Below, piece by piece: positions 1 through 64,000 of a stretch of DNA of 64,000 bases (within the stretch, counting starts at the first letter, position 1; each line of letters starts with the position of its first letter). The notes beneath the pieces are model-generated. The model did no database searches. It had not been told where the DNA came from and saw nothing but the letters and a program-made list of their open reading frames with translations. The DNA is taken from the NCBI RefSeq assembly GCF_001436695.1, contig NZ_AYZG01000051.1, positions 436,387 through 500,386 of the forward strand, in the 5' to 3' direction. A program made the translations under genes and the position numbers. Source of the stretch: Lactobacillus taiwanensis DSM 21401 (GTDB lineage Bacteria; Bacillota; Bacilli; Lactobacillales; Lactobacillaceae).

Positions 1-728
1 CTGAATCCAAACTCTAAAAAAAATTGACCATTAGGATTTAAATGAGAACGAATTTGCTTAGCAAACTTTCGATAAAAATCTAATCCATCTTCTCCACCAT
101 AAAGAGCAGTATCTGGTTCATTTTTTATTACATTTGTATCCATCAAATCTTTTTCACTAGTTTTAATATAAGGGGGATTAGAAATTATCATGTCAAATTT
201 CTCTAGTCCAACTAATACATTGGCTTTTCGCGTTTTAACATCTAAATCATACTTTAAAAAGTTTTCTTCACTTTCACGTAAAGCTGAATCAGTAATATCA
301 CTTGCATATAGGATTAAATCGCTAATCCCCTGTTCTTGTGCTTGTTTAACTAAAGCAACCATGATTGCACCTGAACCGGTACCTAAATCTAGAATTTTTT
401 CTCCAGACTTAATATTCTCAAGAGCCCATTTCACTAACTCTTCAGTTTCAAATCTAGGAATCAAAACACCGCGATTAACTAAGATCTTGTAACCGTAAAA
501 CCACGCATAACCCAAGATATATTGTGGAGAAATTCCTCTACGGAGTTTCTTCATATCTTTCAATGCTTCTTTCTCTTGGTCAGAAGTCAGCTCATCATTA
601 ATATGCAATTCGTACTCTGAAGGCGTATAGTTTAATCTTTCACCCAAAACATAGTCAATGTCATCAGCACGCACTTCTGGATTATTGGCTAGGACCTTTT
701 CTTTTATTTGCTTTAAATTTTTAGGCAT
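1..728 (-). CDS. prmC: Peptide chain release factor N5-glutamine methyltransferase PrmC/HemK (3' end outside window)
   Basis: PrmC methylates the glutamine of the GGQ motif in release factors. The reading frame opens with an ATG at 728 and stays open to the window edge, giving 242 codons of a family of about 280 residues, so only the C-terminal tail is missing. The frame shows an SAM-binding stretch ([11 protein letters not shown]) and the catalytic NPPY motif typical of N5-glutamine/N6-adenine methyltransferases. The start overlaps the prfA stop by 8 bases, the usual prfA-prmC coupling: the enzyme is made with its substrate. Confidence 0.93.
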
Positions 729-1809
729 TTTCTTCAGCCATCTTTTCTAATTGCTGAGTTTGGTAGTAAAGAACCAAGGCATTAATAATTTCATCTAATT
801 CCCCGTTCATTACACGATCAAGCTTATTTAAAGTTAAACCAATTCTATGATCAGTGACACGGTTTTGAGGGTAATTGTATGTTCTAATTCTTTCAGAACG
901 ATCCCCAGTACCAACTGCGTCTTTTCTCTTAGCATCATATTGGTCACGATTTTGACTTTCGTAATAGTCATAAACACGTGATTTCAAAATTTGCATAGCT
1001 TTCTCACGGTTTTGTTGCTGACTACGTTGATCTTGCATAGCAACTACAATTCCAGTAGGAAGGTGGGTCATACGTACGGCACTAGAAGTTTTGTTAATGT
1101 GCTGACCACCGGCACCAGATGAACGGTAAACATCTACACGAATATCTTTAGGATCTAAATCTATATCTACTTGTTCATATTCAGGCATAACAGCAACTGT
1201 TGCAGTAGAAGTATGAACACGTCCTTGAGACTCAGTTACAGGAACACGTTGAACACGGTGAGCTCCGTTTTCGTATTTTAATTTTGAGTAAACTTTGTCA
1301 CCTGTAATCATAACAGCAACACGCTTATAGCCCCCAACTTCAGTTGGTTCTGAATCAATTAAAGATACCTTCCAACCTTGAGTTTCTGCATATTTTTCAT
1401 ACATTCTAAGTAAGTCGCCAGCAAATAATGAAGCTTCATCCCCACCAGCAGCACCTCTAATTTCCATAATGATATCTTTATCATCATTAGGATCTTTTGG
1501 AAGCATTAAAATCTTAATCTCGTCTTCTAATTCAGAAACTTCTTTTTCTAATTCAGAATTTTCTTCCTTAGCCATATCAACTAAATCACTATCAGATTCA
1601 TTAGAAATAATTTCTTTATTATCTTCAATTTCCTTAATATCTGACTTATATTTACGATACTTTTGTACTACTTCACGCATATCGGCTTCTTCTTTAGAAA
1701 TTTCCATATAGCGTTTAGTATCATTAATAACTTCTGGATCAGCCATCATTTCTTGAAGTTCTTCATAATGGGCAACTAATCCTTCCAATTGAGCCATCAC
1801 TTTATCCAT
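721..1809 (-). CDS. prfA: Peptide chain release factor 1 (RF1)
   Basis: RF1 reads UAA and UAG stop codons and triggers peptide release on the ribosome. At 362 residues it has the normal length. The catalytic GGQ motif is at residues 234-236 ([12 protein letters not shown]) and the RF1-type codon-reading tripeptide PVT is at 190-192. The N-terminal third is the acidic coiled helical domain. A purine-rich ribosome site (GAGGAAGGA) precedes ATG 1809. It sits 21 bases downstream of tdk and overlaps prmC, so tdk-prfA-prmC is probably one operon. Confidence 0.97.
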
Positions 1810-1830
1810 TTTTACTGTCCTTCCTCAAAT

Positions 1831-2430
1831 TTATCTCTGCTTATCTGGATGAAAATAGTGAAAACGACAAACTGGATAGTAAGATTCATCTCCGCCAATT
1901 TGAACTTGTTCACCCTCATAAACAGGTTTTCCATCATTGATCCGTAAATTCATTGTAGCCTTATGACCACAATAGTGACAAATAGTCTTCATTTCTTCTA
2001 TTTTATCAGCAAAAATCAATAAATTTTCACTACCTTCAAATAAATGATTTTGAAAATCATTCTTTAGGCCAAATGCCATTACTGGTATTTTTAATTCATC
2101 GACAATTTTTGCGCACTCTAATACGTGGTGTCGTTTCAAAAACTGCGCCTCATCAATTAAAACACAAGCTACAGTCCCATTACCAGACTCAACATCATTC
2201 TTATTCATTTTTGAAATGTAATTAAACAAATTCATGTCTTCATCAATCGGAATTGCCTTACGATGTAAGCCGATTCTCGACGCCACTGTCCCTACGCCAC
2301 TTCTATCACCTACACCGCTTGTCATCAAGGCTATTTTTCGTCCTTGAGCATCATAATTATGTGCAACCTTTAATATTTCAATTGACTTACCACTACTCAT
2401 TGCTCCATAGCGAAAAAACAATTGGGCCAC
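1831..2430 (-). CDS. tdk: Thymidine kinase (type II)
   Basis: Phosphorylates thymidine to dTMP in the pyrimidine salvage pathway. The 199-residue length fits the bacterial tetrameric type. The P-loop is at residues 9-16 (GAMSSGKS), the DEAQF motif with the catalytic Glu at 93-97, and the structural zinc site is visible as CHYC plus a late CRFH. The start is GTG with GGAGG nine bases upstream. It is divergent from murT and leads the tdk-prfA-prmC gene run. Confidence 0.96.
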
Positions 2431-2548
2431 TGCAAAATTCCTCCATTATTAAGTTTAAATACTTTCACTAATATTATCCTAATTAGTATAAAGTAAATTT
2501 AAAAATCGTGCAGATAAAAATAAAAAGGTCGTTTTCATTTTATTGATA

Positions 2549-2557
2549 TGCTATAGT
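2549..2557 (+). promoter_or_regulatory. Extended -10 promoter for murT
   Basis: TGCTATAGT forms an extended -10 (TGn plus TATAGT, hexamer 2552-2557) about 30 bases before the murT start, in the divergent tdk/murT gap. No good -35 is seen, as expected for extended -10 promoters. Confidence 0.5.
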
Positions 2558-2588
2558 AAAATTTAGTTTTAAAGTGAGGGATAAGAAT

Positions 2589-3941
2589 ATGAATTTAAAA
2601 TCAGGCATCGCTAAGGCAGCCGGTAAATCATCATACTGGTTTCTTCATAATGTATTAAAGGGTGGGACGAGTTTTCCTGGAAAGTTTGCCATGAAAATTG
2701 ATCCTGAAGTATTAAATTCATTAGCAAAAGGCTATGAAACAATCATTGTAACTGGAACTAACGGTAAAACAATGACCACTGCTTTAATCGTAGAAGCATT
2801 GAAGAAAAAATATGGCGATATTTTAACCAATCCATCTGGCTCAAATATGCAGCAAGGAATTGTTACAGCATTTTTAGCTCACAAAAATAAAAGAAGCAAA
2901 AAGAAAATTGCTGTTTTAGAAGTTGATGAAGCAAATGTAAAAATGGTAACAAAATTGCTTCATCCTAGTGTCTTCGTTCTAACTAATATTTTCCGCGATC
3001 AGATGGATAGATATGGTGAAATCTACACTACTTATAAAAAAATTGTCGATGGAATTAAATTAGCACCTGATGCAACTATTATTGCTAACGGAGATGCAAG
3101 TATTTTTTCATCAGTTGACCTACCCAATAAAAAAGTATTCTATGGATTTAAACTCCCGGATGACAAACCTGAAAACGATTTTAAAGCTCCTGTGAATACT
3201 GATGGTGTCTTATGTCCTAAATGCGATCATATCTTACACTATCATGAACGTATTTACGCTAATCTTGGAGACTACTTCTGCCCTAATTGTGGCTACCATA
3301 GACCTGATTTAACTTACACTGTAAATGAAATTATTGATCAAACTCCGAATAGCTTAAAATTCAAAATGGGCGAAAAAGATTACAGTATCGGTATCGGTGG
3401 AACTTACAATATCTATAATGCTTTAGCCGCTTATTCTGTAGCTCGAGAATTTGGATTAACTGATGACGAAGTTGCTCAAAGCTTTGCTGAAAATAAACGT
3501 ATTTTTGGCCGTCAAGAATTAATCAACTATGCAGGCAAAGAAATCGATTTGATTTTAGTTAAAAATCCAGTTGGACTTGATGAAGTTCTCCATATGCTTA
3601 ATACTGAAAAAGATCGTTATTCCCTAGTCACTCTCCTAAATGCAAACCATGCGGATGGAATTGATACTTCTTGGATTTGGGATGCAGATTATGAAGGTCT
3701 AAACAAAGATCAGATCAATAAAGTCATAGTCGGCGGTAAACGTTGGCATGATATGGGATTCAGACTAGAAGTTTCTGGCTTTGATCCAGGCTTAATGACA
3801 ACTGCTACAGATAATGATGCTATCTTAGCCGAAATTTCAAAATTACCAACTAAGAAAGTTTATATTTTAGCTACATATACTGCTATGCTTTCACTTCGTA
3901 AAACAATGGGTGAAAAGAAAATTATCAAAGCAGGTATGTAA
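2589..3941 (+). CDS. murT: Lipid II isoglutaminyl synthase subunit MurT (Mur ligase family)
   Basis: MurT activates the D-Glu of lipid II for amidation to isoglutamine; the ammonia comes from the partner amidotransferase GatD. The frame has a Mur-ligase ATP loop (VTGTNGKT), a four-cysteine zinc ribbon (CPKC ... CPNC) inserted in the central domain as in MurT, and the C-terminal DTSWIWD stretch that holds the conserved Asp. I place the start at ATG 2589 (GAGGG eight bases upstream) rather than the upstream GTG 2574, giving 450 residues. No GatD gene is adjacent: a terminator follows and the next gene is convergent. Confidence 0.88.
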   Translation: MNLKSGIAKAAGKSSYWFLHNVLKGGTSFPGKFAMKIDPEVLNSLAKGYETIIVTGTNGKTMTTALIVEALKKKYGDILTNPSGSNMQQGIVTAFLAHKNKRSKKKIAVLEVDEANVKMVTKLLHPSVFVLTNIFRDQMDRYGEIYTTYKKIVDGIKLAPDATIIANGDASIFSSVDLPNKKVFYGFKLPDDKPENDFKAPVNTDGVLCPKCDHILHYHERIYANLGDYFCPNCGYHRPDLTYTVNEIIDQTPNSLKFKMGEKDYSIGIGGTYNIYNALAAYSVAREFGLTDDEVAQSFAENKRIFGRQELINYAGKEIDLILVKNPVGLDEVLHMLNTEKDRYSLVTLLNANHADGIDTSWIWDADYEGLNKDQINKVIVGGKRWHDMGFRLEVSGFDPGLMTTATDNDAILAEISKLPTKKVYILATYTAMLSLRKTMGEKKIIKAGM

Positions 3942-3953
3942 AATACAACAAAT

Positions 3954-3985
3954 AAGACCAATGTCATCAACGACATTGGTCTTTT
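3954..3985. terminator. Bidirectional terminator between murT and the serine hydrolase gene
   Basis: A 12-bp perfect stem (AAGACCAATGTC and its complement) with a 6-base loop, flanked by T-runs usable in both directions. It lies 12 bases after the murT stop and overlaps the end of the convergent gene. Confidence 0.9.
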
Positions 3986-5003
3986 AATTTTTATAAATAT
4001 TCTCTTTTAAAAACGTATTAACAATTTTTTCTCTCATAGCTAGAAAAACTTGATTATGTCCACTTGGATGAATCCGATTAGTTAATACAATCATTGCAGT
4101 TTGGTTAAGACGATCGATTAATATGAAAGTTCCGGTAAATCCCGTATGAAAAATCAATGGATGCTGATCCATAGGATCAAACCGTAAATCCCATCCCCAA
4201 GAACGTGGATGTACTTTTTTTGTTGTTTTAATTTGAAATAAACTAGCCAGAGTATCTTGCTTTAATGGAAAAACATCATCCCGCAAGCCTAGATATGCTT
4301 GAGTCATTTTTATTAAGTCTTCTAAATTAGCAAATAAGCCTGCAGAACCACAATATTTTCCTAAAACCCGTGCCTTAGGATCATGTACAACTCCTTGCAA
4401 TAAATTTCCATCTTCAGTAAAAGCAGTTGGAACACAATCAGTAGGATTAGGATGAAAAGTTGTTTCTTTTAGCTGTGCTGGCAAAATGATTTCTTTTGTA
4501 ATCACATCTTGTATAGGCAGACCATATATTTTTTCAAGAACTAAACCTAACAAAATAAAGTTAGTATCTGCATAGCGCATCTTAGTTTCAAATTCATCTG
4601 TTACAGGTAAAGATATAATTGCTTTTAAAAGCTCTGAGGCAGAAAGTTGATCTCTATTAGGGATCCACCCTCTAATACCACTAGTATGCGTCAAAAGATG
4701 GCTTAAGCGGACTCGTTCATCCTTGAATTCAGGAATAAATTGTTTAAGTGGTTCTGTAAAATTTAATTTTCCATTTTCTTTTAGCTTTAGAAAAACATTT
4801 GTCGTTCCTAAAACTTTAGTTAAACTAGCTAAATCATAAAGCGCAAATGGACTAAGCTGCTTAACATCTGACATAAGGCTGGCAAAGCCTACAGTTGAAG
4901 AAAAGACCTGCTTTTCCTTAATGAATGCATAGTTAACACCAGGTATAATTCTCTCGCTTACCATCTCTTCAATCAAATGTTGTGTTTTAAAAAATTCTAT
5001 CAT
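3984..5003 (-). CDS. Serine hydrolase of the beta-lactamase / penicillin-binding family (class C-like)
   Basis: A cytosolic or surface-associated serine hydrolase of the class C beta-lactamase / esterase family; the substrate is not predictable. The nucleophile motif SLTK is at residues 60-63, a Tyr motif (YADTN) near 143 and an HTG box (in place of KTG) near 286. No signal peptide is evident. The length (339) is normal. It stands alone between convergent murT and the tRNA pair. Confidence 0.85.
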   Translation of the reverse strand: MIEFFKTQHLIEEMVSERIIPGVNYAFIKEKQVFSSTVGFASLMSDVKQLSPFALYDLASLTKVLGTTNVFLKLKENGKLNFTEPLKQFIPEFKDERVRLSHLLTHTSGIRGWIPNRDQLSASELLKAIISLPVTDEFETKMRYADTNFILLGLVLEKIYGLPIQDVITKEIILPAQLKETTFHPNPTDCVPTAFTEDGNLLQGVVHDPKARVLGKYCGSAGLFANLEDLIKMTQAYLGLRDDVFPLKQDTLASLFQIKTTKKVHPRSWGWDLRFDPMDQHPLIFHTGFTGTFILIDRLNQTAMIVLTNRIHPSGHNQVFLAMREKIVNTFLKENIYKN

Positions 5004-5063
5004 CCTAATTCACCTAGTTTTTATAATACCTTATCTTTTCAAAAGAAAAAAGCAGGATAGAAC

Positions 5064-5092
5064 TTGACATATTTCTCATATTCAATTATATT
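5064..5092 (+). promoter_or_regulatory. Sigma-A promoter of the tRNA pair
   Basis: TTGACA (5064-5069), a 17-base spacer and TATATT (5087-5092), ending 15 bases before the tRNA-Glu gene. A consensus -35 fits a stable RNA promoter. Confidence 0.8.
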
Positions 5093-5107
5093 TACATATG
5101 TTGAATT

Positions 5108-5179
5108 TGCCCGTTGGTCAAATGGTTAAGACGCCACCCTCTCAAGGTGGAGTTACGAGTTCAATTCTCGTACGGGTGA
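5108..5179 (+). tRNA. tRNA-Glu (CTC anticodon)
   Basis: A full cloverleaf: acceptor arm 5108-5114 pairing with 5172-5178 (two G-U pairs at the end), D arm GTC/GAC, anticodon stem CCACC/GGTGG with loop CTCTCAA (anticodon CTC), T arm ACGAG/CTCGT with TTCAATT loop, discriminator A. CCA is not encoded. It reads GAG codons. Confidence 0.92.
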
Positions 5180-5185
5180 TATTAC

Positions 5186-5258
5186 TGAGATATAGCCAAA
5201 TTGGTAAGGCACAGGATTCTGGTTCCTGGATGTTTCGGTTCGAGCCCGAATATCTCAA
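5186..5258 (+). tRNA. tRNA-Gln (CTG anticodon)
   Basis: A full cloverleaf: acceptor TGAGATA/TATCTCA, D arm GCC/GGC, anticodon stem CAGGA/TCCTG with loop TTCTGGT (anticodon CTG), T arm TTCGG/CCGAA with TTCGAGC loop, discriminator A. It follows tRNA-Glu by 6 bases in the same transcript and reads CAG codons. Confidence 0.92.
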
Positions 5259-5269
5259 TTTTCGTGAAA

Positions 5270-5315
5270 GTCTTTAATGTCAATGAATTAGAAACATTGA
5301 TGTTAAAGGCTTTTT
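5270..5315 (+). terminator. Terminator of the tRNA operon
   Basis: A 16-bp stem with three G-U pairs, a 9-base loop and a TTTTT tail, 11 bases after tRNA-Gln. Confidence 0.85.
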
Positions 5316-5347
5316 GTTTTCTATGATTAAATTTGATAAAGACACTA

Positions 5348-5569
5348 TTACTGCGAATCTTTCGGTCTATAAACCACTTTTTCTATATCATCAATTGAAA
5401 TTGGTGCCATAGCCATTGTTTTCTTTTCTTGCTCAGGTGTTTCAACACCATAATCAGGTAAAAAATGAGTTTCATCCACTCGGTCCATTAGTCCTACTAA
5501 TCCACCTGTCTTTAAAATAACCTCATCATACTCACGTGAAATAAGTTTGCTCTTTTTACTCTTTATCAT
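5348..5569 (-). CDS. Small protein of unknown function (73 aa)
   Basis: Not recognised. A 73-residue soluble, charged protein with a strong ribosome site (GAGGAGG) six bases before the ATG, so it is very likely translated. It has no membrane segment or metal motif. It lies downstream of the 5673-6125 gene across a hairpin and may be transcribed separately. Confidence 0.6.
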   Translation of the reverse strand: MIKSKKSKLISREYDEVILKTGGLVGLMDRVDETHFLPDYGVETPEQEKKTMAMAPISIDDIEKVVYRPKDSQ

Positions 5570-5626
5570 AATTATCCTCCTCTATTTCATAAATTAAGTC
5601 GCATAATAAACTATTTTCTACAAAAA

Positions 5627-5662
5627 AAGCTGCGTCATGTCTTACTCACCATGACGCAGCTT
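5627..5662. terminator. Hairpin terminator between two small genes
   Basis: A 13-bp perfect stem (AAGCTGCGTCATG) and a 10-base loop TCTTACTCAC, with an A/T tract serving the minus strand and a shorter T run on the plus strand. It ends the 5673-6125 gene. A hairpin with nearly the same loop and stem occurs at 20771-20802. Confidence 0.85.
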
Positions 5663-5672
5663 TTCAATTATA

Positions 5673-6125
5673 TCACTTATCCTCGTTTTCTATCACAGAC
5701 TTTTCTATATTTTCTATTTTAGTGATATTTATTTTCTCAAGATTATTTTCTAATTCTAGCCATTCAGAGCTTAATTTTTTGTTTTTCTCGGCACGTATTT
5801 TCTTTCTAAACTGAACTAATTTCTTTAAATTATCGTAATTTTGAATTAATTGGTGCGTCTGGTTCTTTACTAATTTAAAATCTGGTTGCAACGTATGTGC
5901 ATTTTGACTTACCTGCAGAATTGCTCTAATCTGCGGTTGACAAAAATCCTTAATTATTCCATCTATCTCTTGTAATTTTTCTACTCCACTTCTATCCAAA
6001 TGCAAAAGATCTTTTTGTTCATCTTTTTCTACTAAATCACTTGCTACTTGATTTTTAAAATATAATTCTTGAGCAAATTTAAAGATTGCTTCTTCCATAT
6101 CCATAAATTCAGCATTCGTATTCAT
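5673..6125 (-). CDS. Uncharacterised helical protein (150 aa)
   Basis: Not recognised. The sequence is almost wholly charged and helical, with a lysine-rich segment near residues 105-118 and a likely coiled coil in the second half. No membrane segment or catalytic motif is seen. It starts 13 bases after the MFS transporter stop, so the two are probably co-transcribed. Confidence 0.6.
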   Translation of the reverse strand: MNTNAEFMDMEEAIFKFAQELYFKNQVASDLVEKDEQKDLLHLDRSGVEKLQEIDGIIKDFCQPQIRAILQVSQNAHTLQPDFKLVKNQTHQLIQNYDNLKKLVQFRKKIRAEKNKKLSSEWLELENNLEKINITKIENIEKSVIENEDK

Positions 6126-6138
6126 GATAATACACTTT

Positions 6139-7536
6139 CTAATTCTTAACGCTATTTTTTCTTTCTAACCTAAACATAGCCCAATCTAAAATTAAAATCA
6201 AAATTCCTAATCCAAATATAAAATAAAATGCTGCTCGACTTCCGCGAGCAGTACGAATTGCATAACTTGAATTCGATTCATTTTGGAAAATTGCTATGAT
6301 TGCTGCCATAATTGTCGTTCCTATCGAGCCAGCTAATTGCTGAGCTGTCTGACACACTGCTGTAGCATCAGTATGCAAATTGTTAGGCTCAATTTTTAAG
6401 GCTTCTGCCAATGTATTGCTAAAAGACATACGGTGTCCAAAAGCTAATAAACCATAAAAGACCATAATCATTAAAGTTGTTAAGGTTAATCCATAAATTG
6501 CAAATAAAAGGCCACTAAGTGCTAATATTAATCCTCCAGTATAGAGTAATGGCTTGGCACCCAAACGATCATATAAACTACCAAATATTGGATTTAAGAG
6601 ACCTGCAATAATACTTCCAGGCAATAAAACCAAGCCACCAATGAGCGCATTTTGATGACCAACAATTTGGATGTAATTTGGCAAAACAAAACTTACCCCA
6701 ATATTAGCAAATTGTAGTAAAAAGTATGCTAATGCACCATAAACAAATGCTGTTTGTCTAAATACAGCGATATTTAATAAACTTTCTTTATTGCTTTGTG
6801 CCCATTTTTTATATAAATAAAAAAGCAACAAGCTTCCAACTAAAAGTAGCCATAAAAATATATTTTTAAATCCTCTACTAATCTGATTAACTCCCAAAGT
6901 TAAAGTAATAAAAGCAGTCGCTAACAAAACAAAACCAAGATAGTCAAACTTGCGTTGAGTTTGTTCATGATACTTACCAATTACTCTTACTCCAGCACAA
7001 AATACAATTGCAGCAAAAATAGCTACAATAAAAAAGATATCTCGCCAATTAAAATAATATGTTATTGCTCCACCAAATGCTGGTCCTAAAGTTGGTGCCA
7101 TTGCGATAATCAAACCAGCAATTCCCATGTATAGTCCCCACTTTTTTTGTGGCATAACTTCAACAATTAAATTAAACATTAAAGGAATACTAAGTCCTGC
7201 TCCCAAAGATGAGATTAATCTTCCAAATAGCAAAACATAAAACTCGCCTGCAAAAGCGCTAATCAAACTTCCGACAATAAATCCGCCACAAGATACAACA
7301 AACAATTGCTTAGCAGTAAAACGCTCATTTAAATATGAGGAACAAATCATAATTATTGCAATCATTAGTAAGTAACCGGTTGTTGTCCACTGAACAACAT
7401 CCAAACTTACATTAAATTGTTTCATCATAGTCGGAAAAGTTACATTTAAACTCGTTTCTGTCAAAATTCCCACAAATGACATAAAAGCTGCGGCTAAAAC
7501 TGCCATGATGTTTCTTTTATCTTGTTTTCTATTCAA
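6139..7536 (-). CDS. Multidrug efflux MFS transporter (DHA2, EmrB/QacA type)
   Basis: A proton-driven drug exporter in the cytoplasmic membrane. The chain has about 13-14 hydrophobic segments and the family's early motif (VTFPTMMKQF near the first loop, then GRLISSLGAGLSIPL). I choose the TTG start at 7536, because it has GGAGAAAGGG just upstream and gives the usual short cytosolic lead (MNRKQDKRN, 465 aa). The alternative start at 7581 would put a hairpin inside the coding region. Its leader contains that hairpin (7561-7596) immediately before the ribosome site, with no room for a promoter in between, so attenuation or read-through from pgi is possible. Confidence 0.85.
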   Translation of the reverse strand: MNRKQDKRNIMAVLAAAFMSFVGILTETSLNVTFPTMMKQFNVSLDVVQWTTTGYLLMIAIIMICSSYLNERFTAKQLFVVSCGGFIVGSLISAFAGEFYVLLFGRLISSLGAGLSIPLMFNLIVEVMPQKKWGLYMGIAGLIIAMAPTLGPAFGGAITYYFNWRDIFFIVAIFAAIVFCAGVRVIGKYHEQTQRKFDYLGFVLLATAFITLTLGVNQISRGFKNIFLWLLLVGSLLLFYLYKKWAQSNKESLLNIAVFRQTAFVYGALAYFLLQFANIGVSFVLPNYIQIVGHQNALIGGLVLLPGSIIAGLLNPIFGSLYDRLGAKPLLYTGGLILALSGLLFAIYGLTLTTLMIMVFYGLLAFGHRMSFSNTLAEALKIEPNNLHTDATAVCQTAQQLAGSIGTTIMAAIIAIFQNESNSSYAIRTARGSRAAFYFIFGLGILILILDWAMFRLERKNSVKN

Positions 7537-7560
7537 TTGAATTCCCTTTCTCCAACACAT

Positions 7561-7596
7561 AAAAAGAGTAGGAAACAACAATGCTCCCTACTCTTT
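7561..7596 (-). terminator. Leader hairpin before the MFS pump gene / pgi terminator
   Basis: On the minus strand a 10-bp stem (AAAGAGTAGG and its complement) with a 14-base loop is followed by TT and then directly by the MFS ribosome site. It lies 70 bases after the pgi stop. The U-tract is short, so termination is probably partial. Confidence 0.6.
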
Positions 7597-7664
7597 CTTT
7601 AACGAAATGATATTCCGCTATATTATGCGTATAACCGTTACTATTATACTGAGTAATTTTTATT

Positions 7665-9008
7665 TTACTTTAAACGCTTAGTTAAATCGTCATGTAAATC
7701 TTCATAACCAGGCTTGTTCAAAAGACCAAACATATTTCTCTTGTAGCTTTCAACACCTGGTTGGTTGAATGGGTTAATACCGTTTAAGTAACCAGAAATA
7801 CCAACAGCTAATTCGAACCAGTAAATCAAGTAACCCAAAGTATGTGCTGATTGATTTTCAATATCAACAGTCATAACCGGTACGCCACCGTCAGTGTGAG
7901 CTAAAACTACACCTTCGTAAGCACGATCATTTACATAATTCATAGTCTTACCAGATAAGAAGTTTAATTGGTCTAAGTTTTCTTTATCATCTGGAATAGT
8001 TACATCATGTGTTGGGTCTTCAACACGAATAACTGTTTCCATCAAATTACGACGACCTTCTTGGATGTATTGACCAAGTGAGTGAAGATCAGTAGTAAAG
8101 TTAGCGCTAGATGGATAAATACCCTTTTGATCTTTACCTTCTGATTCACCCATTAATTGCTTCCACCATTCACCAAACATTCTTAATGATGGTTCGTAGT
8201 TTTCAAGTAATTCAGTAGTGTAACCCTTGCGGTAAAGAATATTACGAAGAGCTGCATATTGGTATGGACTATCCTTTAATACATCTGGATCAGTGTATGC
8301 AGCACGTGCATCTGCAGCACCCTTTATCATTGCATCGATATCTCCACCAGCTACTGCAATTGGAAGTAAACCAACAGCTGATAATACTGAGAAACGACCA
8401 CCAATGTCATCAGGAACAACAAATTCTTCATAACCTTCAGCATCTGCTTCAGTCTTCAAAGCCCCTTTAGCACGGTCAGTAGTTGCGTAAATTCTCTTAG
8501 CAGCTTCTTCTTTACCATACTTCTTAATTAACTTGTCCTTCAAAACACGGAAGGCAATTGATGGTTCAGTAGTAGTACCAGACTTAGAAATGATATTAAT
8601 TGAGAAATCTTTATCCCCTAACCATTCAAGTAAGTCATAAAGGTATGAACCTGAAAGAGAGTTACCACAGAATACAACAGTTGGGTACTTTTCTTTTTCT
8701 CTACCGTAGAAAGAACTATTTAAAAATTCAATAGAAGCTTGAGCACCAAGGTAAGAACCACCGATACCAATACCAACTAAAACTTCAGAATCTTTTTGGA
8801 TCTTTTCAGCTGCTTTTTTAATACGGTCAAATTCATCTTTATCGTAATTAATTGGTAAATCAATCCAACCACGGAAGTCACTACCTGCACCAGTACCTTC
8901 ACGTAATTCTTGATCTGCAGCAGTTACCATTGCTTGCATTTCCTTTAATTCATTTTCATGAACAAATGGTGTTAATTTACTTGCATCAAAGTGAACAACT
9001 TTATTCAT
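7665..9008 (-). CDS. pgi: Glucose-6-phosphate isomerase
   Basis: Interconverts glucose-6-phosphate and fructose-6-phosphate in the cytosol. At 447 residues it is the short Gram-positive form. The sugar-phosphate region SGTTTEPS and the [14 protein letters not shown] signature are present, along with the catalytic stretch around GQYIQEGRR. It stands alone; the only terminator-like structure after it is the hairpin at 7561-7596. Confidence 0.97.
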
Positions 9009-9062
9009 TATTTAAACTTCCTTTTTTGTAACTTTTTTCACGTACAACCCTTATTTTAGCAG

Positions 9063-9695
9063 TTACTTCTTCATAAAACTAGAGTTTTTTCTTATTAAGA
9101 ACCTGTAAATAATTTTGTAGATTATGAAGCCTATTATCGCACCACAAACATTAAAAAATACATCATCTATATCGCTTACCCCAGTTTCTAGAATAAACTG
9201 CAATCCTTCAATACATATAGATAAACATGCACCGACTATAACTGTTACTCCCATCTTATTTTTTTGAATAACTTCAGGGAACAACAAACCAAATGGAATG
9301 AACCATAGAACATTACCAAGAGAATTATAGAAAAAGTCAAGTAAACTTTGTCCATGAGTTAACTTTATTGTTTCTTTCATAAATACCAGATTAATCTCAC
9401 CTAAATCACGATGAAAATTAAACGTCAGTTGCCATGGAAAATACGTATCTCTAAATACGGTTAGCATTAAAAGCAAGATAACATAAAAAGTAAAAATCCA
9501 AACACATGCTTCAGATTTTAACGTTCTACGATGTCTGATAAACAATAACCAGCATAATCGAATAATCACGAAAATAATAAAATAAAAAAGCGTCTTATCC
9601 AAGCTATATAAAATCAACTTAATTAGAGCAAAGTGATTAACTCGAGTTGCATAAGTATGAAAAATATATTCGTATAAGGGTTGTAAAAAAAGCAT
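9063..9695 (-). CDS. VanZ-like family membrane protein
   Basis: A membrane protein with about five hydrophobic segments ending in the VanZ-family signature (SDIDDVFFNVCGAIIGF near residues 172-188), with the preceding LGNVLWFIPFGLLFP stretch also typical. VanZ relatives affect teicoplanin-class resistance in enterococci, but the function of most homologues, including this one, is unknown. It is divergent from the LTA-synthase-like gene. Confidence 0.8.
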   Translation of the reverse strand: MLFLQPLYEYIFHTYATRVNHFALIKLILYSLDKTLFYFIIFVIIRLCWLLFIRHRRTLKSEACVWIFTFYVILLLMLTVFRDTYFPWQLTFNFHRDLGEINLVFMKETIKLTHGQSLLDFFYNSLGNVLWFIPFGLLFPEVIQKNKMGVTVIVGACLSICIEGLQFILETGVSDIDDVFFNVCGAIIGFIIYKIIYRFLIRKNSSFMKK

Positions 9696-9771
9696 AACTT
9701 AACCGACTCCATAATTTTGGCTTAATTATAACGTAAAGCTAGCAATGAAAGTTGATTTTTTTCAAAATGTT

Positions 9772-9811
9772 AAAAAAACGCAAATCTTTAATAAAAGTTT
9801 GTCGTTTTTTG
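9772..9811 (+). terminator. Terminator-like hairpin in the leader of the LTA-synthase-like gene
   Basis: A stem of AAAAACG-CAAA-CTT against AAG-TTTG-CGTTTTT with one single-base bulge on each side, followed by a T-run. It lies 45 bases before the GTG start, between divergent genes, so it can act only as a leader attenuator of the gene to its right. Confidence 0.5.
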
Positions 9812-9822
9812 AAATTACCAGT

Positions 9823-9851
9823 AAAATATTCCTTATTAAAAGGAGTATTTT
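9823..9851 (+). promoter_or_regulatory. Hairpin sequestering the ribosome site of the LTA-synthase-like gene
   Basis: Bases 9823-9834 pair with 9840-9851 (12 bp, one G-U) around a 5-base loop. The AAGGAG ribosome site (9840-9845) lies wholly within the 3' arm, nine bases before the GTG start. Confidence 0.6.
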
Positions 9852-9854
9852 AGC

Positions 9855-12047
9855 GTGAATAAAACAAAACGTAATTTTTGGCAAACTAGAATTGGATTTC
9901 TAACAATCCTTACTCTTTGCTTCTGGGCAAAGTATATGTATGCAGCTTACTTTGATTTTAAACTCGGACTAGGTGATCCATATCAACACTTCATAGTTTG
10001 GCTAACGCCCTTAGGAACGTGTATTATCATTTTAAGCTTAGGTCTCTACTTCTCTAAGCCACTTGTTTCCTATATGGCTATGCTAGTTTTGGATACATTA
10101 AATACAATCTTGCTTTTTGCAAACGTAATTTACTACCGACAATTTTCAGATTTTTTAACTAGCAAAACTGTTCAAAATACCGACAAAGTTTCACAAGGTT
10201 TAGGAAAAAGTACAGTTGCTTTATTGCATCCCAGTGATATCTTTCTTTGGTTAGATATAATCATCATTATCATCTTATTGATCTTAAAAGTAATCAAAAT
10301 TGATCCACGCAAGTACGGCTTTAAACGACCTTTTGCTGTCTCATCTTTCGGAGTTTTCATGCTAACACTAAATATGTTTCTAGCAGAAACTTCTCGTCCT
10401 AGATTACTGAGAAATACTTTTGATCGTTCTTATGTAGTCAAGTACTTAGGAATTGATACTTATTCAGTTTATGATCTATTAAAGAGTGCTCAATCAAATC
10501 AAGTTAAAAAGAATGCTAATGCTGAAGACATCAACGAAGTCTTAGACTTTACCAAGAAAAATTATGCTAAAGCTAATCCACAATATTTTAGTAAAGCCAA
10601 AGGCAAAAATGTTATTGTCCTACACTTAGAGAGTTTCCAGCAGTTTTTAATTGGACTAAAGGTTAATGGTCAAGAAGTCACTCCTTTTCTAAATTCGCTA
10701 TATCATAATAAAGATACTGTTAGTTTCAGTAATTTCTATCATCAAGTAGGATTAGGTAGAACTAGTGACGCGGAAAACATGCTTGAAACGGGAACATATG
10801 GCATTTCAGATGGTTCTCTTTTCTCATCTTTAGGTTCTGAAAATACTTTTCAGGGTGCTCCACAAATTATGAGACAAAGTGGTTACACGTCTGCCGTTTT
10901 CCATGGAAATACCGGGACCTTTTGGAACCGTAATGAAGTATATAAAAACTTAGGCTATAATTACTTCTTTGATGCGAATTATTTCTCTCAAAAGAAAAAC
11001 GACAAAATTGGCTATGGTTTAAAGGATAAGTTGTTATTTAGTCAAAGTATCAAATACCTTGAACAAATGCAGCAACCTTTCTATGTGAAGTACTTAACTG
11101 TTACTAATCACATTCCATTCCAAATGGATCAGGAAGATAAAGACAATAATTTTACTACTACCAATACTTCAAATACAACAATAAATAATTATTTTGAAAC
11201 TGCTCATTACCTTGATCAATCAGTAAAAGAATTCTTTGATTACTTAAAAAAGAGTGGTCTAGATAAAAATACGATGGTCATTTTGTATGGCGATCACTAT
11301 GGTGTTGGTAGTTCAGATGATGAATTATCAGCTCTTGCCCCAGTATTAGGTAAAGACTTCAATAAATGGACATCTTACGACACAACAGAACTTCAAAAAG
11401 TACCATTCATGATTCATATGGATGGTATCAAGGGAAAAGTTGACAATAAAATTAGTGGTGAAATTGATGTTCTTCCTACTCTTCTTCACTTACTAGGAAT
11501 TTCTAACAAAAATTATATCCAATTTGGTCAAGATCTATTCTCAAAGCAATATCGTCAAATAGTTGTCTTTAGAAACGGTACAATTGTTACACCAAAATAT
11601 ATAATTATTGGCGGAAAGGGAATTAAGGGAACCATTTATAACCATCAAACAGGCGAGAAAATTACTAAATTTACTAAGAAACAAAAAGATGAAATTAATA
11701 ATTTAGTTGAATATGGACATAATTCGCTTCACTACTCCGACTTATTAAATAATCATAATCTTTTGCGTTTCTATACCCCTGCTGGATTCATTCCAACTAA
11801 TCCAAATGAATTTGATTATAAAGTCAACTATCAAAGAATGCTTAAATTAAGAAAAGATCTCCGTAATAAATCTACCTCTCTTTATTCTCAACATAAGGGA
11901 ACGACTACTGATCTTTATACTACCGATGCGCCAGAAACTAATAAAGATGAAATCAACAATGTTCCTGAAAATATTCAATCTGCTGTTAGTGATAAAAATA
12001 AAAATAGCTCTGATAATTCTCCAGAAAAAGATAATCCCGATAAATAA
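9855..12047 (+). CDS. Lipoteichoic-acid-synthase-family sulfatase (LtaS-like)
   Basis: A polytopic membrane enzyme of the LtaS family, which polymerises glycerol-phosphate from phosphatidylglycerol on the outer face. Five membrane helices (to about residue 180) precede an extracellular sulfatase fold with E259 (HLES), catalytic T303 (GRTSDAEN) and the YGDHYG metal motif near 480. It is longer than typical LtaS (about 650) because of a hydrophilic, Asp/Asn-rich tail after residue 640. The GTG start at 9855 is set by AAGGAG, which is buried in a hairpin. It could be the main synthase, a primase or a paralogue; the sequence does not decide. Confidence 0.85.
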   Translation: MNKTKRNFWQTRIGFLTILTLCFWAKYMYAAYFDFKLGLGDPYQHFIVWLTPLGTCIIILSLGLYFSKPLVSYMAMLVLDTLNTILLFANVIYYRQFSDFLTSKTVQNTDKVSQGLGKSTVALLHPSDIFLWLDIIIIIILLILKVIKIDPRKYGFKRPFAVSSFGVFMLTLNMFLAETSRPRLLRNTFDRSYVVKYLGIDTYSVYDLLKSAQSNQVKKNANAEDINEVLDFTKKNYAKANPQYFSKAKGKNVIVLHLESFQQFLIGLKVNGQEVTPFLNSLYHNKDTVSFSNFYHQVGLGRTSDAENMLETGTYGISDGSLFSSLGSENTFQGAPQIMRQSGYTSAVFHGNTGTFWNRNEVYKNLGYNYFFDANYFSQKKNDKIGYGLKDKLLFSQSIKYLEQMQQPFYVKYLTVTNHIPFQMDQEDKDNNFTTTNTSNTTINNYFETAHYLDQSVKEFFDYLKKSGLDKNTMVILYGDHYGVGSSDDELSALAPVLGKDFNKWTSYDTTELQKVPFMIHMDGIKGKVDNKISGEIDVLPTLLHLLGISNKNYIQFGQDLFSKQYRQIVVFRNGTIVTPKYIIIGGKGIKGTIYNHQTGEKITKFTKKQKDEINNLVEYGHNSLHYSDLLNNHNLLRFYTPAGFIPTNPNEFDYKVNYQRMLKLRKDLRNKSTSLYSQHKGTTTDLYTTDAPETNKDEINNVPENIQSAVSDKNKNSSDNSPEKDNPDK

Positions 12048-12050
12048 GCA

Positions 12051-12090
12051 TAAAAGGTCAGTACTTATTAGTCTAAGTACTGACCTTTTA
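12051..12090. terminator. Bidirectional terminator
   Basis: A stem of about 17 bp (TAAAAGGTCAGTACTTA and its complement) with a 6-base loop and A/T tracts on both sides. It ends both the LtaS-like gene and the convergent histidine kinase gene. Confidence 0.92.
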
Positions 12091-12091
12091 T

Positions 12092-13543
12092 TTAGTCTCT
12101 AATAAATTCTTTATACCCTTTATCATACAAAGTTACAGTAAATTGAGCTCCCTTTCCCGGTTGTGAGTCCACATCAATTTTACCGCCGTGCTGTTTAATA
12201 AGAGATAAAACAATTGAAAGTCCCAATCCTGATTCTCCAGAACCAATTTTAGCTCTAGAAGGATCTGCTTTATAAAACCTTTCAAAAATATACTTCATTT
12301 GTTTCTTATTCATTCCAATTCCTGTATCAGCTACTCTAAATTGAGCTGCATGCTCAATTCGCTTACCGGAAATTATAATTTTACCATTTTCAGTAAATTG
12401 TAAAGCATTCTGAACTAGATTTACCATTATTTGAGTAAATCTATCTTTATCAGCATAAACTTCTACTTCTGAAGGACAGTTAAGAATTAACTCATCATTT
12501 TTTTCAATAGCTTTTTGCTTCATTTGAGTTAAAAGATTTGTCAAAATTTCAGTTGCATTAAACTTTGACTGAATTAAACTAATTTTATTATTTCGAATTT
12601 TTTCATAATCCAAATTTTCATTTACAAGTCTAATTAATCGTTTAGTTTCACTATGCATTAAAGCAATGGATTTAGGTTTAGCCTCTTCAGGAATCGCATC
12701 ATATTCAAAGCCTTCCAATAATCCATTAATTGTCGTTAAAGGTGTACGCATTTCGTGAGCTGCATCTGCCATAAATTGCTCTCGTCTTTTCTCTTGAGCT
12801 TTAATTTCATCATTTGATTCTCTTAATGCATTAACCATAATATTAAAATTACGTGCTAAATCATCAATCTCATCCGTATCCTTATGTTTCAAATGAACAT
12901 TAAAATCACCTTGAGCAACCTTTTTAGTACCACTAGACAACAACTTGATTTTTCTAGAAATATAATAAGATAAAGCAAAACTAATTAGCCCACCGATAAC
13001 TAAGGAACTGAGTAAAGCAGTAACTAAATTATGTTTTTCTCGTACAATCATTTGTTCAACATTCTGAACTCTTGATCCAATCCAAATAACGCCAACCAGC
13101 TTTCCTTTACTACGCCAAGGAACAATTACACTAGTATAAGCATCCTTACTAGAAAAAGAACTTATTTGCTCATCTTCATGGTCATTTCTAATTCTAATTG
13201 TCTTTCCATTTTTTAATTGCTTAAAAAGTTTTTTAGGAAGAGCCCAATTCATCGTAGTTTCGGGATAAACCTGTCGATTTTTATTATTAAAAATGCGAAG
13301 ATGTAAATCTTCGCTTTCCATTACTACCTGTAAATTTTTTAAAAATTTAGCATCCAATTCATGTCGTGGATTATCTTTAGCTAAAGCTAATTTTCCAATT
13401 GAAGTTCCATAACCCTCTAAACGTGAATAGCTTTGAGAATATGCTTGAATGGTCGCAAAATGAATAGTCGATGAACCAATAATTATGATACTAGTAATAA
13501 TTACTAGTAAAAAACCTAGCATTTCTTGATAGAATAGTTTCAA
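12092..13543 (-). CDS. Sensor histidine kinase
   Basis: A membrane sensor kinase. TM1 is at residues 8-27, an extracellular sensor domain at about 30-172, TM2 at 173-194, a HAMP linker at 195-248, phospho-acceptor His263 in DAAHEMRTPL, then the N box (NLVQNALQF), DTGIGM and GESGLGLSIV of the ATPase domain. It starts 3 bases after the response regulator, so the two form one system. The signal is unknown; the domain order resembles WalK-like or CpxA-like envelope sensors. Confidence 0.93.
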   Translation of the reverse strand: MKLFYQEMLGFLLVIITSIIIIGSSTIHFATIQAYSQSYSRLEGYGTSIGKLALAKDNPRHELDAKFLKNLQVVMESEDLHLRIFNNKNRQVYPETTMNWALPKKLFKQLKNGKTIRIRNDHEDEQISSFSSKDAYTSVIVPWRSKGKLVGVIWIGSRVQNVEQMIVREKHNLVTALLSSLVIGGLISFALSYYISRKIKLLSSGTKKVAQGDFNVHLKHKDTDEIDDLARNFNIMVNALRESNDEIKAQEKRREQFMADAAHEMRTPLTTINGLLEGFEYDAIPEEAKPKSIALMHSETKRLIRLVNENLDYEKIRNNKISLIQSKFNATEILTNLLTQMKQKAIEKNDELILNCPSEVEVYADKDRFTQIMVNLVQNALQFTENGKIIISGKRIEHAAQFRVADTGIGMNKKQMKYIFERFYKADPSRAKIGSGESGLGLSIVLSLIKQHGGKIDVDSQPGKGAQFTVTLYDKGYKEFIRD

Positions 13544-13546
13544 TTT

Positions 13547-14257
13547 CTATACCTCAGAATCATCAAATTTGTACCCTACGCCCCAAACAGTTTGAACTAC
13601 TTGTGGACCAGCTTTTTCTAACTTTTGACGCAACTTTTTTATATGAGCATCAACAGTTCTTTCTTCACCGAAAAATTCATAGCCCCAAACTAGTTCCAAT
13701 AACTTATCTCTTGAAAAGACTTGTTTTGGTTTTTGAGCCATAGTGTACAAAAGATCAAATTCTTTTGGCGTTAACCCTTCAACAAGTTTACCATCAAAAC
13801 GGACTTCTCGGCGATCTTCTGAAATTTCTAAATGCTTAGTAACAACATCATACTTTACCCCATTAGAAGCATACATATCTTTTTCTAAGTGACTTCTACG
13901 GTATAAAGCTTTAATCCGAGCAATTAAGGCTAATGGACTAAATGGTTTAGTAACATATTCATCAGCACCAATTCCTAAACCCAAAATTTGATCACTTTCT
14001 GAGTCACGAGCCGTAAGCATAATTATTGGAATTGATAAGGAAATAGCTCTAATTTCTTTAGCTACTTCCATACCATCTTTTTTAGGTAAGTTAAGATCCA
14101 GCGTAACTATATCATAAGAATCTGGAGCTTTTTTAAACATTTCAACAGCTTCTACTCCATCTTTAGCTATATCAACATCCCATTGTTCTTTACTAAAGAA
14201 CATCTTCATCATTTCTGCAACAGAATTGTCATCTTCAACCATTAAAATTTTTAGCAT
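13547..14257 (-). CDS. OmpR/PhoB-family response regulator
   Basis: An N-terminal receiver with the acidic pair (EDD) at 8-10, phospho-acceptor D54 in TLDLNLP and a KPF motif, then a C-terminal winged-helix DNA-binding domain (residues about 135-232) ending YKFD. Its ATG shares a base with the stop of the upstream SdpI-like gene (TAATG), so translation is coupled. It is the partner of the kinase at 12092-13543. Confidence 0.94.
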   Translation of the reverse strand: MLKILMVEDDNSVAEMMKMFFSKEQWDVDIAKDGVEAVEMFKKAPDSYDIVTLDLNLPKKDGMEVAKEIRAISLSIPIIMLTARDSESDQILGLGIGADEYVTKPFSPLALIARIKALYRRSHLEKDMYASNGVKYDVVTKHLEISEDRREVRFDGKLVEGLTPKEFDLLYTMAQKPKQVFSRDKLLELVWGYEFFGEERTVDAHIKKLRQKLEKAGPQVVQTVWGVGYKFDDSEV

Positions 14258-14667
14258 TATTTGTCCTTAAATCCCTTTACTTTAGTATGTTTTATTTTAT
14301 CCGGTTCAATATAATCATATGGCAACTCATGACGAGCGCGTAAAAAAGATTGTAGTTTCTTTTCAGTCATAATTATCGGGGCCAAAATAAACAAATAAAA
14401 GGTAAGTAGCCAGATTAAGAAATAACGATCCCAATGTAACAAATGGATAACTACGCCTAATAAAAACTGAATTATACCAAAAAGCATAAAGTAATTCCTT
14501 GCTACTTTTTGTGCATATTTATAACTAGCTTCATTAACTGAAGCTAAATAAGACATGTATCCGTAAATTCGATTTGGATTAGGTGAAGGAGCAATAAGCC
14601 AAATGACTCCGATTACAAACATTATTACCCCGCAACCAATATATATCATTTGACCAACTCCATTCAT
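14257..14667 (-). CDS. SdpI-like small membrane protein
   Basis: A 136-residue membrane protein with three or four hydrophobic segments and the pattern N-R-I-Y-G-Y followed by W/Y-A-Q (residues 32-55), which resembles the SdpI/YhfL family. SdpI gives immunity to the SdpC toxin in Bacillus and is sensed by a regulator; here it leads a two-component operon and could be its sensor partner or target. Family assignment is moderate. Confidence 0.6.
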   Translation of the reverse strand: MNGVGQMIYIGCGVIMFVIGVIWLIAPSPNPNRIYGYMSYLASVNEASYKYAQKVARNYFMLFGIIQFLLGVVIHLLHWDRYFLIWLLTFYLFILAPIIMTEKKLQSFLRARHELPYDYIEPDKIKHTKVKGFKDK

Positions 14668-14673
14668 TTAAAA

Positions 14674-15639
14674 TTATTCTTTACCAGGAGCTGAAATTAC
14701 TAAACGTAAATTACCGCTAAAACTAAAGTCCTTCATATCATTAGGAATAATAAAGTTACTACCCAATTTGATATCGTATTCTTTGCCATCTGCGATAAAC
14801 TTACCATCGCCTTTAATTACAGAAACTAAAAGATATGGGTGATCATTTAAACTCCAACTAAATTCTCCATCAACATCAATTTGCCACAAATAAAAATGAG
14901 GCGACATTGGTGGCTGAGCCAAAGTGGTTATCTTTGCATCTCCAACAGTTTCTGACGTAATTTTCAGCTTCGGGTCTTTATGTGGTACTTGAATAGTATC
15001 AAGAGATTGCTTAATATGCAACTCTCTCTTCTTACCAGTTTTCTTATCTACTCGGTCCCAATCATACAACCTATAGGTTACATCACTTGATTGTTGGGTT
15101 TCAATAACCATAATCCCTTTTGTTAAAGCATGAACCGTACCAGATGGAACATATAAAAAGTCTCCCTCTTTTACTGGTACATATCGTAAAAGCTTGGACC
15201 ATTTTCCATCTTTAATCCACTTTTCAAGTTCTTCCTTACTTTTTGCATTGTGCCCATAGATAAGTTTAGCACCAGGTTCTGCATGAAGCACATACCAACT
15301 TTCAGTTTTTCCAGAATCATTTTCATGAATTCTAGCGTAATCATCATCTGGGTGGACTTGAACAGATAAATTATCATTTGCATCTAAAAATTTAACTAAT
15401 AAAGGAAATTCCTTAGCTTTCGGATTGCCAAATAACTCTGGGTGTTCTAAATATACCTCTCGTAATGTCTTGCCTTTTAATGGACCAGCATTCACAGTTG
15501 AAGCATCATCTTTATAGCCCGAAATTACCCAAGCTTCTCCAACTTTTCCATCAGGAATATCATATCCTAAAACAGTATTTAATTTACGACCACCCCAAAT
15601 TTTTGGTCGAAAATAGGGCGTTAAAAATAATGGTTCCAT
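14674..15639 (-). CDS. manA: Mannose-6-phosphate isomerase, class I
   Basis: Interconverts mannose-6-phosphate and fructose-6-phosphate. The zinc ligands are visible: Q and H in SVQVHPDDDYA, E in TESWYV and the later H in VPSGTVHAL. The 321-residue length is that of the short Firmicute form. Its ribosome site lies in the 3' arm of a terminator-like hairpin (15636-15684) that follows the upstream gene. Confidence 0.95.
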   Translation of the reverse strand: MEPLFLTPYFRPKIWGGRKLNTVLGYDIPDGKVGEAWVISGYKDDASTVNAGPLKGKTLREVYLEHPELFGNPKAKEFPLLVKFLDANDNLSVQVHPDDDYARIHENDSGKTESWYVLHAEPGAKLIYGHNAKSKEELEKWIKDGKWSKLLRYVPVKEGDFLYVPSGTVHALTKGIMVIETQQSSDVTYRLYDWDRVDKKTGKKRELHIKQSLDTIQVPHKDPKLKITSETVGDAKITTLAQPPMSPHFYLWQIDVDGEFSWSLNDHPYLLVSVIKGDGKFIADGKEYDIKLGSNFIIPNDMKDFSFSGNLRLVISAPGKE

Positions 15640-15684
15640 AAAAAATCACCTCAATAAAAGTATATATCTTTTTGAGATGATTTT
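15636..15684 (-). promoter_or_regulatory. Terminator hairpin overlapping the manA ribosome site and start
   Basis: On the minus strand AAAATCATCTCAA pairs with TTGAGGTGATTTT (13 bp, one G-U) around a 17-base loop, and the T-run abuts the manA ATG. The GAGGTGA ribosome site is in the 3' arm. A possible -10 (TATACT) lies in the loop, so a manA transcript starting after the 5' arm would have a free ribosome site. Confidence 0.6.
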
Positions 15685-15698
15685 GAAACCACTTTCAG

Positions 15699-16865
15699 CT
15701 ATTTTTTTGAATATTTTTTAATTCCAATAATTAACCTACTGATTCCATCTTCTACCATTGACTTAGGAGAAGCTAAATTTATCCGTAAAAACTCATTACC
15801 ATTTCCGCGATATATACGACCAGCAGACACAATTAAACCAGTCTCTTTTCGAAGATATGCAGCTAATCTGTAACTGTCATGAGTAATCTTGCTTACATCT
15901 AGCCACATTAAATAAGTAGCCGGGCCAGAAACAATTTTTACATTTTCTAATTGGCTAGTAATTTTCTTTTCGACATAGGCGAAATTATTGTCAATTACTG
16001 CTAATAACTCATGCAACCAATTAAATCCTTCCGTATAAGCGGCAATTATCGCTGGAATAGCTAAAAGATTAGGTTCAGCTAATTCATCGCTATTTAATCC
16101 GCGATTAATGATATCACGTAAATTATTATCAGGAATAATCACAGTTGCGGCATGAAGGGCAGCAACATTAAAAGTTTTACTTGGAGATACCAAACTAATT
16201 ACATTGCTTCTTAAGGGTTCAGTAATAGAAAAAGCAGGTGTATATTTGACATTATTACGCACTAAGTCCCCATGAATCTCATCAGACAGAAGAATTACAT
16301 TATTTTCTTGGCATAGAGACGCAATTCTTTCTACTTCGCTCTTTTTCCATATAATTCCTGTAGGATTATGCGGATTGCAGAAAATCATCAAAGTAGTTAA
16401 GGGATTAGCCAGCCTTTCTTCTAAATCTTGCCAATTAATTTCATATTTACCATTACTATAAATTAAATCATTTGATAATACATGGCGACCATTATTTTCA
16501 ATAGAATTATAAAAAATATTGTAAACCGGCTCTTGCACTAATACATTATCGCCGATATGAGAAACACGTCTAACAATTGATGAGATAGCTGGAACTACTC
16601 CAGTAGCAAAAATCGTCCAGTTTGGTTCAGCTTTTGCACCATGCTCTAACTGATACCAATGACTTACTGCATTAAAATAATCGGCTCCTGCTTCTTCATC
16701 GCCAAAGGCTCCCAGTTCAAGTTTTTCATGCATTGCTAAAACAATTTCAGATGCTGTTTTAAAATCCATGTCCGCAATCGACATTGGTAATTCACTATCT
16801 TTAACGTTCCACTTAACTGAATCTGTATGCCGCCGATTTATCACGGTTGTAAAATCATAGTTCAA
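15699..16865 (-). CDS. MalY/PatB-type PLP aminotransferase (cystathionine beta-lyase)
   Basis: A fold-type I PLP enzyme that probably cleaves C-S bonds of cystathionine or cysteine conjugates. The Schiff-base lysine is in SPSKTFNVAALHAA, the substrate-binding CNPHNPTG stretch is intact, and the C-terminal R is in EFLRINLA. The length of 388 is normal. It starts 3 bases after the stop of the (broken) DUF3737 gene, so they were one operon. Confidence 0.9.
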   Translation of the reverse strand: MNYDFTTVINRRHTDSVKWNVKDSELPMSIADMDFKTASEIVLAMHEKLELGAFGDEEAGADYFNAVSHWYQLEHGAKAEPNWTIFATGVVPAISSIVRRVSHIGDNVLVQEPVYNIFYNSIENNGRHVLSNDLIYSNGKYEINWQDLEERLANPLTTLMIFCNPHNPTGIIWKKSEVERIASLCQENNVILLSDEIHGDLVRNNVKYTPAFSITEPLRSNVISLVSPSKTFNVAALHAATVIIPDNNLRDIINRGLNSDELAEPNLLAIPAIIAAYTEGFNWLHELLAVIDNNFAYVEKKITSQLENVKIVSGPATYLMWLDVSKITHDSYRLAAYLRKETGLIVSAGRIYRGNGNEFLRINLASPKSMVEDGISRLIIGIKKYSKK

Positions 16866-16867
16866 TT

Positions 16868-17759
16868 TTATTCATCCTCTTGATTTTGATCAGAAACTGA
16901 AACTTTTTTATCGATTGCTTCCTCCGAGACAATCTTAGTATCACGAGAATCCACCTTTGCTGGATCAATAATTAATGTTTCAATCTTCTTCGCTTTAATT
17001 ACTCCAGAAATAGGATTTTTAACGCTCGTAATCTTACTCTTGATAGTTGCGTTAATGTTACTACATTTTTCAAAGGCTAAAGTCGTCTGATTTAAAATAC
17101 AGTTTTCTAAAGTAACATGATCCATGTAGCAAAGCCCTTGATCACTTTCAATAGTACAATCTCTGAAAAGAATATTGCTACTATTCCAGCTTAAATATTC
17201 CCCATCTATTTGACAATTAATTAAAGTTACATTCTCACAAGTCCAAAATGCATCTTTAGATACAAAACTACAATTCTTACAAACAATATTTTTAGCACCA
17301 TCAAAAACGTAGTTTCCAATCACGCACACATTTTCCATATAGATGTCAGAACTATCTTTTCCGAAATAGTCACCATTAATCTCAGTATTTTTAATAGTAA
17401 TATCCTCACAAGTCCACATTGTTTCTTCAGCATCAGAAAAGAATACACGATCTAAAAAAACGTGCTTACATCTTCTAAATAATTTAGGAGCTTGTAAATT
17501 TGAGTTTTTAATTGAAATATTATTAGTGTACCAAATACCACTTCTAGAAATTGTTTCAAAGGTACTGTCAGTAACTTTAATATTGTTTGCAATACCATAA
17601 AGGATATTTATATTTAAAAATATTAGCTTTTATGTCTAAATTATACGTTTCTTTTAGAGACGATTCTCCTTCATCCAAAATAGCATTCTCTAAAATTGCG
17701 TCCGAAAGACCATATAAAGCCCTTTCTCCTTCAAAATATTTTTCTTTAATTTCTTGCAT
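16868..17759 (-). pseudogene. DUF3737-family protein gene, frameshifted
   Basis: Two frames make one DUF3737 protein, a right-handed pentapeptide-like repeat protein of unknown function. The N-terminal part starts at ATG 17759 and runs to WYCKQY then a stop at 17577. The rest (IKVTDSTF onwards) continues in the next frame to 16868. Removing one base near 17591 restores WYANNIKVTD in a single frame of about 296 codons. The site is not a classical slippery heptamer. Either a real 1-base insertion or a read error. Confidence 0.85.
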
Positions 17760-17961
17760 AAATTTTCTCTTTATTAAACTCTTTCAACTATTTAGTCTAA
17801 ATTATGAAAAGTAAATGTCTAATATTTGCTAGCCATAATGAAATATATTTTTATGCTATAGCTTGGCTTTTCACTAAGATTACTTTTCAAATTTATTATA
17901 GGAAAAGATAATTTTGAGAAAATTTACAGTTTTTCATACTAGAATAAATTATATTTATAGC
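17760..17961. other. Intergenic region, no gene found
   Basis: About 200 bases of AT-rich sequence upstream of the DUF3737 gene and downstream of the inulosucrase gene. I see no open frame with a ribosome site; it presumably contains the promoter of the DUF3737-malY operon. Confidence 0.5.
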
Positions 17962-17997
17962 AAAAAAGATGAGTCATATTAAAACTCATCTTTTTTT
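17962..17997. terminator. Terminator after the inulosucrase gene
   Basis: A 13-bp perfect stem (AAAAAAGATGAGT and its complement) with a 9-base loop and a T tract, 5 bases after the inulosucrase stop codon. Confidence 0.9.
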
Positions 17998-18001
17998 AAA
18001 T

Positions 18002-20431
18002 TTAATTATTACGCTTGCGTTTTGAAATGCCAAGGCCAATAGTCCCTAACATTGAGCTTACAGCACCTAAAATTGCTGCAGCAATACCATTTTTAGCTCC
18101 CGCCTTTGGAAGCTTAGATTGCGTAGTCTTCTTAACTGAAGTAGGTGGAACTTCTGGAGTACGTGGAGTATCAGGAGTATGTGGTGTGTTTGGTGTTTCA
18201 GGAGTCGTTGGAGTATGTGGAGTGTCTGGTGTGCTTGGTGTTTCAGGAGTCGTTGGAATATTTGGAATTGGAGTCACAGGTTGGTGTGGCTTTAAGTTAT
18301 ATCCACCAATTAAATCCCAATCAACAGGTTTACCCCATTCACCTGGAAGAGCTGCACTATTTGCGGCATCTTTATCAAGTACACCCATCATGTCTGCATT
18401 TTCACTACCATCATCCCAAATCCAATCACCTTGGTTAGTCATTTTTGCTAAAACAGTAGTAGTGTTATCAGGATTAATTTGTAATAAGAAACTTGGTGCC
18501 CAAGTTGCATGCATACCTTTTCCAGCAACTTCACCACGATTAGTGATGTAAGAAGTGATCAAAAGTTGATCGTCTCTTCCTTCAACTGGAACAGCATAGT
18601 ATGAGTAAGTAGCAGTACGCCAGTTAGCTGGAACAGCATAGTATGAGTAAGTAGCAGTACGCCAGTTAGCTGGAACAGAAGCAGTTAATACAACACCAGA
18701 TTCATTCAACGGAACGTATCCATGTGTTAAATTATCGGAAACATATCCAATCATAGCAACATTATCACCAACCGCCTTGTTAGCAGCCATCCAAGCATCA
18801 TCATTACTACCACGGTTTAATCTAGTTGCAGCAAATAAGTAATACTTATTACCTAAGCGAACTACATCAGGACGTTCAATTTCATCGCTTACCATTGGAG
18901 AACTAATAAGTGGTGTATAAATATGGTCTACGCCAGGATTCTTAATGTCATCATTTAATTTGATAATACCAATTGCAGCATTTGACCACTTGGCTCTGTC
19001 CTTAATATCATTATTAGATAAAATTTGGAAGAAATCACCTAAGTTATCCTTGTTAGAACCACCATAATTTAACCATTGATAAATTTGGTTAGCACCTTGG
19101 TAATTTTCAGTACCAGTACTTGCTTCAAAGACAAGATAACGATTGCCATCTTCACCATCAATCACGTGAGCATCACGCATTGCAATGTTATCTGCACCCT
19201 TATTAGTCTTCTTCCATTGATCATAAGTTTGGTAGTGATATCCATCACCTTCAAAGACAATATGATCATTATCAACGTGCGCAATAGAAATCTTATCTTG
19301 AGCCTTTTCAAGGTTTAAGTAAATAGTAGCGCTGGCAATCTTTTGGTGATTAGTATTGTTATCACTTGTATCAACCTTAGTGTAGTAAAGTTGTACTGAA
19401 CCATCTTTGTTTAAAGTTGCTGATCCAGACCATTGTTGAATAACTGGAGTACCTAAACCAAAAATAGGTCCAGCATTCTTCCAGTTATTGAAGTTGTTAT
19501 CACCGTACTTGTTATAAAGAAGATAAATGTGGTTATCATTGGTATTTGGAACTCCCATCATTCCAATTACTAATTGATATCCATTCCAATTAGAAACATA
19601 ACCAGTTTTTGCGTCTTGAACAGGCCATGAATCCCAAATTTCCAAGTCTTCAACTTTTCCAGTTTGAGCATCAAGGGTTTTAGCAGCAGGCATGTTCTTA
19701 ATCTTACTTGCATTAAAGAAAGGAACAGCATAACGAGAATCTTGTTCAATTAAGGTCTTTGCAATCTTCTTAAAGTCATTATAAGTTAATTGAGTTCCAC
19801 TCTTGGCTTGTGTAGAAAAGTTGATCTTATTTAATTCATTAATTTGGTCATCAGTTAACTTGCTAGTATCTACACCAGATTCTTCAACAATATCTTTGAT
19901 TTAGCCTTTTAATTCAGCCTTATTAGAAGAATTATTATCAGCTTCTTTTACTGAGGCTTCTTTATCTTCATTAGCACTATTTGTTGTATTAGCTGCTTTA
20001 TTTTGCTTTACTGAATCTTTCTTTTCAGTTTGAATAACTGGAGCAGCAACTTTTCTATCATCATTTTTTACCTTATCATCAGCAACTGAAGAATTCGATA
20101 AAGTCTTATCACTATTCGTCAGTGCAGCTTCTACTACACTAGTGTTATCCTTCTTAGTAGCTTTATTTTCAGCTACTGTTTCTTTATTTGCTTTTACAGC
20201 TGTATCATCAGATTTTTTATCTGTATCAGTAGTAGTTTCTACTTGATTACTAGTTTCATTTTTTGTAGTGGCGGTTACTGCAACAGTTTGATTTTCATTA
20301 ACATTATCTGCATTAGTAGTAGCAGCATTTGCAGTTGAAGCACTTAATACAATTGCTGCAGTAGATAAAGTTCCCATTAATAAAGATTTTCCGCTTAAAG
20401 ATATCTTTTTATGATTTTTATTTTCCAACAT
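18002..20431 (-). pseudogene. inuJ: Inulosucrase (GH68 fructosyltransferase), interrupted by a stop codon
   Basis: A cell-wall fructosyltransferase that makes inulin-type fructan from sucrose. The 809-codon frame from ATG 20431 has a signal peptide ending near ANAA, a variable Thr/Asn-rich region, GH68 motifs (EIWDSWPVQ nucleophile, RDA, and DEIERPD acid/base), a Thr/Pro repeat region and an LPKAG sortase-type anchor with TM and KRKR tail. It is broken twice: an in-frame TAA at 19901-19903 (one change from CAA) and a 42-bp tandem duplication at 18586-18669. The second part can only be made from an internal start (such as ATG 19693) without export. Symbol by similarity to the L. johnsonii/gasseri enzymes. 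Confidence 0.88.
18586..18669. repeat. Perfect 42-bp tandem duplication inside the inulosucrase gene
   Basis: Two identical 42-base units (18586-18627 and 18628-18669) encode a repeated 14-residue segment, [14 protein letters not shown]. The first 9 bases of the unit (CTGGAACAG) recur right after the second copy, the footprint expected of slippage between short direct repeats. A single copy is usual in GH68 enzymes. Confidence 0.95.
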
Positions 20432-20446
20432 CTTTTTCCTCCTGCA

Positions 20447-20462
20447 TGTTAAGCGTTTAACA
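20447..20462. promoter_or_regulatory. LacI-type operator 1 upstream of inulosucrase
   Basis: TGTTAAGCGTTTAACA is an almost perfect palindrome centred on CG, the pattern of LacI/GalR-family operators (sugar-specific regulators or CcpA-like). It lies just before the ribosome site (GGAGGAAAAAG) of the inulosucrase gene. Confidence 0.55.
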
Positions 20463-20558
20463 TTTTCAAATAACAGACTATCATCTTTTTACAAAAAAAT
20501 AAATATAATTTTGAAAAAACTGTATAGAATTAAATAAAATCAAAATTTTATTTATAAA

Positions 20559-20574
20559 TGTTAATCGCTTATCA
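20559..20574. promoter_or_regulatory. LacI-type operator 2 upstream of inulosucrase
   Basis: TGTTAATCGCTTATCA agrees closely with operator 1 (read on its other strand). The centres are 112 bp apart and flank the region where the promoter must lie. Confidence 0.5.
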
Positions 20575-20590
20575 ATTTTATATCAAACGC

Positions 20591-20630
20591 AAAAAAACCG
20601 CCTTAGATGTTGCTCTAAAGCAGTTTTTAT
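20591..20630 (-). terminator. Displaced host terminator of the tmRNA gene
   Basis: A 15-bp stem (two G-U) with loop TGTTGC and a T tract on the minus strand, lying just beyond the left att core. It matches in position and sequence style the terminator at 56918-56956 next to the intact tmRNA. It is best read as the original tmRNA terminator, separated from its gene by the prophage. Confidence 0.8.
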
Positions 20631-20639
20631 TCCATATAG

Positions 20640-20652
20640 TGGAGATGAGGGG
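20640..20652. other. Attachment site core, end far from integrase
   Basis: TGGAGATGAGGGG is repeated exactly at 56966-56978, where it is the 3' end of the tmRNA gene. The homology continues loosely through the adjacent terminator. This copy marks the outer end of the prophage. Confidence 0.88.
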
Positions 20653-20745
20653 TCTCATTTTTTACATCAAATAATGTTTATTATAGATTAATCCATGCTT
20701 TTAACGGTATTTTCGCCCATTACTAAACATGGTTGTATGATTTTT

Positions 20746-20765
20746 TTGTATCAATTTTGTATCAA
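20746..20765. repeat. Putative integrase arm-binding repeats, left end
   Basis: Two direct copies of TTGTATCAA spaced 11 bp (one helical turn). The same pair with the same spacing lies at 56891-56910, on the other side of the core in attP. Arrangement fits arm-type sites of tyrosine recombinases. Confidence 0.6.
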
Positions 20766-20770
20766 AAAAA

Positions 20771-20802
20771 GCCGTGTCACGTCTTACTCTCCATGACACA
20801 GC
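20771..20802. repeat. Imperfect hairpin related to the 5627-5662 terminator
   Basis: GCCGTGTCACGTCTTACTCT and the following CCATGACACAGC resemble the hairpin at 5627-5662 (shared GTCTTACTC loop and CATGAC arm). It has an A-run before it but lacks a clean T-run after it. Confidence 0.4.
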
Positions 20803-20841
20803 AAATAAAATTATATCATTTTTCTACTATTATATAAGCAC

Positions 20842-20889
20842 AAAAATAAGCCACTCCAGAGAACTTAATCTCCAGAGTGGCTTATTTTT
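20842..20889 (-). terminator. Terminator of the phage late operon (after lysin)
   Basis: A 13-bp stem (AATAAGCCACTC core) continued by a 3-bp inner stem, with a T-run on the minus strand. It touches the lysin stop codon. Confidence 0.88.
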
Positions 20890-21821
20890 TATTTAAATGT
20901 TCCCCACGGTGTATTTCCTTGACGACAAACTAAATAGCCATATTGGTCATCTTCACGTGGTTGTCTAATCCAAACATAACCATCATGTCTACTATAGGCA
21001 TCATATTTAATTACTGAACCAGCTGGTAAGGTAGTGATAATGTCACTAGTAAGCTTGGCTCCTTTTCTCAAATTAATTGGGCGATCGGTGATAAAAGTAC
21101 CATCCTCTTTAACCCACTTATCTCCAAAATTATCAATCCAACTATTAGGTACTACAGGTACTTTAGCTGGTTGTGATACAGATACTGTAGTTTCTAATTC
21201 CAATAAATTAATATTTCCATCCACATCCATACCACGCCAGTTATTCGTAAACTGCCAGATAATCACGCCCTCCATAGAAGGAAAATAATTGAAATCCGGA
21301 GTATTTGTTGCCCCTTTATAAGGATAAGCAGCAACCCATAAACAATTAGGGTAATTTTCCAAAATTCTAGCCGTATTAATCTTATTTTTCATAAGCGCAG
21401 CTCCAGAATATAACAGTGGCTTATACCCTGCACTCACGATTGTATCTAAAAACTTTAAAATTGCAGTTGTGTTATCTTCACGATTACCTCCAGTTTCATT
21501 TCCACTTCCTTGTTCATAGTCACAAGCTAGATAACTGCCCGGCTCAATGCCAACTAATTTAGCTGATGATACTGCATAGTTTCCTTCTTGAACTGCCAAA
21601 TTAGGATCATTACTAAATCTTGCATAATGATAATCCATGGTTATCATATTATTAGCTTTGGCACTCTCTACCTGAGCTTGGGCTTTTGGATTTCTATAGT
21701 CCAATCCTTCTGAAGTTTTCACAATAGCAAACTTAGCACCTGCTCTGGCCATAGCTGATAAATCAGTTCCTTGAAAACTGGATACATCTATACCATAACT
21801 TCTTTTTTCTACTTTATTCAT
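20889..21821 (-). CDS. Endolysin: GH25 muramidase with C-terminal SH3-type wall-binding domain
   Basis: Cleaves the glycan strand of host peptidoglycan at lysis. The N-terminal GH25 domain (about residues 5-195) shows YGIDVSSFQG, the catalytic ACDYEQ stretch and WVAAYP. The C-terminal 80 residues form a bacterial SH3 (SH3_5-like) domain. No signal peptide is seen, so release needs the holin. I place the start at ATG 21821 (GGTGG upstream, 8-base overlap with the holin stop) rather than 21836. Confidence 0.92.
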   Translation of the reverse strand: MNKVEKRSYGIDVSSFQGTDLSAMARAGAKFAIVKTSEGLDYRNPKAQAQVESAKANNMITMDYHYARFSNDPNLAVQEGNYAVSSAKLVGIEPGSYLACDYEQGSGNETGGNREDNTTAILKFLDTIVSAGYKPLLYSGAALMKNKINTARILENYPNCLWVAAYPYKGATNTPDFNYFPSMEGVIIWQFTNNWRGMDVDGNINLLELETTVSVSQPAKVPVVPNSWIDNFGDKWVKEDGTFITDRPINLRKGAKLTSDIITTLPAGSVIKYDAYSRHDGYVWIRQPREDDQYGYLVCRQGNTPWGTFK

Positions 21822-22161
21822 TCTTTCCACCTTCATTGGATAACTTCATTATAGCTACCGCTTTTTCAATTGCACCAGAAAGTTGGTCATCGCTAGGTGC
21901 TGGTAAATGAGCATCTGCATAAAAATTCTTAATTTTAACTTTAGCTTGTTCTTTCTTTTCAGCACCTTTTTCTGAACTATCCTTTAAATCATAAACTACA
22001 TTGGTAGCAACTTGACCCAAAGTATCAACTACAAAAGCTAAAGCATCTCCTTTAGCTCGTTTTTTATCAATTTCTGTCTTATGTTTTTGATACCAAAACA
22101 CAAAATATGAAACTACTAGCGCAACAATTACTGCAGATACATCAATAAAAATGCTATTCAT
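21814..22161 (-). CDS. Phage holin, LL-H family
   Basis: One N-terminal membrane segment (residues about 6-24), then a charged helical domain with a conserved alanine/lysine pattern as in the Lactobacillus phage LL-H holin family. 115 residues. It overlaps the lysin gene, the usual holin-lysin coupling. Confidence 0.8.
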   Translation of the reverse strand: MNSIFIDVSAVIVALVVSYFVFWYQKHKTEIDKKRAKGDALAFVVDTLGQVATNVVYDLKDSSEKGAEKKEQAKVKIKNFYADAHLPAPSDDQLSGAIEKAVAIMKLSNEGGKNE

Positions 22162-22355
22162 TATTTAGTCTCCTTTAAGTCTTTAATACGTAGCTTTAAA
22201 ACTTTCGCATATTTAGCCATTACTTGTTTTTGTTGTTTCAATAGTTCTAATTGGTTAGCAGATACAGTCTGTTTATTTTGCTTTGACAAAAATTGAGATA
22301 GCTTTGCTCGCTTTACGTTTAGCTTCTCCAATTCCTTCTCTAACTTATTATTCAT
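22161..22355 (-). CDS. Small coiled-coil phage protein in the lysis module
   Basis: 64 residues, almost entirely charged helix (two Lys/Leu-rich heptad stretches). Not recognised. It overlaps both neighbours by a few bases, so it is co-translated with the lysis genes. Confidence 0.6.
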   Translation of the reverse strand: MNNKLEKELEKLNVKRAKLSQFLSKQNKQTVSANQLELLKQQKQVMAKYAKVLKLRIKDLKETK

Positions 22356-22605
22356 TGTTTTTCCTACTTTCTAATCTAGTAACTTGTCTTTTAAGCCTCT
22401 CGCTATCTTTTAAAAGCTTGTCATAAGCTTCTTCTGCCTGAAGCCATCGTTTACGATATAGTTCTACATCTTCTTTTAGCTCTTCTTTCTTTTCCTTAGC
22501 ATTCGAATAATCAGTCTGTTTTAAAGTATTAAAAATCGTTAATAATCCCACAACACTAGAAATAAGAAGCGCGATTTTTTGAACAAAATCAATCCATTCT
22601 TGCAC
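22348..22605 (-). CDS. Membrane-anchored coiled-coil phage protein
   Basis: 85 residues: one N-terminal membrane segment (about 8-27) followed by a long charged coiled coil. Not recognised by name. The layout suits an accessory lysis protein or second holin, but this is inferred from position only. Confidence 0.6.
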   Translation of the reverse strand: MQEWIDFVQKIALLISSVVGLLTIFNTLKQTDYSNAKEKKEELKEDVELYRKRWLQAEEAYDKLLKDSERLKRQVTRLESRKNNE

Positions 22606-22614
22606 TTCCTATCC

Positions 22615-23025
22615 CTACTTTCTTTTCATGCCAGGTGATCTTGATGCACATACTTGAACTAACAGCAAAATTCCAAATTGATAAATAGCTGCCATTAATA
22701 ATGAATAATTTTGAAAGGCTAATACATATCCAATTTCTAAAACAATAAGGATTGTTAAAAGAAAAGCGCTGGTAGTTAGCAGACAAATATTTGCTAACGG
22801 ACTTTTAGCGCCAGCTAAAACGTAAGCAAAATAAAAGACGCCAATCACAATTGCAATAGCGTCAATCAAGTCATTATTAAAAAAGTTAGTCCATTCGGGT
22901 GGCCATAAGAAAAAATCATCACAAATCAAGAGAAATCCGCCAGATAAAACTAGCATCAAACCAATAATCAAATGAAGAGGATTATGTTTTACATTCTCCC
23001 ATAATTGCTCCACTTCTTTGCTCAT
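22615..23025 (-). CDS. Four-helix phage membrane protein in the lysis module
   Basis: 136 residues with four hydrophobic segments and a short basic tail. Not recognised. Its ATG shares a base with the stop of the next gene upstream. It may take part in lysis or in exclusion of other phages. Confidence 0.6.
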   Translation of the reverse strand: MSKEVEQLWENVKHNPLHLIIGLMLVLSGGFLLICDDFFLWPPEWTNFFNNDLIDAIAIVIGVFYFAYVLAGAKSPLANICLLTTSAFLLTILIVLEIGYVLAFQNYSLLMAAIYQFGILLLVQVCASRSPGMKRK

Positions 23026-23285
23026 TATGATTCACTTGCTTTCTCATCACTTTCTGCCATTACCTCATCTTGTGCAGACCATACTTTAGCTTGGAAGTCT
23101 TGTAAGTCTTTTCGTACAGCAGATTTATTCTTATCATATAGATCACGGTCAGTAATAATCATATTGATGTTATCACTACCACCAGACGCATTAGCTTCAT
23201 AAATATTGGCATTAAAAGTAGCTACTTGCTTATCTTCTACCATTGAACGACCTGAAATTGCGATTGATTTACTTGTTCTTAACAT
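23025..23285 (-). CDS. Small phage protein of unknown function (86 aa)
   Basis: Soluble, acidic at the C-terminus, with a beta-rich N-terminal half. Not recognised. It lies between the tail-fibre gene and the lysis genes, overlapping the 52-residue frame upstream. Confidence 0.6.
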   Translation of the reverse strand: MLRTSKSIAISGRSMVEDKQVATFNANIYEANASGGSDNINMIITDRDLYDKNKSAVRKDLQDFQAKVWSAQDEVMAESDEKASES

Positions 23286-23427
23286 CTTTATTGTTCTCCT
23301 TTTCTGCCTTTAATTGGTTTACTTCTTGAGTTAGTTCATCAATTTTCACTTGTAAAATTGCATTGTTATACTCACTAGTCGCTAACTTGTTAATTAATTT
23401 TTGTGAAATTGCGTTGTCATTATTCAT
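23269..23427 (-). CDS. 52-residue coiled-coil phage protein
   Basis: Starts at ATG 23427, overlapping the tail-protein stop by 8 bases, and ends inside the next gene. It encodes a heptad-rich helix (ILQVKIDELTQEVNQLKAEK). The tight overlaps on both sides support translation. Small genes of this kind (XkdX-like position) are common after the tail-fibre gene. Confidence 0.6.
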   Translation of the reverse strand: MNNDNAISQKLINKLATSEYNNAILQVKIDELTQEVNQLKAEKENNKDVKNK

Positions 23428-26400
23428 TTATTTGTTTCTCCAATCTATTTACTTTATCTTTTAATTTCTTAATTACTGGTAAGAGCGCAGGCGCTATTCT
23501 TTCATATTGAATACCTTCGATTTCATGTGTTTCTGGATTTCGACTAACTAAGAGATCTAAGCCAGCATCAGCTAAGTCTTCTGCAATCATGCCGAAGTAT
23601 TTTTCAGGTTTGATATGACGTTTACCGGCCTCATATCTTTCCTTTTGGCCTTTATCGGTCCAAATAGCTGTAGGCAAATTTAAAAGTTTATCGCCATATT
23701 CGGTTGAATAGCTACGTTGAATATTGGTTTTGTATTTTGATGCTGAGGTTGAACGCACTAGGGCACCATCGTCTGCTATATGCAGATTAGGCGCTGCACC
23801 AGTCGTTCTCCAATATGTAGTTGGCATATGAACATAATTAGCATCTATTTCAATACGATCTCCAACTTTTGAATTAAAAGTTCCAATCCAAATATGTGGA
23901 CGTTCTCCCACCATAACTTTACTCTGATTGAACTTAAGACCACCGGTTAAATAAGTAGTATTTGCACTATTTATTGTGGCATTTCCATATTTAGTAACCG
24001 TCATAACAGCGCCATTTTTTGTGGAATCTAGTCCGGTACCTGTATTAATTATGCCATCATAATTCGTGGTTTTTATACTTACGGCATTTGGAGAGAGCAA
24101 GTCCATCCCGTATACCCCTTCAGAAAAAATGTCATATGAACGTTTTATTATTCCATACTTGGGATTAGCATCAGAATAAGATCCCGCTAAACCTAAAGAA
24201 TTTCTATCATCCAAAATCATCTGTCCATCTTGGAAAAATACACCCATTCCCCAATAGTTTGTAACGCTCATAGTTCCATTGTTAAGATCAATATTCAGAT
24301 TTCCATTAGTGGAAGCAATACGGCCTTTTTGGAATAGAATCTCACCACTGTTAAGATTAATCTTCAAGTTAGCACCATTAATAGTACCCGTAGTAATGTT
24401 GTTCGCATTTAGATTGATCACGTTGATCCTGCCCGCGTCAAGCGTACCTGTATTAATCTTATCTGCTGAAATATTTGTGATCGCTGCATTAGGGATGAAT
24501 GCTTTACCACTAAATACAGTAGAAGAAGCATCCATGTAGATTTTGTCGTTTTGAATCAAGGTATTGCCGGCTGCTACATTAATTTGGGCTAAAACTTGGT
24601 CGTTAATGGCCGGTTTCCAAGGTGTAGCTACAGAACCTTCTTCCATTTGAATATCAGTAATACCTAGCAAGTTACTATTACCATCTGTTGAACCATTATT
24701 ATCAAATCTAAGATATCCTTCTTCAGATTCACCAGTATTAATAGTAACTGTAACGTATTCAGCATGACTAGGCGAATATCGACGTAAATTTATAGGCTGA
24801 ATGATATATTCAAAGTCTTTATTGCTATTTCTTTTTCGTCCTAAAAAATAAAGATCACTATTTCTAACGTTTACAGAAGCAAAAGCATAGAAAGAAATAG
24901 TGTAAGTAGTATGTGGTTGAACGTAAAACCTTGCGCTACTTACAATTACTTCATTAGTTTTAGATGGATTATTTATCCATAGAACGTTTTCCGTACTATT
25001 TTTCCAAAAGCTGTGTTTTCCTAAAGTTAAACTACCATTTGAATTCGTATACCATCCATTTAAATTCTGAAAATTACCAGAATTTAAAACCAAATTACGC
25101 GAAGTATTGTTGATTCGAAGATTTAAATTGTTGACATTCTGAGTAATTTGGCTCTGCACGCCACTTACTTTGTTAGTAATTTCGTTACGGATAGTTCCAG
25201 CTGTTTGACTGATCTGTGATTGTAAGTTCCCATAGTTGCTTGAAACTGTAGATTGCAATCCTTTCACAGTTTGGTTTAAAGCAGAGTAATCAGACTGATT
25301 GGCTTTATCCTCAGGAGATGGACTCCAATCAGTAGCTTGATTTCCCTCCTCAAGCTTAGGTTTAGCGATATGAAAAGGTTTATTTTTACTACTATCTTGT
25401 CGAATATACATTTTTAGCCCATAACAATCACTTTGTGTTGTAAAAGTTAATTTTTTATCTTTTCGACCTGCTGTATTTGGAAAATTATTCCCACTAAATC
25501 GATGATCTTCATAAGTATTGGTTGTCTTAGTACAGTTTGAGTCTTTATATTCAACAAAGAAGAATTGATTATTACCTTTATCTGTTACATCCTGATATAT
25601 CAAATCAAAGCTAAAAGTATATGTGGTATTTGGTTTTGCTGGAATGTTTTGAATTAAATCACCTTTAGGTATTTCTACTCCAGGTGATTTCCAATTAACT
25701 ACATAATTACCATTTGTCTGCCAGAATCCATGTAAATTCGTATCAAAATTAGAATTACGAATAAGGTTGGTTCCACCAATCCTGATATTATCAACTTTAG
25801 CAACCACACTCTGTAATCCCGTTGCATTCTGAGTAATCTGGCTCTGCACGCCACTTACTTTATGGTCAACATCAGTTTTAGAATAATATGAACTAAATTG
25901 CTGGCTGTTAGCTGTAATACGGGCCGATAGTTGTGAAGTTATACTATTCACACGTTCTTGTTCGTCTTCAGGCGCTGGCGTCCAAGCTGTCGATTTATTT
26001 CCTTCTTCGACTTTAACTTCTGTAAAAAATAACCAACCTGTTTCGTTATTTGTTGATCCATTATTATCAAATCTAATATATGCTTCATCATTTTCCCCAG
26101 AATTAAAAGTTAAGTCTTTTATATAATCTACTTTGCTGGGAGATAATCTTTTAGCATCAATTACGTGATTTATTGAAGAATATTTATTTGTTTCACCATA
26201 TTTTCTAGACAAAATAAATACATCATAACTAGAAACATTAGCTGAACTAAATCCTTTAAAACTTACTACATAAGTTGTATTTCTTTTTAAAGGAAAGTAA
26301 TTCGATTCAGCATAGTTTTCTTCGCTTGAACTATTTTTCAATAAAAATAATGGCTTAGTTTTTGAATAATAAAAATCATGATTAGCTATCTCCGGTCCAC

Positions 26401-28414
26401 TCCAATAATCGGTATTTTTAGGAAAACCAGAATTACGTACCAAGTTCCTATTACCTATAACTAAATTATCTAGCTTACCACTTAAGCTATTTATATTTAC
26501 TTGCAATCCATTAGCCGTGGCTTGAACATCAGTGGTCTTTGCATATCCATTTAAATCACTGGCCACTAACTTAGCATTCAATGCATTGTTTGTAGCACTG
26601 ACAAAGTTAGCATACGTGGAATTATCAACCTTGCCAGATAAACTAGTAGAAAGTTTTTTAGCATCCACTTTAATCTGTGCTATATCCCCCTGAGCATTAC
26701 CTAGTGTGGTTTGTAATCCTTGCACAGTAGCCTTAGTTTGATTTACATCCCCATTAAGGTTAGCTAAATCAACCGTAACACCGTGAACATCAGTAGTGAT
26801 CTTAGATATATCCTTACCTTGTTGAGTTGCTTGATTTTGCAAGCCAGTAACAATATTTTTCTGTTCGCTTACTTTAGTGACTACATCAGATACCTGATTA
26901 GTAATATCCGTAACTTTAGGAATAACAACAGTATTAACGCTAGTATTCAATCCCTCAATCTTTGAGTTCTGATTGCCAATACTTGCGTTAAGTTCAGCAA
27001 TATCTTTATCAGCCTTAGCAAGATTATCTGCTATTTCTTTCTTAGCATCTTTCAAGACGTCTTGTGCTTCTTTTACCTCTTTTTGAACTGTATGAAGTTC
27101 AACTGTGGATTGAACAAACTCCCATTGACCATGATGCCAAACCCACATTTCTGTTTCGCCATTGCCTAGGTTTAAGAACAGGTTGTCACCTTCATTAGCA
27201 AATAAAGGCTTAGTATTACTGTAAAAATTTCTATTTTTACCATTAGCAGCAATTGCAGCCGTATTAGCTATCGTTGTTGCATCTTGAGAAATTTGAATAG
27301 CATTTGAAATTGCACTAGTTATTGAACGACTACTAAAATCGTCCCCCATTTCAACAGTGTTTCGATTTTCATCTTTTAAATTGTGATGAACCTTATAAAC
27401 ACGTGTAAAGTATTCAATACCTAAATCATGTCTAATAATTGCAATAGTGTCGCCTAGTTGTAAATTACCGACATCAGTTACCTCCGCTTTAAAAGATACC
27501 TTTGGTCGCTTGGCTTCTAGTAACGCTGACCATGTTGCGTTAATTAACTGATTAGGATCTTCAATATCTTCAAAAGTTACTAATCCAATTCTAGGATGCC
27601 CATCACTAAAACCATATAAAGCGGTGGCCTTAGGATCTTCTACATATTCTTGGCCTTTAGGTTTATTAACGGGAGCGCCTGCTGACGTCTTCCATTCAAC
27701 ATCAGCAAAAGTCAATCTTCTACTATAGCCATCATCAGAAGTATCTTCCGTGTCTTGACCAGAAACTTGAACACCTTTACCACGGCCTACTAAGGCAGTA
27801 ACTAAATTTTGACTATCTTCTTCACGAGTAACAGTTAGTAAATTTGAACCGTACTCAAATCTTTTTCCTGTTCTTCTACCTTGTTGTTGATACAAATTAA
27901 CTCTTCGACCAGTAATTTTTTGCGTTACTGGATCAAGCTGAATGGTGAAAGTAAGTTCAACTTTAAATAAATCAACAATCTTCTGAATTGCTTCAAGAAT
28001 CGTCACATAGTAAAAAGTTGTACTTTGAATACCAGTGTCTTCTACATAGCCTAAACTCCAACGTGTATTTTTAAGTACTTGTTGAAGCATTTGAGCAGCA
28101 TTCATTTGATGTGGTCTTATATCTTTAATGTATTCATATGATTTAAGTTCATCATAGGCGGATTCAACAGCGCTATATTCTACTCTATCTTTTTGAACAT
28201 CCTCGGAAATGATTTTAAACATTAAGAAATCATTCCCGTGAAATTCAGGAATAAGTACATAGTAAATATTACTGTCTAAACGTTTTTGAAGTGGCAAACT
28301 AAACTTTAATTCACCAGCTGTGTTAATTGCTTCATCTAAATTAGATTCAATAGTTTCATCATTATTTAGTAATTTAACTGTTTGCTGTCCTTTATTCAAT
28401 AAGTAAAAAATCAA
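23420..28414 (-). CDS. Tail-associated baseplate/fibre protein with N-terminal tail endopeptidase-like domain and C-terminal S74 chaperone
   Basis: 1664 residues. Residues 1-360 match the prophage tail / Tal family that forms the tail tip. About 430-680 is a coiled, fibre-like region. Then come three beta-sandwich domains, each beginning (N)L(V/I)(R/L)NS (near 700, 880 and 1110), which look carbohydrate-binding. A beta-helical section follows (GTLDAGRINVINLNANNITTG). The last 110 residues form a Peptidase_S74 intramolecular chaperone (SASKYKTNI) that normally self-cleaves after trimer folding. It likely binds cell-wall sugars of the host. Confidence 0.88.
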   Translation of the reverse strand: MIFYLLNKGQQTVKLLNNDETIESNLDEAINTAGELKFSLPLQKRLDSNIYYVLIPEFHGNDFLMFKIISEDVQKDRVEYSAVESAYDELKSYEYIKDIRPHQMNAAQMLQQVLKNTRWSLGYVEDTGIQSTTFYYVTILEAIQKIVDLFKVELTFTIQLDPVTQKITGRRVNLYQQQGRRTGKRFEYGSNLLTVTREEDSQNLVTALVGRGKGVQVSGQDTEDTSDDGYSRRLTFADVEWKTSAGAPVNKPKGQEYVEDPKATALYGFSDGHPRIGLVTFEDIEDPNQLINATWSALLEAKRPKVSFKAEVTDVGNLQLGDTIAIIRHDLGIEYFTRVYKVHHNLKDENRNTVEMGDDFSSRSITSAISNAIQISQDATTIANTAAIAANGKNRNFYSNTKPLFANEGDNLFLNLGNGETEMWVWHHGQWEFVQSTVELHTVQKEVKEAQDVLKDAKKEIADNLAKADKDIAELNASIGNQNSKIEGLNTSVNTVVIPKVTDITNQVSDVVTKVSEQKNIVTGLQNQATQQGKDISKITTDVHGVTVDLANLNGDVNQTKATVQGLQTTLGNAQGDIAQIKVDAKKLSTSLSGKVDNSTYANFVSATNNALNAKLVASDLNGYAKTTDVQATANGLQVNINSLSGKLDNLVIGNRNLVRNSGFPKNTDYWSGPEIANHDFYYSKTKPLFLLKNSSSEENYAESNYFPLKRNTTYVVSFKGFSSANVSSYDVFILSRKYGETNKYSSINHVIDAKRLSPSKVDYIKDLTFNSGENDEAYIRFDNNGSTNNETGWLFFTEVKVEEGNKSTAWTPAPEDEQERVNSITSQLSARITANSQQFSSYYSKTDVDHKVSGVQSQITQNATGLQSVVAKVDNIRIGGTNLIRNSNFDTNLHGFWQTNGNYVVNWKSPGVEIPKGDLIQNIPAKPNTTYTFSFDLIYQDVTDKGNNQFFFVEYKDSNCTKTTNTYEDHRFSGNNFPNTAGRKDKKLTFTTQSDCYGLKMYIRQDSSKNKPFHIAKPKLEEGNQATDWSPSPEDKANQSDYSALNQTVKGLQSTVSSNYGNLQSQISQTAGTIRNEITNKVSGVQSQITQNVNNLNLRINNTSRNLVLNSGNFQNLNGWYTNSNGSLTLGKHSFWKNSTENVLWINNPSKTNEVIVSSARFYVQPHTTYTISFYAFASVNVRNSDLYFLGRKRNSNKDFEYIIQPINLRRYSPSHAEYVTVTINTGESEEGYLRFDNNGSTDGNSNLLGITDIQMEEGSVATPWKPAINDQVLAQINVAAGNTLIQNDKIYMDASSTVFSGKAFIPNAAITNISADKINTGTLDAGRINVINLNANNITTGTINGANLKINLNSGEILFQKGRIASTNGNLNIDLNNGTMSVTNYWGMGVFFQDGQMILDDRNSLGLAGSYSDANPKYGIIKRSYDIFSEGVYGMDLLSPNAVSIKTTNYDGIINTGTGLDSTKNGAVMTVTKYGNATINSANTTYLTGGLKFNQSKVMVGERPHIWIGTFNSKVGDRIEIDANYVHMPTTYWRTTGAAPNLHIADDGALVRSTSASKYKTNIQRSYSTEYGDKLLNLPTAIWTDKGQKERYEAGKRHIKPEKYFGMIAEDLADAGLDLLVSRNPETHEIEGIQYERIAPALLPVIKKLKDKVNRLEKQINE

Positions 28415-29202
28415 AGTCGTTTCACCTCATAATCTAATTCATATTTCCCAGTAATATTAGTAGTTATTGTATCGCCATCGGCTATATAAAAATCTCCAAT
28501 ATTTGAACTCAAATCAATATCCATTAAATGAGATACCTTATTTACATAGAATTCTAGCTTTTTAAAATCAAAAATAATTTCATTACCACTTGAATATGCT
28601 ACCTTTGCACTGATTGACTTATGTTGCTTACCATTATTAATAGAAATATTTGCTCCACCAGTAGTAGGAACAAATTTTAAAACAGAAGGTAAATTAGGAT
28701 ACTGCAATTCGCTATCACGAATTGTAATTGTTGTTCCTGTACCTTCTATTTTTTTGGTTTCAGATAATTTATAGGGATTACTTACTGTAAAACTAATCTT
28801 CCCAGTAGTGGAATATAGTGGGTTATCAAGAACAAAACTGTCTGCTGTTCCAATGTAGTAATAATTTTGCTCGTCATTAAATTTGATTTTCTTTTCAGAA
28901 GGGTAAAGAATTTGTTTAATCTTAGAAACCGCATTTTCATATTCAGTAGCGTTATTACAATCCAGGAAAAACTTAACTTCAAGTTTCTTATCTGTAAATC
29001 TTGAACCTAAATATTGCGAGCCGTCAGAAGATAACTCAACCGTATTAATTGATCTACTAAAATCATCTCGACCACTTACAGTCAATGTTTTAAATTCAGC
29101 AATCTCATCATCTAACCAATGCCCATCATAATTTAAAGCGTCAGCTGGTCTAGTCTCCACAGTGGGAGACCGTGCTAGTTCTAAATCTCTAAATTTATAC
29201 AT
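28411..29202 (-). CDS. Distal tail protein (Dit, siphovirus tail component)
   Basis: The hub protein joining tail tube and baseplate. 263 residues, with the family's N-terminal features (YDGHWLDDEIAEFKTLTVSGRDDFSR) and a following belt domain. It sits between the tape measure and the Tal-like gene and overlaps the latter by 4 bases (ATGA). Confidence 0.85.
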   Translation of the reverse strand: MYKFRDLELARSPTVETRPADALNYDGHWLDDEIAEFKTLTVSGRDDFSRSINTVELSSDGSQYLGSRFTDKKLEVKFFLDCNNATEYENAVSKIKQILYPSEKKIKFNDEQNYYYIGTADSFVLDNPLYSTTGKISFTVSNPYKLSETKKIEGTGTTITIRDSELQYPNLPSVLKFVPTTGGANISINNGKQHKSISAKVAYSSGNEIIFDFKKLEFYVNKVSHLMDIDLSSNIGDFYIADGDTITTNITGKYELDYEVKRL

Positions 29203-29214
29203 TATAACTACCTC

Positions 29215-32200
29215 CTAAAATTTATAGTTGCGTTTAAATTCAGCTTGTTTACCTTGTTCTCTACTAATATCATCTACAAATGTTCGATATTCAGTTCCAC
29301 CAAGAGTTAAATCAATATAAGCCGGTTGCTTTTCTAAACTCAAGCGTTGGTCAACATTAGCAGACAAAGAATTACGCATATTACTATTAAGTTGATTGAT
29401 CTGCCAATCTAACCTTTGCGTATTCAAACTTGGCGCATTAAATGATGTACCAGCTATATCATCAGCAATTCCACCTATAAAGGATTGAACATCACTGTAA
29501 CCATTTTCTAATCCTTTTTGGAAACCACTCATAATGTAGCCACCAGCTGGAATTAATAAGTGTAAGTCGTATTGCTTTGGCCCTTTATGGCTTTGAATCC
29601 ATGAACCAATTCCTGAGACAAAAGATTGAACGCTTCTAAATGCGCTTTGCAAACCATCAAGTAATGAGCTAATGATTCTATAACCCTGATTAAAGAGTGA
29701 AAAGTTAAACATACCTTTAAGCGCATCAACGCCCCAACTAAATACACTTTTAATTCCATTCCAACCATTATTAAATATGGATTGAACTCCACTCATAATA
29801 TTAGAAGCTAAACTTCTAAGTGTATTTAATCCGCTTGAAACAACTGATGTAATACCATTCCAGACTGCCGAAGTTATTCCCTTGATCCCATTCCAAATAG
29901 AATTCCATATTTCGAGAATACCGTTTAATACAGCAGTAATAATAGATTTAAGTCCATTAAAAATAGTAAAAGCAAGGGATTTAAGTCCATTCCAGATTGT
30001 GCTGGCCACGCCTTTAATTTCATTCCATGCACCAGTCCAATTTCCTTGAATTGCTTGAGTTACTGCACGGATAATTCCTGCCACTGCATTAATGGCAGTT
30101 GAAACCACAGTAGAAATTGCTTGCCAAACAGTAGATATGATTGTAGTTAAAACGTTCCATGCTGCTTGCCAAATAGCCTGAATAACTCCCATAACCGTTT
30201 GAATTATAGTAGAAATAACATTCAGCGCAGTCGAAACTACTGCTTTAATTTGTTCCCATATTCCACTAATTATGGTTACTAAACTATTCCAAACTGTTTG
30301 AGCTACAATTACAATATTTTGCCACATTGTCTGTAAAACTTGACTAATAACCTGCCAAGCTACTTGAGCGGCAGTCTGGATTACATTCCAGATGGTTTGA
30401 AACACAACAGTTAAACCATTCCAAATGGTTTGAGCAGTATTAACAATGCCTTGCCACAAACTACTAAAGAACTGAGATAACCCATTCCAGATGGTTTGGG
30501 CAACTGTAACTATTCCTTGCCATAAGCCACTGAAGAATTGTGTTAAGCCATTCCAAACTGTTTTAATTCCTTCAATAATTGGAGAAAATATCGTTACTAA
30601 ACCACTCCAAATGGTTTGAGCTAAAGAAACCAGACCTTGCCATAGAACACTAAAGAATTCAGTTAAAGCACTCCATAAATTTTTAATTGATTCAATTATT
30701 GGAGTCATACCTTCAACAAATGAGTTCCAGACATTCTGACATACTGTTTTAATTCCATTCCAGAGGTTACTAAAGAAATCTGTTAGACCGTTCCATGCAC
30801 TTTGAACACTTTGAACGATTGGAGCCATAAAATCCGAGAAACCTTGCCAGGCTGAACTCGCTCCTTCTTTAATCTCACTCCACAAGTTGTTAAACCATTC
30901 TGTCGCTCCACTCCAAACTTGTTTTATGCTATCCCATAGATTACTAAACCATTCTGTTGTTCCATTCCAGCCTTGTTTAATATCTTCTCCAGCTTTACTA
31001 ATTGTAGAGGTAATTCCTTGCCAAACAGTACCAGCCAGTTCTTTCAAATTATTCCAAGCATCTGATAGGAACTTTGTAAAATTCTGCCAGATCTGTTGAC
31101 CCATTTTTGTCTTAGTGAAAAATAAGACTAATGCGGCAACAACCGCTGCTATTGCAATAGCAACTATGCCCCATGGTCCAGCATCTATAACTGCATTAAA
31201 TGCAGCTTGTATTGCAGTTCCAATTCTAGTTGCACCATTTAATGCAAGTTGTGCTACTTTAGCAATTTTAGATTTATTAGCTAATTCTCCTAATGCAGTA
31301 GCAGCTCCTGAAATTCCTTTACCAACATTCAATGCTTGAGAAACTACACCAATAGTTGAAGCTAAATTTCCTAATCCTTTAGCAGTTCCCCCTATAACTC
31401 CAGTAATTTTACTGAAATTAGTCAGAAACCCCCCTACAGCTGTCATTGCAGGACCAATTACAGGACTTAAAGCAATAAAACCACGAGTTACTTGTGCCAA
31501 AGCATCATTGGAATCTTTAGCCCATTCAAGCATGTGGTTAGTATTATCTAACATTGAGCCTGCTATTCCTTGATTAGATTGCATAACCGAATTCCTTAAG
31601 GATTCCCAGTTACCTCCAACCTGTTCAACCTTAGCACCAATATTTTTCTGCATTTCACTAGCTTGAGTATCAAGTGACTTAGTTGCTGCTTCTGTTGATC
31701 CTGCTGCTTTATCTAAAGCACCACTGAAAGCATTCCAAGAAGTAGCAGTATTACTAGTCTTATCTTTTACAGAATCAAGAAGTGGGAGCATTGCTTTCAT
31801 ACCAGCAGTACCCCATAAATCTTTAAGTACAGCGTCTCGCTGTTCCTTAGACATATGGGCTGTAGCATTAGCCACATCTTCTAAGATTGCTGGAAGTGGT
31901 CGCATGTTTCCTTGAGCATCACGAACTTTTAATCCTAAAGCTTCCATAGCACTGGATGATACCTTAGTTGGTGCCATCATTTTTAGCAAAGCAAAGTTTA
32001 AATCTTGAGCTGCATTAGCTGCGGACATACCATGGTTAGTTACCAAACCAATAGCAGTAGACATATCACGCATACCATAGCCGGCCATGTTAGCAGTTGG
32101 ACCCAAAGTACCAATAACCTCTTGCATATCCTCAACAGACGCATTTGATAAGTTAGCTGTTTGAACTAAAATTTCTGCTGCTTGTTCAGGAGATTTTAAA

Positions 32201-32778
32201 GATTTACCCCAAACATTCATTGCAAGCTGAACAACACCAGCGGTGGCTTGTAAATCTGAACCAGCTGCAGTTGCTGCCTTAGCAATCGCTGGGAATTGTT
32301 GTTTTAAGTCATCAAGGGATGCACCATTTCTTGCCATTTCAATCATGGCATCGGCCGCATCTTGTGCGCTTAATGGAAGATCAGCTCCCATTTTATTGGC
32401 TACTTCTGACAATCCAGCAATATCCTTACTTGTACCGCCTGCTACAACAGCTGCGGTGTTCAAAGATTGCTGAAATTGACCAAAGGACTTAACGGAATTC
32501 ATTCCCATAGCAGTAGTAGCCGCACCAGCCACCATCATCCCTTTACCAATTCCAGATAAATGTTTTTGAGCATTATTACCAAAGTTTTGGATTTTAGTAC
32601 CAGCATTAGCTACACTATTACCCATATTTTCTAAACCACTACCGAAATTTTGCATTTGGCTATTCATGCCATTGGTCGAATTGCTAAAACTTTGCAGTTG
32701 TCTAGTAGCATTCTGTAATCCAGAGCTAAAATTTAAATCTTTTAAAGCTAAAGTAGCTTGTATTAGGTTATCTGCCAT
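29215..32778 (-). CDS. Tail tape measure protein (TP901-type core)
   Basis: 1187 residues that set tail length. The N-terminal 400 residues hold the TP901 core region. Hydrophobic segments lie near 430-560. Residues about 560-1000 are a long run of imperfect repeats with Trp at regular spacing (such as LWQGIVNTAQTIWNGL). The C-terminus carries the tail-tip contacts. By the usual ratio of roughly 1.5 angstrom per residue this predicts a long siphovirus tail. Confidence 0.94.
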   Translation of the reverse strand: MADNLIQATLALKDLNFSSGLQNATRQLQSFSNSTNGMNSQMQNFGSGLENMGNSVANAGTKIQNFGNNAQKHLSGIGKGMMVAGAATTAMGMNSVKSFGQFQQSLNTAAVVAGGTSKDIAGLSEVANKMGADLPLSAQDAADAMIEMARNGASLDDLKQQFPAIAKAATAAGSDLQATAGVVQLAMNVWGKSLKSPEQAAEILVQTANLSNASVEDMQEVIGTLGPTANMAGYGMRDMSTAIGLVTNHGMSAANAAQDLNFALLKMMAPTKVSSSAMEALGLKVRDAQGNMRPLPAILEDVANATAHMSKEQRDAVLKDLWGTAGMKAMLPLLDSVKDKTSNTATSWNAFSGALDKAAGSTEAATKSLDTQASEMQKNIGAKVEQVGGNWESLRNSVMQSNQGIAGSMLDNTNHMLEWAKDSNDALAQVTRGFIALSPVIGPAMTAVGGFLTNFSKITGVIGGTAKGLGNLASTIGVVSQALNVGKGISGAATALGELANKSKIAKVAQLALNGATRIGTAIQAAFNAVIDAGPWGIVAIAIAAVVAALVLFFTKTKMGQQIWQNFTKFLSDAWNNLKELAGTVWQGITSTISKAGEDIKQGWNGTTEWFSNLWDSIKQVWSGATEWFNNLWSEIKEGASSAWQGFSDFMAPIVQSVQSAWNGLTDFFSNLWNGIKTVCQNVWNSFVEGMTPIIESIKNLWSALTEFFSVLWQGLVSLAQTIWSGLVTIFSPIIEGIKTVWNGLTQFFSGLWQGIVTVAQTIWNGLSQFFSSLWQGIVNTAQTIWNGLTVVFQTIWNVIQTAAQVAWQVISQVLQTMWQNIVIVAQTVWNSLVTIISGIWEQIKAVVSTALNVISTIIQTVMGVIQAIWQAAWNVLTTIISTVWQAISTVVSTAINAVAGIIRAVTQAIQGNWTGAWNEIKGVASTIWNGLKSLAFTIFNGLKSIITAVLNGILEIWNSIWNGIKGITSAVWNGITSVVSSGLNTLRSLASNIMSGVQSIFNNGWNGIKSVFSWGVDALKGMFNFSLFNQGYRIISSLLDGLQSAFRSVQSFVSGIGSWIQSHKGPKQYDLHLLIPAGGYIMSGFQKGLENGYSDVQSFIGGIADDIAGTSFNAPSLNTQRLDWQINQLNSNMRNSLSANVDQRLSLEKQPAYIDLTLGGTEYRTFVDDISREQGKQAEFKRNYKF

Positions 32779-33543
32779 CTGGTACCTCCTTCCTATCCTT
32801 TAGTGGAATTATCTTCCCCGCTTTCTTTAGTCGTTTGAACTCTTCAAGTCTCTTAGTAAAAATCTGTTCAATATTCAATTTCTCTTGAGTACTTGGAATA
32901 TAGTCAGGTTCATAAGCCAATCTAACTTTATCGACCATTTTTTGAGCATCAAAAAACTGCTCAAACTTCTCGTAGTAAGGTTTAGGGTGTTTCTTACTTC
33001 CTTTAGTAGCTTGAACAGTTTGATTAAGAAAAGCCTGCAAATGCAGTCTTTCTTGAATTTTTATTTGTTGAAGGCTGTAAGCCTCCATTCTTAGTTGATA
33101 TTCGGCTAATGTCATATGTCGAATATCTTTTAGTGAGTGAAAACCTAGATATGCTAATGAATTTAACAAGATTTCATGATATTCTTGTTCACTCGTTTTA
33201 TTTTTTTGCCTATCTAGTTTTTGAATTTTTTTGCTGCTAACTTTACAGCATTAGCTTCTGATAGTTCCTTAAGCACATCAGTAAATAGCTTTTCAATATC
33301 AGTTTCGGGATCATCAATTAGACCATCTACTTTAGCTAATGAAACTGATGGTTCTGCTGCACATTGAATCACTTCTGATAAAACAGCCGGATCATAAGCA
33401 TTTAATGCTGGTAATGCTTTAGTTAACGCCATTCCTAAACTAAAACCAGCTTGATTAGACATTCCATACTTTTCATCAAGATCTCTTACGAATCCAACAC
33501 CAAAATTTAATTGATATTTCTTGCCTTCAATTGTAATTTCCAT
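32768..33543 (-). CDS. Tail assembly chaperone, long form made by -1 frameshift (gpGT analogue)
   Basis: The 33214-33543 frame contains A AAA AAA (33232-33226), correctly phased for -1 slippage nine bases before its stop. After the slip the frame reads IQKLDRQKNKTSEQEY and continues to the stop at 32768, giving 258 residues. The downstream frame on its own has only a poor TTG start. Such frameshift fusions just upstream of the tape measure gene are a conserved feature of tailed phages. Confidence 0.85.
33214..33543 (-). CDS. Tail assembly chaperone, short form (gpG analogue)
   Basis: 109 residues; a soluble chaperone that holds the tape measure protein during tail assembly. It begins with the beta-rich MEITIEGKKYQLNFG pattern of the phage TAC family and ends a few codons after the slippery heptamer. 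Good ATG start. Confidence 0.85.
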   Translation of the reverse strand: MEITIEGKKYQLNFGVGFVRDLDEKYGMSNQAGFSLGMALTKALPALNAYDPAVLSEVIQCAAEPSVSLAKVDGLIDDPETDIEKLFTDVLKELSEANAVKLAAKKFKN

Positions 33544-33585
33544 TATTTCTTATCTCCTGTATTTTCTGTTTGCTTTGATTCTACT

Positions 33586-34170
33586 TTAGGCTTTACTCGC
33601 TGTTTGAGTATCTGATCCAGTTCCGCGATCTTGTGCATTCCAAGCTACGCCTTGACCAGTCTGGTCACTATCTGATACCACACCCATTCCACGGAATACG
33701 TATGCTAATTCTTCTTCTGCTTCATCTGGAAGAGTTAACCATCCCCTTTGTGGTTCACCATCAATAGTAAAAGTAACATCTCGTGTTGAATTGTCATCTG
33801 GGTCGTTGTCATTACTATCATCTGAGACAATTCCACGCATATACCAAGCATAATATTGACCTTGAGAATTCTTTCTCTTTCGGTAAACTACCCAAACTTC
33901 AATTTTCTTATTTTTAAATAGAGATTCGTATAAATCATCTGATACTTTAGAAATATTATTTACAAATTCTACTTCTAAATCTGTTTCCAATGCGCTAGTC
34001 GTTGATACAGTACCCGACTTAGTCTTAGTAGTATCTGTATCACGTTGTGGTTCAAAACTTAAAGATGTTTGATAAGGGATTAACTGACCTCTTTCAGTTT
34101 TTTCATTTTCTAATAATCGCACATAGGCCAAGGTATCCATACCTTGTAATACTTGAATTTCACTTGCCAT
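33586..34170 (-). CDS. Major tail (tube) protein
   Basis: 194 residues, beta-rich, of the TP901-1 major tail type, located between the tail-completion genes and the chaperones. It has a typical central VTFTIDGEPQRG stretch and a disordered Ser/Thr-rich end. Confidence 0.85.
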   Translation of the reverse strand: MASEIQVLQGMDTLAYVRLLENEKTERGQLIPYQTSLSFEPQRDTDTTKTKSGTVSTTSALETDLEVEFVNNISKVSDDLYESLFKNKKIEVWVVYRKRKNSQGQYYAWYMRGIVSDDSNDNDPDDNSTRDVTFTIDGEPQRGWLTLPDEAEEELAYVFRGMGVVSDSDQTGQGVAWNAQDRGTGSDTQTASKA

Positions 34171-34184
34171 AAATTTTTCCTTTC

Positions 34185-34571
34185 TTATCTACTTTCAAAA
34201 ACTAAAGACATAACGCCATGTAGTAAATCGCGATCTGTTGAATTATCGTGTAAGATTTGGCAATCACTTTCATTAATTCTCTTGATAAACTTCCAACTAT
34301 TGGTATTAATTCTTGTAACTGAATCAATTTCATCAATAATTGAATCAACAGAAAAACGGCTCTCAGAATCTCCCCAAACGTCAATATCAACGTCGCAAAT
34401 AACTCCAATAGCCGTTTTTAAATTTCTATGTCTTTTATGAATTGGTCCCATAACAATAAATGGATAGGGAACATCTTCTTCTGGTAATTTTTCATAAACT
34501 GTATAATTCATTTTTTCAAGATTGAAATAAATAGTGTCATACAGTTCTTGTGTAATCGATGGTTTAATCAT
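34185..34571 (-). CDS. Tail completion / terminator protein (DUF806-like)
   Basis: 128 residues with the pattern PYPFIVMGPIHKRH ... VDIDVWGD, which fits the small phage tail-terminator families (DUF806 or DUF3168). Position between the gp10-like protein and the tube protein supports this. Overlaps the preceding gene by 8 bases. Confidence 0.7.
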   Translation of the reverse strand: MIKPSITQELYDTIYFNLEKMNYTVYEKLPEEDVPYPFIVMGPIHKRHRNLKTAIGVICDVDIDVWGDSESRFSVDSIIDEIDSVTRINTNSWKFIKRINESDCQILHDNSTDRDLLHGVMSLVFESR

Positions 34572-34962
34572 TCATCAACCCTTTTAATTCTTTAATAAAA
34601 ATTTGTCCTTGCGTTCTAAAGGCTGGTATCAAAGCTGGTCTTTTAGCCATAAATCTTGTCCCCATTTCAAGATATGGTGAGTATTTTGTATGTGCACCAA
34701 CAGAAGCAGAATAACCACCATTCTTAATTTGAACAGTAACACTCTTACTAGTTGATCCAGTAGGTTTTACAAATACTTTTCCTCTACCTTTTTTCCATTC
34801 ATAGTGACCAGTATAAACACGTGACATATTATTCTTAGTTTTATCAGAAAGATCGGCACCATTGCGCTTAACAATTCTTCTTGCTTTTCTTTGATATTGA
34901 CCGGATTGTAACTTTCGTGAAAGTTTTTCAGTACCTGCCACACCCATACTAATTCTTGGCAT
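34564..34962 (-). CDS. HK97 gp10-like tail-head protein
   Basis: Basic protein with the family's C-terminal signature YSPYLEMGTRFMAKRPALIPAF. I start it at ATG 34962 (GGGTGA upstream; 14-base overlap with the preceding stop), giving 132 residues; the upstream ATG at 34977 is possible. Confidence 0.85.
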   Translation of the reverse strand: MPRISMGVAGTEKLSRKLQSGQYQRKARRIVKRNGADLSDKTKNNMSRVYTGHYEWKKGRGKVFVKPTGSTSKSVTVQIKNGGYSASVGAHTKYSPYLEMGTRFMAKRPALIPAFRTQGQIFIKELKGLMND

Positions 34963-35266
34963 TATTTTCACCCACAATCAAAGCATAACCTTTAGACGGA
35001 TTTAGGCTTGAAAGCAATGTATATTTTTTATCATCATTTTCAAGCATTAAAAACGACCATTTTTCTGGTGGTTTGTTAATCAGTCGAATGGTCTTTCTTC
35101 CTTCTTTAAATGCTCCAAAAATTTCCACTTGGCGTGTTAATCCTAAGTCAGTAACATTAGCCATCTCTTGATTGACTAACTTTGCACCACCCTCATATTG
35201 ATGCACACGAGGGTTATACTTCTTTTCTTCATTACTAAAGAAATTAATTTTCGTATCATATCTCAT
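34949..35266 (-). CDS. Head-tail adaptor / head closure protein
   Basis: 105 residues, beta-rich, in the position of the head-closure protein (HK97 gp7 / SPP1 gp16 type). Specific motifs are weak, so the call rests mainly on gene order. Overlaps the upstream gene by 4 bases. Confidence 0.7.
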   Translation of the reverse strand: MRYDTKINFFSNEEKKYNPRVHQYEGGAKLVNQEMANVTDLGLTRQVEIFGAFKEGRKTIRLINKPPEKWSFLMLENDDKKYTLLSSLNPSKGYALIVGENNAKN

Positions 35267-35619
35267 CTTACTCTTACCTCATAAGGGTTGATGAAATGAA
35301 CTTTGCCAAGTGATCTCTCATTTTTATTATTATCTGCTCGCCATTGTTGAATATCACTATTAAAGTCATTAAAATCACTTGAATTAAAAGTGATTGATTC
35401 ACCTTCTTGAGAATATGAAGTCATTCCCTCATTTTTCAAGCGGTTAAATCTTTTAATAGCCACTTCAACTAGAACATAATTAAGTTCTTTGGGAACTTCA
35501 TCAGCAGATAATTTAAAACATAAAGCCTGTTCAGTATTTTCAATAATGACGTTGAGTAAATTATCTTGATCATTATCTTTTAAACCAAGCAATGTTTTAA
35601 TTTTATCAATTACTTCCAC
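35263..35619 (-). CDS. Head-tail connector protein (gp6-like)
   Basis: 118 residues, helical N-terminal two-thirds with LLNVIIENTEQAL and VEVAIKRFNRLKNEGMTSYSQEG, the pattern of the phage connector family (gp6/gp15-like). First of the connector genes after the capsid gene. Confidence 0.8.
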   Translation of the reverse strand: MEVIDKIKTLLGLKDNDQDNLLNVIIENTEQALCFKLSADEVPKELNYVLVEVAIKRFNRLKNEGMTSYSQEGESITFNSSDFNDFNSDIQQWRADNNKNERSLGKVHFINPYEVRVR

Positions 35620-35627
35620 ATGACCAC

Positions 35628-36644
35628 CTACTCTACAAGTTTAAATAAGTCATCTCTTGAAGCATTTTCATCAAATGAAATATTTTTCTTAGTTAAGTAA
35701 GCCATGATGTCTTCTTTTGATGAGTTAGCTTTGGGTTTAACTTCTTCATTATTATCAGTTGGTTTAACTTCTTGTGAAGTCCCACTTGATTTAGAAAAAT
35801 CAGTTTGAATAATACCATCAAGAACTTCTGGGAAAATCTTAGTTGCTGATAAAGTTACAGTGTCATAAGAAACATTGTCGCTCTTTGAAGTATGCATAAT
35901 TCCAATTAAACCAGTGGCATCAGTAGTAAAATCAAATGCTTGGCTTAATTCCCCATTCACTGGAGCATAAGCTACGTTTAAGTTTAACGCAGCAGTTGTT
36001 GCTACTTTACCTTGAGGAACACTACCAGAAAGAATAATAGTATTAAAACCTAAAAAGTTTTGAATGTATTGTAATCCAAATGCAGTTTGTGTTTGAATTT
36101 GAGTTTTACCTAAATGACTATAAAAATCAATTGGATTAACGAATGCTACAGATTGAATATCCATATCTTCAAACTTAATAGCCAAGTTGGCTAAAGATAA
36201 AGCAAGAGCCATTTGAAAATTATCAGCTGTTACTTTTGTTGCACCATCACCATTAGCAACAATATCAAATAAGTCCTTTTTGATATCTTTTTGGTTCATC
36301 TTAAGCAATTCATTATCGGTATCAATAACCGCAGCTGAAAAACCTGAACTTTGAATAGCTTCCGCAGTAATTTCTTTACGGTGCTTTTTAAAATCTAAAT
36401 CAATTGTACGATCTAATTTCTTGGTTACCTTTGATAAAGGAATTACTTCACCTTCTGCAACCGTACCATCCGCTGCATTAACTTCAGATTTATAAATCTT
36501 AATTTGACTACCAACCATCATAGGTTGCTTACGTGTAACTCCTAATACCTTTAATAAAGTAGTTAAACCTGAATTAAATTGATTGGTAAAATCAATGGAT
36601 TGTGGTTTTAAATCATCTTTTACTGTAATATTTTCTGTCGCCAT
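35628..36644 (-). CDS. Major capsid protein with C-terminal helix-extended-helix tail
   Basis: 338 residues. The first 270 match a HK97-fold capsid protein (phage major capsid type with SGSVPQGKVATTAALNLNVAYAP-like central beta region). After a Glu/Lys/Pro linker the last 35 residues (SKEDIMAYLTKKNISF ... RDDLFKLVE) look like a HeH/LEM or Rho-N-like helical module. Preceded by the scaffold gene. Confidence 0.88.
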   Translation of the reverse strand: MATENITVKDDLKPQSIDFTNQFNSGLTTLLKVLGVTRKQPMMVGSQIKIYKSEVNAADGTVAEGEVIPLSKVTKKLDRTIDLDFKKHRKEITAEAIQSSGFSAAVIDTDNELLKMNQKDIKKDLFDIVANGDGATKVTADNFQMALALSLANLAIKFEDMDIQSVAFVNPIDFYSHLGKTQIQTQTAFGLQYIQNFLGFNTIILSGSVPQGKVATTAALNLNVAYAPVNGELSQAFDFTTDATGLIGIMHTSKSDNVSYDTVTLSATKIFPEVLDGIIQTDFSKSSGTSQEVKPTDNNEEVKPKANSSKEDIMAYLTKKNISFDENASRDDLFKLVE

Positions 36645-36656
36645 TTATATAGTCTC

Positions 36657-37208
36657 CTAATTAAATAAATTCATATGTGTTCTAATCATATTTACTCGTT
36701 CAACAGGGTCTTGAATTTTTTCAATCTGTTCACGAGTAAGAGTGTCATTATTCGTACGTGGTGTTTTTCCTTTTCTGAAATCATCACGTACTTCATCACG
36801 AATACTCTTAGCAATTTCAGCTAACATTTCGACATTAGCCTTAGTTGTTTCAGCATCCCCGGTAACAACCAAATCAAGTTGCTTATCAGTTAAAGTTAGA
36901 TTGTTTTCACTAAGCATATCTCGGGCTTGATCACGCATTTCATAACGTTGAAGCTTGGCCACCGCATCATCACGTTCTTTAGCTGTTTTATCAAGTTCAT
37001 AATCTTTCTTTTGATCAGAATTCATTTTAGCTAACTTAGTTGCTTCATCCTTTGCTTTGCTAAGTTGTTCAGCCTGATTCTTGCGTTCTCGTTCGATACG
37101 CTTATTAATCATTTCATTAACTTCTTCTTGTGTAAAAGTCTTAACGGATTCATTTGTTTTATCCGCGGTTTGTGAATCTGTCTTAACTTCTTGATTTTCG
37201 TTTTCCAT
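36657..37208 (-). CDS. Capsid scaffold protein (DUF4355-like)
   Basis: 183 residues, highly charged coiled coil (EVNEMINKRIERERKNQAEQL ...), typical of the phage scaffold family next to the capsid gene. Confidence 0.82.
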   Translation of the reverse strand: MENENQEVKTDSQTADKTNESVKTFTQEEVNEMINKRIERERKNQAEQLSKAKDEATKLAKMNSDQKKDYELDKTAKERDDAVAKLQRYEMRDQARDMLSENNLTLTDKQLDLVVTGDAETTKANVEMLAEIAKSIRDEVRDDFRKGKTPRTNNDTLTREQIEKIQDPVERVNMIRTHMNLFN

Positions 37209-37290
37209 AAATAAATCCTCACTTTCAGTTAGTGGTTAACTTTCTACTCAGCAGCTTCTTTAATGCCTTGCCACAGGAAAAAAGGCAAAA

Positions 37291-37314
37291 TAAAAACGAC
37301 TATGGAAATAGTCG
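37291..37314 (-). terminator. Terminator inside the late region, after the MuF cassette
   Basis: A 7-bp GC-containing stem (CGACTAT/ATAGTCG) with a 4-base loop and TTTTTA on the minus strand, 2 bases after the stop of the 98-residue gene. It separates the MuF-ART cassette from the scaffold and capsid genes. Confidence 0.7.
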
Positions 37315-37315
37315 C

Positions 37316-37612
37316 TTACTTTAATTTTTCTTTCTCATACTCATCTAAAGTCATTCCAAAATACATTTTAAATTTGGAATTATAATCATTATTTATTTCC
37401 ATTAAATTAATGTATATATGTTCATCACTATTAAATTGAGATAAAACTTCATAATCAGCAAAATCTTCTAATTTAACAGAATCTTTTACCACTATACGAT
37501 GATCTTGTATTTTAAATACTTGTTTAAAATCTTGATTATCTATAAATCTTTTAATTCTAACAGGTGGAATAAAACTTAATAATAATTTTTGCTTAAGACT
37601 TCGGTTGTACAT
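37316..37612 (-). CDS. Unknown 98-residue protein; candidate immunity partner of the MuF-ART protein
   Basis: Not recognised. A soluble mixed alpha/beta protein without membrane segment or signal. The ATG at 37612 has GGAGGT 13 bases upstream, and the frame overlaps the MuF-ART stop by 20 bases; a longer start at 37636 is possible. It is the last gene before a terminator. Position, size and tight coupling to a toxin-like gene are what one expects of an immunity protein, but the function is inferred. Confidence 0.55.
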   Translation of the reverse strand: MYNRSLKQKLLLSFIPPVRIKRFIDNQDFKQVFKIQDHRIVVKDSVKLEDFADYEVLSQFNSDEHIYINLMEINNDYNSKFKMYFGMTLDEYEKEKLK

Positions 37613-39170
37613 AAACGAATAACTTACCTCCATCATTTTTTACATAAAAATCTTGACCGTTTTTTACTAAAAACTCTTTTTCATCACAAAACATTCTAGC
37701 AGCATCCCGTCCAAAATAAACGCCTTTTGTACCTTCTGGAATATAATAAGTAATTTTATAATCGCTCTTGAAACTACCATTAAATGGAGATGTGCTTTTC
37801 ATATTTTTAAAGATATTTTTCTTACCATCTTCTGCATATTTAGTATAAGCTTCATATTCTTTTTTATTAACATAACGTTGAGTAGTAAAAGATTTTAATT
37901 TCGGAGCTTTATCTATAGCAGAATTAAGGTTTTTATCAATGCTTTGATATCTCTCGACTGCCATATCAATCTGCTCTTTTGTATATTTATCCTCCCAGCC
38001 TTTTGTGCCGTCTCGCAACCAAGCATTATATCCTTCTGATCCAGAAATATATTCACCAACGGCTTTCTTTTCGGGTTCTTCTAAAGATTGATACCACTCA
38101 TTAGATTTCTTGTTAAATAGAGTTTCATCTGCATTAGCAAATTTAGAAACATCGTAAAATGGATTCTCTTTTTCAACTTTTTCATTTTCTGCTTTTTTAA
38201 CAGAACTTTCTTCATCAAGCCAATAAGCTCCAATTGAGCATCTACAATTGGGATGAACTGGAATATCAGGACAATCATCAACTTCATAAATTCCTTCTGG
38301 CAAGTTGCCACCAGAATTACTATGAGCAATTTCACGACAATACTTGCATGCTCCAGGTTCTATATACCACTTACAATATTTATAATCATTTTGCTTTAAT
38401 GATAAAACTTGTGCTTCATGCTGGACTCTTGATGATTCAGTTCTTGCAATTCTTTCAGCAGCATAAGCAGAATTCTTAACTGTACTTTTAACTAATGGCT
38501 TTAGATATTTAACCATCTCTTTTGGATTATCTCCACGTATCATAGCAGTAGCAAGTAAGCCATCTAATCGAGCTTTTAAATTATCAATATTTGCCCATAT
38601 ATTTTTACTAAATGCACCCACTGCAATATTAGCTGTGGCACTATCAATAACCGCAGGAGATGCCCAAATATTATTGCTGGTAGTAGCTTTAAGAATACCC
38701 GCCTGCCTTTTCATCTCATCAAAATAATCTTTGTAAACTTTATCAGTGATCTTAGTTTCAATATCCACCCCTAAGTCAAGAAGATGTGTTCCTACCTCTG
38801 ATTTTAGAAGTTCAAGCTGATTAATTCTCATTGTGGCATTGTAAACTTTCAATCTCTCATTAATTTCTTGAGGAAAGTTAGAATACTTAATCTTCTTACC
38901 CGCTGCTCTCATTATATTGGCTCTATTAACTACTTGTTGGGCTAATCTCTCATACTCGCTCATCTGGCTAGCAGTAACTAAATTACGAATGCCACCAATA
39001 CGGGTTAATTCATGTTCAATTTGTTTATTAATATTATCTACAGCGATCTGATATGAACGATCAAGGACTTTATTGAATCTACTATCTTTTTGCAGCTGCT
39101 TTAATTGCCACTTGTGTTCATTAATAGCACGTAATTTCCAATAGTTATTTCTCTTTTTCATCGTCCTCAT
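37593..39170 (-). CDS. Phage minor head protein (SPP1 gp7 / MuF family) fused to an ADP-ribosyltransferase-like domain
   Basis: 525 residues. Residues about 40-315 are a MuF/gp7 minor capsid domain, ending in the family's cysteine set (C266, C275, C278, C300, C309, C311 within GACKYCRE ... HPNCRC). Residues about 340-525 carry R-S-E class ADP-ribosyltransferase marks in order: R432 in TTQRYV, S459-T460-S461 in KSTSPF, and E497-K498-E499 in DEKEFLVKNGQDFYV. MuF proteins enter the capsid in few copies and may be injected, so this can deliver a toxin or host modifier. It follows the portal gene, overlapping by 26 bases (a start at 39161 is equally good). Confidence 0.82.
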   Translation of the reverse strand: MRTMKKRNNYWKLRAINEHKWQLKQLQKDSRFNKVLDRSYQIAVDNINKQIEHELTRIGGIRNLVTASQMSEYERLAQQVVNRANIMRAAGKKIKYSNFPQEINERLKVYNATMRINQLELLKSEVGTHLLDLGVDIETKITDKVYKDYFDEMKRQAGILKATTSNNIWASPAVIDSATANIAVGAFSKNIWANIDNLKARLDGLLATAMIRGDNPKEMVKYLKPLVKSTVKNSAYAAERIARTESSRVQHEAQVLSLKQNDYKYCKWYIEPGACKYCREIAHSNSGGNLPEGIYEVDDCPDIPVHPNCRCSIGAYWLDEESSVKKAENEKVEKENPFYDVSKFANADETLFNKKSNEWYQSLEEPEKKAVGEYISGSEGYNAWLRDGTKGWEDKYTKEQIDMAVERYQSIDKNLNSAIDKAPKLKSFTTQRYVNKKEYEAYTKYAEDGKKNIFKNMKSTSPFNGSFKSDYKITYYIPEGTKGVYFGRDAARMFCDEKEFLVKNGQDFYVKNDGGKLFVYVQPKS

Positions 39171-40551
39171 CCTCGTTTACTAGATCAGGATTAGAACCAA
39201 TTGCATCTTGAGCCTGCTTAATTGCCTCAGTTTTCTCTTTCGCAATTTCATCAAGTTCAGCTTGAGGATCAGTAACAGTAGAAATCATTGAAAGTTGTGT
39301 CTTATGAGAAACAATACCCTCAGCATTTTTAGCAGTTGAAACTTCATCAGCTAAGTTAGCAGGAATATTTCTTGTAAATTTAAATGCCAAATCTCGCCAT
39401 GCTTCTGGATTATCTAGGACATTTGTAAATGTCGAAAAAATAATCTTATAAAGCTTACGCAAACCTTGAGTGAATTTACGTTCTTTAGTCATTGCTCGAT
39501 TTTCCATTGGCATTAATTTATATCTGATAGCCACACCAGAGGAATTACCAGAAAAGGCTTCATCTTTCATATCTGGAATACCAGTGTCTTCATGAATAGT
39601 TTGATTAAGATGTTCAATCATATGTTCCTGGATATTATCACCATCTGGACGTTCCAGAAAACCAATTTTCATGTTAATAGCATCGGCCCCATCAACTTGA
39701 ATGAAACGATTTAACCGCATTAATTTAATTTCATCTTGTTCAACGTGACCACCTAATAAATACATATAGCTATCAGCTAGGTAATTAATATTATCTAGCT
39801 TTTGGCTTAATGTATCGTCTAGTGCATCAACCAGAGTTAAAATACCGCCACCATATAAGGACTCACGTTCTTCTGTTTCATAAAATTCAACTGCTGGAAC
39901 TTGACCATAAATATTAACTCCATCTTTAGATTCGTTTCCATCAAAAATGTGATCAATTAAAGAATCGTTTATTAAATCAACTACATGGTTTGCATACCAA
40001 ACAGTTGCATTTAATTCTCCCTTGCTTGTTCTGTAATATCGAACAAAAGCTAATGGTCTGTGACTAACCGTATCATCATAGATCATAAAACTATGCGTTG
40101 GACTTGAAACAGTTACACAAGTATTTCCATCTTCATCTTGATACACATAAAAAAGCGAACGTCCAAATATATCAACTTGTTTGGATAGTTCGCTTGTTTT
40201 ATCAAAGATTGAGTTAGTGCTGTTCCAGTCTTGCAATGTTTCATTTTCATTATCATCCGGAAGTGTGATTTTAGGAGGGATGCCAGTAAAGAAACCATTA
40301 TAAGTATTAACCAAGTACCTTGGCATATTATTAACTAACTTAGGTGCAACCCCACTAACCTTATTAGGCTTATCTAAAATATCATGCTTTCCAACGTAAT
40401 AAGCCATTAACTTATCATATTTTTCTTTCGCTATCTTTTCATTTCGATTGATTAACCACCTAAGTTCATCAATACTTAATTCTTCTCCTTTAGCATAAAG
40501 AAACACATCATTTTTTAGTACCTGAACTTTATCATTAAATGTTTCTGCCAT
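39145..40551 (-). CDS. Portal protein (SPP1 gp6 type)
   Basis: 468 residues forming the dodecameric portal ring for DNA entry and exit. Family features: NEKIAKEKYDKLMAYYVGKHDI, PKLVNNMPRYLVNTYNGFFTG and a C-terminal acidic tail. Placed between the large terminase and the MuF gene as in SPP1-like phages. Confidence 0.92.
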   Translation of the reverse strand: MAETFNDKVQVLKNDVFLYAKGEELSIDELRWLINRNEKIAKEKYDKLMAYYVGKHDILDKPNKVSGVAPKLVNNMPRYLVNTYNGFFTGIPPKITLPDDNENETLQDWNSTNSIFDKTSELSKQVDIFGRSLFYVYQDEDGNTCVTVSSPTHSFMIYDDTVSHRPLAFVRYYRTSKGELNATVWYANHVVDLINDSLIDHIFDGNESKDGVNIYGQVPAVEFYETEERESLYGGGILTLVDALDDTLSQKLDNINYLADSYMYLLGGHVEQDEIKLMRLNRFIQVDGADAINMKIGFLERPDGDNIQEHMIEHLNQTIHEDTGIPDMKDEAFSGNSSGVAIRYKLMPMENRAMTKERKFTQGLRKLYKIIFSTFTNVLDNPEAWRDLAFKFTRNIPANLADEVSTAKNAEGIVSHKTQLSMISTVTDPQAELDEIAKEKTEAIKQAQDAIGSNPDLVNEDEDDEKEK

Positions 40552-40563
40552 TCTTTCACCGCC

Positions 40564-41838
40564 TTAAAATAAAACATTCTTAGTAAATTTAATCGTTGGA
40601 CTACTGTTACCATTTAGTTCTTCTGAACCATATCTAATTGAATCTATACAGTGGTTATATGCGTCAATTGGACGATTAGTATATTCATTAGTTTTCTTGT
40701 CTTTCACATAAGTATAATTCTGCAATTCTTCAATAGTCTTAACGCAACGATCATCAACCACCCACTTAAACTGCTGCAAGAATTGAATACCCTGAATGAT
40801 GGAATCTGGTCCCTTTAATGCTGGTCGAATTCGATAAATTCCATCTCTCCGCATTTCAGCAATCGATTTCTTTTCAGCACTATCAGCTGTGATTACTTCC
40901 TTGCTATAGCCCATATCCTTAATTACTTGCGCTAATTCATTGTTAAGTAATCCTTTCTTAACAAACTCATCAATCACATAAATAACCTTGTTTTTCATAT
41001 CTATCTTGGTATGAGTGAATGCTGAAGGATCGTTAACATAACCAAAATCAAGACCAAAGTAATCAGGAATATTAACTAAGTCTTTGCTATGAGGATCTAA
41101 TCTACGAGTTTCAAAACTTGGAAAGACCAGCTTATCAAGTGTCGCAAACTCACCTAATGTATAAATCTTGTAATAAGCTGGATTAGTATTTTTCAGCTCT
41201 TCAATTGTTCTGATATTATCTTCATCTAAAAATCTATTATCTTTATAAGTTGATTGATGGATAGCTACCCTTGACCGGTCATAATCTGCACTTGGATCAA
41301 ACCAAGTCTGATAAGTCCAATTAAGCTTGCTAACTGGATTAAACATACAGAAAATTTGTCTTTGCTTATGTTTTGGTTCACGAAGTCTAAGAGTTAACTG
41401 AGTGTAGTCATTATGATTAAACTCACTTGCTTCTTCCATAACCACATCAGAGAGTCCCTTAATAGATTTAATCTTTTCTGGGTCGTCTAATCCCTTGAAA
41501 AGAAAAACCGCACCATTCGGTAAATGAATAGTACGGTTTGATTTATTAATTCTACATAATGGCAATATCTGCCAATTGGATAAGCAATCAATAACATCGG
41601 TAAAAATAGATTCTTGAATGTTTCTATCAACTTTTCGCATCCATAAAACTTTTCTAGGTGTTGGCCAATGCTTAAGAGATTTAAGAATAACTTTTTGAAC
41701 TACACCATGAGACTTGCCAGAACTAGCACCACCATACCAGACTTCTGTAAAGTGGGTATAATCAAAAAGGTTATCAAAGATCTGCTTATTAAAAATATTA
41801 TAGGGTTTAGGGAAGTTTAAATTAATTGTCGGCATCAT
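40564..41838 (-). CDS. Terminase large subunit (PBSX/SPP1-like)
   Basis: 424 residues: ATPase with Walker A GGASSGKS (36-43) and Walker B VVMEEASEF, then an RNase-H-fold nuclease with LDFGYVNDPS, ADSAEKK and HCIDSIRYG. Cuts concatemers and drives packaging. It overlaps the small subunit gene by 17 bases. Confidence 0.95.
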   Translation of the reverse strand: MMPTINLNFPKPYNIFNKQIFDNLFDYTHFTEVWYGGASSGKSHGVVQKVILKSLKHWPTPRKVLWMRKVDRNIQESIFTDVIDCLSNWQILPLCRINKSNRTIHLPNGAVFLFKGLDDPEKIKSIKGLSDVVMEEASEFNHNDYTQLTLRLREPKHKQRQIFCMFNPVSKLNWTYQTWFDPSADYDRSRVAIHQSTYKDNRFLDEDNIRTIEELKNTNPAYYKIYTLGEFATLDKLVFPSFETRRLDPHSKDLVNIPDYFGLDFGYVNDPSAFTHTKIDMKNKVIYVIDEFVKKGLLNNELAQVIKDMGYSKEVITADSAEKKSIAEMRRDGIYRIRPALKGPDSIIQGIQFLQQFKWVVDDRCVKTIEELQNYTYVKDKKTNEYTNRPIDAYNHCIDSIRYGSEELNGNSSPTIKFTKNVLF

Positions 41839-42253
41839 AATCCCCCATTCCTATTTCAATGCTTAAATCGCCATTTATTTCTTTCTTATCGGTCCAAGCA
41901 CCATTACGCTTACCAATCAATTCAGCTGCTTTAATTCTATCTTTAGCTGAAACTTCAACATTAGAATAGACACCTTTTGATGTTGCTACCGATTCAGTCT
42001 GTTCACCACGCATTACCGAAGTAAGATATTCCATGACTTCGGTCATATCTGCTGTTTTTTCAGATTGAATTTCAGCATTGCGTTTTTCGATAGCTGCTTT
42101 AATGTCTGGTTTTGTTAGGTTTTCTTGACCAATTTTACGTGCCGTCTTTTTAGAATAACCAGCTTTAATGGCGGCTTGAGTAGCATTACCAGAGATAATG
42201 TACTCATCAATAAATCTACGTTGTTTCTGTGTCAATTTGGTAATGCTACTCAC
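41822..42253 (-). CDS. Terminase small subunit
   Basis: Recognises the phage pac/cos DNA. The N-terminal region (KQRRFIDEYIISGNATQAAIKAGYS) is the family's helix-turn-helix. The start is uncertain: GTG 42253 overlaps the GGAGG itself, whereas ATT 42244 stands eight bases after it and gives the common MTKLTQKQ-type N-terminus. Confidence 0.92.
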   Translation of the reverse strand: MSSITKLTQKQRRFIDEYIISGNATQAAIKAGYSKKTARKIGQENLTKPDIKAAIEKRNAEIQSEKTADMTEVMEYLTSVMRGEQTESVATSKGVYSNVEVSAKDRIKAAELIGKRNGAWTDKKEINGDLSIEIGMGDYDADN

Positions 42254-42258
42254 CTCCT

Positions 42259-42837
42259 TTATTTTTTACCTAACCAACTCATTACAAATTGAACAATACT
42301 TGGCAATATTAACAAGAATATATAGATAAAGGAATAATTTTTCTCTTCGGTTGTTTCTGTTATCTCTTTTCCAGCATATCTATACTTTTTACTTGTTACT
42401 TTTTTAACTGGATAAAAAATTTCATTTAATTTAGCAAAATTTAATTTATTAAATGTCAGTGCTATTCTGGAGCTAATAAAAATATCTCCTATAACAAATA
42501 ACCCTAATAAAGCAGGATTATCAAAATTCACATTAGCAATCGGTGCTATTAATGAAAATAGTACAACTAAAAGGCCTAAAAAGGTATATCTTAGTTTTTT
42601 CGCAGTTGCTACTATACAAATCAAGGCTAAAATAGTTAAAAATGCCCACACTGCAATACTTTTAATGTATTTTACATAGAGCGGACTATAGTTAATTAAC
42701 AAATATTCTATAAGAATTAACAAAGAAAATGTAATAACAAAAGCAATTAATATTTTAAAATATTTTTCAACAATTTCACCTATTTTATCAACCCATCCAC
42801 TTAATTTATCAAAAAAATTAGTTTTTTTCTTTTTCAG
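42259..42837 (-). CDS. Phage membrane protein of unknown function, probable CTG start
   Basis: 192 residues if begun at CTG 42837, which has GAGGTG seven bases upstream; no ATG, GTG or TTG lies in frame before TTG 42723 (154 residues). A lysine-rich lead precedes four or five membrane helices and a last helix at the C-terminus. Not recognised. It is downstream of a tRNA-like element and terminator and may be a superinfection-exclusion type protein by position. Confidence 0.6.
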   Translation of the reverse strand: MKKKKTNFFDKLSGWVDKIGEIVEKYFKILIAFVITFSLLILIEYLLINYSPLYVKYIKSIAVWAFLTILALICIVATAKKLRYTFLGLLVVLFSLIAPIANVNFDNPALLGLFVIGDIFISSRIALTFNKLNFAKLNEIFYPVKKVTSKKYRYAGKEITETTEEKNYSFIYIFLLILPSIVQFVMSWLGKK

Positions 42838-42861
42838 TTTAATTCACCTCAGCAAAATTAT

Positions 42862-42895
42862 AAAAAAGCCTAACATATAATGCTAGACTTTTTTT
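42862..42895 (-). terminator. Terminator downstream of tRNA-like element 1
   Basis: A 13-bp stem with two G-U pairs and a TTTTTT tail on the minus strand, 37 bases after the tRNA-like element and just before the ribosome site of the next gene. Confidence 0.85.
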
Positions 42896-42914
42896 GAGAT
42901 GAATATAAATTGTT

Positions 42915-42930
42915 AGCCCAAATTAGGACT
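42915..42930 (-). other. AGTCC hairpin after tRNA-like element 1
   Basis: AGTCC pairs with GGGCT (one G-U) around a 6-base loop, one base after the element. An equivalent hairpin follows element 2 at the same distance. Confidence 0.55.
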
Positions 42931-42931
42931 A

Positions 42932-43005
42932 TGGCAAAGATAGGACTTGCACCTATGAAACCTTTCGGTGACGGATTTACAGTCCGCTGTCGTTGCTACT
43001 GGGCC
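42932..43005 (-). tRNA. tRNA-like element 1, tyrosine type (GTA anticodon), non-canonical
   Basis: Acceptor GGCCCAG against CTTTGCC (5 of 7 paired, a CC/TT mismatch in the middle), T8-A9, a reduced D arm of about 11 bases, anticodon stem GCGGA/TCCGT with loop CTGTAAA, a long variable arm (ACC-GAAA-GGT), T arm ATAGG/CCTAT and discriminator A. No CCA is encoded. The short D arm and mismatches argue against an ordinary working tRNA-Tyr. Confidence 0.5.
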
Positions 43006-43028
43006 ACCACCTTAATTGTGAAAAATGA

Positions 43029-43050
43029 AAAGACTAGCTTTTACTAGACT
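43029..43050 (-). terminator. Weak hairpin at the end of the SieB-like gene
   Basis: AAGTCTAG pairs with CTAGTCTT (one T-T mismatch) around TAAAAG and is followed by TTT on the minus strand. The gene's stop codon lies in it. Confidence 0.4.
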
Positions 43051-43566
43051 TAATTAATACTTCTTCATGTTCTTTTAAAAAGTTGAGTGCTTTTGGTTGA
43101 AGAATATAAAGTACTGGTGGATCATTTATATCTTCTATTTGACTCATACGCAAAACAGTTCTCCTTTTTAATTTCGCTATTACTTCATTTGCTAATAGCA
43201 TTAACACGTTAGGATTATTTTCTTTCAAATACCCCTTATATTGTGGCGGATTATTATACAGCTTTTTAACAATCTCTATCTCATCATCTGATAAATTTAG
43301 CATATATTTTTTAAATTCTTTTTCACGTTTAATGTAAGTTAATTTCTCCCAAATAACTTTTCCTATATCTAAAAGAATAGTTACCCAAAAAATAATACAA
43401 ATTAAAAAAGATGGAACTGCTAAAACAGAAAATAGTTCTTTACCTCCAGATAAAGTTTCAATATATTTTCTACACAACAAAAAATGCTAAATCCTATAGC
43501 TATTCCTAACCTAGTCTTCACGTCAGACTTAAAAGCCTCCCACGCTGTTTTTAATGTTTCTTCCAA
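43034..43566 (-). pseudogene. Superinfection-exclusion (SieB-like) membrane protein gene, frameshifted in a T-run
   Basis: The natural start is TTG 43566 with GGAGG upstream. That frame gives a helical lead and the start of a membrane helix, then leaves frame at a run of six T (43479-43484, minus) and stops at 43420. The remaining frame (from 43480) has a second membrane helix and a cytosolic domain (LNLSDDEIEIVKKLYNN ...) resembling the SieB family, which blocks infection by other phages. Seven T would give one protein of about 178 residues. It may be a true lesion, phase variation or a homopolymer error. Family call is moderate. Confidence 0.6.
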
Positions 43567-43600
43567 TTAATTACCTCCATTTGTTTCAAAAATAATTATA

Positions 43601-43635
43601 AAAAAATCAAGTCTAATTAAAAGACTTGATTTTAT
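43601..43635 (-). terminator. Terminator downstream of tRNA-like element 2
   Basis: A 12-bp perfect stem (AAATCAAGTCT and its complement) with a 7-base loop and a T-run on the minus strand. It is 36 bases after element 2 and about 35 bases before the SieB-like start. Confidence 0.88.
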
Positions 43636-43653
43636 GAAACAAACGGATTTTTC

Positions 43654-43669
43654 AGTCCTTTTTAGGACT
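43654..43669 (-). other. AGTCCT hairpin after tRNA-like element 2
   Basis: AGTCCT-AAAA-AGGACT, a perfect 6-bp stem, one base after the element. It has no T tract, so it is not itself a terminator. Confidence 0.6.
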
Positions 43670-43670
43670 A

Positions 43671-43726
43671 CGGGAAATACTGGAATCGAACCAAGCTTAA
43701 TGTCTCACCATTTAGAGATATTTCCC
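43671..43726 (-). ncRNA. tRNA-like element 2, lacking an anticodon arm
   Basis: 56 bases: a perfect 8-bp acceptor-like stem (GGGAAATA/TATTTCCC), a 4-bp D-like arm (TCTC/GAGA) with AATGG in its loop, a 9-base linker where the anticodon arm should be, and a T arm with the canonical GGTTCGATTCC. It cannot decode. The following hairpin and terminator repeat the layout of element 1. Confidence 0.5.
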
Positions 43727-43821
43727 ACCTGTTAAATACATATAGAGAGGAATTCTATTAATGCGGTGAATTAATTTTTATTAACTCACAATATATATTT
43801 AACCATAGCTAAGGACTATTG

Positions 43822-43850
43822 AAGTACCATAATTATACCTTCAAAGTACC
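43822..43850 (-). promoter_or_regulatory. Candidate ArpU-controlled late promoter
   Basis: A perfect -10 (TATAAT, 43832-43837 on the minus strand) with no consensus -35, flanked by two direct GGTACTT repeats 22 bp apart (43844-43850 and 43822-43828). It directly follows the ArpU-like gene and faces the late genes, as an activator-dependent late promoter would. Confidence 0.5.
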
Positions 43851-43851
43851 C

Positions 43852-44307
43852 TTACTTATATTTATGAAGATCAATAATGGGTTCACAGTTGTTTATCCTC
43901 TGCCAGTAATCAAAACTGTCTGCAAAATCATAAAGAGCTTTCTTACGGGTATATCCAAGCTTGTTATGTTCACAAAATAATTTTTTTTGAACTTCATCCC
44001 ATGACTGCTGATAGATAAATAACCCTAGTAAAACTTTCCTTGAATTATCAGAACAATGTGCAATAGTATCAGCAACTGCTTTAATCATTGCTTCTGCATT
44101 AAGTCCACGAATAATTGCAGCTTCATTATGATTTTCTCCATTACTGTGACCAGGAGCAGCGCTTAGTACAGGTGACTTTAAATCTAAAAGATCATGACCG
44201 CTCATTAATAGCAATCTTTCAAGATCCTTAGTTAAAAACTTAGAAACAGATTTTCTAGTTTCTTCTTCATCTAATTCTGGAAATAATCCTAAGCTCACTG
44301 TACCCAC
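43852..44307 (-). CDS. ArpU-family phage late transcription regulator
   Basis: 151 residues, with a C-terminal sigma-70 region-4-like helix-turn-helix (SWDEVQKKLFCEHNKLGYTRKKALYDF). ArpU-type proteins switch on late genes in Gram-positive phages. It is the last gene of the early block, immediately before the candidate late promoter. Confidence 0.8.
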   Translation of the reverse strand: MGTVSLGLFPELDEEETRKSVSKFLTKDLERLLLMSGHDLLDLKSPVLSAAPGHSNGENHNEAAIIRGLNAEAMIKAVADTIAHCSDNSRKVLLGLFIYQQSWDEVQKKLFCEHNKLGYTRKKALYDFADSFDYWQRINNCEPIIDLHKYK

Positions 44308-44321
44308 TCCTATATAACAAA

Positions 44322-44660
44322 CTAATCATAGCCGTATCCGACTAAACCACCATCAACAATCATTAAAGCATCTTTCACTGACCTAGCAATTCCATGAATC
44401 ACATTGTGCGATTGTAAAAACTCATGAAAACGTAACTGATCTTTACGAGGTTTTCCCGTTTCAGATTTAACCTCAATCATAAAAATCTGGTTATCTACCC
44501 AACGATATCCCATTAAATCAGGGAATCCCTGAGGTAGTCCCGTATCAAACCAGCGTTTATCAATCGTTTGAACTTTCCCCACGTTTGTACGAAACACACT
44601 ACATTTGTGCTGTGATAATGCAACCTGAATTAATTTTTGAATTTCATGTTCACTTGCCAT
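44322..44660 (-). CDS. VRR-NUC domain nuclease
   Basis: 112 residues, a small PD-(D/E)XK nuclease with GFPDLMGY and IEVKSETGKPRKDQ holding the D and E-x-K residues, and an upstream E in the first helix. Likely a structure-selective (flap or Holliday-junction) nuclease for phage replication or recombination. Overlaps the next upstream frame by 11 bases. Confidence 0.9.
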   Translation of the reverse strand: MASEHEIQKLIQVALSQHKCSVFRTNVGKVQTIDKRWFDTGLPQGFPDLMGYRWVDNQIFMIEVKSETGKPRKDQLRFHEFLQSHNVIHGIARSVKDALMIVDGGLVGYGYD

Positions 44661-44835
44661 TATGTACCACCAATTCTCTAGGAGGATTATAAGTTAGTCT
44701 TCCACACTTTTTACATTTGTAATAAGTAATAAATTCTAGAAAATACGGTACTGAATGACAGACATATTCATGATGACAAAATATCTTTTTAACTGAATTA
44801 CGCCATTTAAAAAATGTATCTGTAATCATTTCCAC
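44650..44835 (-). CDS. Small zinc-ribbon-like phage protein
   Basis: 61 residues from a GTG at 44835, with a C-H-H-C cluster and a CKKC pair that could bind zinc. Not recognised. Overlaps both neighbours (10-11 bases). Confidence 0.55.
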   Translation of the reverse strand: MEMITDTFFKWRNSVKKIFCHHEYVCHSVPYFLEFITYYKCKKCGRLTYNPPRELVVHNGK

Positions 44836-44984
44836 TTCACCACCACTGTTTTTAGAAGACCTTTATTATCATATCCAAAATCATAATCGACAATTGTAAT
44901 TTCTTTATGTAGATTTACCCAGTCGTTAATGTCTTTAATAAATTCATCTATATGATTATTACATTCAAAAACAAATAATTTCAT
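44826..44984 (-). CDS. 52-residue phage protein of unknown function
   Basis: Starts at ATG 44984, which shares a base with the preceding stop (TAATG), and overlaps the next gene by 10 bases. The sequence (MKLFVFECNNHIDEFIKDIN and on) is acidic and soluble. Not recognised; the coupling at both ends supports translation. Confidence 0.6.
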   Translation of the reverse strand: MKLFVFECNNHIDEFIKDINDWVNLHKEITIVDYDFGYDNKGLLKTVVVKWK

Positions 44985-45181
44985 TATTTTTTCTCACTTT
45001 CTTGAGTTAATAATTCTGTTTGACTAGCTTCAAGGTTAACCATTACCATCCCTTCACTAATCTCATTAAGTCTATCTAGTGATACATCATTCGTATCAGC
45101 AGTAATTTGAAGGGTTACCTCCCCCCCTGATGTCTTAAATGACTTGATGTTTCCTTTAAAAATAATTACTTTTCCTTGCAT
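44984..45181 (-). CDS. Small phage protein, beta-rich (65 aa)
   Basis: An OB-like or beta-rich small protein (KVIIFKGNIKSFKTSGGEVTLQI). Not recognised. Spaced 2 bases from the upstream gene and coupled to the downstream frame. Confidence 0.55.
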   Translation of the reverse strand: MQGKVIIFKGNIKSFKTSGGEVTLQITADTNDVSLDRLNEISEGMVMVNLEASQTELLTQESEKK

Positions 45182-45183
45182 GA

Positions 45184-45417
45184 TTAATCCTCCATTAAAT
45201 AAACATTACTGTGTTTTTGTAGTTCGCCTAAAAGCTCAGGAATTGAGTCGCAACAAATTAACCCATCGTCATCTGTAATTCCTTTACCATTTTCTAAGTT
45301 AATAGCACAGTACTCGTCATCGTCCAAAGAAGTTAAGATAACTTCATGTGAAAATCGAGATTCTATTTTTAATAAAAGATGATCTCCAACATCTGGCATT
45401 TTAAATTTAGTCTTCAT
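45184..45417 (-). CDS. Small acidic phage protein (77 aa)
   Basis: Soluble, acidic, beta-rich; not recognised. Lies in the row of small genes between the replication origin and ArpU. Confidence 0.55.
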   Translation of the reverse strand: MKTKFKMPDVGDHLLLKIESRFSHEVILTSLDDDEYCAINLENGKGITDDDGLICCDSIPELLGELQKHSNVYLMED

Positions 45418-45426
45418 TTACCAACC

Positions 45427-45609
45427 TCAATAACTAAAAACTATATAAAACATAAGCATAAATACTATTGAGCCTAGCCAAAACGATGTTACCGTTTGTA
45501 AGTTTTTATTATCTGAATGTTCAGAATTATATCCAGCCCATATCAATGAGATAAGTAATAGAAAACCTAGTATTACTTTTGCATCGCTTAGCGTCATTTT
45601 CATGTTCAT
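45427..45609 (-). CDS. Small phage membrane protein (60 aa)
   Basis: Two hydrophobic segments (about 10-26 and 43-60) joined by a polar loop. Not recognised. First gene after the origin region. Confidence 0.55.
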   Translation of the reverse strand: MNMKMTLSDAKVILGFLLLISLIWAGYNSEHSDNKNLQTVTSFWLGSIVFMLMFYIVFSY

Positions 45610-45896
45610 AATTTTTCCTCGGAAAAGTGACAGTCGAGGGTACAGTAAAAAGATTAACTGTCACCTCAATTAATTCTTACAGCCACAAGAGATTTAAAGC
45701 TTTAAATGTTAAAAAGTGACAGTAACTTTTTAAAAACTTTTTATAGGCTCTATACCCCTATATATTTATATATATTATTTATTTACTTTTATTAGATATT
45801 TACTGTAGTAGTGTCACCAACTGACTTAACCATGCACTATGTAAGTGTTTTGGAAGGTGACAGTAACTGTCAGCTAACTAACATTACTGTCACTAC
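45610..45896. other. Candidate phage replication origin with iteron-like repeats
   Basis: Six copies of GTGACAGT in both orientations: direct at 45627, 45716 and 45857; inverted (ACTGTCAC, or ACTGTCA) at 45657, 45866 and 45886. Two of them form a palindrome TGACAGTAACTGTCA at 45858-45872. Between them lies an extremely AT-rich stretch (about 45721-45805), a likely unwinding element. It sits right after the helicase gene, a common place for phage origins. Confidence 0.65.
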
Positions 45897-47197
45897 TTTT
45901 GGAATCCTCTAATAGCTTTTCCATTAATTTTCTTTCGAGCACCAACTTCATATCCTAAATGTTCCATATAATAACGAATATCACGAGTTTCTTTCGTGTT
46001 TCTACTTAACGCATTTTCATCTGCAAACAGTTTGAAAGCTAAATCATTGTTTGAAATAAAATCAGTATTTTTAAATTCATTTTCAAGTACTGTATTAAGT
46101 TCATCTTCAAGACCAGAAGTATAACGAAATTGCTTTCTATTTTCTTTAAGTAATTCTTGTTGATGTTCACTGAGTAAGAATGGATCGTTAATACTCTTAT
46201 ACAGATGAACTGCTTCACCCCATACTTGTTGTACGTACTCATCAGATAAATCTGTAATGGGTGATTTCGTTTGCCGTTTTCCATTAGCGAAAATTGAAAT
46301 AAATCTTCTATCACCTGATCTGTCTTTTAAGTGACGAACTTCATTAGTAGTTCTCGCTAAGACAAATTTCTTTAAGAAAGTTTCTGACTTACGTGCATAA
46401 GCTTTACGGTATTCAAAGCTTTGCATAGTGATGAATTTTTTAATTTCTTCAAAGCTAGCTGAATTACTTGCTGTCATTTCATCATCATTGACAATTAGTG
46501 CATTCTTCATAACTTCAAAGTCATCTTTATTGCTGAAAGTATTAAATTGATCGGTATATAGCCCAAGTGGTGCTAATTTTTGAAGTAGTGAAGTTTTACC
46601 TACACCTTGACCACCTACTAAATCAAGTACAAAGTCAAACTTAGTTTTAGGATTAAAAGCCTTGGCCACTGCTCCCATAAACCACAATTCCGTAATTAAG
46701 AAAGTCGTTTCATCATATGGTGCTCCCAGATACTCAACAAATAATTTATCAAGCCGCTCTTTTTTATCCCATTTAACATAAGCTTCATTCATGTAATCAA
46801 TAACCGGATTATATGAATCCATATAAGCAACATTAGTAATTGCTTGATCAATAACATTATTTTTAAAACTTGCACCATCATATTTTGAAGACGATTCAAT
46901 ATAAAGTTCAATGGAGTTAATTGCCTGATCGGTATATTGACCTTTGCTAATCGTAATTAATCCTAGTTGCGTTTTGATCTTGGTATCTCTAACAACATCG
47001 ATTTCTTGTGTAAACTCATTAAACCTAAATAGATCTTTTAAGTTAGGATCTGTTTTAAGAATTAAGACAACGTTTTTAACAGAGGTCGTTCGCAAAACAC
47101 CAGCAGTAGTTCTTTCAAAAATTGACTTCTTATTTTCGCTAACTTTAAGCTTTTCAGCTTCTTCTTTATTTAAGTTCAGAACCTTTTTGTCTGTCAC
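45893..47197 (-). CDS. VapE/D5-like replicative helicase
   Basis: 434 residues of the virulence-associated E (VirE) helicase family, with Walker A GGQGVGKT (195-202) and the following LIVNDDEMTAS Walker B. Works with the Prim-Pol protein encoded immediately upstream (4-base overlap) to unwind and prime at the phage origin. Its stop codon overlaps the last origin repeat. Confidence 0.9.
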   Translation of the reverse strand: MTDKKVLNLNKEEAEKLKVSENKKSIFERTTAGVLRTTSVKNVVLILKTDPNLKDLFRFNEFTQEIDVVRDTKIKTQLGLITISKGQYTDQAINSIELYIESSSKYDGASFKNNVIDQAITNVAYMDSYNPVIDYMNEAYVKWDKKERLDKLFVEYLGAPYDETTFLITELWFMGAVAKAFNPKTKFDFVLDLVGGQGVGKTSLLQKLAPLGLYTDQFNTFSNKDDFEVMKNALIVNDDEMTASNSASFEEIKKFITMQSFEYRKAYARKSETFLKKFVLARTTNEVRHLKDRSGDRRFISIFANGKRQTKSPITDLSDEYVQQVWGEAVHLYKSINDPFLLSEHQQELLKENRKQFRYTSGLEDELNTVLENEFKNTDFISNNDLAFKLFADENALSRNTKETRDIRYYMEHLGYEVGARKKINGKAIRGFQK

Positions 47198-47994
47198 GAA
47201 ATACCCCTCTTTCTATTTTCTTTTTCAATCATCGAATTAACAGTTCTTTCTACCTCATTTATTGGTAATGGATCGGAAGAATTATCATTTGCTATCATCG
47301 CTAATTTAGCTGCTGCATAAGGATCCACATTCCGCATAAGTAAGCCACCCATAAAACTTGTCAAATTGTCATTACGTTTACCTTTATCACCAAGGCCTTG
47401 AACGATAGTTTCAAAAAGATCTGTTGTCTTAGTACGTCTTCGCATTCCTTGCAGAACTTCGGCAACTAAAGTAGGTGGCATATCTTTTTGCTTGTCTTTT
47501 ATCAGATCAAGCAACCCCTGCGGGGGTGCTTTCATTGGTGCATTGTTAAGCCATCGATACTTCTTATCGCCTAAACTACTAGGCGCTACAACAACATAGT
47601 TATTTTCGTGAGCTTTAAGATCAACGCTCGGTAAGATACCAATGTTTTGACTAATTTTCATATCTTTAGGTTTGGCAAAGAAGAAATGAAAACCATTGTG
47701 TGCTGTTCTTTCTGTAAGAGTATCTTCAAACCATTCATCATGATTTAGTTTTTTGATTGATTCCATACCATCTACTTCACCAGAGTGACGATCAACATCA
47801 ATAACGAAAAACTTATCAGTTTTAAGTGCAATATTTGCCAGAGGATATTTTTGCCAAATCTTTCTTATTTCATCAGGAGTAAGAGGTGGCTTACCTGCAA
47901 ATTTAATCAGCGGTTTCTTACTCTGACCAATCGGAATTACACTGAAGCCACGATTTGCATAACTCACTGCATAATTTACTAAGTTAACTAGCAT
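47194..47994 (-). CDS. Prim-Pol type DNA primase/polymerase
   Basis: 266 residues of the bifunctional primase-polymerase N-terminal family: SYANRGFSVIPIGQSKKPLIKF, then FVIDVDRHSG with the catalytic acidic pair, then H in AHNGFHFFF. The C-terminal part is a PriCT-like helical domain. Makes primers for phage replication with the adjacent helicase. Confidence 0.9.
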   Translation of the reverse strand: MLVNLVNYAVSYANRGFSVIPIGQSKKPLIKFAGKPPLTPDEIRKIWQKYPLANIALKTDKFFVIDVDRHSGEVDGMESIKKLNHDEWFEDTLTERTAHNGFHFFFAKPKDMKISQNIGILPSVDLKAHENNYVVVAPSSLGDKKYRWLNNAPMKAPPQGLLDLIKDKQKDMPPTLVAEVLQGMRRRTKTTDLFETIVQGLGDKGKRNDNLTSFMGGLLMRNVDPYAAAKLAMIANDNSSDPLPINEVERTVNSMIEKENRKRGIS

Positions 47995-47996
47995 AG

Positions 47997-48305
47997 TTAG
48001 AATTCGTAGTCAGTGGAATCAACATTATAATCAATTTTTACCTTAGGCTTTGGTAATTTAATAATTGATTTAATTGCATTTTTCTTAACTTCCCAATCTG
48101 TCCAAATTGGATCTGTTCCGCACCCTGGATACCATAAGCCATTTCCGTGTTCCTTATTGATAGCAGTAGGAAAAATTAAAAAATCTTCTCTATGAGCTAT
48201 ACGCATATAATCATGTACATCATCAACAGAAAAACTAGTATAAAGTGGATAAACTTTACTCCCTAAGACAACCATAATTTCTGTTTTTGGATATTTGATT
48301 TCCAT
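47997..48305 (-). CDS. Phage protein of unknown function (102 aa)
   Basis: Soluble, with a WYPGCGTDPIWTDWEV stretch. Not recognised. Sits between DUF669 and the primase in the replication operon, spaced by 2 bases from the primase. Confidence 0.55.
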   Translation of the reverse strand: MEIKYPKTEIMVVLGSKVYPLYTSFSVDDVHDYMRIAHREDFLIFPTAINKEHGNGLWYPGCGTDPIWTDWEVKKNAIKSIIKLPKPKVKIDYNVDSTDYEF

Positions 48306-48319
48306 TATTCAATTCCTCC

Positions 48320-48907
48320 TTATTTTCCAAATGGTAAATCATCATCTGTAATCTCCATGCCAGTAGCTGCATCTTTAAAAGGATCTTCAACACTAGCAGT
48401 AGTAGGTTGTTCAGCTTCTTCAAACTTGTAGTTACGCCAAGGGTTATCTGGATCTTTCTTATTAGGACTTGACTTAATTGTTAGTTTAAGCAACTTACCA
48501 ATAACGCCAGCTTCACGAAACTCATTTTGAATCATCTCGTAATCTTCACTTTCGTTAGCACCCATAAAAACTTTATCAGGTACATCAAAGCCAACCATAG
48601 CGCCAATTTTTTGAACCATTTTGATACTTCGAGCGAGAACTGATTCTGGCATTGGATCACCATTTGACTTTTTAGATGCAAGAATTGGAGTGATATGTTC
48701 TTGACGACCAGCTTGTTCTCCAGTTACTACATCAAAAGAAAATCTTACAAAATCAGTTCCGCTTTTTTCCCAAACACCATGATTAACTCCACTTAAAGTA
48801 ACGGTATAAGTTCCATCTGGAATTGACTGAAATCCAGAGCTGATATCATCTTTTTTAGGATCGTACTTTTCACTTTTAACCTTATTTAATGCTTCTAATA
48901 ATCCCAT
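48320..48907 (-). CDS. DUF669 protein, probable ssDNA-binding replication protein
   Basis: 195 residues of the DUF669 phage family. It has an OB-like central region (GTYTVTLSGVNHGVWEKSG ...) and ends DDDLPFGK, very close to the acidic DDDIPF tip with which SSB proteins recruit partners. Located between the AAA ATPase and the primase, so an SSB-like role is likely. Confidence 0.8.
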   Translation of the reverse strand: MGLLEALNKVKSEKYDPKKDDISSGFQSIPDGTYTVTLSGVNHGVWEKSGTDFVRFSFDVVTGEQAGRQEHITPILASKKSNGDPMPESVLARSIKMVQKIGAMVGFDVPDKVFMGANESEDYEMIQNEFREAGVIGKLLKLTIKSSPNKKDPDNPWRNYKFEEAEQPTTASVEDPFKDAATGMEITDDDLPFGK

Positions 48908-49674
48908 TACTTACTCTCCTTCTTTTTATTCTCTTTATATTGCTTTAAAACTTCATCACTAAACATTCCTTGACAACTAAGCAGTAGATCTAATACTCGT
49001 TTGTTAGTAATGTTTTCTGGTAAATATTTAGTTCTGGCTGCCTTTACTTCTCGCATGTAAGTAATATTTTGACCAGCTCCAACTTTTGAAGTTCTAATAA
49101 CTAGATCACAGTTTCCATTGACCATGTTGTAGTACTTGTCCTTTAGAGACTGTCTGTAAGTTGTAATACCTGTATTTTCATCTGTGGTACTGATTTCACG
49201 ACTAATATAAATTACATTCATCGGTAGGGCTTTAAGATCCATAACGAATTGTTGAAGAGCTGTGTTAAACATTGCATAGCCTTTACCATATGCAATATCT
49301 GATAAAGCTTGAACACCGGCATCAATACAAATTGCTTGCTCAATCATTACACAGATATCATCAATTACGTCAACGACAATTGTCTGAAAACGTTGGTCAG
49401 CTGGTCGTTTAGGATTTTCAACTTGAAGTGCTGTAATAATATCGTCAAGTTGTTTAATTGCTGATTGTTGTAACTTCCCGTTCTTATCTCTAATGTTTCT
49501 AATCTGGATACTTGGAGCTTGTCCTTGTTCTGAGTTCCCATCAGTATTAAGTACTAATGGATTAGGAAAATAACTCGCAAAGTATGACTTTCCTGACATT
49601 GTTTCACCCCAAATAAAGAAGTTGTGGGGTTGTGATTTAGGTTTTAGGGTTGCTACTTTTGGTAATGTAAGCAT
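48907..49674 (-). CDS. Phage AAA/RecA-like ATPase (Sak4-type, AAA_24)
   Basis: 255 residues with Walker A GETMSGKS (23-30), Walker B VVDVID and a RecA-like core. Proteins of this type next to an SSB act in single-strand annealing recombination. Shares one base with the DUF669 start. Confidence 0.82.
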   Translation of the reverse strand: MLTLPKVATLKPKSQPHNFFIWGETMSGKSYFASYFPNPLVLNTDGNSEQGQAPSIQIRNIRDKNGKLQQSAIKQLDDIITALQVENPKRPADQRFQTIVVDVIDDICVMIEQAICIDAGVQALSDIAYGKGYAMFNTALQQFVMDLKALPMNVIYISREISTTDENTGITTYRQSLKDKYYNMVNGNCDLVIRTSKVGAGQNITYMREVKAARTKYLPENITNKRVLDLLLSCQGMFSDEVLKQYKENKKKESK

Positions 49675-49677
49675 GTT

Positions 49678-50037
49678 TTATTTCTCCTCCTTGTAAGTAA
49701 TAATGGTCGTTACGTCATCTAAAGCTCCAAAATGCTCTATCTTGATAACATCATGTTTTCTAGTAAAATCGTTAATTTCTGAATCATTTGAAACGTATTC
49801 AAAGGTCTTTTGTTTAATTGTGCTTAGTTTATCTTCATAAATAATCAGTACACTTTCATCGTGATCAGTGTCAGACATCTCTTGGTTTGCTGCCATTGAT
49901 ATAGAATTAGAATATTTAATATCAATTACTTCTTTATCAGCAATAAATTTATTAATTTGATCTTCTAAAATAGGGATTTTTCCTTTTCGATCGTCCCAAC
50001 CACGCCAGTCTACTTGGTGCATAATTTTAACTTTCAT
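49678..50037 (-). CDS. Cse60-like small phage protein
   Basis: 119 residues resembling the small Cse60 family (first found in Bacillus sporulation; common in phages, function unknown): an N-terminal strand, then INKFIADKEVIDIKYSNS. Assignment tentative. Confidence 0.5.
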   Translation of the reverse strand: MKVKIMHQVDWRGWDDRKGKIPILEDQINKFIADKEVIDIKYSNSISMAANQEMSDTDHDESVLIIYEDKLSTIKQKTFEYVSNDSEINDFTRKHDVIKIEHFGALDDVTTIITYKEEK

Positions 50038-50051
50038 GTGAAATCTCCTTC

Positions 50052-50219
50052 TTAATCTGCACTGTAATTAATTTCTAGTGTTAAATGTGATGTTCCAGTA
50101 ACTGATAGATACTTTTCAACCTTGATAGTAGGACTCCAATTTGAATCAACTTGTTTATCAAAGTTCCGTATATCTTCAATAGCACTTTCAACATTTTTAT
50201 TAACATTTTTTGCAGCCAT
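50052..50219 (-). CDS. 55-residue phage protein of unknown function
   Basis: Starts at ATG 50219, sharing a base with the helicase stop (TAATG), and ends at 50052. The N-terminal half is helical and basic, the rest beta. Not recognised. Fills the gap between the helicase and the Cse60-like gene. Confidence 0.6.
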   Translation of the reverse strand: MAAKNVNKNVESAIEDIRNFDKQVDSNWSPTIKVEKYLSVTGTSHLTLEINYSAD

Positions 50220-51605
50220 TATTTAAATATTCCTTTCTTTTTAGCCATAAAGTAAGCCCAGCCTGGCTTGTAACCATGCAACTTACCATAGGCTACTAAT
50301 TCACTCATTGACTTCAATTCACCAACTGACTTATCAACCACATTAGTCATTACTTGATCTTGAATAATTTTCTTGATGTGTTCTTTTCTAGCTTTTGTTG
50401 CTTCAACTAAATCAACATCACTCACTGGCTTAGCTTTATGAACTTTGATAGGCTTACCGCATACGGGACACTTACCATCTTTTACATCACTAGCCTTGAC
50501 TACTGCAAAACAATAATCACAAGTAACAATTGATAAACCAGGATCTTTTAGTAGTGTCTTACTCTTCTGCTTGCCGGATTTAATTGCCGTTTTCCAATCT
50601 CGGTCATCATCGGGATAACCAAATTTCTTAAAATTATTAGCGTGGTCAATGATGATGGCCGTCTTGCCTTCACGTGGATTTAAACACCTCATCGAAAATT
50701 GGAGGTACAATGCGAGTGATGCTGTCGGTCTAGCCATAATGACACAATCAACATTAGGTAGGTCCACACCTTCAGTGAATAAATTAACGTTAACCAGTAT
50801 CTTAATTTCTTGATCTCGAAATTTACGCACTGCTATATCACGTTTTTCTTTTGAAGTAGTTCCATCTACTTCGATTGCTGAAATCCCTACAGAATTAAAT
50901 TCAGTAGTTATTTTGATAGCTGAATCGATGGAATATGTATAAACTACTGCCTGCATCCCTTTAGCAATTCTTTTGTACTGCTTAACGATATGGCCAAAGA
51001 TTTTCGTACTCATCGCTTCTTGCATTGATTCCGCTGTATAATCCCCAGTACTTCCACGCTTTAATGCTTTTTCATTAAAATCACCCGGAGGTTGAAAGTA
51101 TCTAAACGGTGCTAAGAAACCTTTTTCTGTCAGCTCATGAATTGATTGGCCAACAATAATATCATCTGCAATTTGATCTAATTGTTGTCGTCCTGTTCTG
51201 TGTGGTGTAGCCGTAAACAATAACACAATAGCTTTAGGAAATTTATTCAAAATGTTTTGATAGGATTTAGCTAAAGCATGGTGGGCTTCATCCACTAGAA
51301 TCACATCAGGAACTGGCAGACTATCAACTCTCCGTGTAAGGGTCTGAACCATACCAGCAGTTAATAAGTCAGAATTTACTTCCTGATTTTTAAAAGTTTT
51401 AACTGCTTGATCTAAAACTTCACGTCTGTGAATCAGAAACATAACTCGGTTAGTTCTGACAGTGGTTCTCCTGGCAATTTCAGCCATTACTCACTGTTTT
51501 CCCCGTCCGAGGTGGGCTTTGAACGATAATTACTCGATTTTTTTTCCTCATTGAATCAATGATTTTATTAATTAAATCTGTTTGATAAGGTCTTAATTCA
51601 TACAT
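50219..51605 (-). pseudogene. DEAD/DEAH-box (SF2) helicase gene, split by a frameshift
   Basis: The N-terminal frame starts at ATG 51605 (MYELRPYQTDLINKI) and reaches the Walker A box SPPRTGKT, then runs out of frame to a TGA at 51480. The rest (MAEIARRT ... DEAHHALA, FTATPHR, and a late four-cysteine zinc motif) is in another frame from ATG 51487 to 50219. Removing one base at about 51488-51492 gives RTGKTVVMAEIARRT in one frame of about 461 residues. The two frames overlap as ATGGCTGA, so reinitiation could make both pieces, but motif I would then be on a separate 41-residue peptide. Confidence 0.8.
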
Positions 51606-51878
51606 TTAGTCACCGGTACTGAAAATCTTACTCATTAGCCCACTAATGCTCTCTTTTTTATCCATTTCATTATCGTGATAGTCATTACCTCTTACGGCAT
51701 CATGTAATAAACCATTAAGAATAATTCTGTGACCTGATTCATGATTAACAACTTCGCCTGTTTCATCGTTCAAACCTAAAATCACGAAATTCTTAACTTT
51801 ACCATTTAAGATGTCATCAAAGTGTTTTTGTAAATGTTTCTTATCTTCTGCATCTAATTTCAATTCTTTTTCAAACAT
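51606..51878 (-). CDS. Phage protein of unknown function (90 aa)
   Basis: Acidic helical protein with a NHESGHRIIL stretch. Not recognised. Directly upstream of the helicase gene, separated by one base. Confidence 0.55.
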   Translation of the reverse strand: MFEKELKLDAEDKKHLQKHFDDILNGKVKNFVILGLNDETGEVVNHESGHRIILNGLLHDAVRGNDYHDNEMDKKESISGLMSKIFSTGD

Positions 51879-51894
51879 AATTTTTTTACCTCTC

Positions 51895-52371
51895 TTACTT
51901 AATCAATGTCTTTCTATTAGTTTTTAAATGTGCACCAGTAATTTCTTTACCAGCTTTTAAATCTTCATAAAGTTTCTTCTTATCGGCTTTGATAGTCTTT
52001 TCTTCAACTACATAATCAATTGGTAGTTTTCTAAGTTCTTCAACGATGACTGAATCGCGGTAATTTCTAGGCTTAAGAATGTGGTGTTCAGTTTTAATTT
52101 CTTTCAAACCGGCATCATCAATTGCATCAGTGATGTACTGATTTAATCTATCTTTTTTATTCTTAGATACTTTGATAAATTCTCTAAGTTCAGTCATTCG
52201 CTCTTTAGCCCATTGAATTTCACTATCATACTTATCAGATAAACCAGCCGCTCCATCTAATTTTTGATCTCTTGTAAGTTCTAAGCTTTTAATCGTATCG
52301 ACTAAAACCTCAGGATCTAAGTCTTTATTTTCTATTTCTGCAATGGCGTTGTTAATTTCAAAAACATTCAT
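51895..52371 (-). CDS. Siphovirus Gp157-family protein
   Basis: 158 residues, coiled-coil N-terminus followed by a small beta domain (TEHHILKPRNYRDSVIVEE ... IKADKKKLYEDLKAGK) as in the Gp157 family, first linked with phage resistance in Streptococcus thermophilus. Part of the early operon. Confidence 0.85.
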   Translation of the reverse strand: MNVFEINNAIAEIENKDLDPEVLVDTIKSLELTRDQKLDGAAGLSDKYDSEIQWAKERMTELREFIKVSKNKKDRLNQYITDAIDDAGLKEIKTEHHILKPRNYRDSVIVEELRKLPIDYVVEEKTIKADKKKLYEDLKAGKEITGAHLKTNRKTLIK

Positions 52372-52372
52372 G

Positions 52373-52501
52373 TTATAATCCTCTTGTAAATGTATATTTA
52401 TATTGGTCGTTATCTGTTGGCGCAGGTAACGACTTTTTTTGTCCGTCTATAATTGCATTACTGTTAGCAATCAACTTATTAATAGTAGTTTTACTAAGCA
52501 C
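52373..52501 (-). CDS. 42-residue phage protein
   Basis: GTG start at 52501 with AGGAGG nine bases upstream. The stop lies one base before the Gp157 ATG. Polar protein, not recognised. Confidence 0.5.
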   Translation of the reverse strand: MLSKTTINKLIANSNAIIDGQKKSLPAPTDNDQYKYTFTRGL

Positions 52502-52516
52502 TCTGCATTACCTCCT

Positions 52517-52666
52517 TTAAATATTTGGGAAGATTGCTGTGTACATGACAAAGATTAATGCTACTAAAGCTGTACACATGACACTTAGCGTAAGAATTTC
52601 TGTTTCTCTGATTGTAAAAGAAGTACCAAGAAATTCATTAACTTTTGAATTAATCCATTTACTCAT
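52517..52666 (-). CDS. 49-residue single-span phage membrane protein
   Basis: Starts at ATG 52666 with AAGGAG upstream. One membrane segment (about 27-47) after a polar lead. Not recognised. Confidence 0.55.
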   Translation of the reverse strand: MSKWINSKVNEFLGTSFTIRETEILTLSVMCTALVALIFVMYTAIFPNI

Positions 52667-52926
52667 TTTCTATGCTCCTTCATGAACTCATCTAAGTCTG
52701 TTTTTGCATATCGTCGTATACCGTCTATCATAGTGTAAGGAATTTGATACTTTTTAATCCAAACATCTAGGGTACTGCGACTGATACCTAAATATATTGC
52801 GGCTTTAGTTTTATTAAAGTATCCATACATGGGATTCTTTAGCTTTGGAGCCTTTTCTTTAGCGTCTTTATACACAAGTTTGAAAGCTTTGACTACTAAA
52901 TCATTGGCTTCATTCATCGCTTCCAT
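52663..52926 (-). CDS. Excisionase-like helix-turn-helix protein
   Basis: 87 residues with a MerR/excisionase-type winged helix (FNKTKAAIYLGISRSTLDVWIKK ... YAKTDLDEFM). Early gene; could be the excisionase or an early regulator. Confidence 0.72.
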   Translation of the reverse strand: MEAMNEANDLVVKAFKLVYKDAKEKAPKLKNPMYGYFNKTKAAIYLGISRSTLDVWIKKYQIPYTMIDGIRRYAKTDLDEFMKEHRK

Positions 52927-52931
52927 ATTTA

Positions 52932-53150
52932 TTACTCCATTCCTAAAATTTCGTAGATAGTTTCTCTGATTTCCTTAGCACGTTTAGAGTTACTACCCTT
53001 AACAGCTTGATTAAGCTGTTGACGACTAATATTAAGTCTTTTGGCTAAGTAAGCTTGAGTCCATCCCTTTTTTATTAGAGCAACCTTAATTTCTGATTCC
53101 ACGTCATGTGTTGCTGCCTCCAATCTTTCTTCAATTGGCATATTTTTCAC
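52932..53150 (-). CDS. Cro-like helix-turn-helix regulator
   Basis: 72 residues: a basic HTH (KKGWTQAYLAKRLNISRQQLNQAVKG). First leftward early gene, in the place of cro. GAGGTG ribosome site. Confidence 0.72.
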   Translation of the reverse strand: MKNMPIEERLEAATHDVESEIKVALIKKGWTQAYLAKRLNISRQQLNQAVKGSNSKRAKEIRETIYEILGME

Positions 53151-53198
53151 CTCACTTTCTGTTAAACTAAAATCATCTAATAATAAGGAGATGATTTA

Positions 53199-53456
53199 AT
53201 GCTAAAAATTGTTTTTTCAAATAATGAAGAAGTTTCAATTGGTAAGAACGATATTATCCAAGCATGGGTTACTGATAATAAAGAAAAGCAACCATTTTAT
53301 GCTCATGATATTTTTTCGGGCACTTTATCTAATTCTAAAATCGCAACTCGTGATAGTAAGGTTGGATTGCAAGGACTTCTTGGCCAAGCTGAATGGATTT
53401 CTATAAATCATGGTCCTCTTTACAAAACTTCTTCAATTATAAAAATTATTGATTAA
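53199..53456 (+). CDS. Unknown 85-residue protein between cro and the repressor
   Basis: Soluble beta-rich protein with AAGGAG eight bases before ATG. Not recognised. It lies on the plus strand, so early leftward transcripts from the operator region would run through it antisense. It may be expressed in lysogeny. Confidence 0.6.
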   Translation: MLKIVFSNNEEVSIGKNDIIQAWVTDNKEKQPFYAHDIFSGTLSNSKIATRDSKVGLQGLLGQAEWISINHGPLYKTSSIIKIID

Positions 53457-53847
53457 AGTTCATTAATATAAACTTTTAATCATTTTTACTCGCTTATTTC
53501 TTTATAAATAGTTTTCTCATTAAAGAGTTGCTACTATTTTTTTGAAAAGGCGAGTTTTTTATCACCTCTTTTTTGTCAGAACTCAACAAGTTAATTTATT
53601 TGTTAATTTATTTGTTATAAATTTATTGACATTTTCACAGTATAGCTGTAAATTTAATGTATGATAAATAAGCATGAAACACGTATCCCCATACTGTTTA
53701 ATACTTGCTTATTTATTTGTTAACTTGTAAATTAATTCGTTTATTAACTCGTTGACGATATTTATATTAACAGCTGTACTGTAAAATATCAAGTATTTTT
53801 ACAGCAAAATTATAATTATTTTGTCAACGATTGAGAGGATCGTTGAT
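53457..53847. promoter_or_regulatory. Lysogeny switch region: operators and opposed promoters
   Basis: No gene. Two operators share 12 of 13 bases: ACAGTATAGCTGT (53637-53649, read as ACAGCTATACTGT on minus) and ACAGCTGTACTGT (53770-53782), with a half-site ACAGC at 53801. Strong hexamers place a site in the spacer of each of two opposed promoters: TTGACA-17-TAAATT (plus, 53626-53654) and TTGATA-17-TAATAT (minus, 53791-53763). A perfect 11-bp inverted repeat (53664-53674 / 53706-53716) and 12-bp tandem repeats TTAATTTATTTG (53591-53614) are also present. Confidence 0.65.
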
Positions 53848-54201
53848 ATGACAACATTTGAAAAAATAAAAAAATATGCAAAAATTAGAGGAATATCTTT
53901 ACAAAAAGTAGCTATTGAAGCTGGATTAAGTAAAAATATGATTTATCAATATAAGGATGGAACTAATCCAAGCATGAAAACCTTGCATAAAATTGCTGAA
54001 GTTCTTCATGTTGAGCCTAATGATCTATTGTCATCTTCTACTGAAACTAAAGACGATGGCAAAATTAAATGGAAAGATCTAGGAATGCCCTATGGTGGGA
54101 ATATTCCTGATGAATTAAATGATATGATCGACTCGATTGCCGAAACGTATTTAAAAAATCATCCTGAGCTAATTAAGGACAAATATAAGGGTAAGTGGTA
54201 A
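53848..54201 (+). CDS. CI-like phage repressor (HTH XRE family)
   Basis: A helix-turn-helix domain (ISLQKVAIEAGLSKNMIYQYKDG, about residues 17-40 of the ATG 53848 product) and a short acidic helical tail; it lacks an S24 peptidase domain. GAGAGGA upstream favours ATG 53848 over the TTG at 53821. It pairs with the ImmA-type protease gene just downstream (7-base overlap), as in ImmR/ImmA systems where the protease removes the repressor. Confidence 0.85.
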   Translation: MTTFEKIKKYAKIRGISLQKVAIEAGLSKNMIYQYKDGTNPSMKTLHKIAEVLHVEPNDLLSSSTETKDDGKIKWKDLGMPYGGNIPDELNDMIDSIAETYLKNHPELIKDKYKGKW

Positions 54202-54635
54202 GAATGAATTATATTAATCAAAGGAATTACAATGATTTGATTAATTGGCTAATGAATTATTGTTTGGATAATGGTATCGGTGCTGTGTTGACTAATGAAC
54301 TACCAGATAGTATCGGCGGAAAAAGTTATTTAATACCCGCCAATTTAGTAATTGTTAACAATAAATGGAAAAACAAAATGGAAGTACCTTTTATTTTTGC
54401 ACATGAAATAGGCCATATCTCTACTGGAGTTCCCTGCTCTTACCATGCTTCTATAACTAATAACATCAAAGAAGAAACTGAAGCAAATAAATTTGCTATC
54501 AATTTACTAAGAAAATATTGTAAATACAACGATATTCATTTTGATAATTACTATAATTTTGCACAAATTTTCTGTATTCCCAAAAAATATTTTTATCTTG
54601 TGCCTGATTCTCAGGAAGATTGGATTTTAAGCTAA
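54195..54635 (+). CDS. ImmA/IrrE-family metallopeptidase
   Basis: The zinc-protease motif FAHEIGH (H70, E71, H74 counted from GTG 54195) and a downstream ETEANKFA Glu. Likely cleaves the adjacent repressor on DNA damage to induce the phage. The start may be ATG 54204. Overlaps the repressor gene. Confidence 0.88.
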   Translation: MVRMNYINQRNYNDLINWLMNYCLDNGIGAVLTNELPDSIGGKSYLIPANLVIVNNKWKNKMEVPFIFAHEIGHISTGVPCSYHASITNNIKEETEANKFAINLLRKYCKYNDIHFDNYYNFAQIFCIPKKYFYLVPDSQEDWILS

Positions 54636-54690
54636 GTGTCCGAAATGACATTAAACTAAAAATAAATGTATTCTCAGGAGGTTAAAAGAG

Positions 54691-55194
54691 ATGAGAAAAA
54701 GAATAATTACAATTTTAGGAGCTGCATCTGTTATAGTTTTATTTGCTACTGGCTGTAGTGCAGATAATACTGGTAATGGTGGTACCAAAGTGGAAAAGTC
54801 TTCTAAAAAGAAGAGTGAAATTAAGTACTACAAACTTGGTGAAACTGTAAAAGTTGGAGATGTAGAATATACTCTTAAATCAGTAGAAAAAACTGATGAA
54901 AGAAATGAGTTTGAAGACAGTAAACCAGCTAATGTTATTAAAGTTGTTTACCATGTTAAAAATGATGGTAAACAAGATTTACCTATTGGGACTGACTTAG
55001 ATGCCTATGGTCCCGATAATAACAAATTGAAAACTTATCCAATTAGTAACACCACAGTAGATTCTATTGCTCCAGGAAAAGAATCTGATGTAACTACAGG
55101 CTTTGGAACAGATAAAATGGGAGATTTTGAACTACAATTCAAACCTTTAGTGTCATTAGATAAATCTGCAAAATTTAAAGTTAATGTTCAATAA
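54691..55194 (+). CDS. Lipoprotein with DUF4352-like immunoglobulin domain
   Basis: A lipobox (LFATGCSA, Cys at 22) after a short signal peptide, a Lys/Ser linker, and a beta-sandwich domain typical of DUF4352 (residues about 45-167, VVYHVKNDGKQ). Expressed from the lysogeny side, on the outer membrane face. Surface lipoproteins at this place in other phages block infection by relatives; that role is inferred. AGGAGG ribosome site. Confidence 0.8.
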   Translation: MRKRIITILGAASVIVLFATGCSADNTGNGGTKVEKSSKKKSEIKYYKLGETVKVGDVEYTLKSVEKTDERNEFEDSKPANVIKVVYHVKNDGKQDLPIGTDLDAYGPDNNKLKTYPISNTTVDSIAPGKESDVTTGFGTDKMGDFELQFKPLVSLDKSAKFKVNVQ

Positions 55195-55221
55195 AATAGA
55201 AGTATAGGAGAAATATTTACA

Positions 55222-55593
55222 ATGAAATTAAAAATTAATATGTGGACTGGAATTTTAGATATTATAAACTGTGTATTATTTGCTGTATCTTGGCCAGTAA
55301 TTTTTGGAACTGCATTTTCAGATGCATTTTCTGGAAGCAATTTAACTAATGGTACAGGAACATTTTTCTATGTTATGGCTTGGGCAGGCGTAATTTTAAA
55401 TATAATTGCTCTAGTTCAATCAAAGAAATCTAATATTTCAATTGTAGGCCCAATTCTTGGAATCATCGGAAGTGCGCTATTCGGTTTAACCGCAGCTCTT
55501 GCTTTTCCTGCACTAGTTGTATTAATTATTGCGACTGTATTTACTATGTTGCAACATCCAGCTAAAAATGCTGAAGCAAAAACTGAAAAATAA
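55222..55593 (+). CDS. Small membrane protein of the lysogeny module
   Basis: 123 residues with three or four hydrophobic segments and a Lys/Glu tail. Not recognised. It follows the lipoprotein by 27 bases and probably works in the same transcript. Confidence 0.65.
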   Translation: MKLKINMWTGILDIINCVLFAVSWPVIFGTAFSDAFSGSNLTNGTGTFFYVMAWAGVILNIIALVQSKKSNISIVGPILGIIGSALFGLTAALAFPALVVLIIATVFTMLQHPAKNAEAKTEK

Positions 55594-55604
55594 TTAAACA
55601 AAAA

Positions 55605-55760
55605 ATCCCACCGATGCGCCAACATCAGTGGGATAAGGAAACGAGCTACGCCAATAGCTCAAATGAATGTTTAAAAATATTAACAAAACCATCGCCAAAT
55701 AGTTCTGCTATCTCCTATTTTAGCAGACTTTTAGCGATGCCAAAATAGGAGGTTTTTATT
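55605..55760 (+). promoter_or_regulatory. Structured leader RNA of the integrase gene
   Basis: Three hairpins in 155 bases. H1 (55605-55634): 12-bp stem, one mismatch, loop CGCCAA. H2 (55643-55660): 6-bp stem GAGCTA, loop CGCCAA again. H3 (55690-55739): outer CATCGC/GCGATG and inner TCTGCTA/TAGCAGA, with a loop whose CTCCTATTTT is complementary over 10 bases to the integrase ribosome site (55742-55751). It may control integrase translation or be a known Lactobacillales integrase-associated RNA. Confidence 0.6.
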
Positions 55761-56879
55761 ATGCCTAAAAGGAATAAACACATAAAACAATATAAATTAA
55801 AAAATGGTGATGTTCGTTACATGTTCCATGCTTATTTAGGTAAAGATCCTGTAACTGGGCAACCTATCCAAATCACTAAAAGGAAATTTGCTACTTATAA
55901 TGAAGCGAAAGAAGTTTATGATGAGTTTATCGCTAAAGGCGTTAAAGGCTATATTAAGCCTAAACAACATACAGTAGATGAAGTTTATAAGGTATGGTTT
56001 GAAGCCTATAAAGAGACCGTTAAACAATCTACAGCTAATAAAACAGCGATTAATTATAAGGTGCATATCAAGCCATGGTTTGGGAATGAGTATATAGATC
56101 AAATTGATACTGCCAAATTTCAGTCTTGGGTTAACTCACTTTATAAAAATTTAGTTAAGTACAAAGAAGTCATTAATCGATTTAGTCAAATTTATGATTA
56201 TGGGGCTGCATTAAGATATTGTCAAAAAATATATAATCCAGTTAATGCAGTTATTATTCCTCGAAAGACAAAAAGACGTCGTAGAAATATTCAAAAAAAT
56301 TTCTATACTTTAGACCAACTAAAGCAATTTTTGAAAGTTGCAGAAAAACAAAATTATCGTAGCTATACTTATTTTCTCTTGCTCGCTACTTCAGGAATTA
56401 GAAAATCCGAAGCATTAGCTTTAACTTGGTCCGATATTGATTGGAAAGCCAAAACTGTTTCCATCACAAAAACTTTAGCTTTAGGAATGGATAATAAATT
56501 AATTGTTCAAACACCTAAAAGTTTAACTTCAAATCGGCCAATTCCACTTACTGAACATATGATTACTGTTCTTAAAGAATATCGAAAACAGCAAAAAATT
56601 ATATGCCCTATCATTTTTCATGGCATTAGTAGTAATTACGTTAATCTTTCAAAACCTGATAGATGGCTACAAGCAGTTTACAACGCCGATAAATCACTTA
56701 AAAAGATCACGATTCACGGTTTTAGACATACTTATGCTACTCTTAACAAGAATCAAGAAAGAACTGATGTGGAAGCAGTTATGGGACATAACAGTGTAGA
56801 AATGACTGAACATTATACTCATGCCACTCAAGAAGGAATGGAAAATATCAGAAGTTATATGAACTCGTTAAATATTTAA
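55761..56879 (+). CDS. int: Phage tyrosine integrase
   Basis: 372 residues. An N-terminal AP2-like arm-binding domain (1-60), a SAM-like core-binding domain (70-165) and the catalytic domain with R214 (SGIRKSE), K253, H319-R322 (HGFRHTYAT), H343 and the nucleophile Y352 (TEHYTH). Catalyses integration at the tmRNA 3' end. AGGAGG lies eight bases before the ATG. The att core is 87 bp downstream. Confidence 0.95.
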   Translation: MPKRNKHIKQYKLKNGDVRYMFHAYLGKDPVTGQPIQITKRKFATYNEAKEVYDEFIAKGVKGYIKPKQHTVDEVYKVWFEAYKETVKQSTANKTAINYKVHIKPWFGNEYIDQIDTAKFQSWVNSLYKNLVKYKEVINRFSQIYDYGAALRYCQKIYNPVNAVIIPRKTKRRRRNIQKNFYTLDQLKQFLKVAEKQNYRSYTYFLLLATSGIRKSEALALTWSDIDWKAKTVSITKTLALGMDNKLIVQTPKSLTSNRPIPLTEHMITVLKEYRKQQKIICPIIFHGISSNYVNLSKPDRWLQAVYNADKSLKKITIHGFRHTYATLNKNQERTDVEAVMGHNSVEMTEHYTHATQEGMENIRSYMNSLNI

Positions 56880-56890
56880 AAAATCGTTTA

Positions 56891-56910
56891 TTGTATCAAA
56901 ATTGTATCAA
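56891..56910. repeat. Putative integrase arm-binding repeats, integrase end
   Basis: Two copies of TTGTATCAA at 11-bp spacing, identical in motif, orientation and spacing to the pair at 20746-20765. Confidence 0.6.
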
Positions 56911-56917
56911 AAATAAA

Positions 56918-56956
56918 TAAAAACCGCTCTAAATGTTGATATAGAGCGGTTTTTAT
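56918..56956 (-). terminator. Phage-borne terminator for the tmRNA gene
   Basis: AACCGCTCTA pairs with TAGAGCGGTT around a loop, with T tract on the minus strand, 10 bases after the tmRNA end. It replaces the host copy displaced to 20591-20630. Confidence 0.85.
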
Positions 56957-56965
56957 TCTTATCTA

Positions 56966-56978
56966 TGGAGATGAGGGG
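56966..56978. other. Attachment site core within the tmRNA 3' end
   Basis: TGGAGATGAGGGG, identical to 20640-20652. On the minus strand it is the end of the tmRNA T arm and the acceptor strand. Confidence 0.88.
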
Positions 56979-57328
56979 AATTGAACCCCTGTCCAAACGT
57001 ATTTCGTCGCTAACCTCTACGATCATAGTTATATTACTTAAATTCGCTTTGATAAAACGCCATATAACAGGGCTAAACTATCAAAACTAACCCAAGAATC
57101 TTATTTCTAACTATTAAGGTAAGTAGTTAAACGTAGCTCGTTAAATGGTAAGACCCGCAGACAGACACGAGCAATCCGTCATTGGATCACGCAGGCTGAC
57201 TAAGCAGCTACTGCGTAAGAATTTTCGTTATTTGCAGTTATAATTTAACTGTGACGTTTTTAACGTAGACGTGACCTACGAATCGCAGTCACCGCGAATC
57301 TACGCCTGTCGAATCCCAAAACATCCCC
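56966..57328 (-). ncRNA. ssrA: tmRNA (transfer-messenger RNA)
   Basis: Rescues stalled ribosomes. The 5' GGGGATG pairs with the 3' CATCTCC (one G-U); the T arm GGGGTTCAATTCCCC is intact, discriminator A, CCA not encoded. The tag frame (57200-57235) reads ANNENSYAVAA and a stop. About 363 bases. Prophage insertion restores the 3' end exactly. Confidence 0.95.
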
Positions 57329-57384
57329 AGATGCTTCAATGGTATCACACTCACAATTAAAAATCCACAAACTACTATTCTCTA

Positions 57385-58584
57385 TTACTTATCTAATTTA
57401 GCCAAGCGTACAACATCTCTAGCAATCATTAATTCCTCATTGGTTGGAACAATCATTGCATCAATTTTTGAATCTGGTGTAGTAATTTTCCCCTCACGGT
57501 TAGCCTTATTAGCGTCTTCATCATATTTAAGTCCAAGCCAAGTAAGACCATCCATAATTTGCTTTCTAACACTTGCATCATGTTCACCAATTCCGGCAGT
57601 AAAGACCAAAACGTCTAATCCGCCCATTTCAGTCATATAAGCACCAATATAACGAACAATTCTATTAATGAAAACATCCTTAGTAAGCTTAGCCTGTTGA
57701 TCACCATTCTTAATAGCTTTTTCAATATCTCTCATATCTGGTGAAACACCTGAAAGACCAAGTAAACCAGATTCGGTGTTAAGCATTTTAATAACTTCGT
57801 TAAAGCTACCAATATCACCCTTCTTCATAATAAATTGAAGAAGAGATGGATCAACGTCACCACTTCGAGTACTCATTGTAATACCTGCAACAGGACTGAA
57901 TCCCATAGAAGTATCAAAAGATTTTCCATCTTTGATTGCAGTAACTGATGCACCACTTCCTAAATGGCAAATAACCATCTTTAAATCTTCTACAGGCTTA
58001 TTTAAAAGATCTGCTGTACGACGAGAAACATAACGTGCAGAAGTTCCGTGAGCACCATATTTTCTAGCACGGAATTTTTCATAGTATTTATAAGGTACTG
58101 AATATAAATATTGAACTGGATCTAAAGTTTGGTGGAAAGAAGTATCAAAAACAGCAACTTCTGGTACATTTGGTAAAACTTTCATAAAAGCATAGATTCC
58201 ATCAGCTTCAGCTGGGTTATGTAAAGGTGCATAATCGCTAATGTTATAAATCTTCCAAAGATTATCCTTAGTAATAATAGTACTGTCAGTAAATTCCTCA
58301 CCACCAGCAACAACACGGTGACCCACACCAGCTATATCATCTAAAGAATCAATAACGTTATATTCTTTAAGCCAATTAAGTAGCTTTTGAACAGCTTCTT
58401 CCTGAGTAGCAATATCATTTTCTTCATCATGTTGACTACCGTCTGCTAGTGTCATTGTAAATACTGACCCTGGTAAACCAACTCGGTCAGCCATACCAGA
58501 TGCAATTACTTCTTCATTATCAAGAGAGAACAATTTGTACTTAAATGATGAGCTACCTGAGTTTACTGCTAAAACTTTTTTCAT
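57385..58584 (-). CDS. ackA: Acetate kinase
   Basis: Makes ATP and acetate from acetyl-phosphate. 399 residues, with N-terminal VNSGSSSFKYKLF, the GHRVVAGGE and catalytic FDTSFHQTL regions, and HLGSGASVTAI. Follows the methyltransferase by 20 bases, as in other lactobacilli where ackA ends the comG-ytxK-ackA run. Confidence 0.97.
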   Translation of the reverse strand: MKKVLAVNSGSSSFKYKLFSLDNEEVIASGMADRVGLPGSVFTMTLADGSQHDEENDIATQEEAVQKLLNWLKEYNVIDSLDDIAGVGHRVVAGGEEFTDSTIITKDNLWKIYNISDYAPLHNPAEADGIYAFMKVLPNVPEVAVFDTSFHQTLDPVQYLYSVPYKYYEKFRARKYGAHGTSARYVSRRTADLLNKPVEDLKMVICHLGSGASVTAIKDGKSFDTSMGFSPVAGITMSTRSGDVDPSLLQFIMKKGDIGSFNEVIKMLNTESGLLGLSGVSPDMRDIEKAIKNGDQQAKLTKDVFINRIVRYIGAYMTEMGGLDVLVFTAGIGEHDASVRKQIMDGLTWLGLKYDEDANKANREGKITTPDSKIDAMIVPTNEELMIARDVVRLAKLDK

Positions 58585-58604
58585 TTTATATACCTCTATA
58601 TAAA

Positions 58605-59606
58605 TTATTTTTTATCGTTTTGATACCAGTCATTTAATTTCATATTAAATGCTACTAGAGAATCTGGTTTCTTTAAAGAATCTAACTTAGCTACCAATAC
58701 TTCACGCTCTACAGCTTTTTCACCATGATTTTGGAAAACTAAAATTGATTTTTGCTGAACTTTACTTGAAAACATATCATCAGGCAAATCAACAATTGTT
58801 TGAATATTTACTTTTTTAGCTAACCAAGTCATAAATTCAGTTGATCCCTTACCTGTAAATAATAACTTTGGTACCACTAAAAATGCAAATCCGTCACGCT
58901 TAAGATTATTCACAATTTGTTCAATAAACAAAGTATGAGCAAAAGAATGTCCCTCTTTAGCATGATTTTCAAAACGTTGAGCATTGTTATCTAGCGGATA
59001 GTAACCAACTGGTATGTCACTCACTATCACATCAGCTTTTTGAATCATCCATGGATCTAACGCATCTTGACAATATAAATCAATTTTCAAATCTTCAAGA
59101 TGAGCACCAATATCTGCTAAATCTAATAACGATTCATCATTATCAATTCCAATCAAATGGTAATTGTTTTGCGAGTGATTTTCTTGAATTAATTGTCTAA
59201 TAATCGAATAAAGCAAATTTCCTGTTCCAATAGCGGGATCAACCACTGTCTTTTCTCCAGCTGGGACGATTTTTTGCCAAATTAAAGCAATTACTGTAGC
59301 AATTACTGAAGGGGTTGGCATTAAATTATAATCACTAGCGTCTTGAGCAATAGCTTTTAAAGTTAACAAGGTGAATACCTGCACCTTTAAGGATCGTGGT
59401 AAATTCTCATAATTCAATTGACGATATTCTTCAGTCAACTTAGCAACAGTTTCCTTATCAGGAGCACCTGACTCAACTTTGATTTTTCCATTTTCTAAAT
59501 TATCAAAAGTCTCTGTTAGTGCAGATGAGAAAGAAACATTTAACGCTTTTTGCAAATGCTCGACTGCTGTCTGAAATTTCGGATACAATTCTTCTACTTT
59601 TTGCAT
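58605..59606 (-). CDS. YtxK-like class I SAM-dependent methyltransferase
   Basis: 333 residues: a helical N-terminal domain, then an N6-adenine-type methyltransferase fold with VVDPAIGTGNLL and DIPVGYYP in the NPPY position. The target is unknown. Conserved neighbour of comG and ackA in this group. Confidence 0.85.
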   Translation of the reverse strand: MQKVEELYPKFQTAVEHLQKALNVSFSSALTETFDNLENGKIKVESGAPDKETVAKLTEEYRQLNYENLPRSLKVQVFTLLTLKAIAQDASDYNLMPTPSVIATVIALIWQKIVPAGEKTVVDPAIGTGNLLYSIIRQLIQENHSQNNYHLIGIDNDESLLDLADIGAHLEDLKIDLYCQDALDPWMIQKADVIVSDIPVGYYPLDNNAQRFENHAKEGHSFAHTLFIEQIVNNLKRDGFAFLVVPKLLFTGKGSTEFMTWLAKKVNIQTIVDLPDDMFSSKVQQKSILVFQNHGEKAVEREVLVAKLDSLKKPDSLVAFNMKLNDWYQNDKK

Positions 59607-59675
59607 TTTTCTTCCTTCTTTTATATTCCTTCTAATATTTTATAGGTATCCTTAAAGACTGGCAAGCGATCATTA

Positions 59676-59831
59676 TTACTTAGAAAAATAATTTATTAAA
59701 GCTATGTTACTTTCCATATGTTCAGCGAAAATTTGCTGATATCCTATCACAAAGGCTATACAGATATTAATTAACAAAATACTACTTATCAAAGCACTTC
59801 CATTAACTCTTCTTGCTTTCCTTTTTATCAT
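59676..59831 (-). CDS. comGG: ComGG-like minor pseudopilin (short)
   Basis: 51 residues from ATG 59831, overlapping the comGF end by 29 bases. A basic lead (MIKRKARRVNGSALISSILL) and one membrane helix, the remnant-sized pattern of ComGG. Symbol by position; sequence conservation in ComGG is weak. Confidence 0.55.
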   Translation of the reverse strand: MIKRKARRVNGSALISSILLINICIAFVIGYQQIFAEHMESNIALINYFSK

Positions 59832-60315
59832 CTTTTAATTCTTTCTTCTCTTTTGGTAAATTCGTCTTAAAGAACATTTCGCTCTGTCTACCATCATTTT
59901 CAGTTACTAAAATTGTAAAAGAATCATCTGTAGTGGAACATTTTATTCTTTTTACTTTAAAAAGTAGAGGCATATGTCCACCCTCATCTGTCCTCATTCT
60001 TAAAGTATCATTCGGACTTACATCGATTGCATAAATATCATAAATCGGATCCCCATTCTTTTTCTTCTTATTTGATAACTTCTTTAGCAGCACTTTAGTA
60101 GGATCTGATCCAGTTCTGCTTACTTCAACATGACCACTTTCTTTTAAGAAATTATTTACTTGCACATAACTATAAGTTATTTCATTTACACCACTTTTTT
60201 GATGATTAATTTTTCTTAATGTACTTACAAGTCCAAACAATATTTGAACGCAAGCTATAGTTACTGCAATCGCAAAAACTGCTTCTAATAAAGTAAATCC
60301 TCTTATTTTCTTCAT
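59803..60315 (-). CDS. comGF: ComGF-like minor pseudopilin
   Basis: 170 residues; prepilin-type N-terminus with the cleavage site after RG in IRGFTLLEAVFAIAV, one membrane helix and a beta-rich tail with a Lys/Glu end. Part of the DNA-uptake pseudopilus. Confidence 0.8.
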   Translation of the reverse strand: MKKIRGFTLLEAVFAIAVTIACVQILFGLVSTLRKINHQKSGVNEITYSYVQVNNFLKESGHVEVSRTGSDPTKVLLKKLSNKKKKNGDPIYDIYAIDVSPNDTLRMRTDEGGHMPLLFKVKRIKCSTTDDSFTILVTENDGRQSEMFFKTNLPKEKKELKDDKKESKKS

Positions 60316-60320
60316 TACTT

Positions 60321-60539
60321 TTACCTATAATAAAGTCGATCATGAACTAAAAGTGTCTTTTTATCACTATGACGAAAAATATATTCCGCATATGCCTTAT
60401 CTACACGTTTCTCAACTTGCTGTTCAGTATGCTTATTGTGTCTAATGGTCATCCCTAAAAGGATCACCCCTAAACAAGCAATTGTAAATCCAACACAAGC
60501 TTCCCATAAAATAAAGCCCTTTACTCTCTTATTCTTCAA
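60321..60539 (-). CDS. comGE: ComGE-like minor pseudopilin
   Basis: 72 residues; VKGFILWEACVGFTIACLG with the prepilin G-F site and the E+5. Overlaps comGD by 11 bases. Confidence 0.72.
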   Translation of the reverse strand: MKNKRVKGFILWEACVGFTIACLGVILLGMTIRHNKHTEQQVEKRVDKAYAEYIFRHSDKKTLLVHDRLYYR

Positions 60540-60945
60540 TCATTCTTCCCCATGCCATTTGTAATTTTATTTTCTTTTCCTTATTGCCATTTCTTACTGT
60601 GATTGTCCTTGGTGAAACTCTTCCGTGGTTATTAATATATAAATTGTCTAGATTATATACTTTTACATGACGATCCAAATAAATTTTTGATGCTCTATCT
60701 GAACCCTTTATTTCTATTGACGAATTATTATCAAAATACAAAAATATATAATTCTTTTTTTCTACAGTTGCCAAATGCATATATTTGTTAATTGTTGATT
60801 TTATTTGTCTCGTTGAATTATCTAATATCATCTGTTCCTTAATATTTTTCACATAAAGTGTGGGCATCAATATGAGTAAGCAAGTAACAGTCAATGTAAT
60901 TATGGTTTCAATTAAAGTAAAACCTTTTATTCTATTCAAAATCAT
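60529..60945 (-). CDS. comGD: ComGD-like pseudopilin
   Basis: 138 residues; IKGFTLIETIITLTVTCLL prepilin signal followed by a beta-rich domain. Overlaps comGC by 4 bases. Confidence 0.82.
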   Translation of the reverse strand: MILNRIKGFTLIETIITLTVTCLLILMPTLYVKNIKEQMILDNSTRQIKSTINKYMHLATVEKKNYIFLYFDNNSSIEIKGSDRASKIYLDRHVKVYNLDNLYINNHGRVSPRTITVRNGNKEKKIKLQMAWGRMIEE

Positions 60946-61238
60946 TTTTGAGGTAATTTTTCATATCTTTCTTTCTGTTTTTGAGAAATGTATTCTTTCT
61001 TCACCAACTCTTCTAATGATGTTCCATCCCCATTATCTTCAGCCAACTGTCTTTGAGTCTCAATAGTCGTACGTAAAGCTTCATCAGTTTTACTAGTAGC
61101 TCTTTCTTTTTGCCTACTTAAACCTGGAACAATTAATAAGATCAACATCGCAATGATGGCAATTACAATTACCATTTCAACTAAAGTAAAGCCTTTTACT
61201 CGCTTATTTCTATTAATAAAATTCTTTAATTTCTTCAT
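60942..61238 (-). CDS. comGC: ComGC major pseudopilin
   Basis: 98 residues; a basic lead and VKGFTLVEMVIVIAIIAML, the class III signal processed by ComC between G and F, then the short ComGC domain. Main subunit of the transformation pseudopilus. Confidence 0.9.
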   Translation of the reverse strand: MKKLKNFINRNKRVKGFTLVEMVIVIAIIAMLILLIVPGLSRQKERATSKTDEALRTTIETQRQLAEDNGDGTSLEELVKKEYISQKQKERYEKLPQK

Positions 61239-61251
61239 TCTTCTTTCTCCT

Positions 61252-62253
61252 CTACATCATTTCCATTAAGTGATACATTGGCATCAAAATTTTTAAATAC
61301 ATTCCTAAAATACAAATCCCAATAAAGATAAAACATATTGGTTGCAAATTAACGATTAAATTGTTTAATTTGAAATTCAATTCATAAAAAAGTGTCTTAC
61401 TAAGGAGCAATGCTCTTTTACCGATCTCACTCCTAGTCGCACCTGTTTCTAGTAGCATAACTAAATTATTTGGAATAAAATATTCTGTTTCAATAATTTT
61501 CTTAATCTCAACGCCACTCTCTAATTGCATCCTTACTCTTTTACCTAATACCTGCTGCAGGGAATTTTCTGGCTGCATAGCTGCTAATTGACAAATTTTC
61601 TGTAATGAAAATCCATTAATCAATAAAGTTGCTAAATCAGAAATAACTAAATAATGAACATATAGATTAAGAACTTTACCAATTACTGGAAACTTAGTTA
61701 ATTTTTTTAAAGCAAAATAATCTTGCTGATTTAATAATTGTATTGTTTTGATAACAAAAACAATCGCAATTACTACTAAAATTAATAGTCCTCCTAGCAT
61801 TAAATTACTAGTCCAATCACTATCAAGCATTTCAGTTTTTAAAAAGGTCTGCATGCAAATTAATAAACTAATCATCATCCCAACTAATAAAGCCGGGTAA
61901 GCCAATTCACTTTTTAATTTTTTTAATTGCTTATTTTTTAATCGAATTAATTCACTAAGTTGTTCTAAACACGATAATAAATTTCCATCAATAACAGCCA
62001 TATTTATTTGAGCCGCTAAAGTACTTGAAAAACCAATTTCATGTAATGCGTCTCCTAAAGAAACGCCAGCTTCCACTTTTTTACTCACATAATTTAACTG
62101 ATTCGAATGCTCATCCCAAACTTTAGGTAAAAGGCTCAAACTAGCATTTAACGAATACCCATTAACGAGCGCTTGCCTTAAATAATCAATAAATATTAGC
62201 TGATCTGCGCTCTTTAATTTATCCCTGTTCAAAACGCTGTCTAGTATTTTCAC
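61252..62253 (-). CDS. comGB: ComGB pilus assembly membrane protein
   Basis: 333 residues of the GspF/PilC type with two T2SSF repeats and three membrane helices. Overlaps comGA by 35 bases if the ATG 62253 is used. Confidence 0.9.
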   Translation of the reverse strand: MKILDSVLNRDKLKSADQLIFIDYLRQALVNGYSLNASLSLLPKVWDEHSNQLNYVSKKVEAGVSLGDALHEIGFSSTLAAQINMAVIDGNLLSCLEQLSELIRLKNKQLKKLKSELAYPALLVGMMISLLICMQTFLKTEMLDSDWTSNLMLGGLLILVVIAIVFVIKTIQLLNQQDYFALKKLTKFPVIGKVLNLYVHYLVISDLATLLINGFSLQKICQLAAMQPENSLQQVLGKRVRMQLESGVEIKKIIETEYFIPNNLVMLLETGATRSEIGKRALLLSKTLFYELNFKLNNLIVNLQPICFIFIGICILGMYLKILMPMYHLMEMM

Positions 62254-63193
62254 TAATCTTTCCTCGCTTAACTAATTGATCTAAATTATTTTTCCATTCA
62301 GCAAGATCAGCTCGATTATTACTAGTTATCGCATCGAATAATCTTTCTCCATAACCAACATCCATCAAGCACCCTAAGCTATCTTTATTTTCTATTGGCA
62401 ATAAACGTTGGTAAGAAACCGCTGTTAAACAATTTTCTAATTCATCCCTAGTGATTCCTAAACCTTCTAACCGTGAAATTGTCTGTAAGGCCGTTTTAGC
62501 GTGTACAGTTGCAAAAACTAAGTGCCCACTCAAAGCAGCATTAATACTAATTCTTGCTGTGTCTGTATCCCGAATTTCACCAATAATTAAAATATCCGGT
62601 CGGTGCCTTAAAGCAGCTTTTAACAAATCGGGATAAGTAATACCAGCAATTATATTCACCTGTGTTTGTAAAAACTCTGGTTGCCAAACTTCTACAGGAT
62701 CTTCAATTGTCATAACAATTTTATTTTTTCCAGCTAACCTCGCTAATTCATACATTGATGACGTCTTACCTGAACCTGTTGGTCCACTAGTAATTATTAG
62801 TCCTCGCTGCCGAGTTAAATTTTCTAATAGGGTTAATTGTTCAGGAAAGAAATAGGTATTGTTTTTTTCTCCATAAATTAATCTAATTACTAATGATTCA
62901 TAGCCAGAAAATTCTCCAATACTTGAAAAACGCAAGAAGACACTTTCTGAATTTATGATAGTTTGATATGAACCTACCTGTGGTCTTCTGTGCTCTGCAA
63001 TGTCCATCTGTGCTTGAAATTTGAAGTAATTCAATAATTCTTTTCCAGTTTTAAAATCTATTTCCTTTACTTGCCTTAACCCCGCTGCTGTTCGCAATTT
63101 TATCTCGTAATTTGCTTTAGCAGGAAAAATAAACACATCACTTGCTCTTTCTTCAACTGCCGTTCCTAAAACTTCTTTAGCTAATAAATTCAT
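62219..63193 (-). CDS. comGA: ComGA pilus assembly ATPase
   Basis: 324 residues of the GspE/PilB type: Walker A GPTGSGKT (137-144), the Asp box TIEDPVEVW, Walker B ILIGEIRD and the His box GHLVFATVHA. The N-terminal domain is short, as in Firmicute ComGA. First gene of comG; AGGAGGGA ribosome site. Confidence 0.94.
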   Translation of the reverse strand: MNLLAKEVLGTAVEERASDVFIFPAKANYEIKLRTAAGLRQVKEIDFKTGKELLNYFKFQAQMDIAEHRRPQVGSYQTIINSESVFLRFSSIGEFSGYESLVIRLIYGEKNNTYFFPEQLTLLENLTRQRGLIITSGPTGSGKTSSMYELARLAGKNKIVMTIEDPVEVWQPEFLQTQVNIIAGITYPDLLKAALRHRPDILIIGEIRDTDTARISINAALSGHLVFATVHAKTALQTISRLEGLGITRDELENCLTAVSYQRLLPIENKDSLGCLMDVGYGERLFDAITSNNRADLAEWKNNLDQLVKRGKISENTRQRFEQG

Positions 63194-63199
63194 TTTTCA

Positions 63200-63270
63200 T
63201 CCCTCCTTTGTAATACACTTATTAGTACGCAAAAAATGGACGAATTTTTTTATTTTTTATAAAAATTGGA
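63200..63270 (-). promoter_or_regulatory. comG promoter region with direct repeats
   Basis: The gap between yebC and comGA holds two direct copies of GTCCA(A)TTTTT about 30 bp apart, and GTACTAATA near the expected -10, reminiscent of but not identical to the TACGAATA combox of streptococci/lactococci. Regulation by a competence sigma factor or activator is possible. Confidence 0.35.
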
Positions 63271-63306
63271 CAAAAAAATAGACTCAGAAAAACCTGAGTC
63301 TATTTT
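63271..63306 (-). terminator. Terminator of yebC
   Basis: A 13-bp perfect stem (AAAATAGACTCAG and complement), a 6-base loop and a T-run on the minus strand, just after the yebC stop. Confidence 0.92.
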
Positions 63307-63319
63307 CAATTAAATAAAA

Positions 63320-64000
63320 TTATTCATCGTCTGCAGCAGTGTATACATTAGAAACATCATCGTTATCTTCTAATGCATCAATTAAATGAGCAAATTGCTC
63401 TTTTTTATCATCTGGAACTGGAGTGGTGTTCTGCGGAATCATAGTTAATTCAGCATTAGCTAATTTATAGCCAGCTTTTTCTAAAGCATCACGTACAGCA
63501 GTAAATTGCTTAGGATCAGTATAGATTTCAAAAGCGTCATCACTAGTTTCTAAATCATCGCCACCAGCATCCATTACATCAAGTAATACTTGATCTTCGT
63601 CTGCATCGGTAGTTGAACGATCGATTACAATGTAACCCTTACGGTCAAACATGTAAGCAACAGAACCAGTTGCACCAAGTGAACCGCCATTACGAGTAAA
63701 GGCAACACGAACATCTGACGCAGTACGGTTCTTGTTATCAGTTAAAGCTTCAACTAAAACTGCAACACCGCCTGGAGCGTAACCTTCGTATGTAATTTCA
63801 TCGTAATGTTCATCTGAATTACCTTCAGCCTTTTTAATAGCACGTTCAATGTTGGTTTTAGGCATGTTAGCTGCACGTGCTTTATCCATAACCATACGTA
63901 AAGTAGGATTTCCTGAAGGGTCAGGACCACCACTCTTTGCAGCCATATAAATTTCACGAGATAATTTTTGGAAAACTTTACCTCTCTTAGCGTCTTGCGC
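63320..64000 (-). CDS. YebC/PmpR-family protein (5' end outside window)
   Basis: The frame continues to the window edge; the visible N-terminal part ([22 protein letters not shown]) matches the family after its SGHSKWHNI start, so only about 15 residues are missing. These proteins act as transcription regulators and, in some species, in translation of polyproline. Internal ATG 63946 is not the true start. Confidence 0.93.

Follow-up and report, generated by a model that had tools for sequence, protein, structure and literature searches.

In most of the arpU-carrying Lactobacillus phages and prophages that we sampled, a structured, tRNA-like RNA stands at one fixed place in the leader of the late operon, where it has hitherto gone unnoticed. 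The two cassettes that we analyzed in Lactobacillus taiwanensis DSM 21401 are the local version of this wider Lactobacillaceae phage pattern. Taken by itself, the claim on structure and position is one that we hold with great confidence. The RNA family escaped notice because tRNA finders miss the tRNA-like structure (TLS) and Rfam has no model for it. The initial annotation knew of no described system with this arrangement, and the TLS family is indeed apparently undescribed in Rfam and the open-access literature that we searched, with some members annotated as tRNAs in Lj928 and Lj965. These findings provide a testable link between phage-encoded tRNAs, the purpose of which is debated, and late gene control.

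tRNA-like structures downstream of arpU

We analyzed regions downstream of arpU homologues in Lactobacillus phages and prophages, which numbered 52 after dereplication via shared 12-mers (some are still related, and those arpU homologues with identities of about 30% or less are possibly not orthologous), with a pattern requiring a 7-bp acceptor stem and a T-arm of 5 bp closing a T-loop of 7 nt. A TLS was found in the first 600 nt after arpU in 43 of the 52 regions, compared to a mean of 0.25 in shuffled sequences (maximum, 2) and none on the antisense strand, and the 600 nt upstream of arpU contained a TLS in only 1 of 52. A hairpin followed just after the TLS in 24 of 52 regions, with at most 1 in shuffles and 1 on the antisense strand. 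The TLS was also present after arpU in other genera of the Lactobacillaceae (16/26) and in other families of the Lactobacillales (2/19).

Some occupants of this slot were intact tRNAs (Glu, Gln, Tyr, Phe, and Trp), others were TLSs without an anticodon arm, and at the far end of the range was a bare acceptor-T minihelix of 12 bp, as in phiadh (GGCTGGTAACGGTTCGACTCCGTTACTGGCTA). ARAGORN called tRNAs in 9 of the 52 regions, and 34 regions contained a TLS without a called tRNA. Fourteen minihelices had 98.2% paired cells, changes on both sides in 10 of 12 pairs, and a covariation of 1.04 versus 0.26 in shuffles; as these minihelices came from a pairing-based scan, the unbiased part of the evidence lies in the shuffles, antisense strand, and upstream flanks. 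The intact tRNAs in the same slot are consistent with an explanation in which tRNAs gained there degenerate, the layout is inherited via recombination, and the RNAs are idle. Also in line with this explanation, Lj965 has a prophage tRNA that could replace a host tRNA lost at integration (PMC10865867). However, decay would be expected to break stems at random, whereas acceptor and T-arm were kept with compensatory changes and the anticodon arm was lost in 43 of 52 leaders. Furthermore, the RNA of the first unit in L. taiwanensis is nearly identical across phages carrying different cargo genes. We consider decay an improbable explanation for these RNAs overall.

Pairing statistics of the 92 non-redundant elements that we collected are biased because pairing was used in their detection. 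None of these elements encoded CCA (0/92). A U occupied position +1 in 82 elements and +1 or +2 in 91 of 92, relative to a T background of 0.31. Short linkers contained GG within their first 8 nt in 22 of 28 cases versus 11 expected. Hairpins in 91 trailers started at positions 1 to 3 in 28 and at positions 4 to 6 in 14, with about 4 per 3-nt bin elsewhere. N-1 and N73 were pairable in 58 elements versus 35 expected, so the acceptor may exceed 7 bp in part of the set. As a separate observation, a motif of the type TAGTCCGNGATGACNNTAAACTA or CCGCGACGAC lies directly 3' of the TLS in distant phages (L009, L019, L020, L021, L030, and L091).

In 43 of 52 leaders, the motif TA[TG]TGT[CGA][GA] was present no farther than 220 nt from arpU, compared to 4 expected and 2 on the antisense strand. 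In its TATTGT[CG] form, this promoter-like motif precedes the TLS, and a short hairpin often comes next at the presumed RNA start. In L015, L016, L020, and L086 to L091, we also observed direct repeats of the GTAC or AGCGGA type with a spacing of approximately 10 to 11 bp before the TATTGT motif, which are probably the arpU operator.

An intrinsic terminator followed the TLS in 34 of 43 leaders (2 to 9, about 4, in shuffles) and was positioned 39 to 115 nt from the TLS in 20 of these 34. As in L. taiwanensis, these terminators lie between the motif-inferred late promoter and the late genes, so that late transcription must pass them, and structured RNA is found directly upstream. This arrangement supports the main rival to the processing model that we favor below, in which the TLS and hairpins act on RNA polymerase as an attenuator or antitermination leader, such that transcripts would end at the leader terminator in lysogens but pass it in the lytic phase. 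Structured leaders acting on RNA polymerase include the lambda late leader (pR'-6S RNA-tR'-Q) and the HK022 put antitermination RNA, and the lambda late leader is likewise a short structured leader that ends in a terminator between the late promoter and late genes. However, the lambda and HK022 leaders are without a tRNA-like domain, and here we find no known antiterminator but an upstream gene of the arpU type, the products of which are annotated as activators and not as antiterminators. Attenuation also leaves the strict tRNA-type T-loop, the missing CCA, and the U at +1 or +2 unexplained, and our scan found no terminator in 9 of 43 leaders. On balance, attenuation or antitermination seems a rather unlikely basis for these leaders, and it may hold alongside maturase processing.

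Two leader-cargo units in L. taiwanensis

In the window (the whole 64,000-nucleotide stretch of DNA that was analyzed), both units are flanked by an arpU-type gene for a late transcription activator (43852 to 44307, minus strand; phrog_248 transcriptional activator, E=8e-35) and by terS, the first packaging gene (41822 to 42253, minus strand; PF03592, E=2e-36), and all leader and cargo features of the two units are likewise on the minus strand. The late-promoter-like motif, conserved in our motif scan of the 52 leaders, reads TATTGTG at 43787 to 43793, and the transcript probably starts at or just 3' of it. A predicted hairpin at 43766 to 43789 (GUGAGUUAAU/AUUAAUUCAC), kept as an inverted repeat in relatives, presumably forms the 5' end of the leader. 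The 230-nt leader had a fold z-score of -5.75. The elements recur downstream of a late-promoter-like motif and ahead of the packaging genes, and they keep their structure as their sequence varies, in line with the suggestion of the initial annotation that they are leader RNAs. Elsewhere in the window (55761 to 57328), an integrase-like phage open reading frame (55761 to 56879) adjoins ssrA (tmRNA, 56963 to 57328), and the tmRNA gene is probably the insertion site of the prophage.

We confirmed the proposed tRNA-like fold of the first unit at 43671 to 43726. This TLS of 56 nt has a 7-bp acceptor (GGGAAAT/ATTTCCC), a D-arm, and a T-arm with the loop TTCGATT but is without an anticodon arm or encoded CCA, and nearly the same RNA is found in Lj928 and other phages. 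With a hairpin required, our strict scan of both strands of the 64-kb window matched only this unit; with this requirement dropped, the scan returned two true tRNAs, the first unit, and one weak chance match. Neither unit was called as a tRNA by ARAGORN or scored above the cut-off of the Rfam tRNA model (RF00005). Downstream of the first TLS follow one T and an AGTCC hairpin (TAGTCCTAAAAAGGACTG; 43653 to 43670, directly 3' of the TLS), an intrinsic terminator (43603 to 43633), a ribosome site, and a TTG start. The second unit has the same order, with a tRNA-Tyr-like RNA (42932 to 43005), one T, an AGTCC hairpin (42915 to 42930), a terminator (42862 to 42894), a ribosome site, and CTG. These results bear out the earlier description in that each RNA is followed by a single T and an AGTCC hairpin, each unit has a terminator (2 found versus 0.5 expected in shuffles), and strong ribosome sites precede both cargo genes. 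In contrast, the AGGTGG that had been taken as an element shared by both units is coincidental: in the first unit it partly coincides with the acceptor, and near relatives have AGCAAGTGG in its place.

Three features had been overlooked in that reading: the promoter-like motif, the upstream 5' hairpin, and a 12-bp stem that encloses each terminator. In the first unit, the 5' arm of this stem (CCGTTTGTTTCA; 43635 to 43646) pairs at 12 of 12 positions with 43577 to 43588, within a segment comprising the 3' arm and the ribosome site GGAGG (TGAAACAAATGG; 43574 to 43588), and comparison of the arms revealed compensatory changes in relatives. In the second unit, the 5' arm (ATATTCATCTCA; 42895 to 42906) pairs at 10 of 12 positions with a 3' arm that contains the ribosome site (TGAGGTGAATTA; 42840 to 42851).

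The cargo of the first unit is a SieB-type superinfection-exclusion gene with a TTG start (43034 to 43566; PF14163, E=1.2e-11, 44.8 bits versus a curated cut-off of 26; phrog_33766, E=9e-43). The TTG start proposed at 43566 is conserved in Lj928, where the gene is intact, but the reading frame in the window is interrupted by a single-base frameshift within the T-run around 43479 to 43484, leaving open pieces at 43420 to 43566 and 43034 to 43480. A read error in a single assembly is a less likely cause, since the same frameshift is present in IMG/VR contig 2660238553, apparently the same prophage as in the window.

The second RNA had been described as differing in sequence from the first and as having kept different arms. 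It does have a tRNA-Tyr(GTA)-like fold, scoring 28.9 bits against the Rfam tRNA model, just below the cut-off of 29, with the GTA anticodon and T-arm kept and the acceptor stem broken; however, intact relatives show that it is not an independent fold. In the intact tRNA-Tyr of L024 and L038, GGCAAAG pairs with CTTTGCC, and that 5' strand is missing in the window copy. At the junction (43004 to 43017; comparison with L069, L075, L078, L024, and L038), the tRNA-Tyr body is joined to AATTAAGGTGGTGG, which also stands before terS in L069, L075, and L078, and GTGG is shared by both partners. Because the window copy lost the 5' strand present in L024 and L038 at this GTGG junction, the sequence comparison identifies the second unit as a recombinant copy with a broken RNA, in which a remnant of the terS ribosome site appears to have replaced the 5' strand of the acceptor. 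The tail of this remnant also accounts for the AGGTGG before the second unit, and the form of the junction suggests that recombination took place at a few bases common to both partners. The second module would then have been gained through recombination, with its tRNA-like part broken and probably idle. tRNA-gene decay explains the second unit but not the TLS family.

The cargo of the second unit encodes a hydrophobic protein of 192 amino acids with an apparent CTG start (42259 to 42837). Pfam and phrog comparisons placed it in no known family, and its relatives in viral contigs came from the same prophage only. The CTG proposed at 42837 agrees with ribosome-site spacing, but we rejected it as a conserved start because the sole relative found, in L024, is without CTG there.

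Exchange of cargo modules behind a common terminator

The same slot, in which a TLS or tRNA leads via a T and an AGTCC hairpin to a terminator and a ribosome site, was found in Lj928, KC5a, and several prophages from IMG/VR and GTDB, and its cargo varies among SieB, DUF4145 proteins, SocA/Panacea, a TIR-like protein, and proteins without assignment. In this L. johnsonii-type slot, two 12-nt arms flank the terminator, pair together, and include or touch the ribosome site, so the ribosome site would be hidden in read-through RNA. Across ten modules, 10 to 12 of 12 positions pair, and the arms fall into two sequence types (type A, CCRTTYGTTTCA/TGRAACRAAYGG; type B, ATATTCATCTCA/TGAGGTGAATAT) with variants that change on both sides (TCAT/ATGA and TTAT/ATAA). 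Since cross-type pairing was also fairly high (mean, 9.5 of 12; the types are partly alike), the case for a stem enclosing the terminator rests on these double changes and not on totals. The proposed control of downstream genes by the leader is plausible, considering that a terminator and a stem predicted to occlude the ribosome site precede the cargo.

Our comparisons indicate that phages exchange the leader-terminator-cargo module and that it can occur in tandem, as in the window; Lj928 also contains a second terminator-cargo unit, the TLS of which has decayed. These results agree in part with the duplicated mobile cassette suggested in the initial annotation; we saw no mobility open reading frame between arpU and terS. 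The slot is a place where phages swap superinfection-exclusion and other accessory genes behind a common terminator and ribosome-site lock. In this respect, the modules resemble phage morons and SieB exclusion genes, which are accessory genes inserted among phage genes with their own regulatory parts, but the usual description of morons is without the leader TLS and ribosome-site-occluding stem found here. TATAAT follows the T-run of the terminator in most modules, and we looked there for an internal sigma-70 promoter that could drive the cargo but found no acceptable -35 element and no excess over shuffles.

Two further cargo regions were observed. Behind a type B module in L019 (2236 onwards), the cargo has a C-terminal match to a TIR-type effector (PADLOC PDLC00733, E=3e-8) and is a possible defense gene in the slot. 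In L037 (5435 to 6332), the stem has lost its 3' arm, and the cargo is a SocA/Panacea-domain antitoxin-like gene with a partner, apparently with its own promoter.

Possible processing of the leader by tRNA maturases

The TLS keeps the features known to be read by RNase P and RNase Z, including the acceptor, the T-arm, usually the elbow Gs, no CCA, and U at +1 or +2. Retention of the acceptor, T-arm, and elbow while the anticodon arm was dropped suggests that the TLS is recognized by enzymes acting on tRNA ends and not by the decoding machinery. RNase Z is known to hold its substrate by the elbow and to cleave pre-tRNA that has no CCA immediately 3' of the discriminator (PMC8549757, PMC4919913, and PMC4810234), and for this reason we favor maturase processing. 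Activation by downstream uracil is named in the title of a 2012 paper by Pellegrini, which PMC4919913 cites. By sequence, our elements resemble such substrates in CCA (0/92), in U at +1 or +2 (91/92), and in the T at +1 of both window units.

We propose a model in which transcription would start at or near the 5' hairpin of the late-operon leader (approximately 43789) and pass the TLS, the second hairpin, and the intrinsic terminator before reaching the accessory and packaging genes. Host RNase P and RNase Z would cut the leader at the TLS and leave a downstream RNA headed by one or two unpaired bases, followed by a protecting hairpin. The terminator and the stem hiding the ribosome site would silence the cargo gene (SieB here) on read-through RNA. 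Our comparisons show the anatomy, position, conservation, and covariation of the elements and the placement of their U residues and hairpins, and from these we infer transcription start, cleavage, protection, and cargo insulation. We hold tentatively, at somewhat short of an even chance, that RNase P and RNase Z read the TLS of the late leader as a signal for processing and that the terminator and stem insulate the cargo. Several points argue against this model. RNase Z threads a single-stranded trailer and could be impeded by a hairpin that starts 1 to 3 nt past its cut site; the excess of pairable N-1 and N73 noted above is a further such point; the U+1 rule may be common to CCA-less host and phage tRNAs and thus reflect tRNA ancestry; and no sigma-70 promoter above chance explains expression of the cargo. 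A broader version of the processing model, which we put forward as possible with more reserve, is that the leaders form a tRNA-mimic RNA family derived from phage tRNAs freed from decoding, which may recruit host tRNA maturases to generate and protect the late mRNA and also to set free a stable small RNA. If true, this would be a new mode of late-gene control in Lactobacillaceae phages.

The TLS resembles tRNA (RF00005) in its 7-bp acceptor, its T-arm with a canonical 7-nt loop, and often a D-arm or GG, and some members are intact tRNAs; most slot members, however, have no anticodon arm that could be used and go undetected by ARAGORN and Rfam, and a hairpin often follows directly. With tRNA-mimic processing signals (mascRNA-type 3' ends and viral tRNA-like structures), the leaders have in common a tRNA-shaped domain in a longer RNA and features read by maturases. 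They differ in being located in the 5' leader of a double-stranded DNA phage late operon, followed by a hairpin and terminator. T-box leaders share a 5' leader RNA, a terminator, and a tRNA shape, but a T-box binds tRNA in trans, whereas here the leader itself is tRNA shaped.

Rfam models, which were run on most loci, matched only tRNA, tmRNA, and one ROOL RNA in the window and its relatives, with no T-box match. Weak STnc230 and MCS4 candidates were rejected as they were below the cut-off and located after the terminator. ROOL and GOLLD are large phage RNAs found near tRNA islands (PMC12286853). The one ROOL (RF03087, 121.6 bits) is at L035:1-577 (minus strand) and is cut by the locus end. 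Downstream of arpU in this phage, a tRNA-Gln and several tRNA-like elements in a row lead directly into the ROOL RNA. This connects the slot with the tRNA islands in which ROOL is known to reside. ROOL and GOLLD are thus similar to our RNAs as structured phage RNAs next to tRNAs and, in L035, by neighborhood. In contrast, the leader of the window and the long leaders of Lj928 and Lj965 match neither model; ROOL and GOLLD models likewise found no match in KC5a, phiadh, or the rest of the window.

The three to four TLSs in a row in L016, L035, and L086 to L089, together with the ROOL RNA after the row in L035, are what support a stable tRNA mimic acting in trans, in which the freed TLS, with or without its hairpin, would be a decoy or sponge for a tRNA-binding or tRNA-cutting host factor or part of a ROOL-type island. 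Since ROOL was found in one of the 56 loci scanned against Rfam and the TLS is placed in cis between the promoter and late genes, with no known target, we regard a trans-acting mimic as very unlikely. Ventura reportedly described in 2004 that tRNA genes between the replication and packaging genes are transcribed in the prophage state.

Finally, we observed long noncoding stretches in Lj928 (L002:2540-3240), Lj965 (L003:1600-2900), L007, L043, and L046 that contain more elements composed of a T-arm and hairpin (such as ...CTGCTCATTGTCCGGCGGAAAACGGAC and ...TTGCTCATTAGCCTAGG...CCTAGG), which are absent from Rfam. Such stretches may belong to a large structured RNA.

Follow-up and report, generated by a model that had tools for sequence, protein, structure and literature searches.

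INTRODUCTION

Whether a phage integrates or remains outside depends in part on its integrase level, and to our knowledge little is known of how most Gram-positive phages set this level. The locus described here raises that question. In the window, by which we mean the whole stretch of 64,000 nucleotides that was analysed, Lactobacillus-type DNA holds the right part of a prophage, whose integrase gene, int, is preceded by a leader containing the hexamer CGCCAA three times. What do these repeats do, and on which strand do they act? We put at about 80% the probability that a cis-encoded antisense RNA targets the int leader and represses the integrase. The hairpins before int are probably part of this minus-strand small RNA rather than an element of the plus strand.

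THE INTEGRASE LEADER AND ITS SETTING

The cro-like, Gp157, and helicase genes of the prophage lie on the minus strand, and the genes for a cI-like repressor, an ImmA-like protease, a lipoprotein, a small membrane protein, and int lie on the plus strand. Int (55761-56879, plus strand) is a tyrosine integrase of 372 amino acids (Pfam PF00589, 1.6e-21; PHROG 1, 2.8e-63). Its gene adjoins ssrA (56966-57328, minus strand), encoding the tmRNA, which is transcribed toward int. An attachment site is likely to lie at this junction (56879-57328), of which no second copy was found elsewhere within the window. The leader itself is the 167-base gap between the end of the membrane-protein gene at 55593 and the int start at 55761.

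Read on the plus strand, hairpins H1 (55605-55634) and H2 (55643-55660) both carry CGCCAA as their loop, at 55617-55622 and 55649-55654, respectively. The third plus-strand copy (55693-55698) is also a hairpin loop (55687-55704), in a stem that pairs fully on the minus strand only. Folding of the int mRNA adds H3 (55690-55739), whose 5′ arm (55690-55710) keeps an anti-Shine-Dalgarno (anti-SD) segment, CTCCTATTTT (55712-55721), off the Shine-Dalgarno (SD) sequence. This segment is a 10-base complement of AAAATAGGAG (55742-55751), which makes up most of the SD of int; the full region, AAAATAGGAGG, spans 55742-55752, with AGGAGG at 55747-55752. All the elements that the earlier note had picked out in this leader are present in the sequence where it placed them.

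The leader folds to −47.6 kcal/mol compared with −28.5 (sd 3.8) kcal/mol for shuffled sequences (z −5.1), and none of 200 shuffles folds as well. CGCCAA is not as such enriched within the window (17 copies vs. 13.2 expected); what is non-random about it is its placement in hairpin loops and its conservation. A 44-aa open reading frame (55614-55748) was dismissed, having no ribosome site before it and crossing the hairpins.

Similar leaders are found upstream of the integrase in the Lactobacillus phages Lj928, Lj965, JNU_P7, S16, P185, and S193, and 10 of 100 related genomes, the window's own included, hold a match to the leader. The gene upstream of it varies from phage to phage. Stems vary while loops persist, as in the exchange of UCCCACCGAUG/CAUCAGUGGGA for CUCACCUACUG/CAGUAAGUGAG. 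When 17 leaders are aligned, 97.2% of the 289 cells are paired, and 14 of 17 pairs have changed on both sides (covariation score 0.635 vs. 0.208 when shuffled, reached in 0 of 500). The proposal of a conserved structured element before int is thus borne out by stem covariation.

A PREDICTED MINUS-STRAND RNA

The mismatches in H1 distinguish the two strands. In the window, its plus-strand stem holds one C·A mismatch that is a G·U pair on the minus strand. Among 91 leaders, whose shared descent means that their counts are not independent events, the 45 distinct H1 stems (475 pairs; the loci of 16 stems came via CGCCAA, likeness to the window, or streptococcal phages) contain 70 C·A against 3 G·U when read on the plus strand, and no other mismatch. 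Since a plus-strand C·A is a minus-strand G·U, H1 pairs as a minus-strand RNA. This count leaves out four leaders (L186, L204, L260, and L305) in which the script's best palindrome lay elsewhere; by eye, three of them repeat stems already counted, and L305 would add one G·U, no C·A, and one mismatch. In alignment A2, 181 of 187 H1 cells are paired on the antisense strand compared with 164 of 187 on the sense strand. The third hairpin leans the same way (8 C·A vs. 1 G·U on the plus strand, 7 distinct stems), and H2, which pairs equally on both strands, shows no strand preference (2 G·U vs. 1 C·A on the plus strand, 11 distinct stems).

A U-tract follows H1 on the minus strand in 44 of the 45 stems and on the plus strand in none, the A-run before H1 on the plus strand being the U-tract after it on the minus strand. 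Minus-strand pairing and a minus-strand U-tract together therefore mark H1 as an intrinsic terminator for leftward transcription. In the window this predicted terminator, recovered by a terminator scan, occupies 55599-55634 on the minus strand, with the loop UUGGCG and a U-tract opposite 55600-55605; scanning found no plus-strand terminator in the window's leader.

A candidate promoter lies at the other end. The predicted extended −10 element, TGCTAAAAT (55725-55717, minus strand), sits inside H3, and of 30 distinct leaders, 28 carry TGNTANAAT on their minus strand, compared with 0.85 expected in shuffles, a count over leaders not picked by the −10 motif, all motif-picked loci and L015 having been left out. 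The strict −10 is absent from leaders L195 and L304, and no good −35 can be discerned in the window. With its ends inferred from the −10 and the terminator, the predicted antisense RNA is about 110 nt long (55598-55710, minus strand), starting near 55710 and ending near 55598. Minus-strand letters 55710-55591 fold into three hairpins (−43.3 kcal/mol): one near the 5′ end (55687-55704), supported by the fold and its C·A/G·U count; H2 (55643-55660), supported by covariation; and the terminator H1. CGCCAA would occur three times in the leader because each of these hairpins is looped UUGGCG. Judged by sequence, the leader itself contains both the promoter and the terminator that antisense control calls for.

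The loops add a further feature. A YUNR U-turn speeds contact between sense and antisense RNAs, and either partner may carry it (PMC6562991). UUGGCG begins with YUNR, which places the U-turn on the antisense strand in the window. In a set of loci chosen via the promoter region and not via the loop, YUNR stands at the loop start on one strand in all 29 distinct H1 stems (13 plus, 16 minus), and shuffled letters yield a mean of 3.8 and a maximum of 11.

These observations bear on what else H1 could be. It might act solely as an insulator, a minus-strand terminator that keeps antisense transcription from the right side out of the lysogeny operon, with the late operon and the tmRNA side as the source and no dedicated antisense RNA. 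A minus-strand terminator with a U-tract and a tmRNA transcribed toward int are both as such an arrangement would have them, yet three features would be superfluous for an insulator acting alone: the U-turn loops that 29 of 29 stems keep on one strand, the additional pair of hairpins with an identical loop, and the extended −10 conserved just upstream in 28 of 30 leaders. Antisense sRNAs have moreover been seen at the integrases of S. pyogenes prophages (PMC6431027). We regard an insulator alone as improbable.

A sense-only attenuator or riboswitch, in which a metabolite, an ion, temperature, or translation would switch between H3 and the anti-SD/SD helix and the minus strand would be irrelevant, strikes us as less likely still. 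The sense strand does fold well by itself, a point that counts against the antisense reading, and the H3 and SD helices are mutually exclusive; against it stand the minus-strand pairing of H1 and the third hairpin and the absence of any Rfam family from the window's leader at E values up to 10.

LOOP ORIENTATION AND THE LOOP PARTNER

Within the promoter-chosen set, the plus-strand H1 loops are CGCCAA, UUGGCG, CUACCAA, UUACCAG, CUGGUAA, UUGGUAG, UUGGCU, UUGACG, and CUACUAA. The orientation of the loop thus varies among related leaders, being either CGCCAA or the inverted UUGGCG, and this inversion fits antisense kissing loops and not a protein that reads CGCCAA. The CGCCAA loops are best read as complements of the U-turn loops of the antisense RNA. 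Of the two partners that the earlier note had entertained for them, protein or RNA, the RNA has stood; the protein-bound loop is disfavoured by the inverted loops and also by the minus-strand pairing of H1 and the third hairpin. Near-constant as CGCCAA is in Lactobacillus leaders, the inverted UUGGCG and the different CUACCAA, UUACCAG, CUGGUAA, and UUGGCU loops of related leaders, together with C·A mismatches that weaken the H1 sense stem, make it very hard to credit that a phage or host protein reads this hexamer on the int mRNA.

PROPOSED MECHANISM OF INTEGRASE REPRESSION

From these elements we infer antisense transcription in the phage, a binding pathway, repression, and a use. The promoter in the int leader (extended −10, 55725-55717) would fire leftward to yield the RNA of about 110 nt, with its three UUGGCG hairpins, the last being the terminator H1. 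The antisense U-turn loops would contact the CGCCAA loops of the int mRNA, which is probably the end of a cI-ImmA-lipoprotein-membrane-protein-int transcript. The spreading duplex would then take the 5′ arm of H3, which the predicted antisense RNA covers, freeing the anti-SD (55712-55721) to pair with the SD (55742-55751) and turn int translation off. When the antisense RNA is absent, H3 would form first, the anti-SD would be held in its loop, and int would be translatable. Such a device could keep integrase low in the lysogen and impose dosage-dependent repression during phage multiplication.

The anti-SD segment, which overlaps the complement of the antisense −10, pairs with the SD at −18.4 kcal/mol in the window compared with a mean of −9.8 kcal/mol for control ribosome-binding sites (RBSs). 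Of 71 leaders, 54 have an anti-RBS better than 95% of control RBSs, comprising 34 of the 45 clostridial leaders and 20 of the 26 others; the remaining 17 fall below this mark, the start of L302 being probably misassigned. The earlier idea of translational control through an anti-SD is upheld by this complementarity. An energy model places the openness of the window's SD at 0.41 when the leader is free and at 0.01 when a mask is placed over the antisense-covered part, to which the 5′ arm of H3 belongs. Among 12 leaders of the window's class, a mask that extends through the antisense start closes the SD (openness below half) in 10, compared with 1 when the mask covers no more than H1 and H2.

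The corresponding reductions below half on masking are 29 of 47 for clostridial leaders, 3 of 10 for the MASI type, and 0 of 5 for the remainder, so in the model the switch appears to fail or to be weak in other leader types. A plus-strand T-tract precedes the gene in 51 of 54 distinct clostridial leaders, which suggests that these leaders act by transcriptional attenuation. The weaker SD effect elsewhere and the clostridial T-tract make antisense control the shared theme; for the window's leader, SD sequestration is our best reading. In clostridial leaders L257-L302, the interval from the antisense promoter to the gene also holds a terminator-like plus-strand hairpin (GGCUGU-UAUUUUU).

DISTRIBUTION OF RELATED LEADERS

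The proteins encoded downstream of such leaders were scanned for 18 loci and comprise six tyrosine integrases (PF00589) and nine serine recombinases (PF00239/PF07508), the other three (L251, L263, and L305, a cut integrase) having no Pfam match at 1e-5. By these domain assignments, such leaders recur before unrelated recombinases of both the tyrosine and the serine kind. Among the clostridial relatives, those with names are Ruminococcus gnavus and Roseburia phages. No match was returned when the clostridial, L146, L195, and L251 leaders were used as BLAST queries. An integrase search of genome contigs returned eight loci, namely two near relatives (L138 and L139) and six distant integrases.

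An RNA model, R1, gave 11 matches with E < 1e-14 in 75 genomes of the genus, all 11 of them opposite an integrase. One further match, at 2.5e-8, marks an additional unit in front of one of these 11 integrases, and 13 weaker matches are other things, five of which lie opposite two other phage genes. Among 151 genomes of the class, R1 returned the window's own strong match and 10 weak ones (E 8.8e-6 to 0.01), most of them terminators whose loops resemble UUGGCG and which do not stand before a recognised recombinase. Terminators of this description in Bacilli (L316, L319, L331-L333, L338, and L339) could be parts of other antisense RNAs or plain terminators. A 13-base pattern had matches in 6 of 301 genomes; among the four of these six loci that were listed, none leads into a recognised recombinase and one (L167) is twin-hairpin-like. 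A loose-pattern search returned at least 120 stretches, mostly due to chance, and the twin-hairpin loci L067, L212, and L241 were likewise judged to be chance and excluded from use.

Several arrangements of related appearance were noted along the way. In one genome (G014; L321/L315), the integrase leader is preceded, at a distance of about 190 bases, by a second terminator hairpin of the H1 type. In three lactobacilli, CGCCAA-looped hairpins stand upstream of a small non-recombinase gene (L146, L156, and L161, near 1500), and no clear minus-strand terminator was found at these three loci. Within the window, a second, shorter unit of like build lies at 52371-52440 (plus strand), opposite the start of the Gp157 gene (51895-52371, minus strand) and overlapping a small minus-strand open reading frame. 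TGTTATAAT covers the start codon on the plus strand, where the unit also has a terminator (52406-52433) with the loop UUGGCG and seven T. This arrangement is also found at L322, L323, and L327 (Gp157) and at L324 and L330 (another phage gene).

WIDER MEANING

Plasmids use a like antisense build for copy control. We venture, tentatively and with more doubt than confidence, that the leaders belong to a superfamily of integrase-controlling antisense RNAs in temperate phages of lactobacilli, streptococci, and gut clostridia, one that is exchanged between tyrosine and serine recombinases, senses gene dosage, and underlies prophage incompatibility. Dosage sensing would follow because each phage copy makes antisense RNA, so that integrase falls as copies rise. 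Because the UUGGCG/CGCCAA loops are common to unrelated phages, those residing in one cell could cross-repress their integrases, which, if true, would amount to incompatibility of prophages. Plasmid-style countertranscript control would then be a common and mobile means of metering both classes of phage recombinase, and the sRNA and ctRNA annotations beside streptococcal integrases would gain a function.

COMPARISON WITH KNOWN SYSTEMS

The earlier note had allowed for a match to a known Rfam family. Positions 55400-55900, which take in the window's leader, yielded only chance-level rows at E values up to 10 and no family, and a scan of the window and six related loci recovered no relevant family at the gathering threshold; the leader is thus a member of neither RF00242 (ctRNA_pT181) nor RF02589 (Spy779816). 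Streptococcal relatives come nearer. The leader of pneumococcal phage phiARI0923, where GenBank annotates ctRNA_pT181 antisense to the integrase leader, scores 32.9 bits (E 0.049; gathering 56) against RF00242 on the antisense strand. Against RF02589, the Javan514 leader scores 46.6 bits antisense to int (E 4.5e-6) and 315.1 scores 37.7 bits on the antisense strand (E 0.006), the gathering score being 67.

In the open-licence literature we found one sentence on such sRNAs, in streptococci, and nothing that deals with lactobacilli or serine recombinases, with a mechanism, or with U-turn loops in RNAs of this kind. That sentence belongs to a dRNA-seq report in which four S. pyogenes prophages show antisense sRNAs (SP119_SR034, SR071, SR086, and SR106) upstream of their integrases; these sRNAs might, it says, contribute to silencing (PMC6431027). 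Strain S119 is close to MGAS5005 (PMC6431027), and Javan514 is a MGAS5005 phage; the Javan514 leader RNA is presumably one of the four. These sRNAs and RF02589 share the place and strand of the window's predicted RNA, and the Javan514 leader has a minus-strand hairpin with a U-tract plus TGTTAAAAT, as in the window's build, whereas the hairpin sequences and loops differ. Table 1 of Weinberg et al. (2010; PMC2864571) lists Lacto-int, a motif of Lactobacillales and phages, without an Rfam number and marks both its RNA and its cis-reg status with a question mark. Judging by its name it lies near integrase, and it may correspond to the locus described here, viewed on either strand.

The closest parallels in design come from plasmids. 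Like pT181 RNAI and repC, the system predicted here would pit a small antisense RNA with a 3′ terminator hairpin against a leader, and in pT181 antisense binding leads to a stem-loop just upstream of the start codon (PMC5703833). Unlike pT181, the window's target is an integrase and not a replication initiator, its antisense RNA has three equal UUGGCG loops, and the outcome would be SD sequestration. Like pIP501 RNAIII and repR, it would combine U-turn loops with antisense-induced alternative folding of the leader; in pIP501, two loop pairs make contact simultaneously (PMC6562991, PMC5703833). Unlike the window's system, pIP501 achieves plasmid copy control via transcription termination at an unrelated gene, and it is the clostridial integrase leaders, with their plus-strand T-tract in 51 of 54, that look nearer to pIP501 than the window does.
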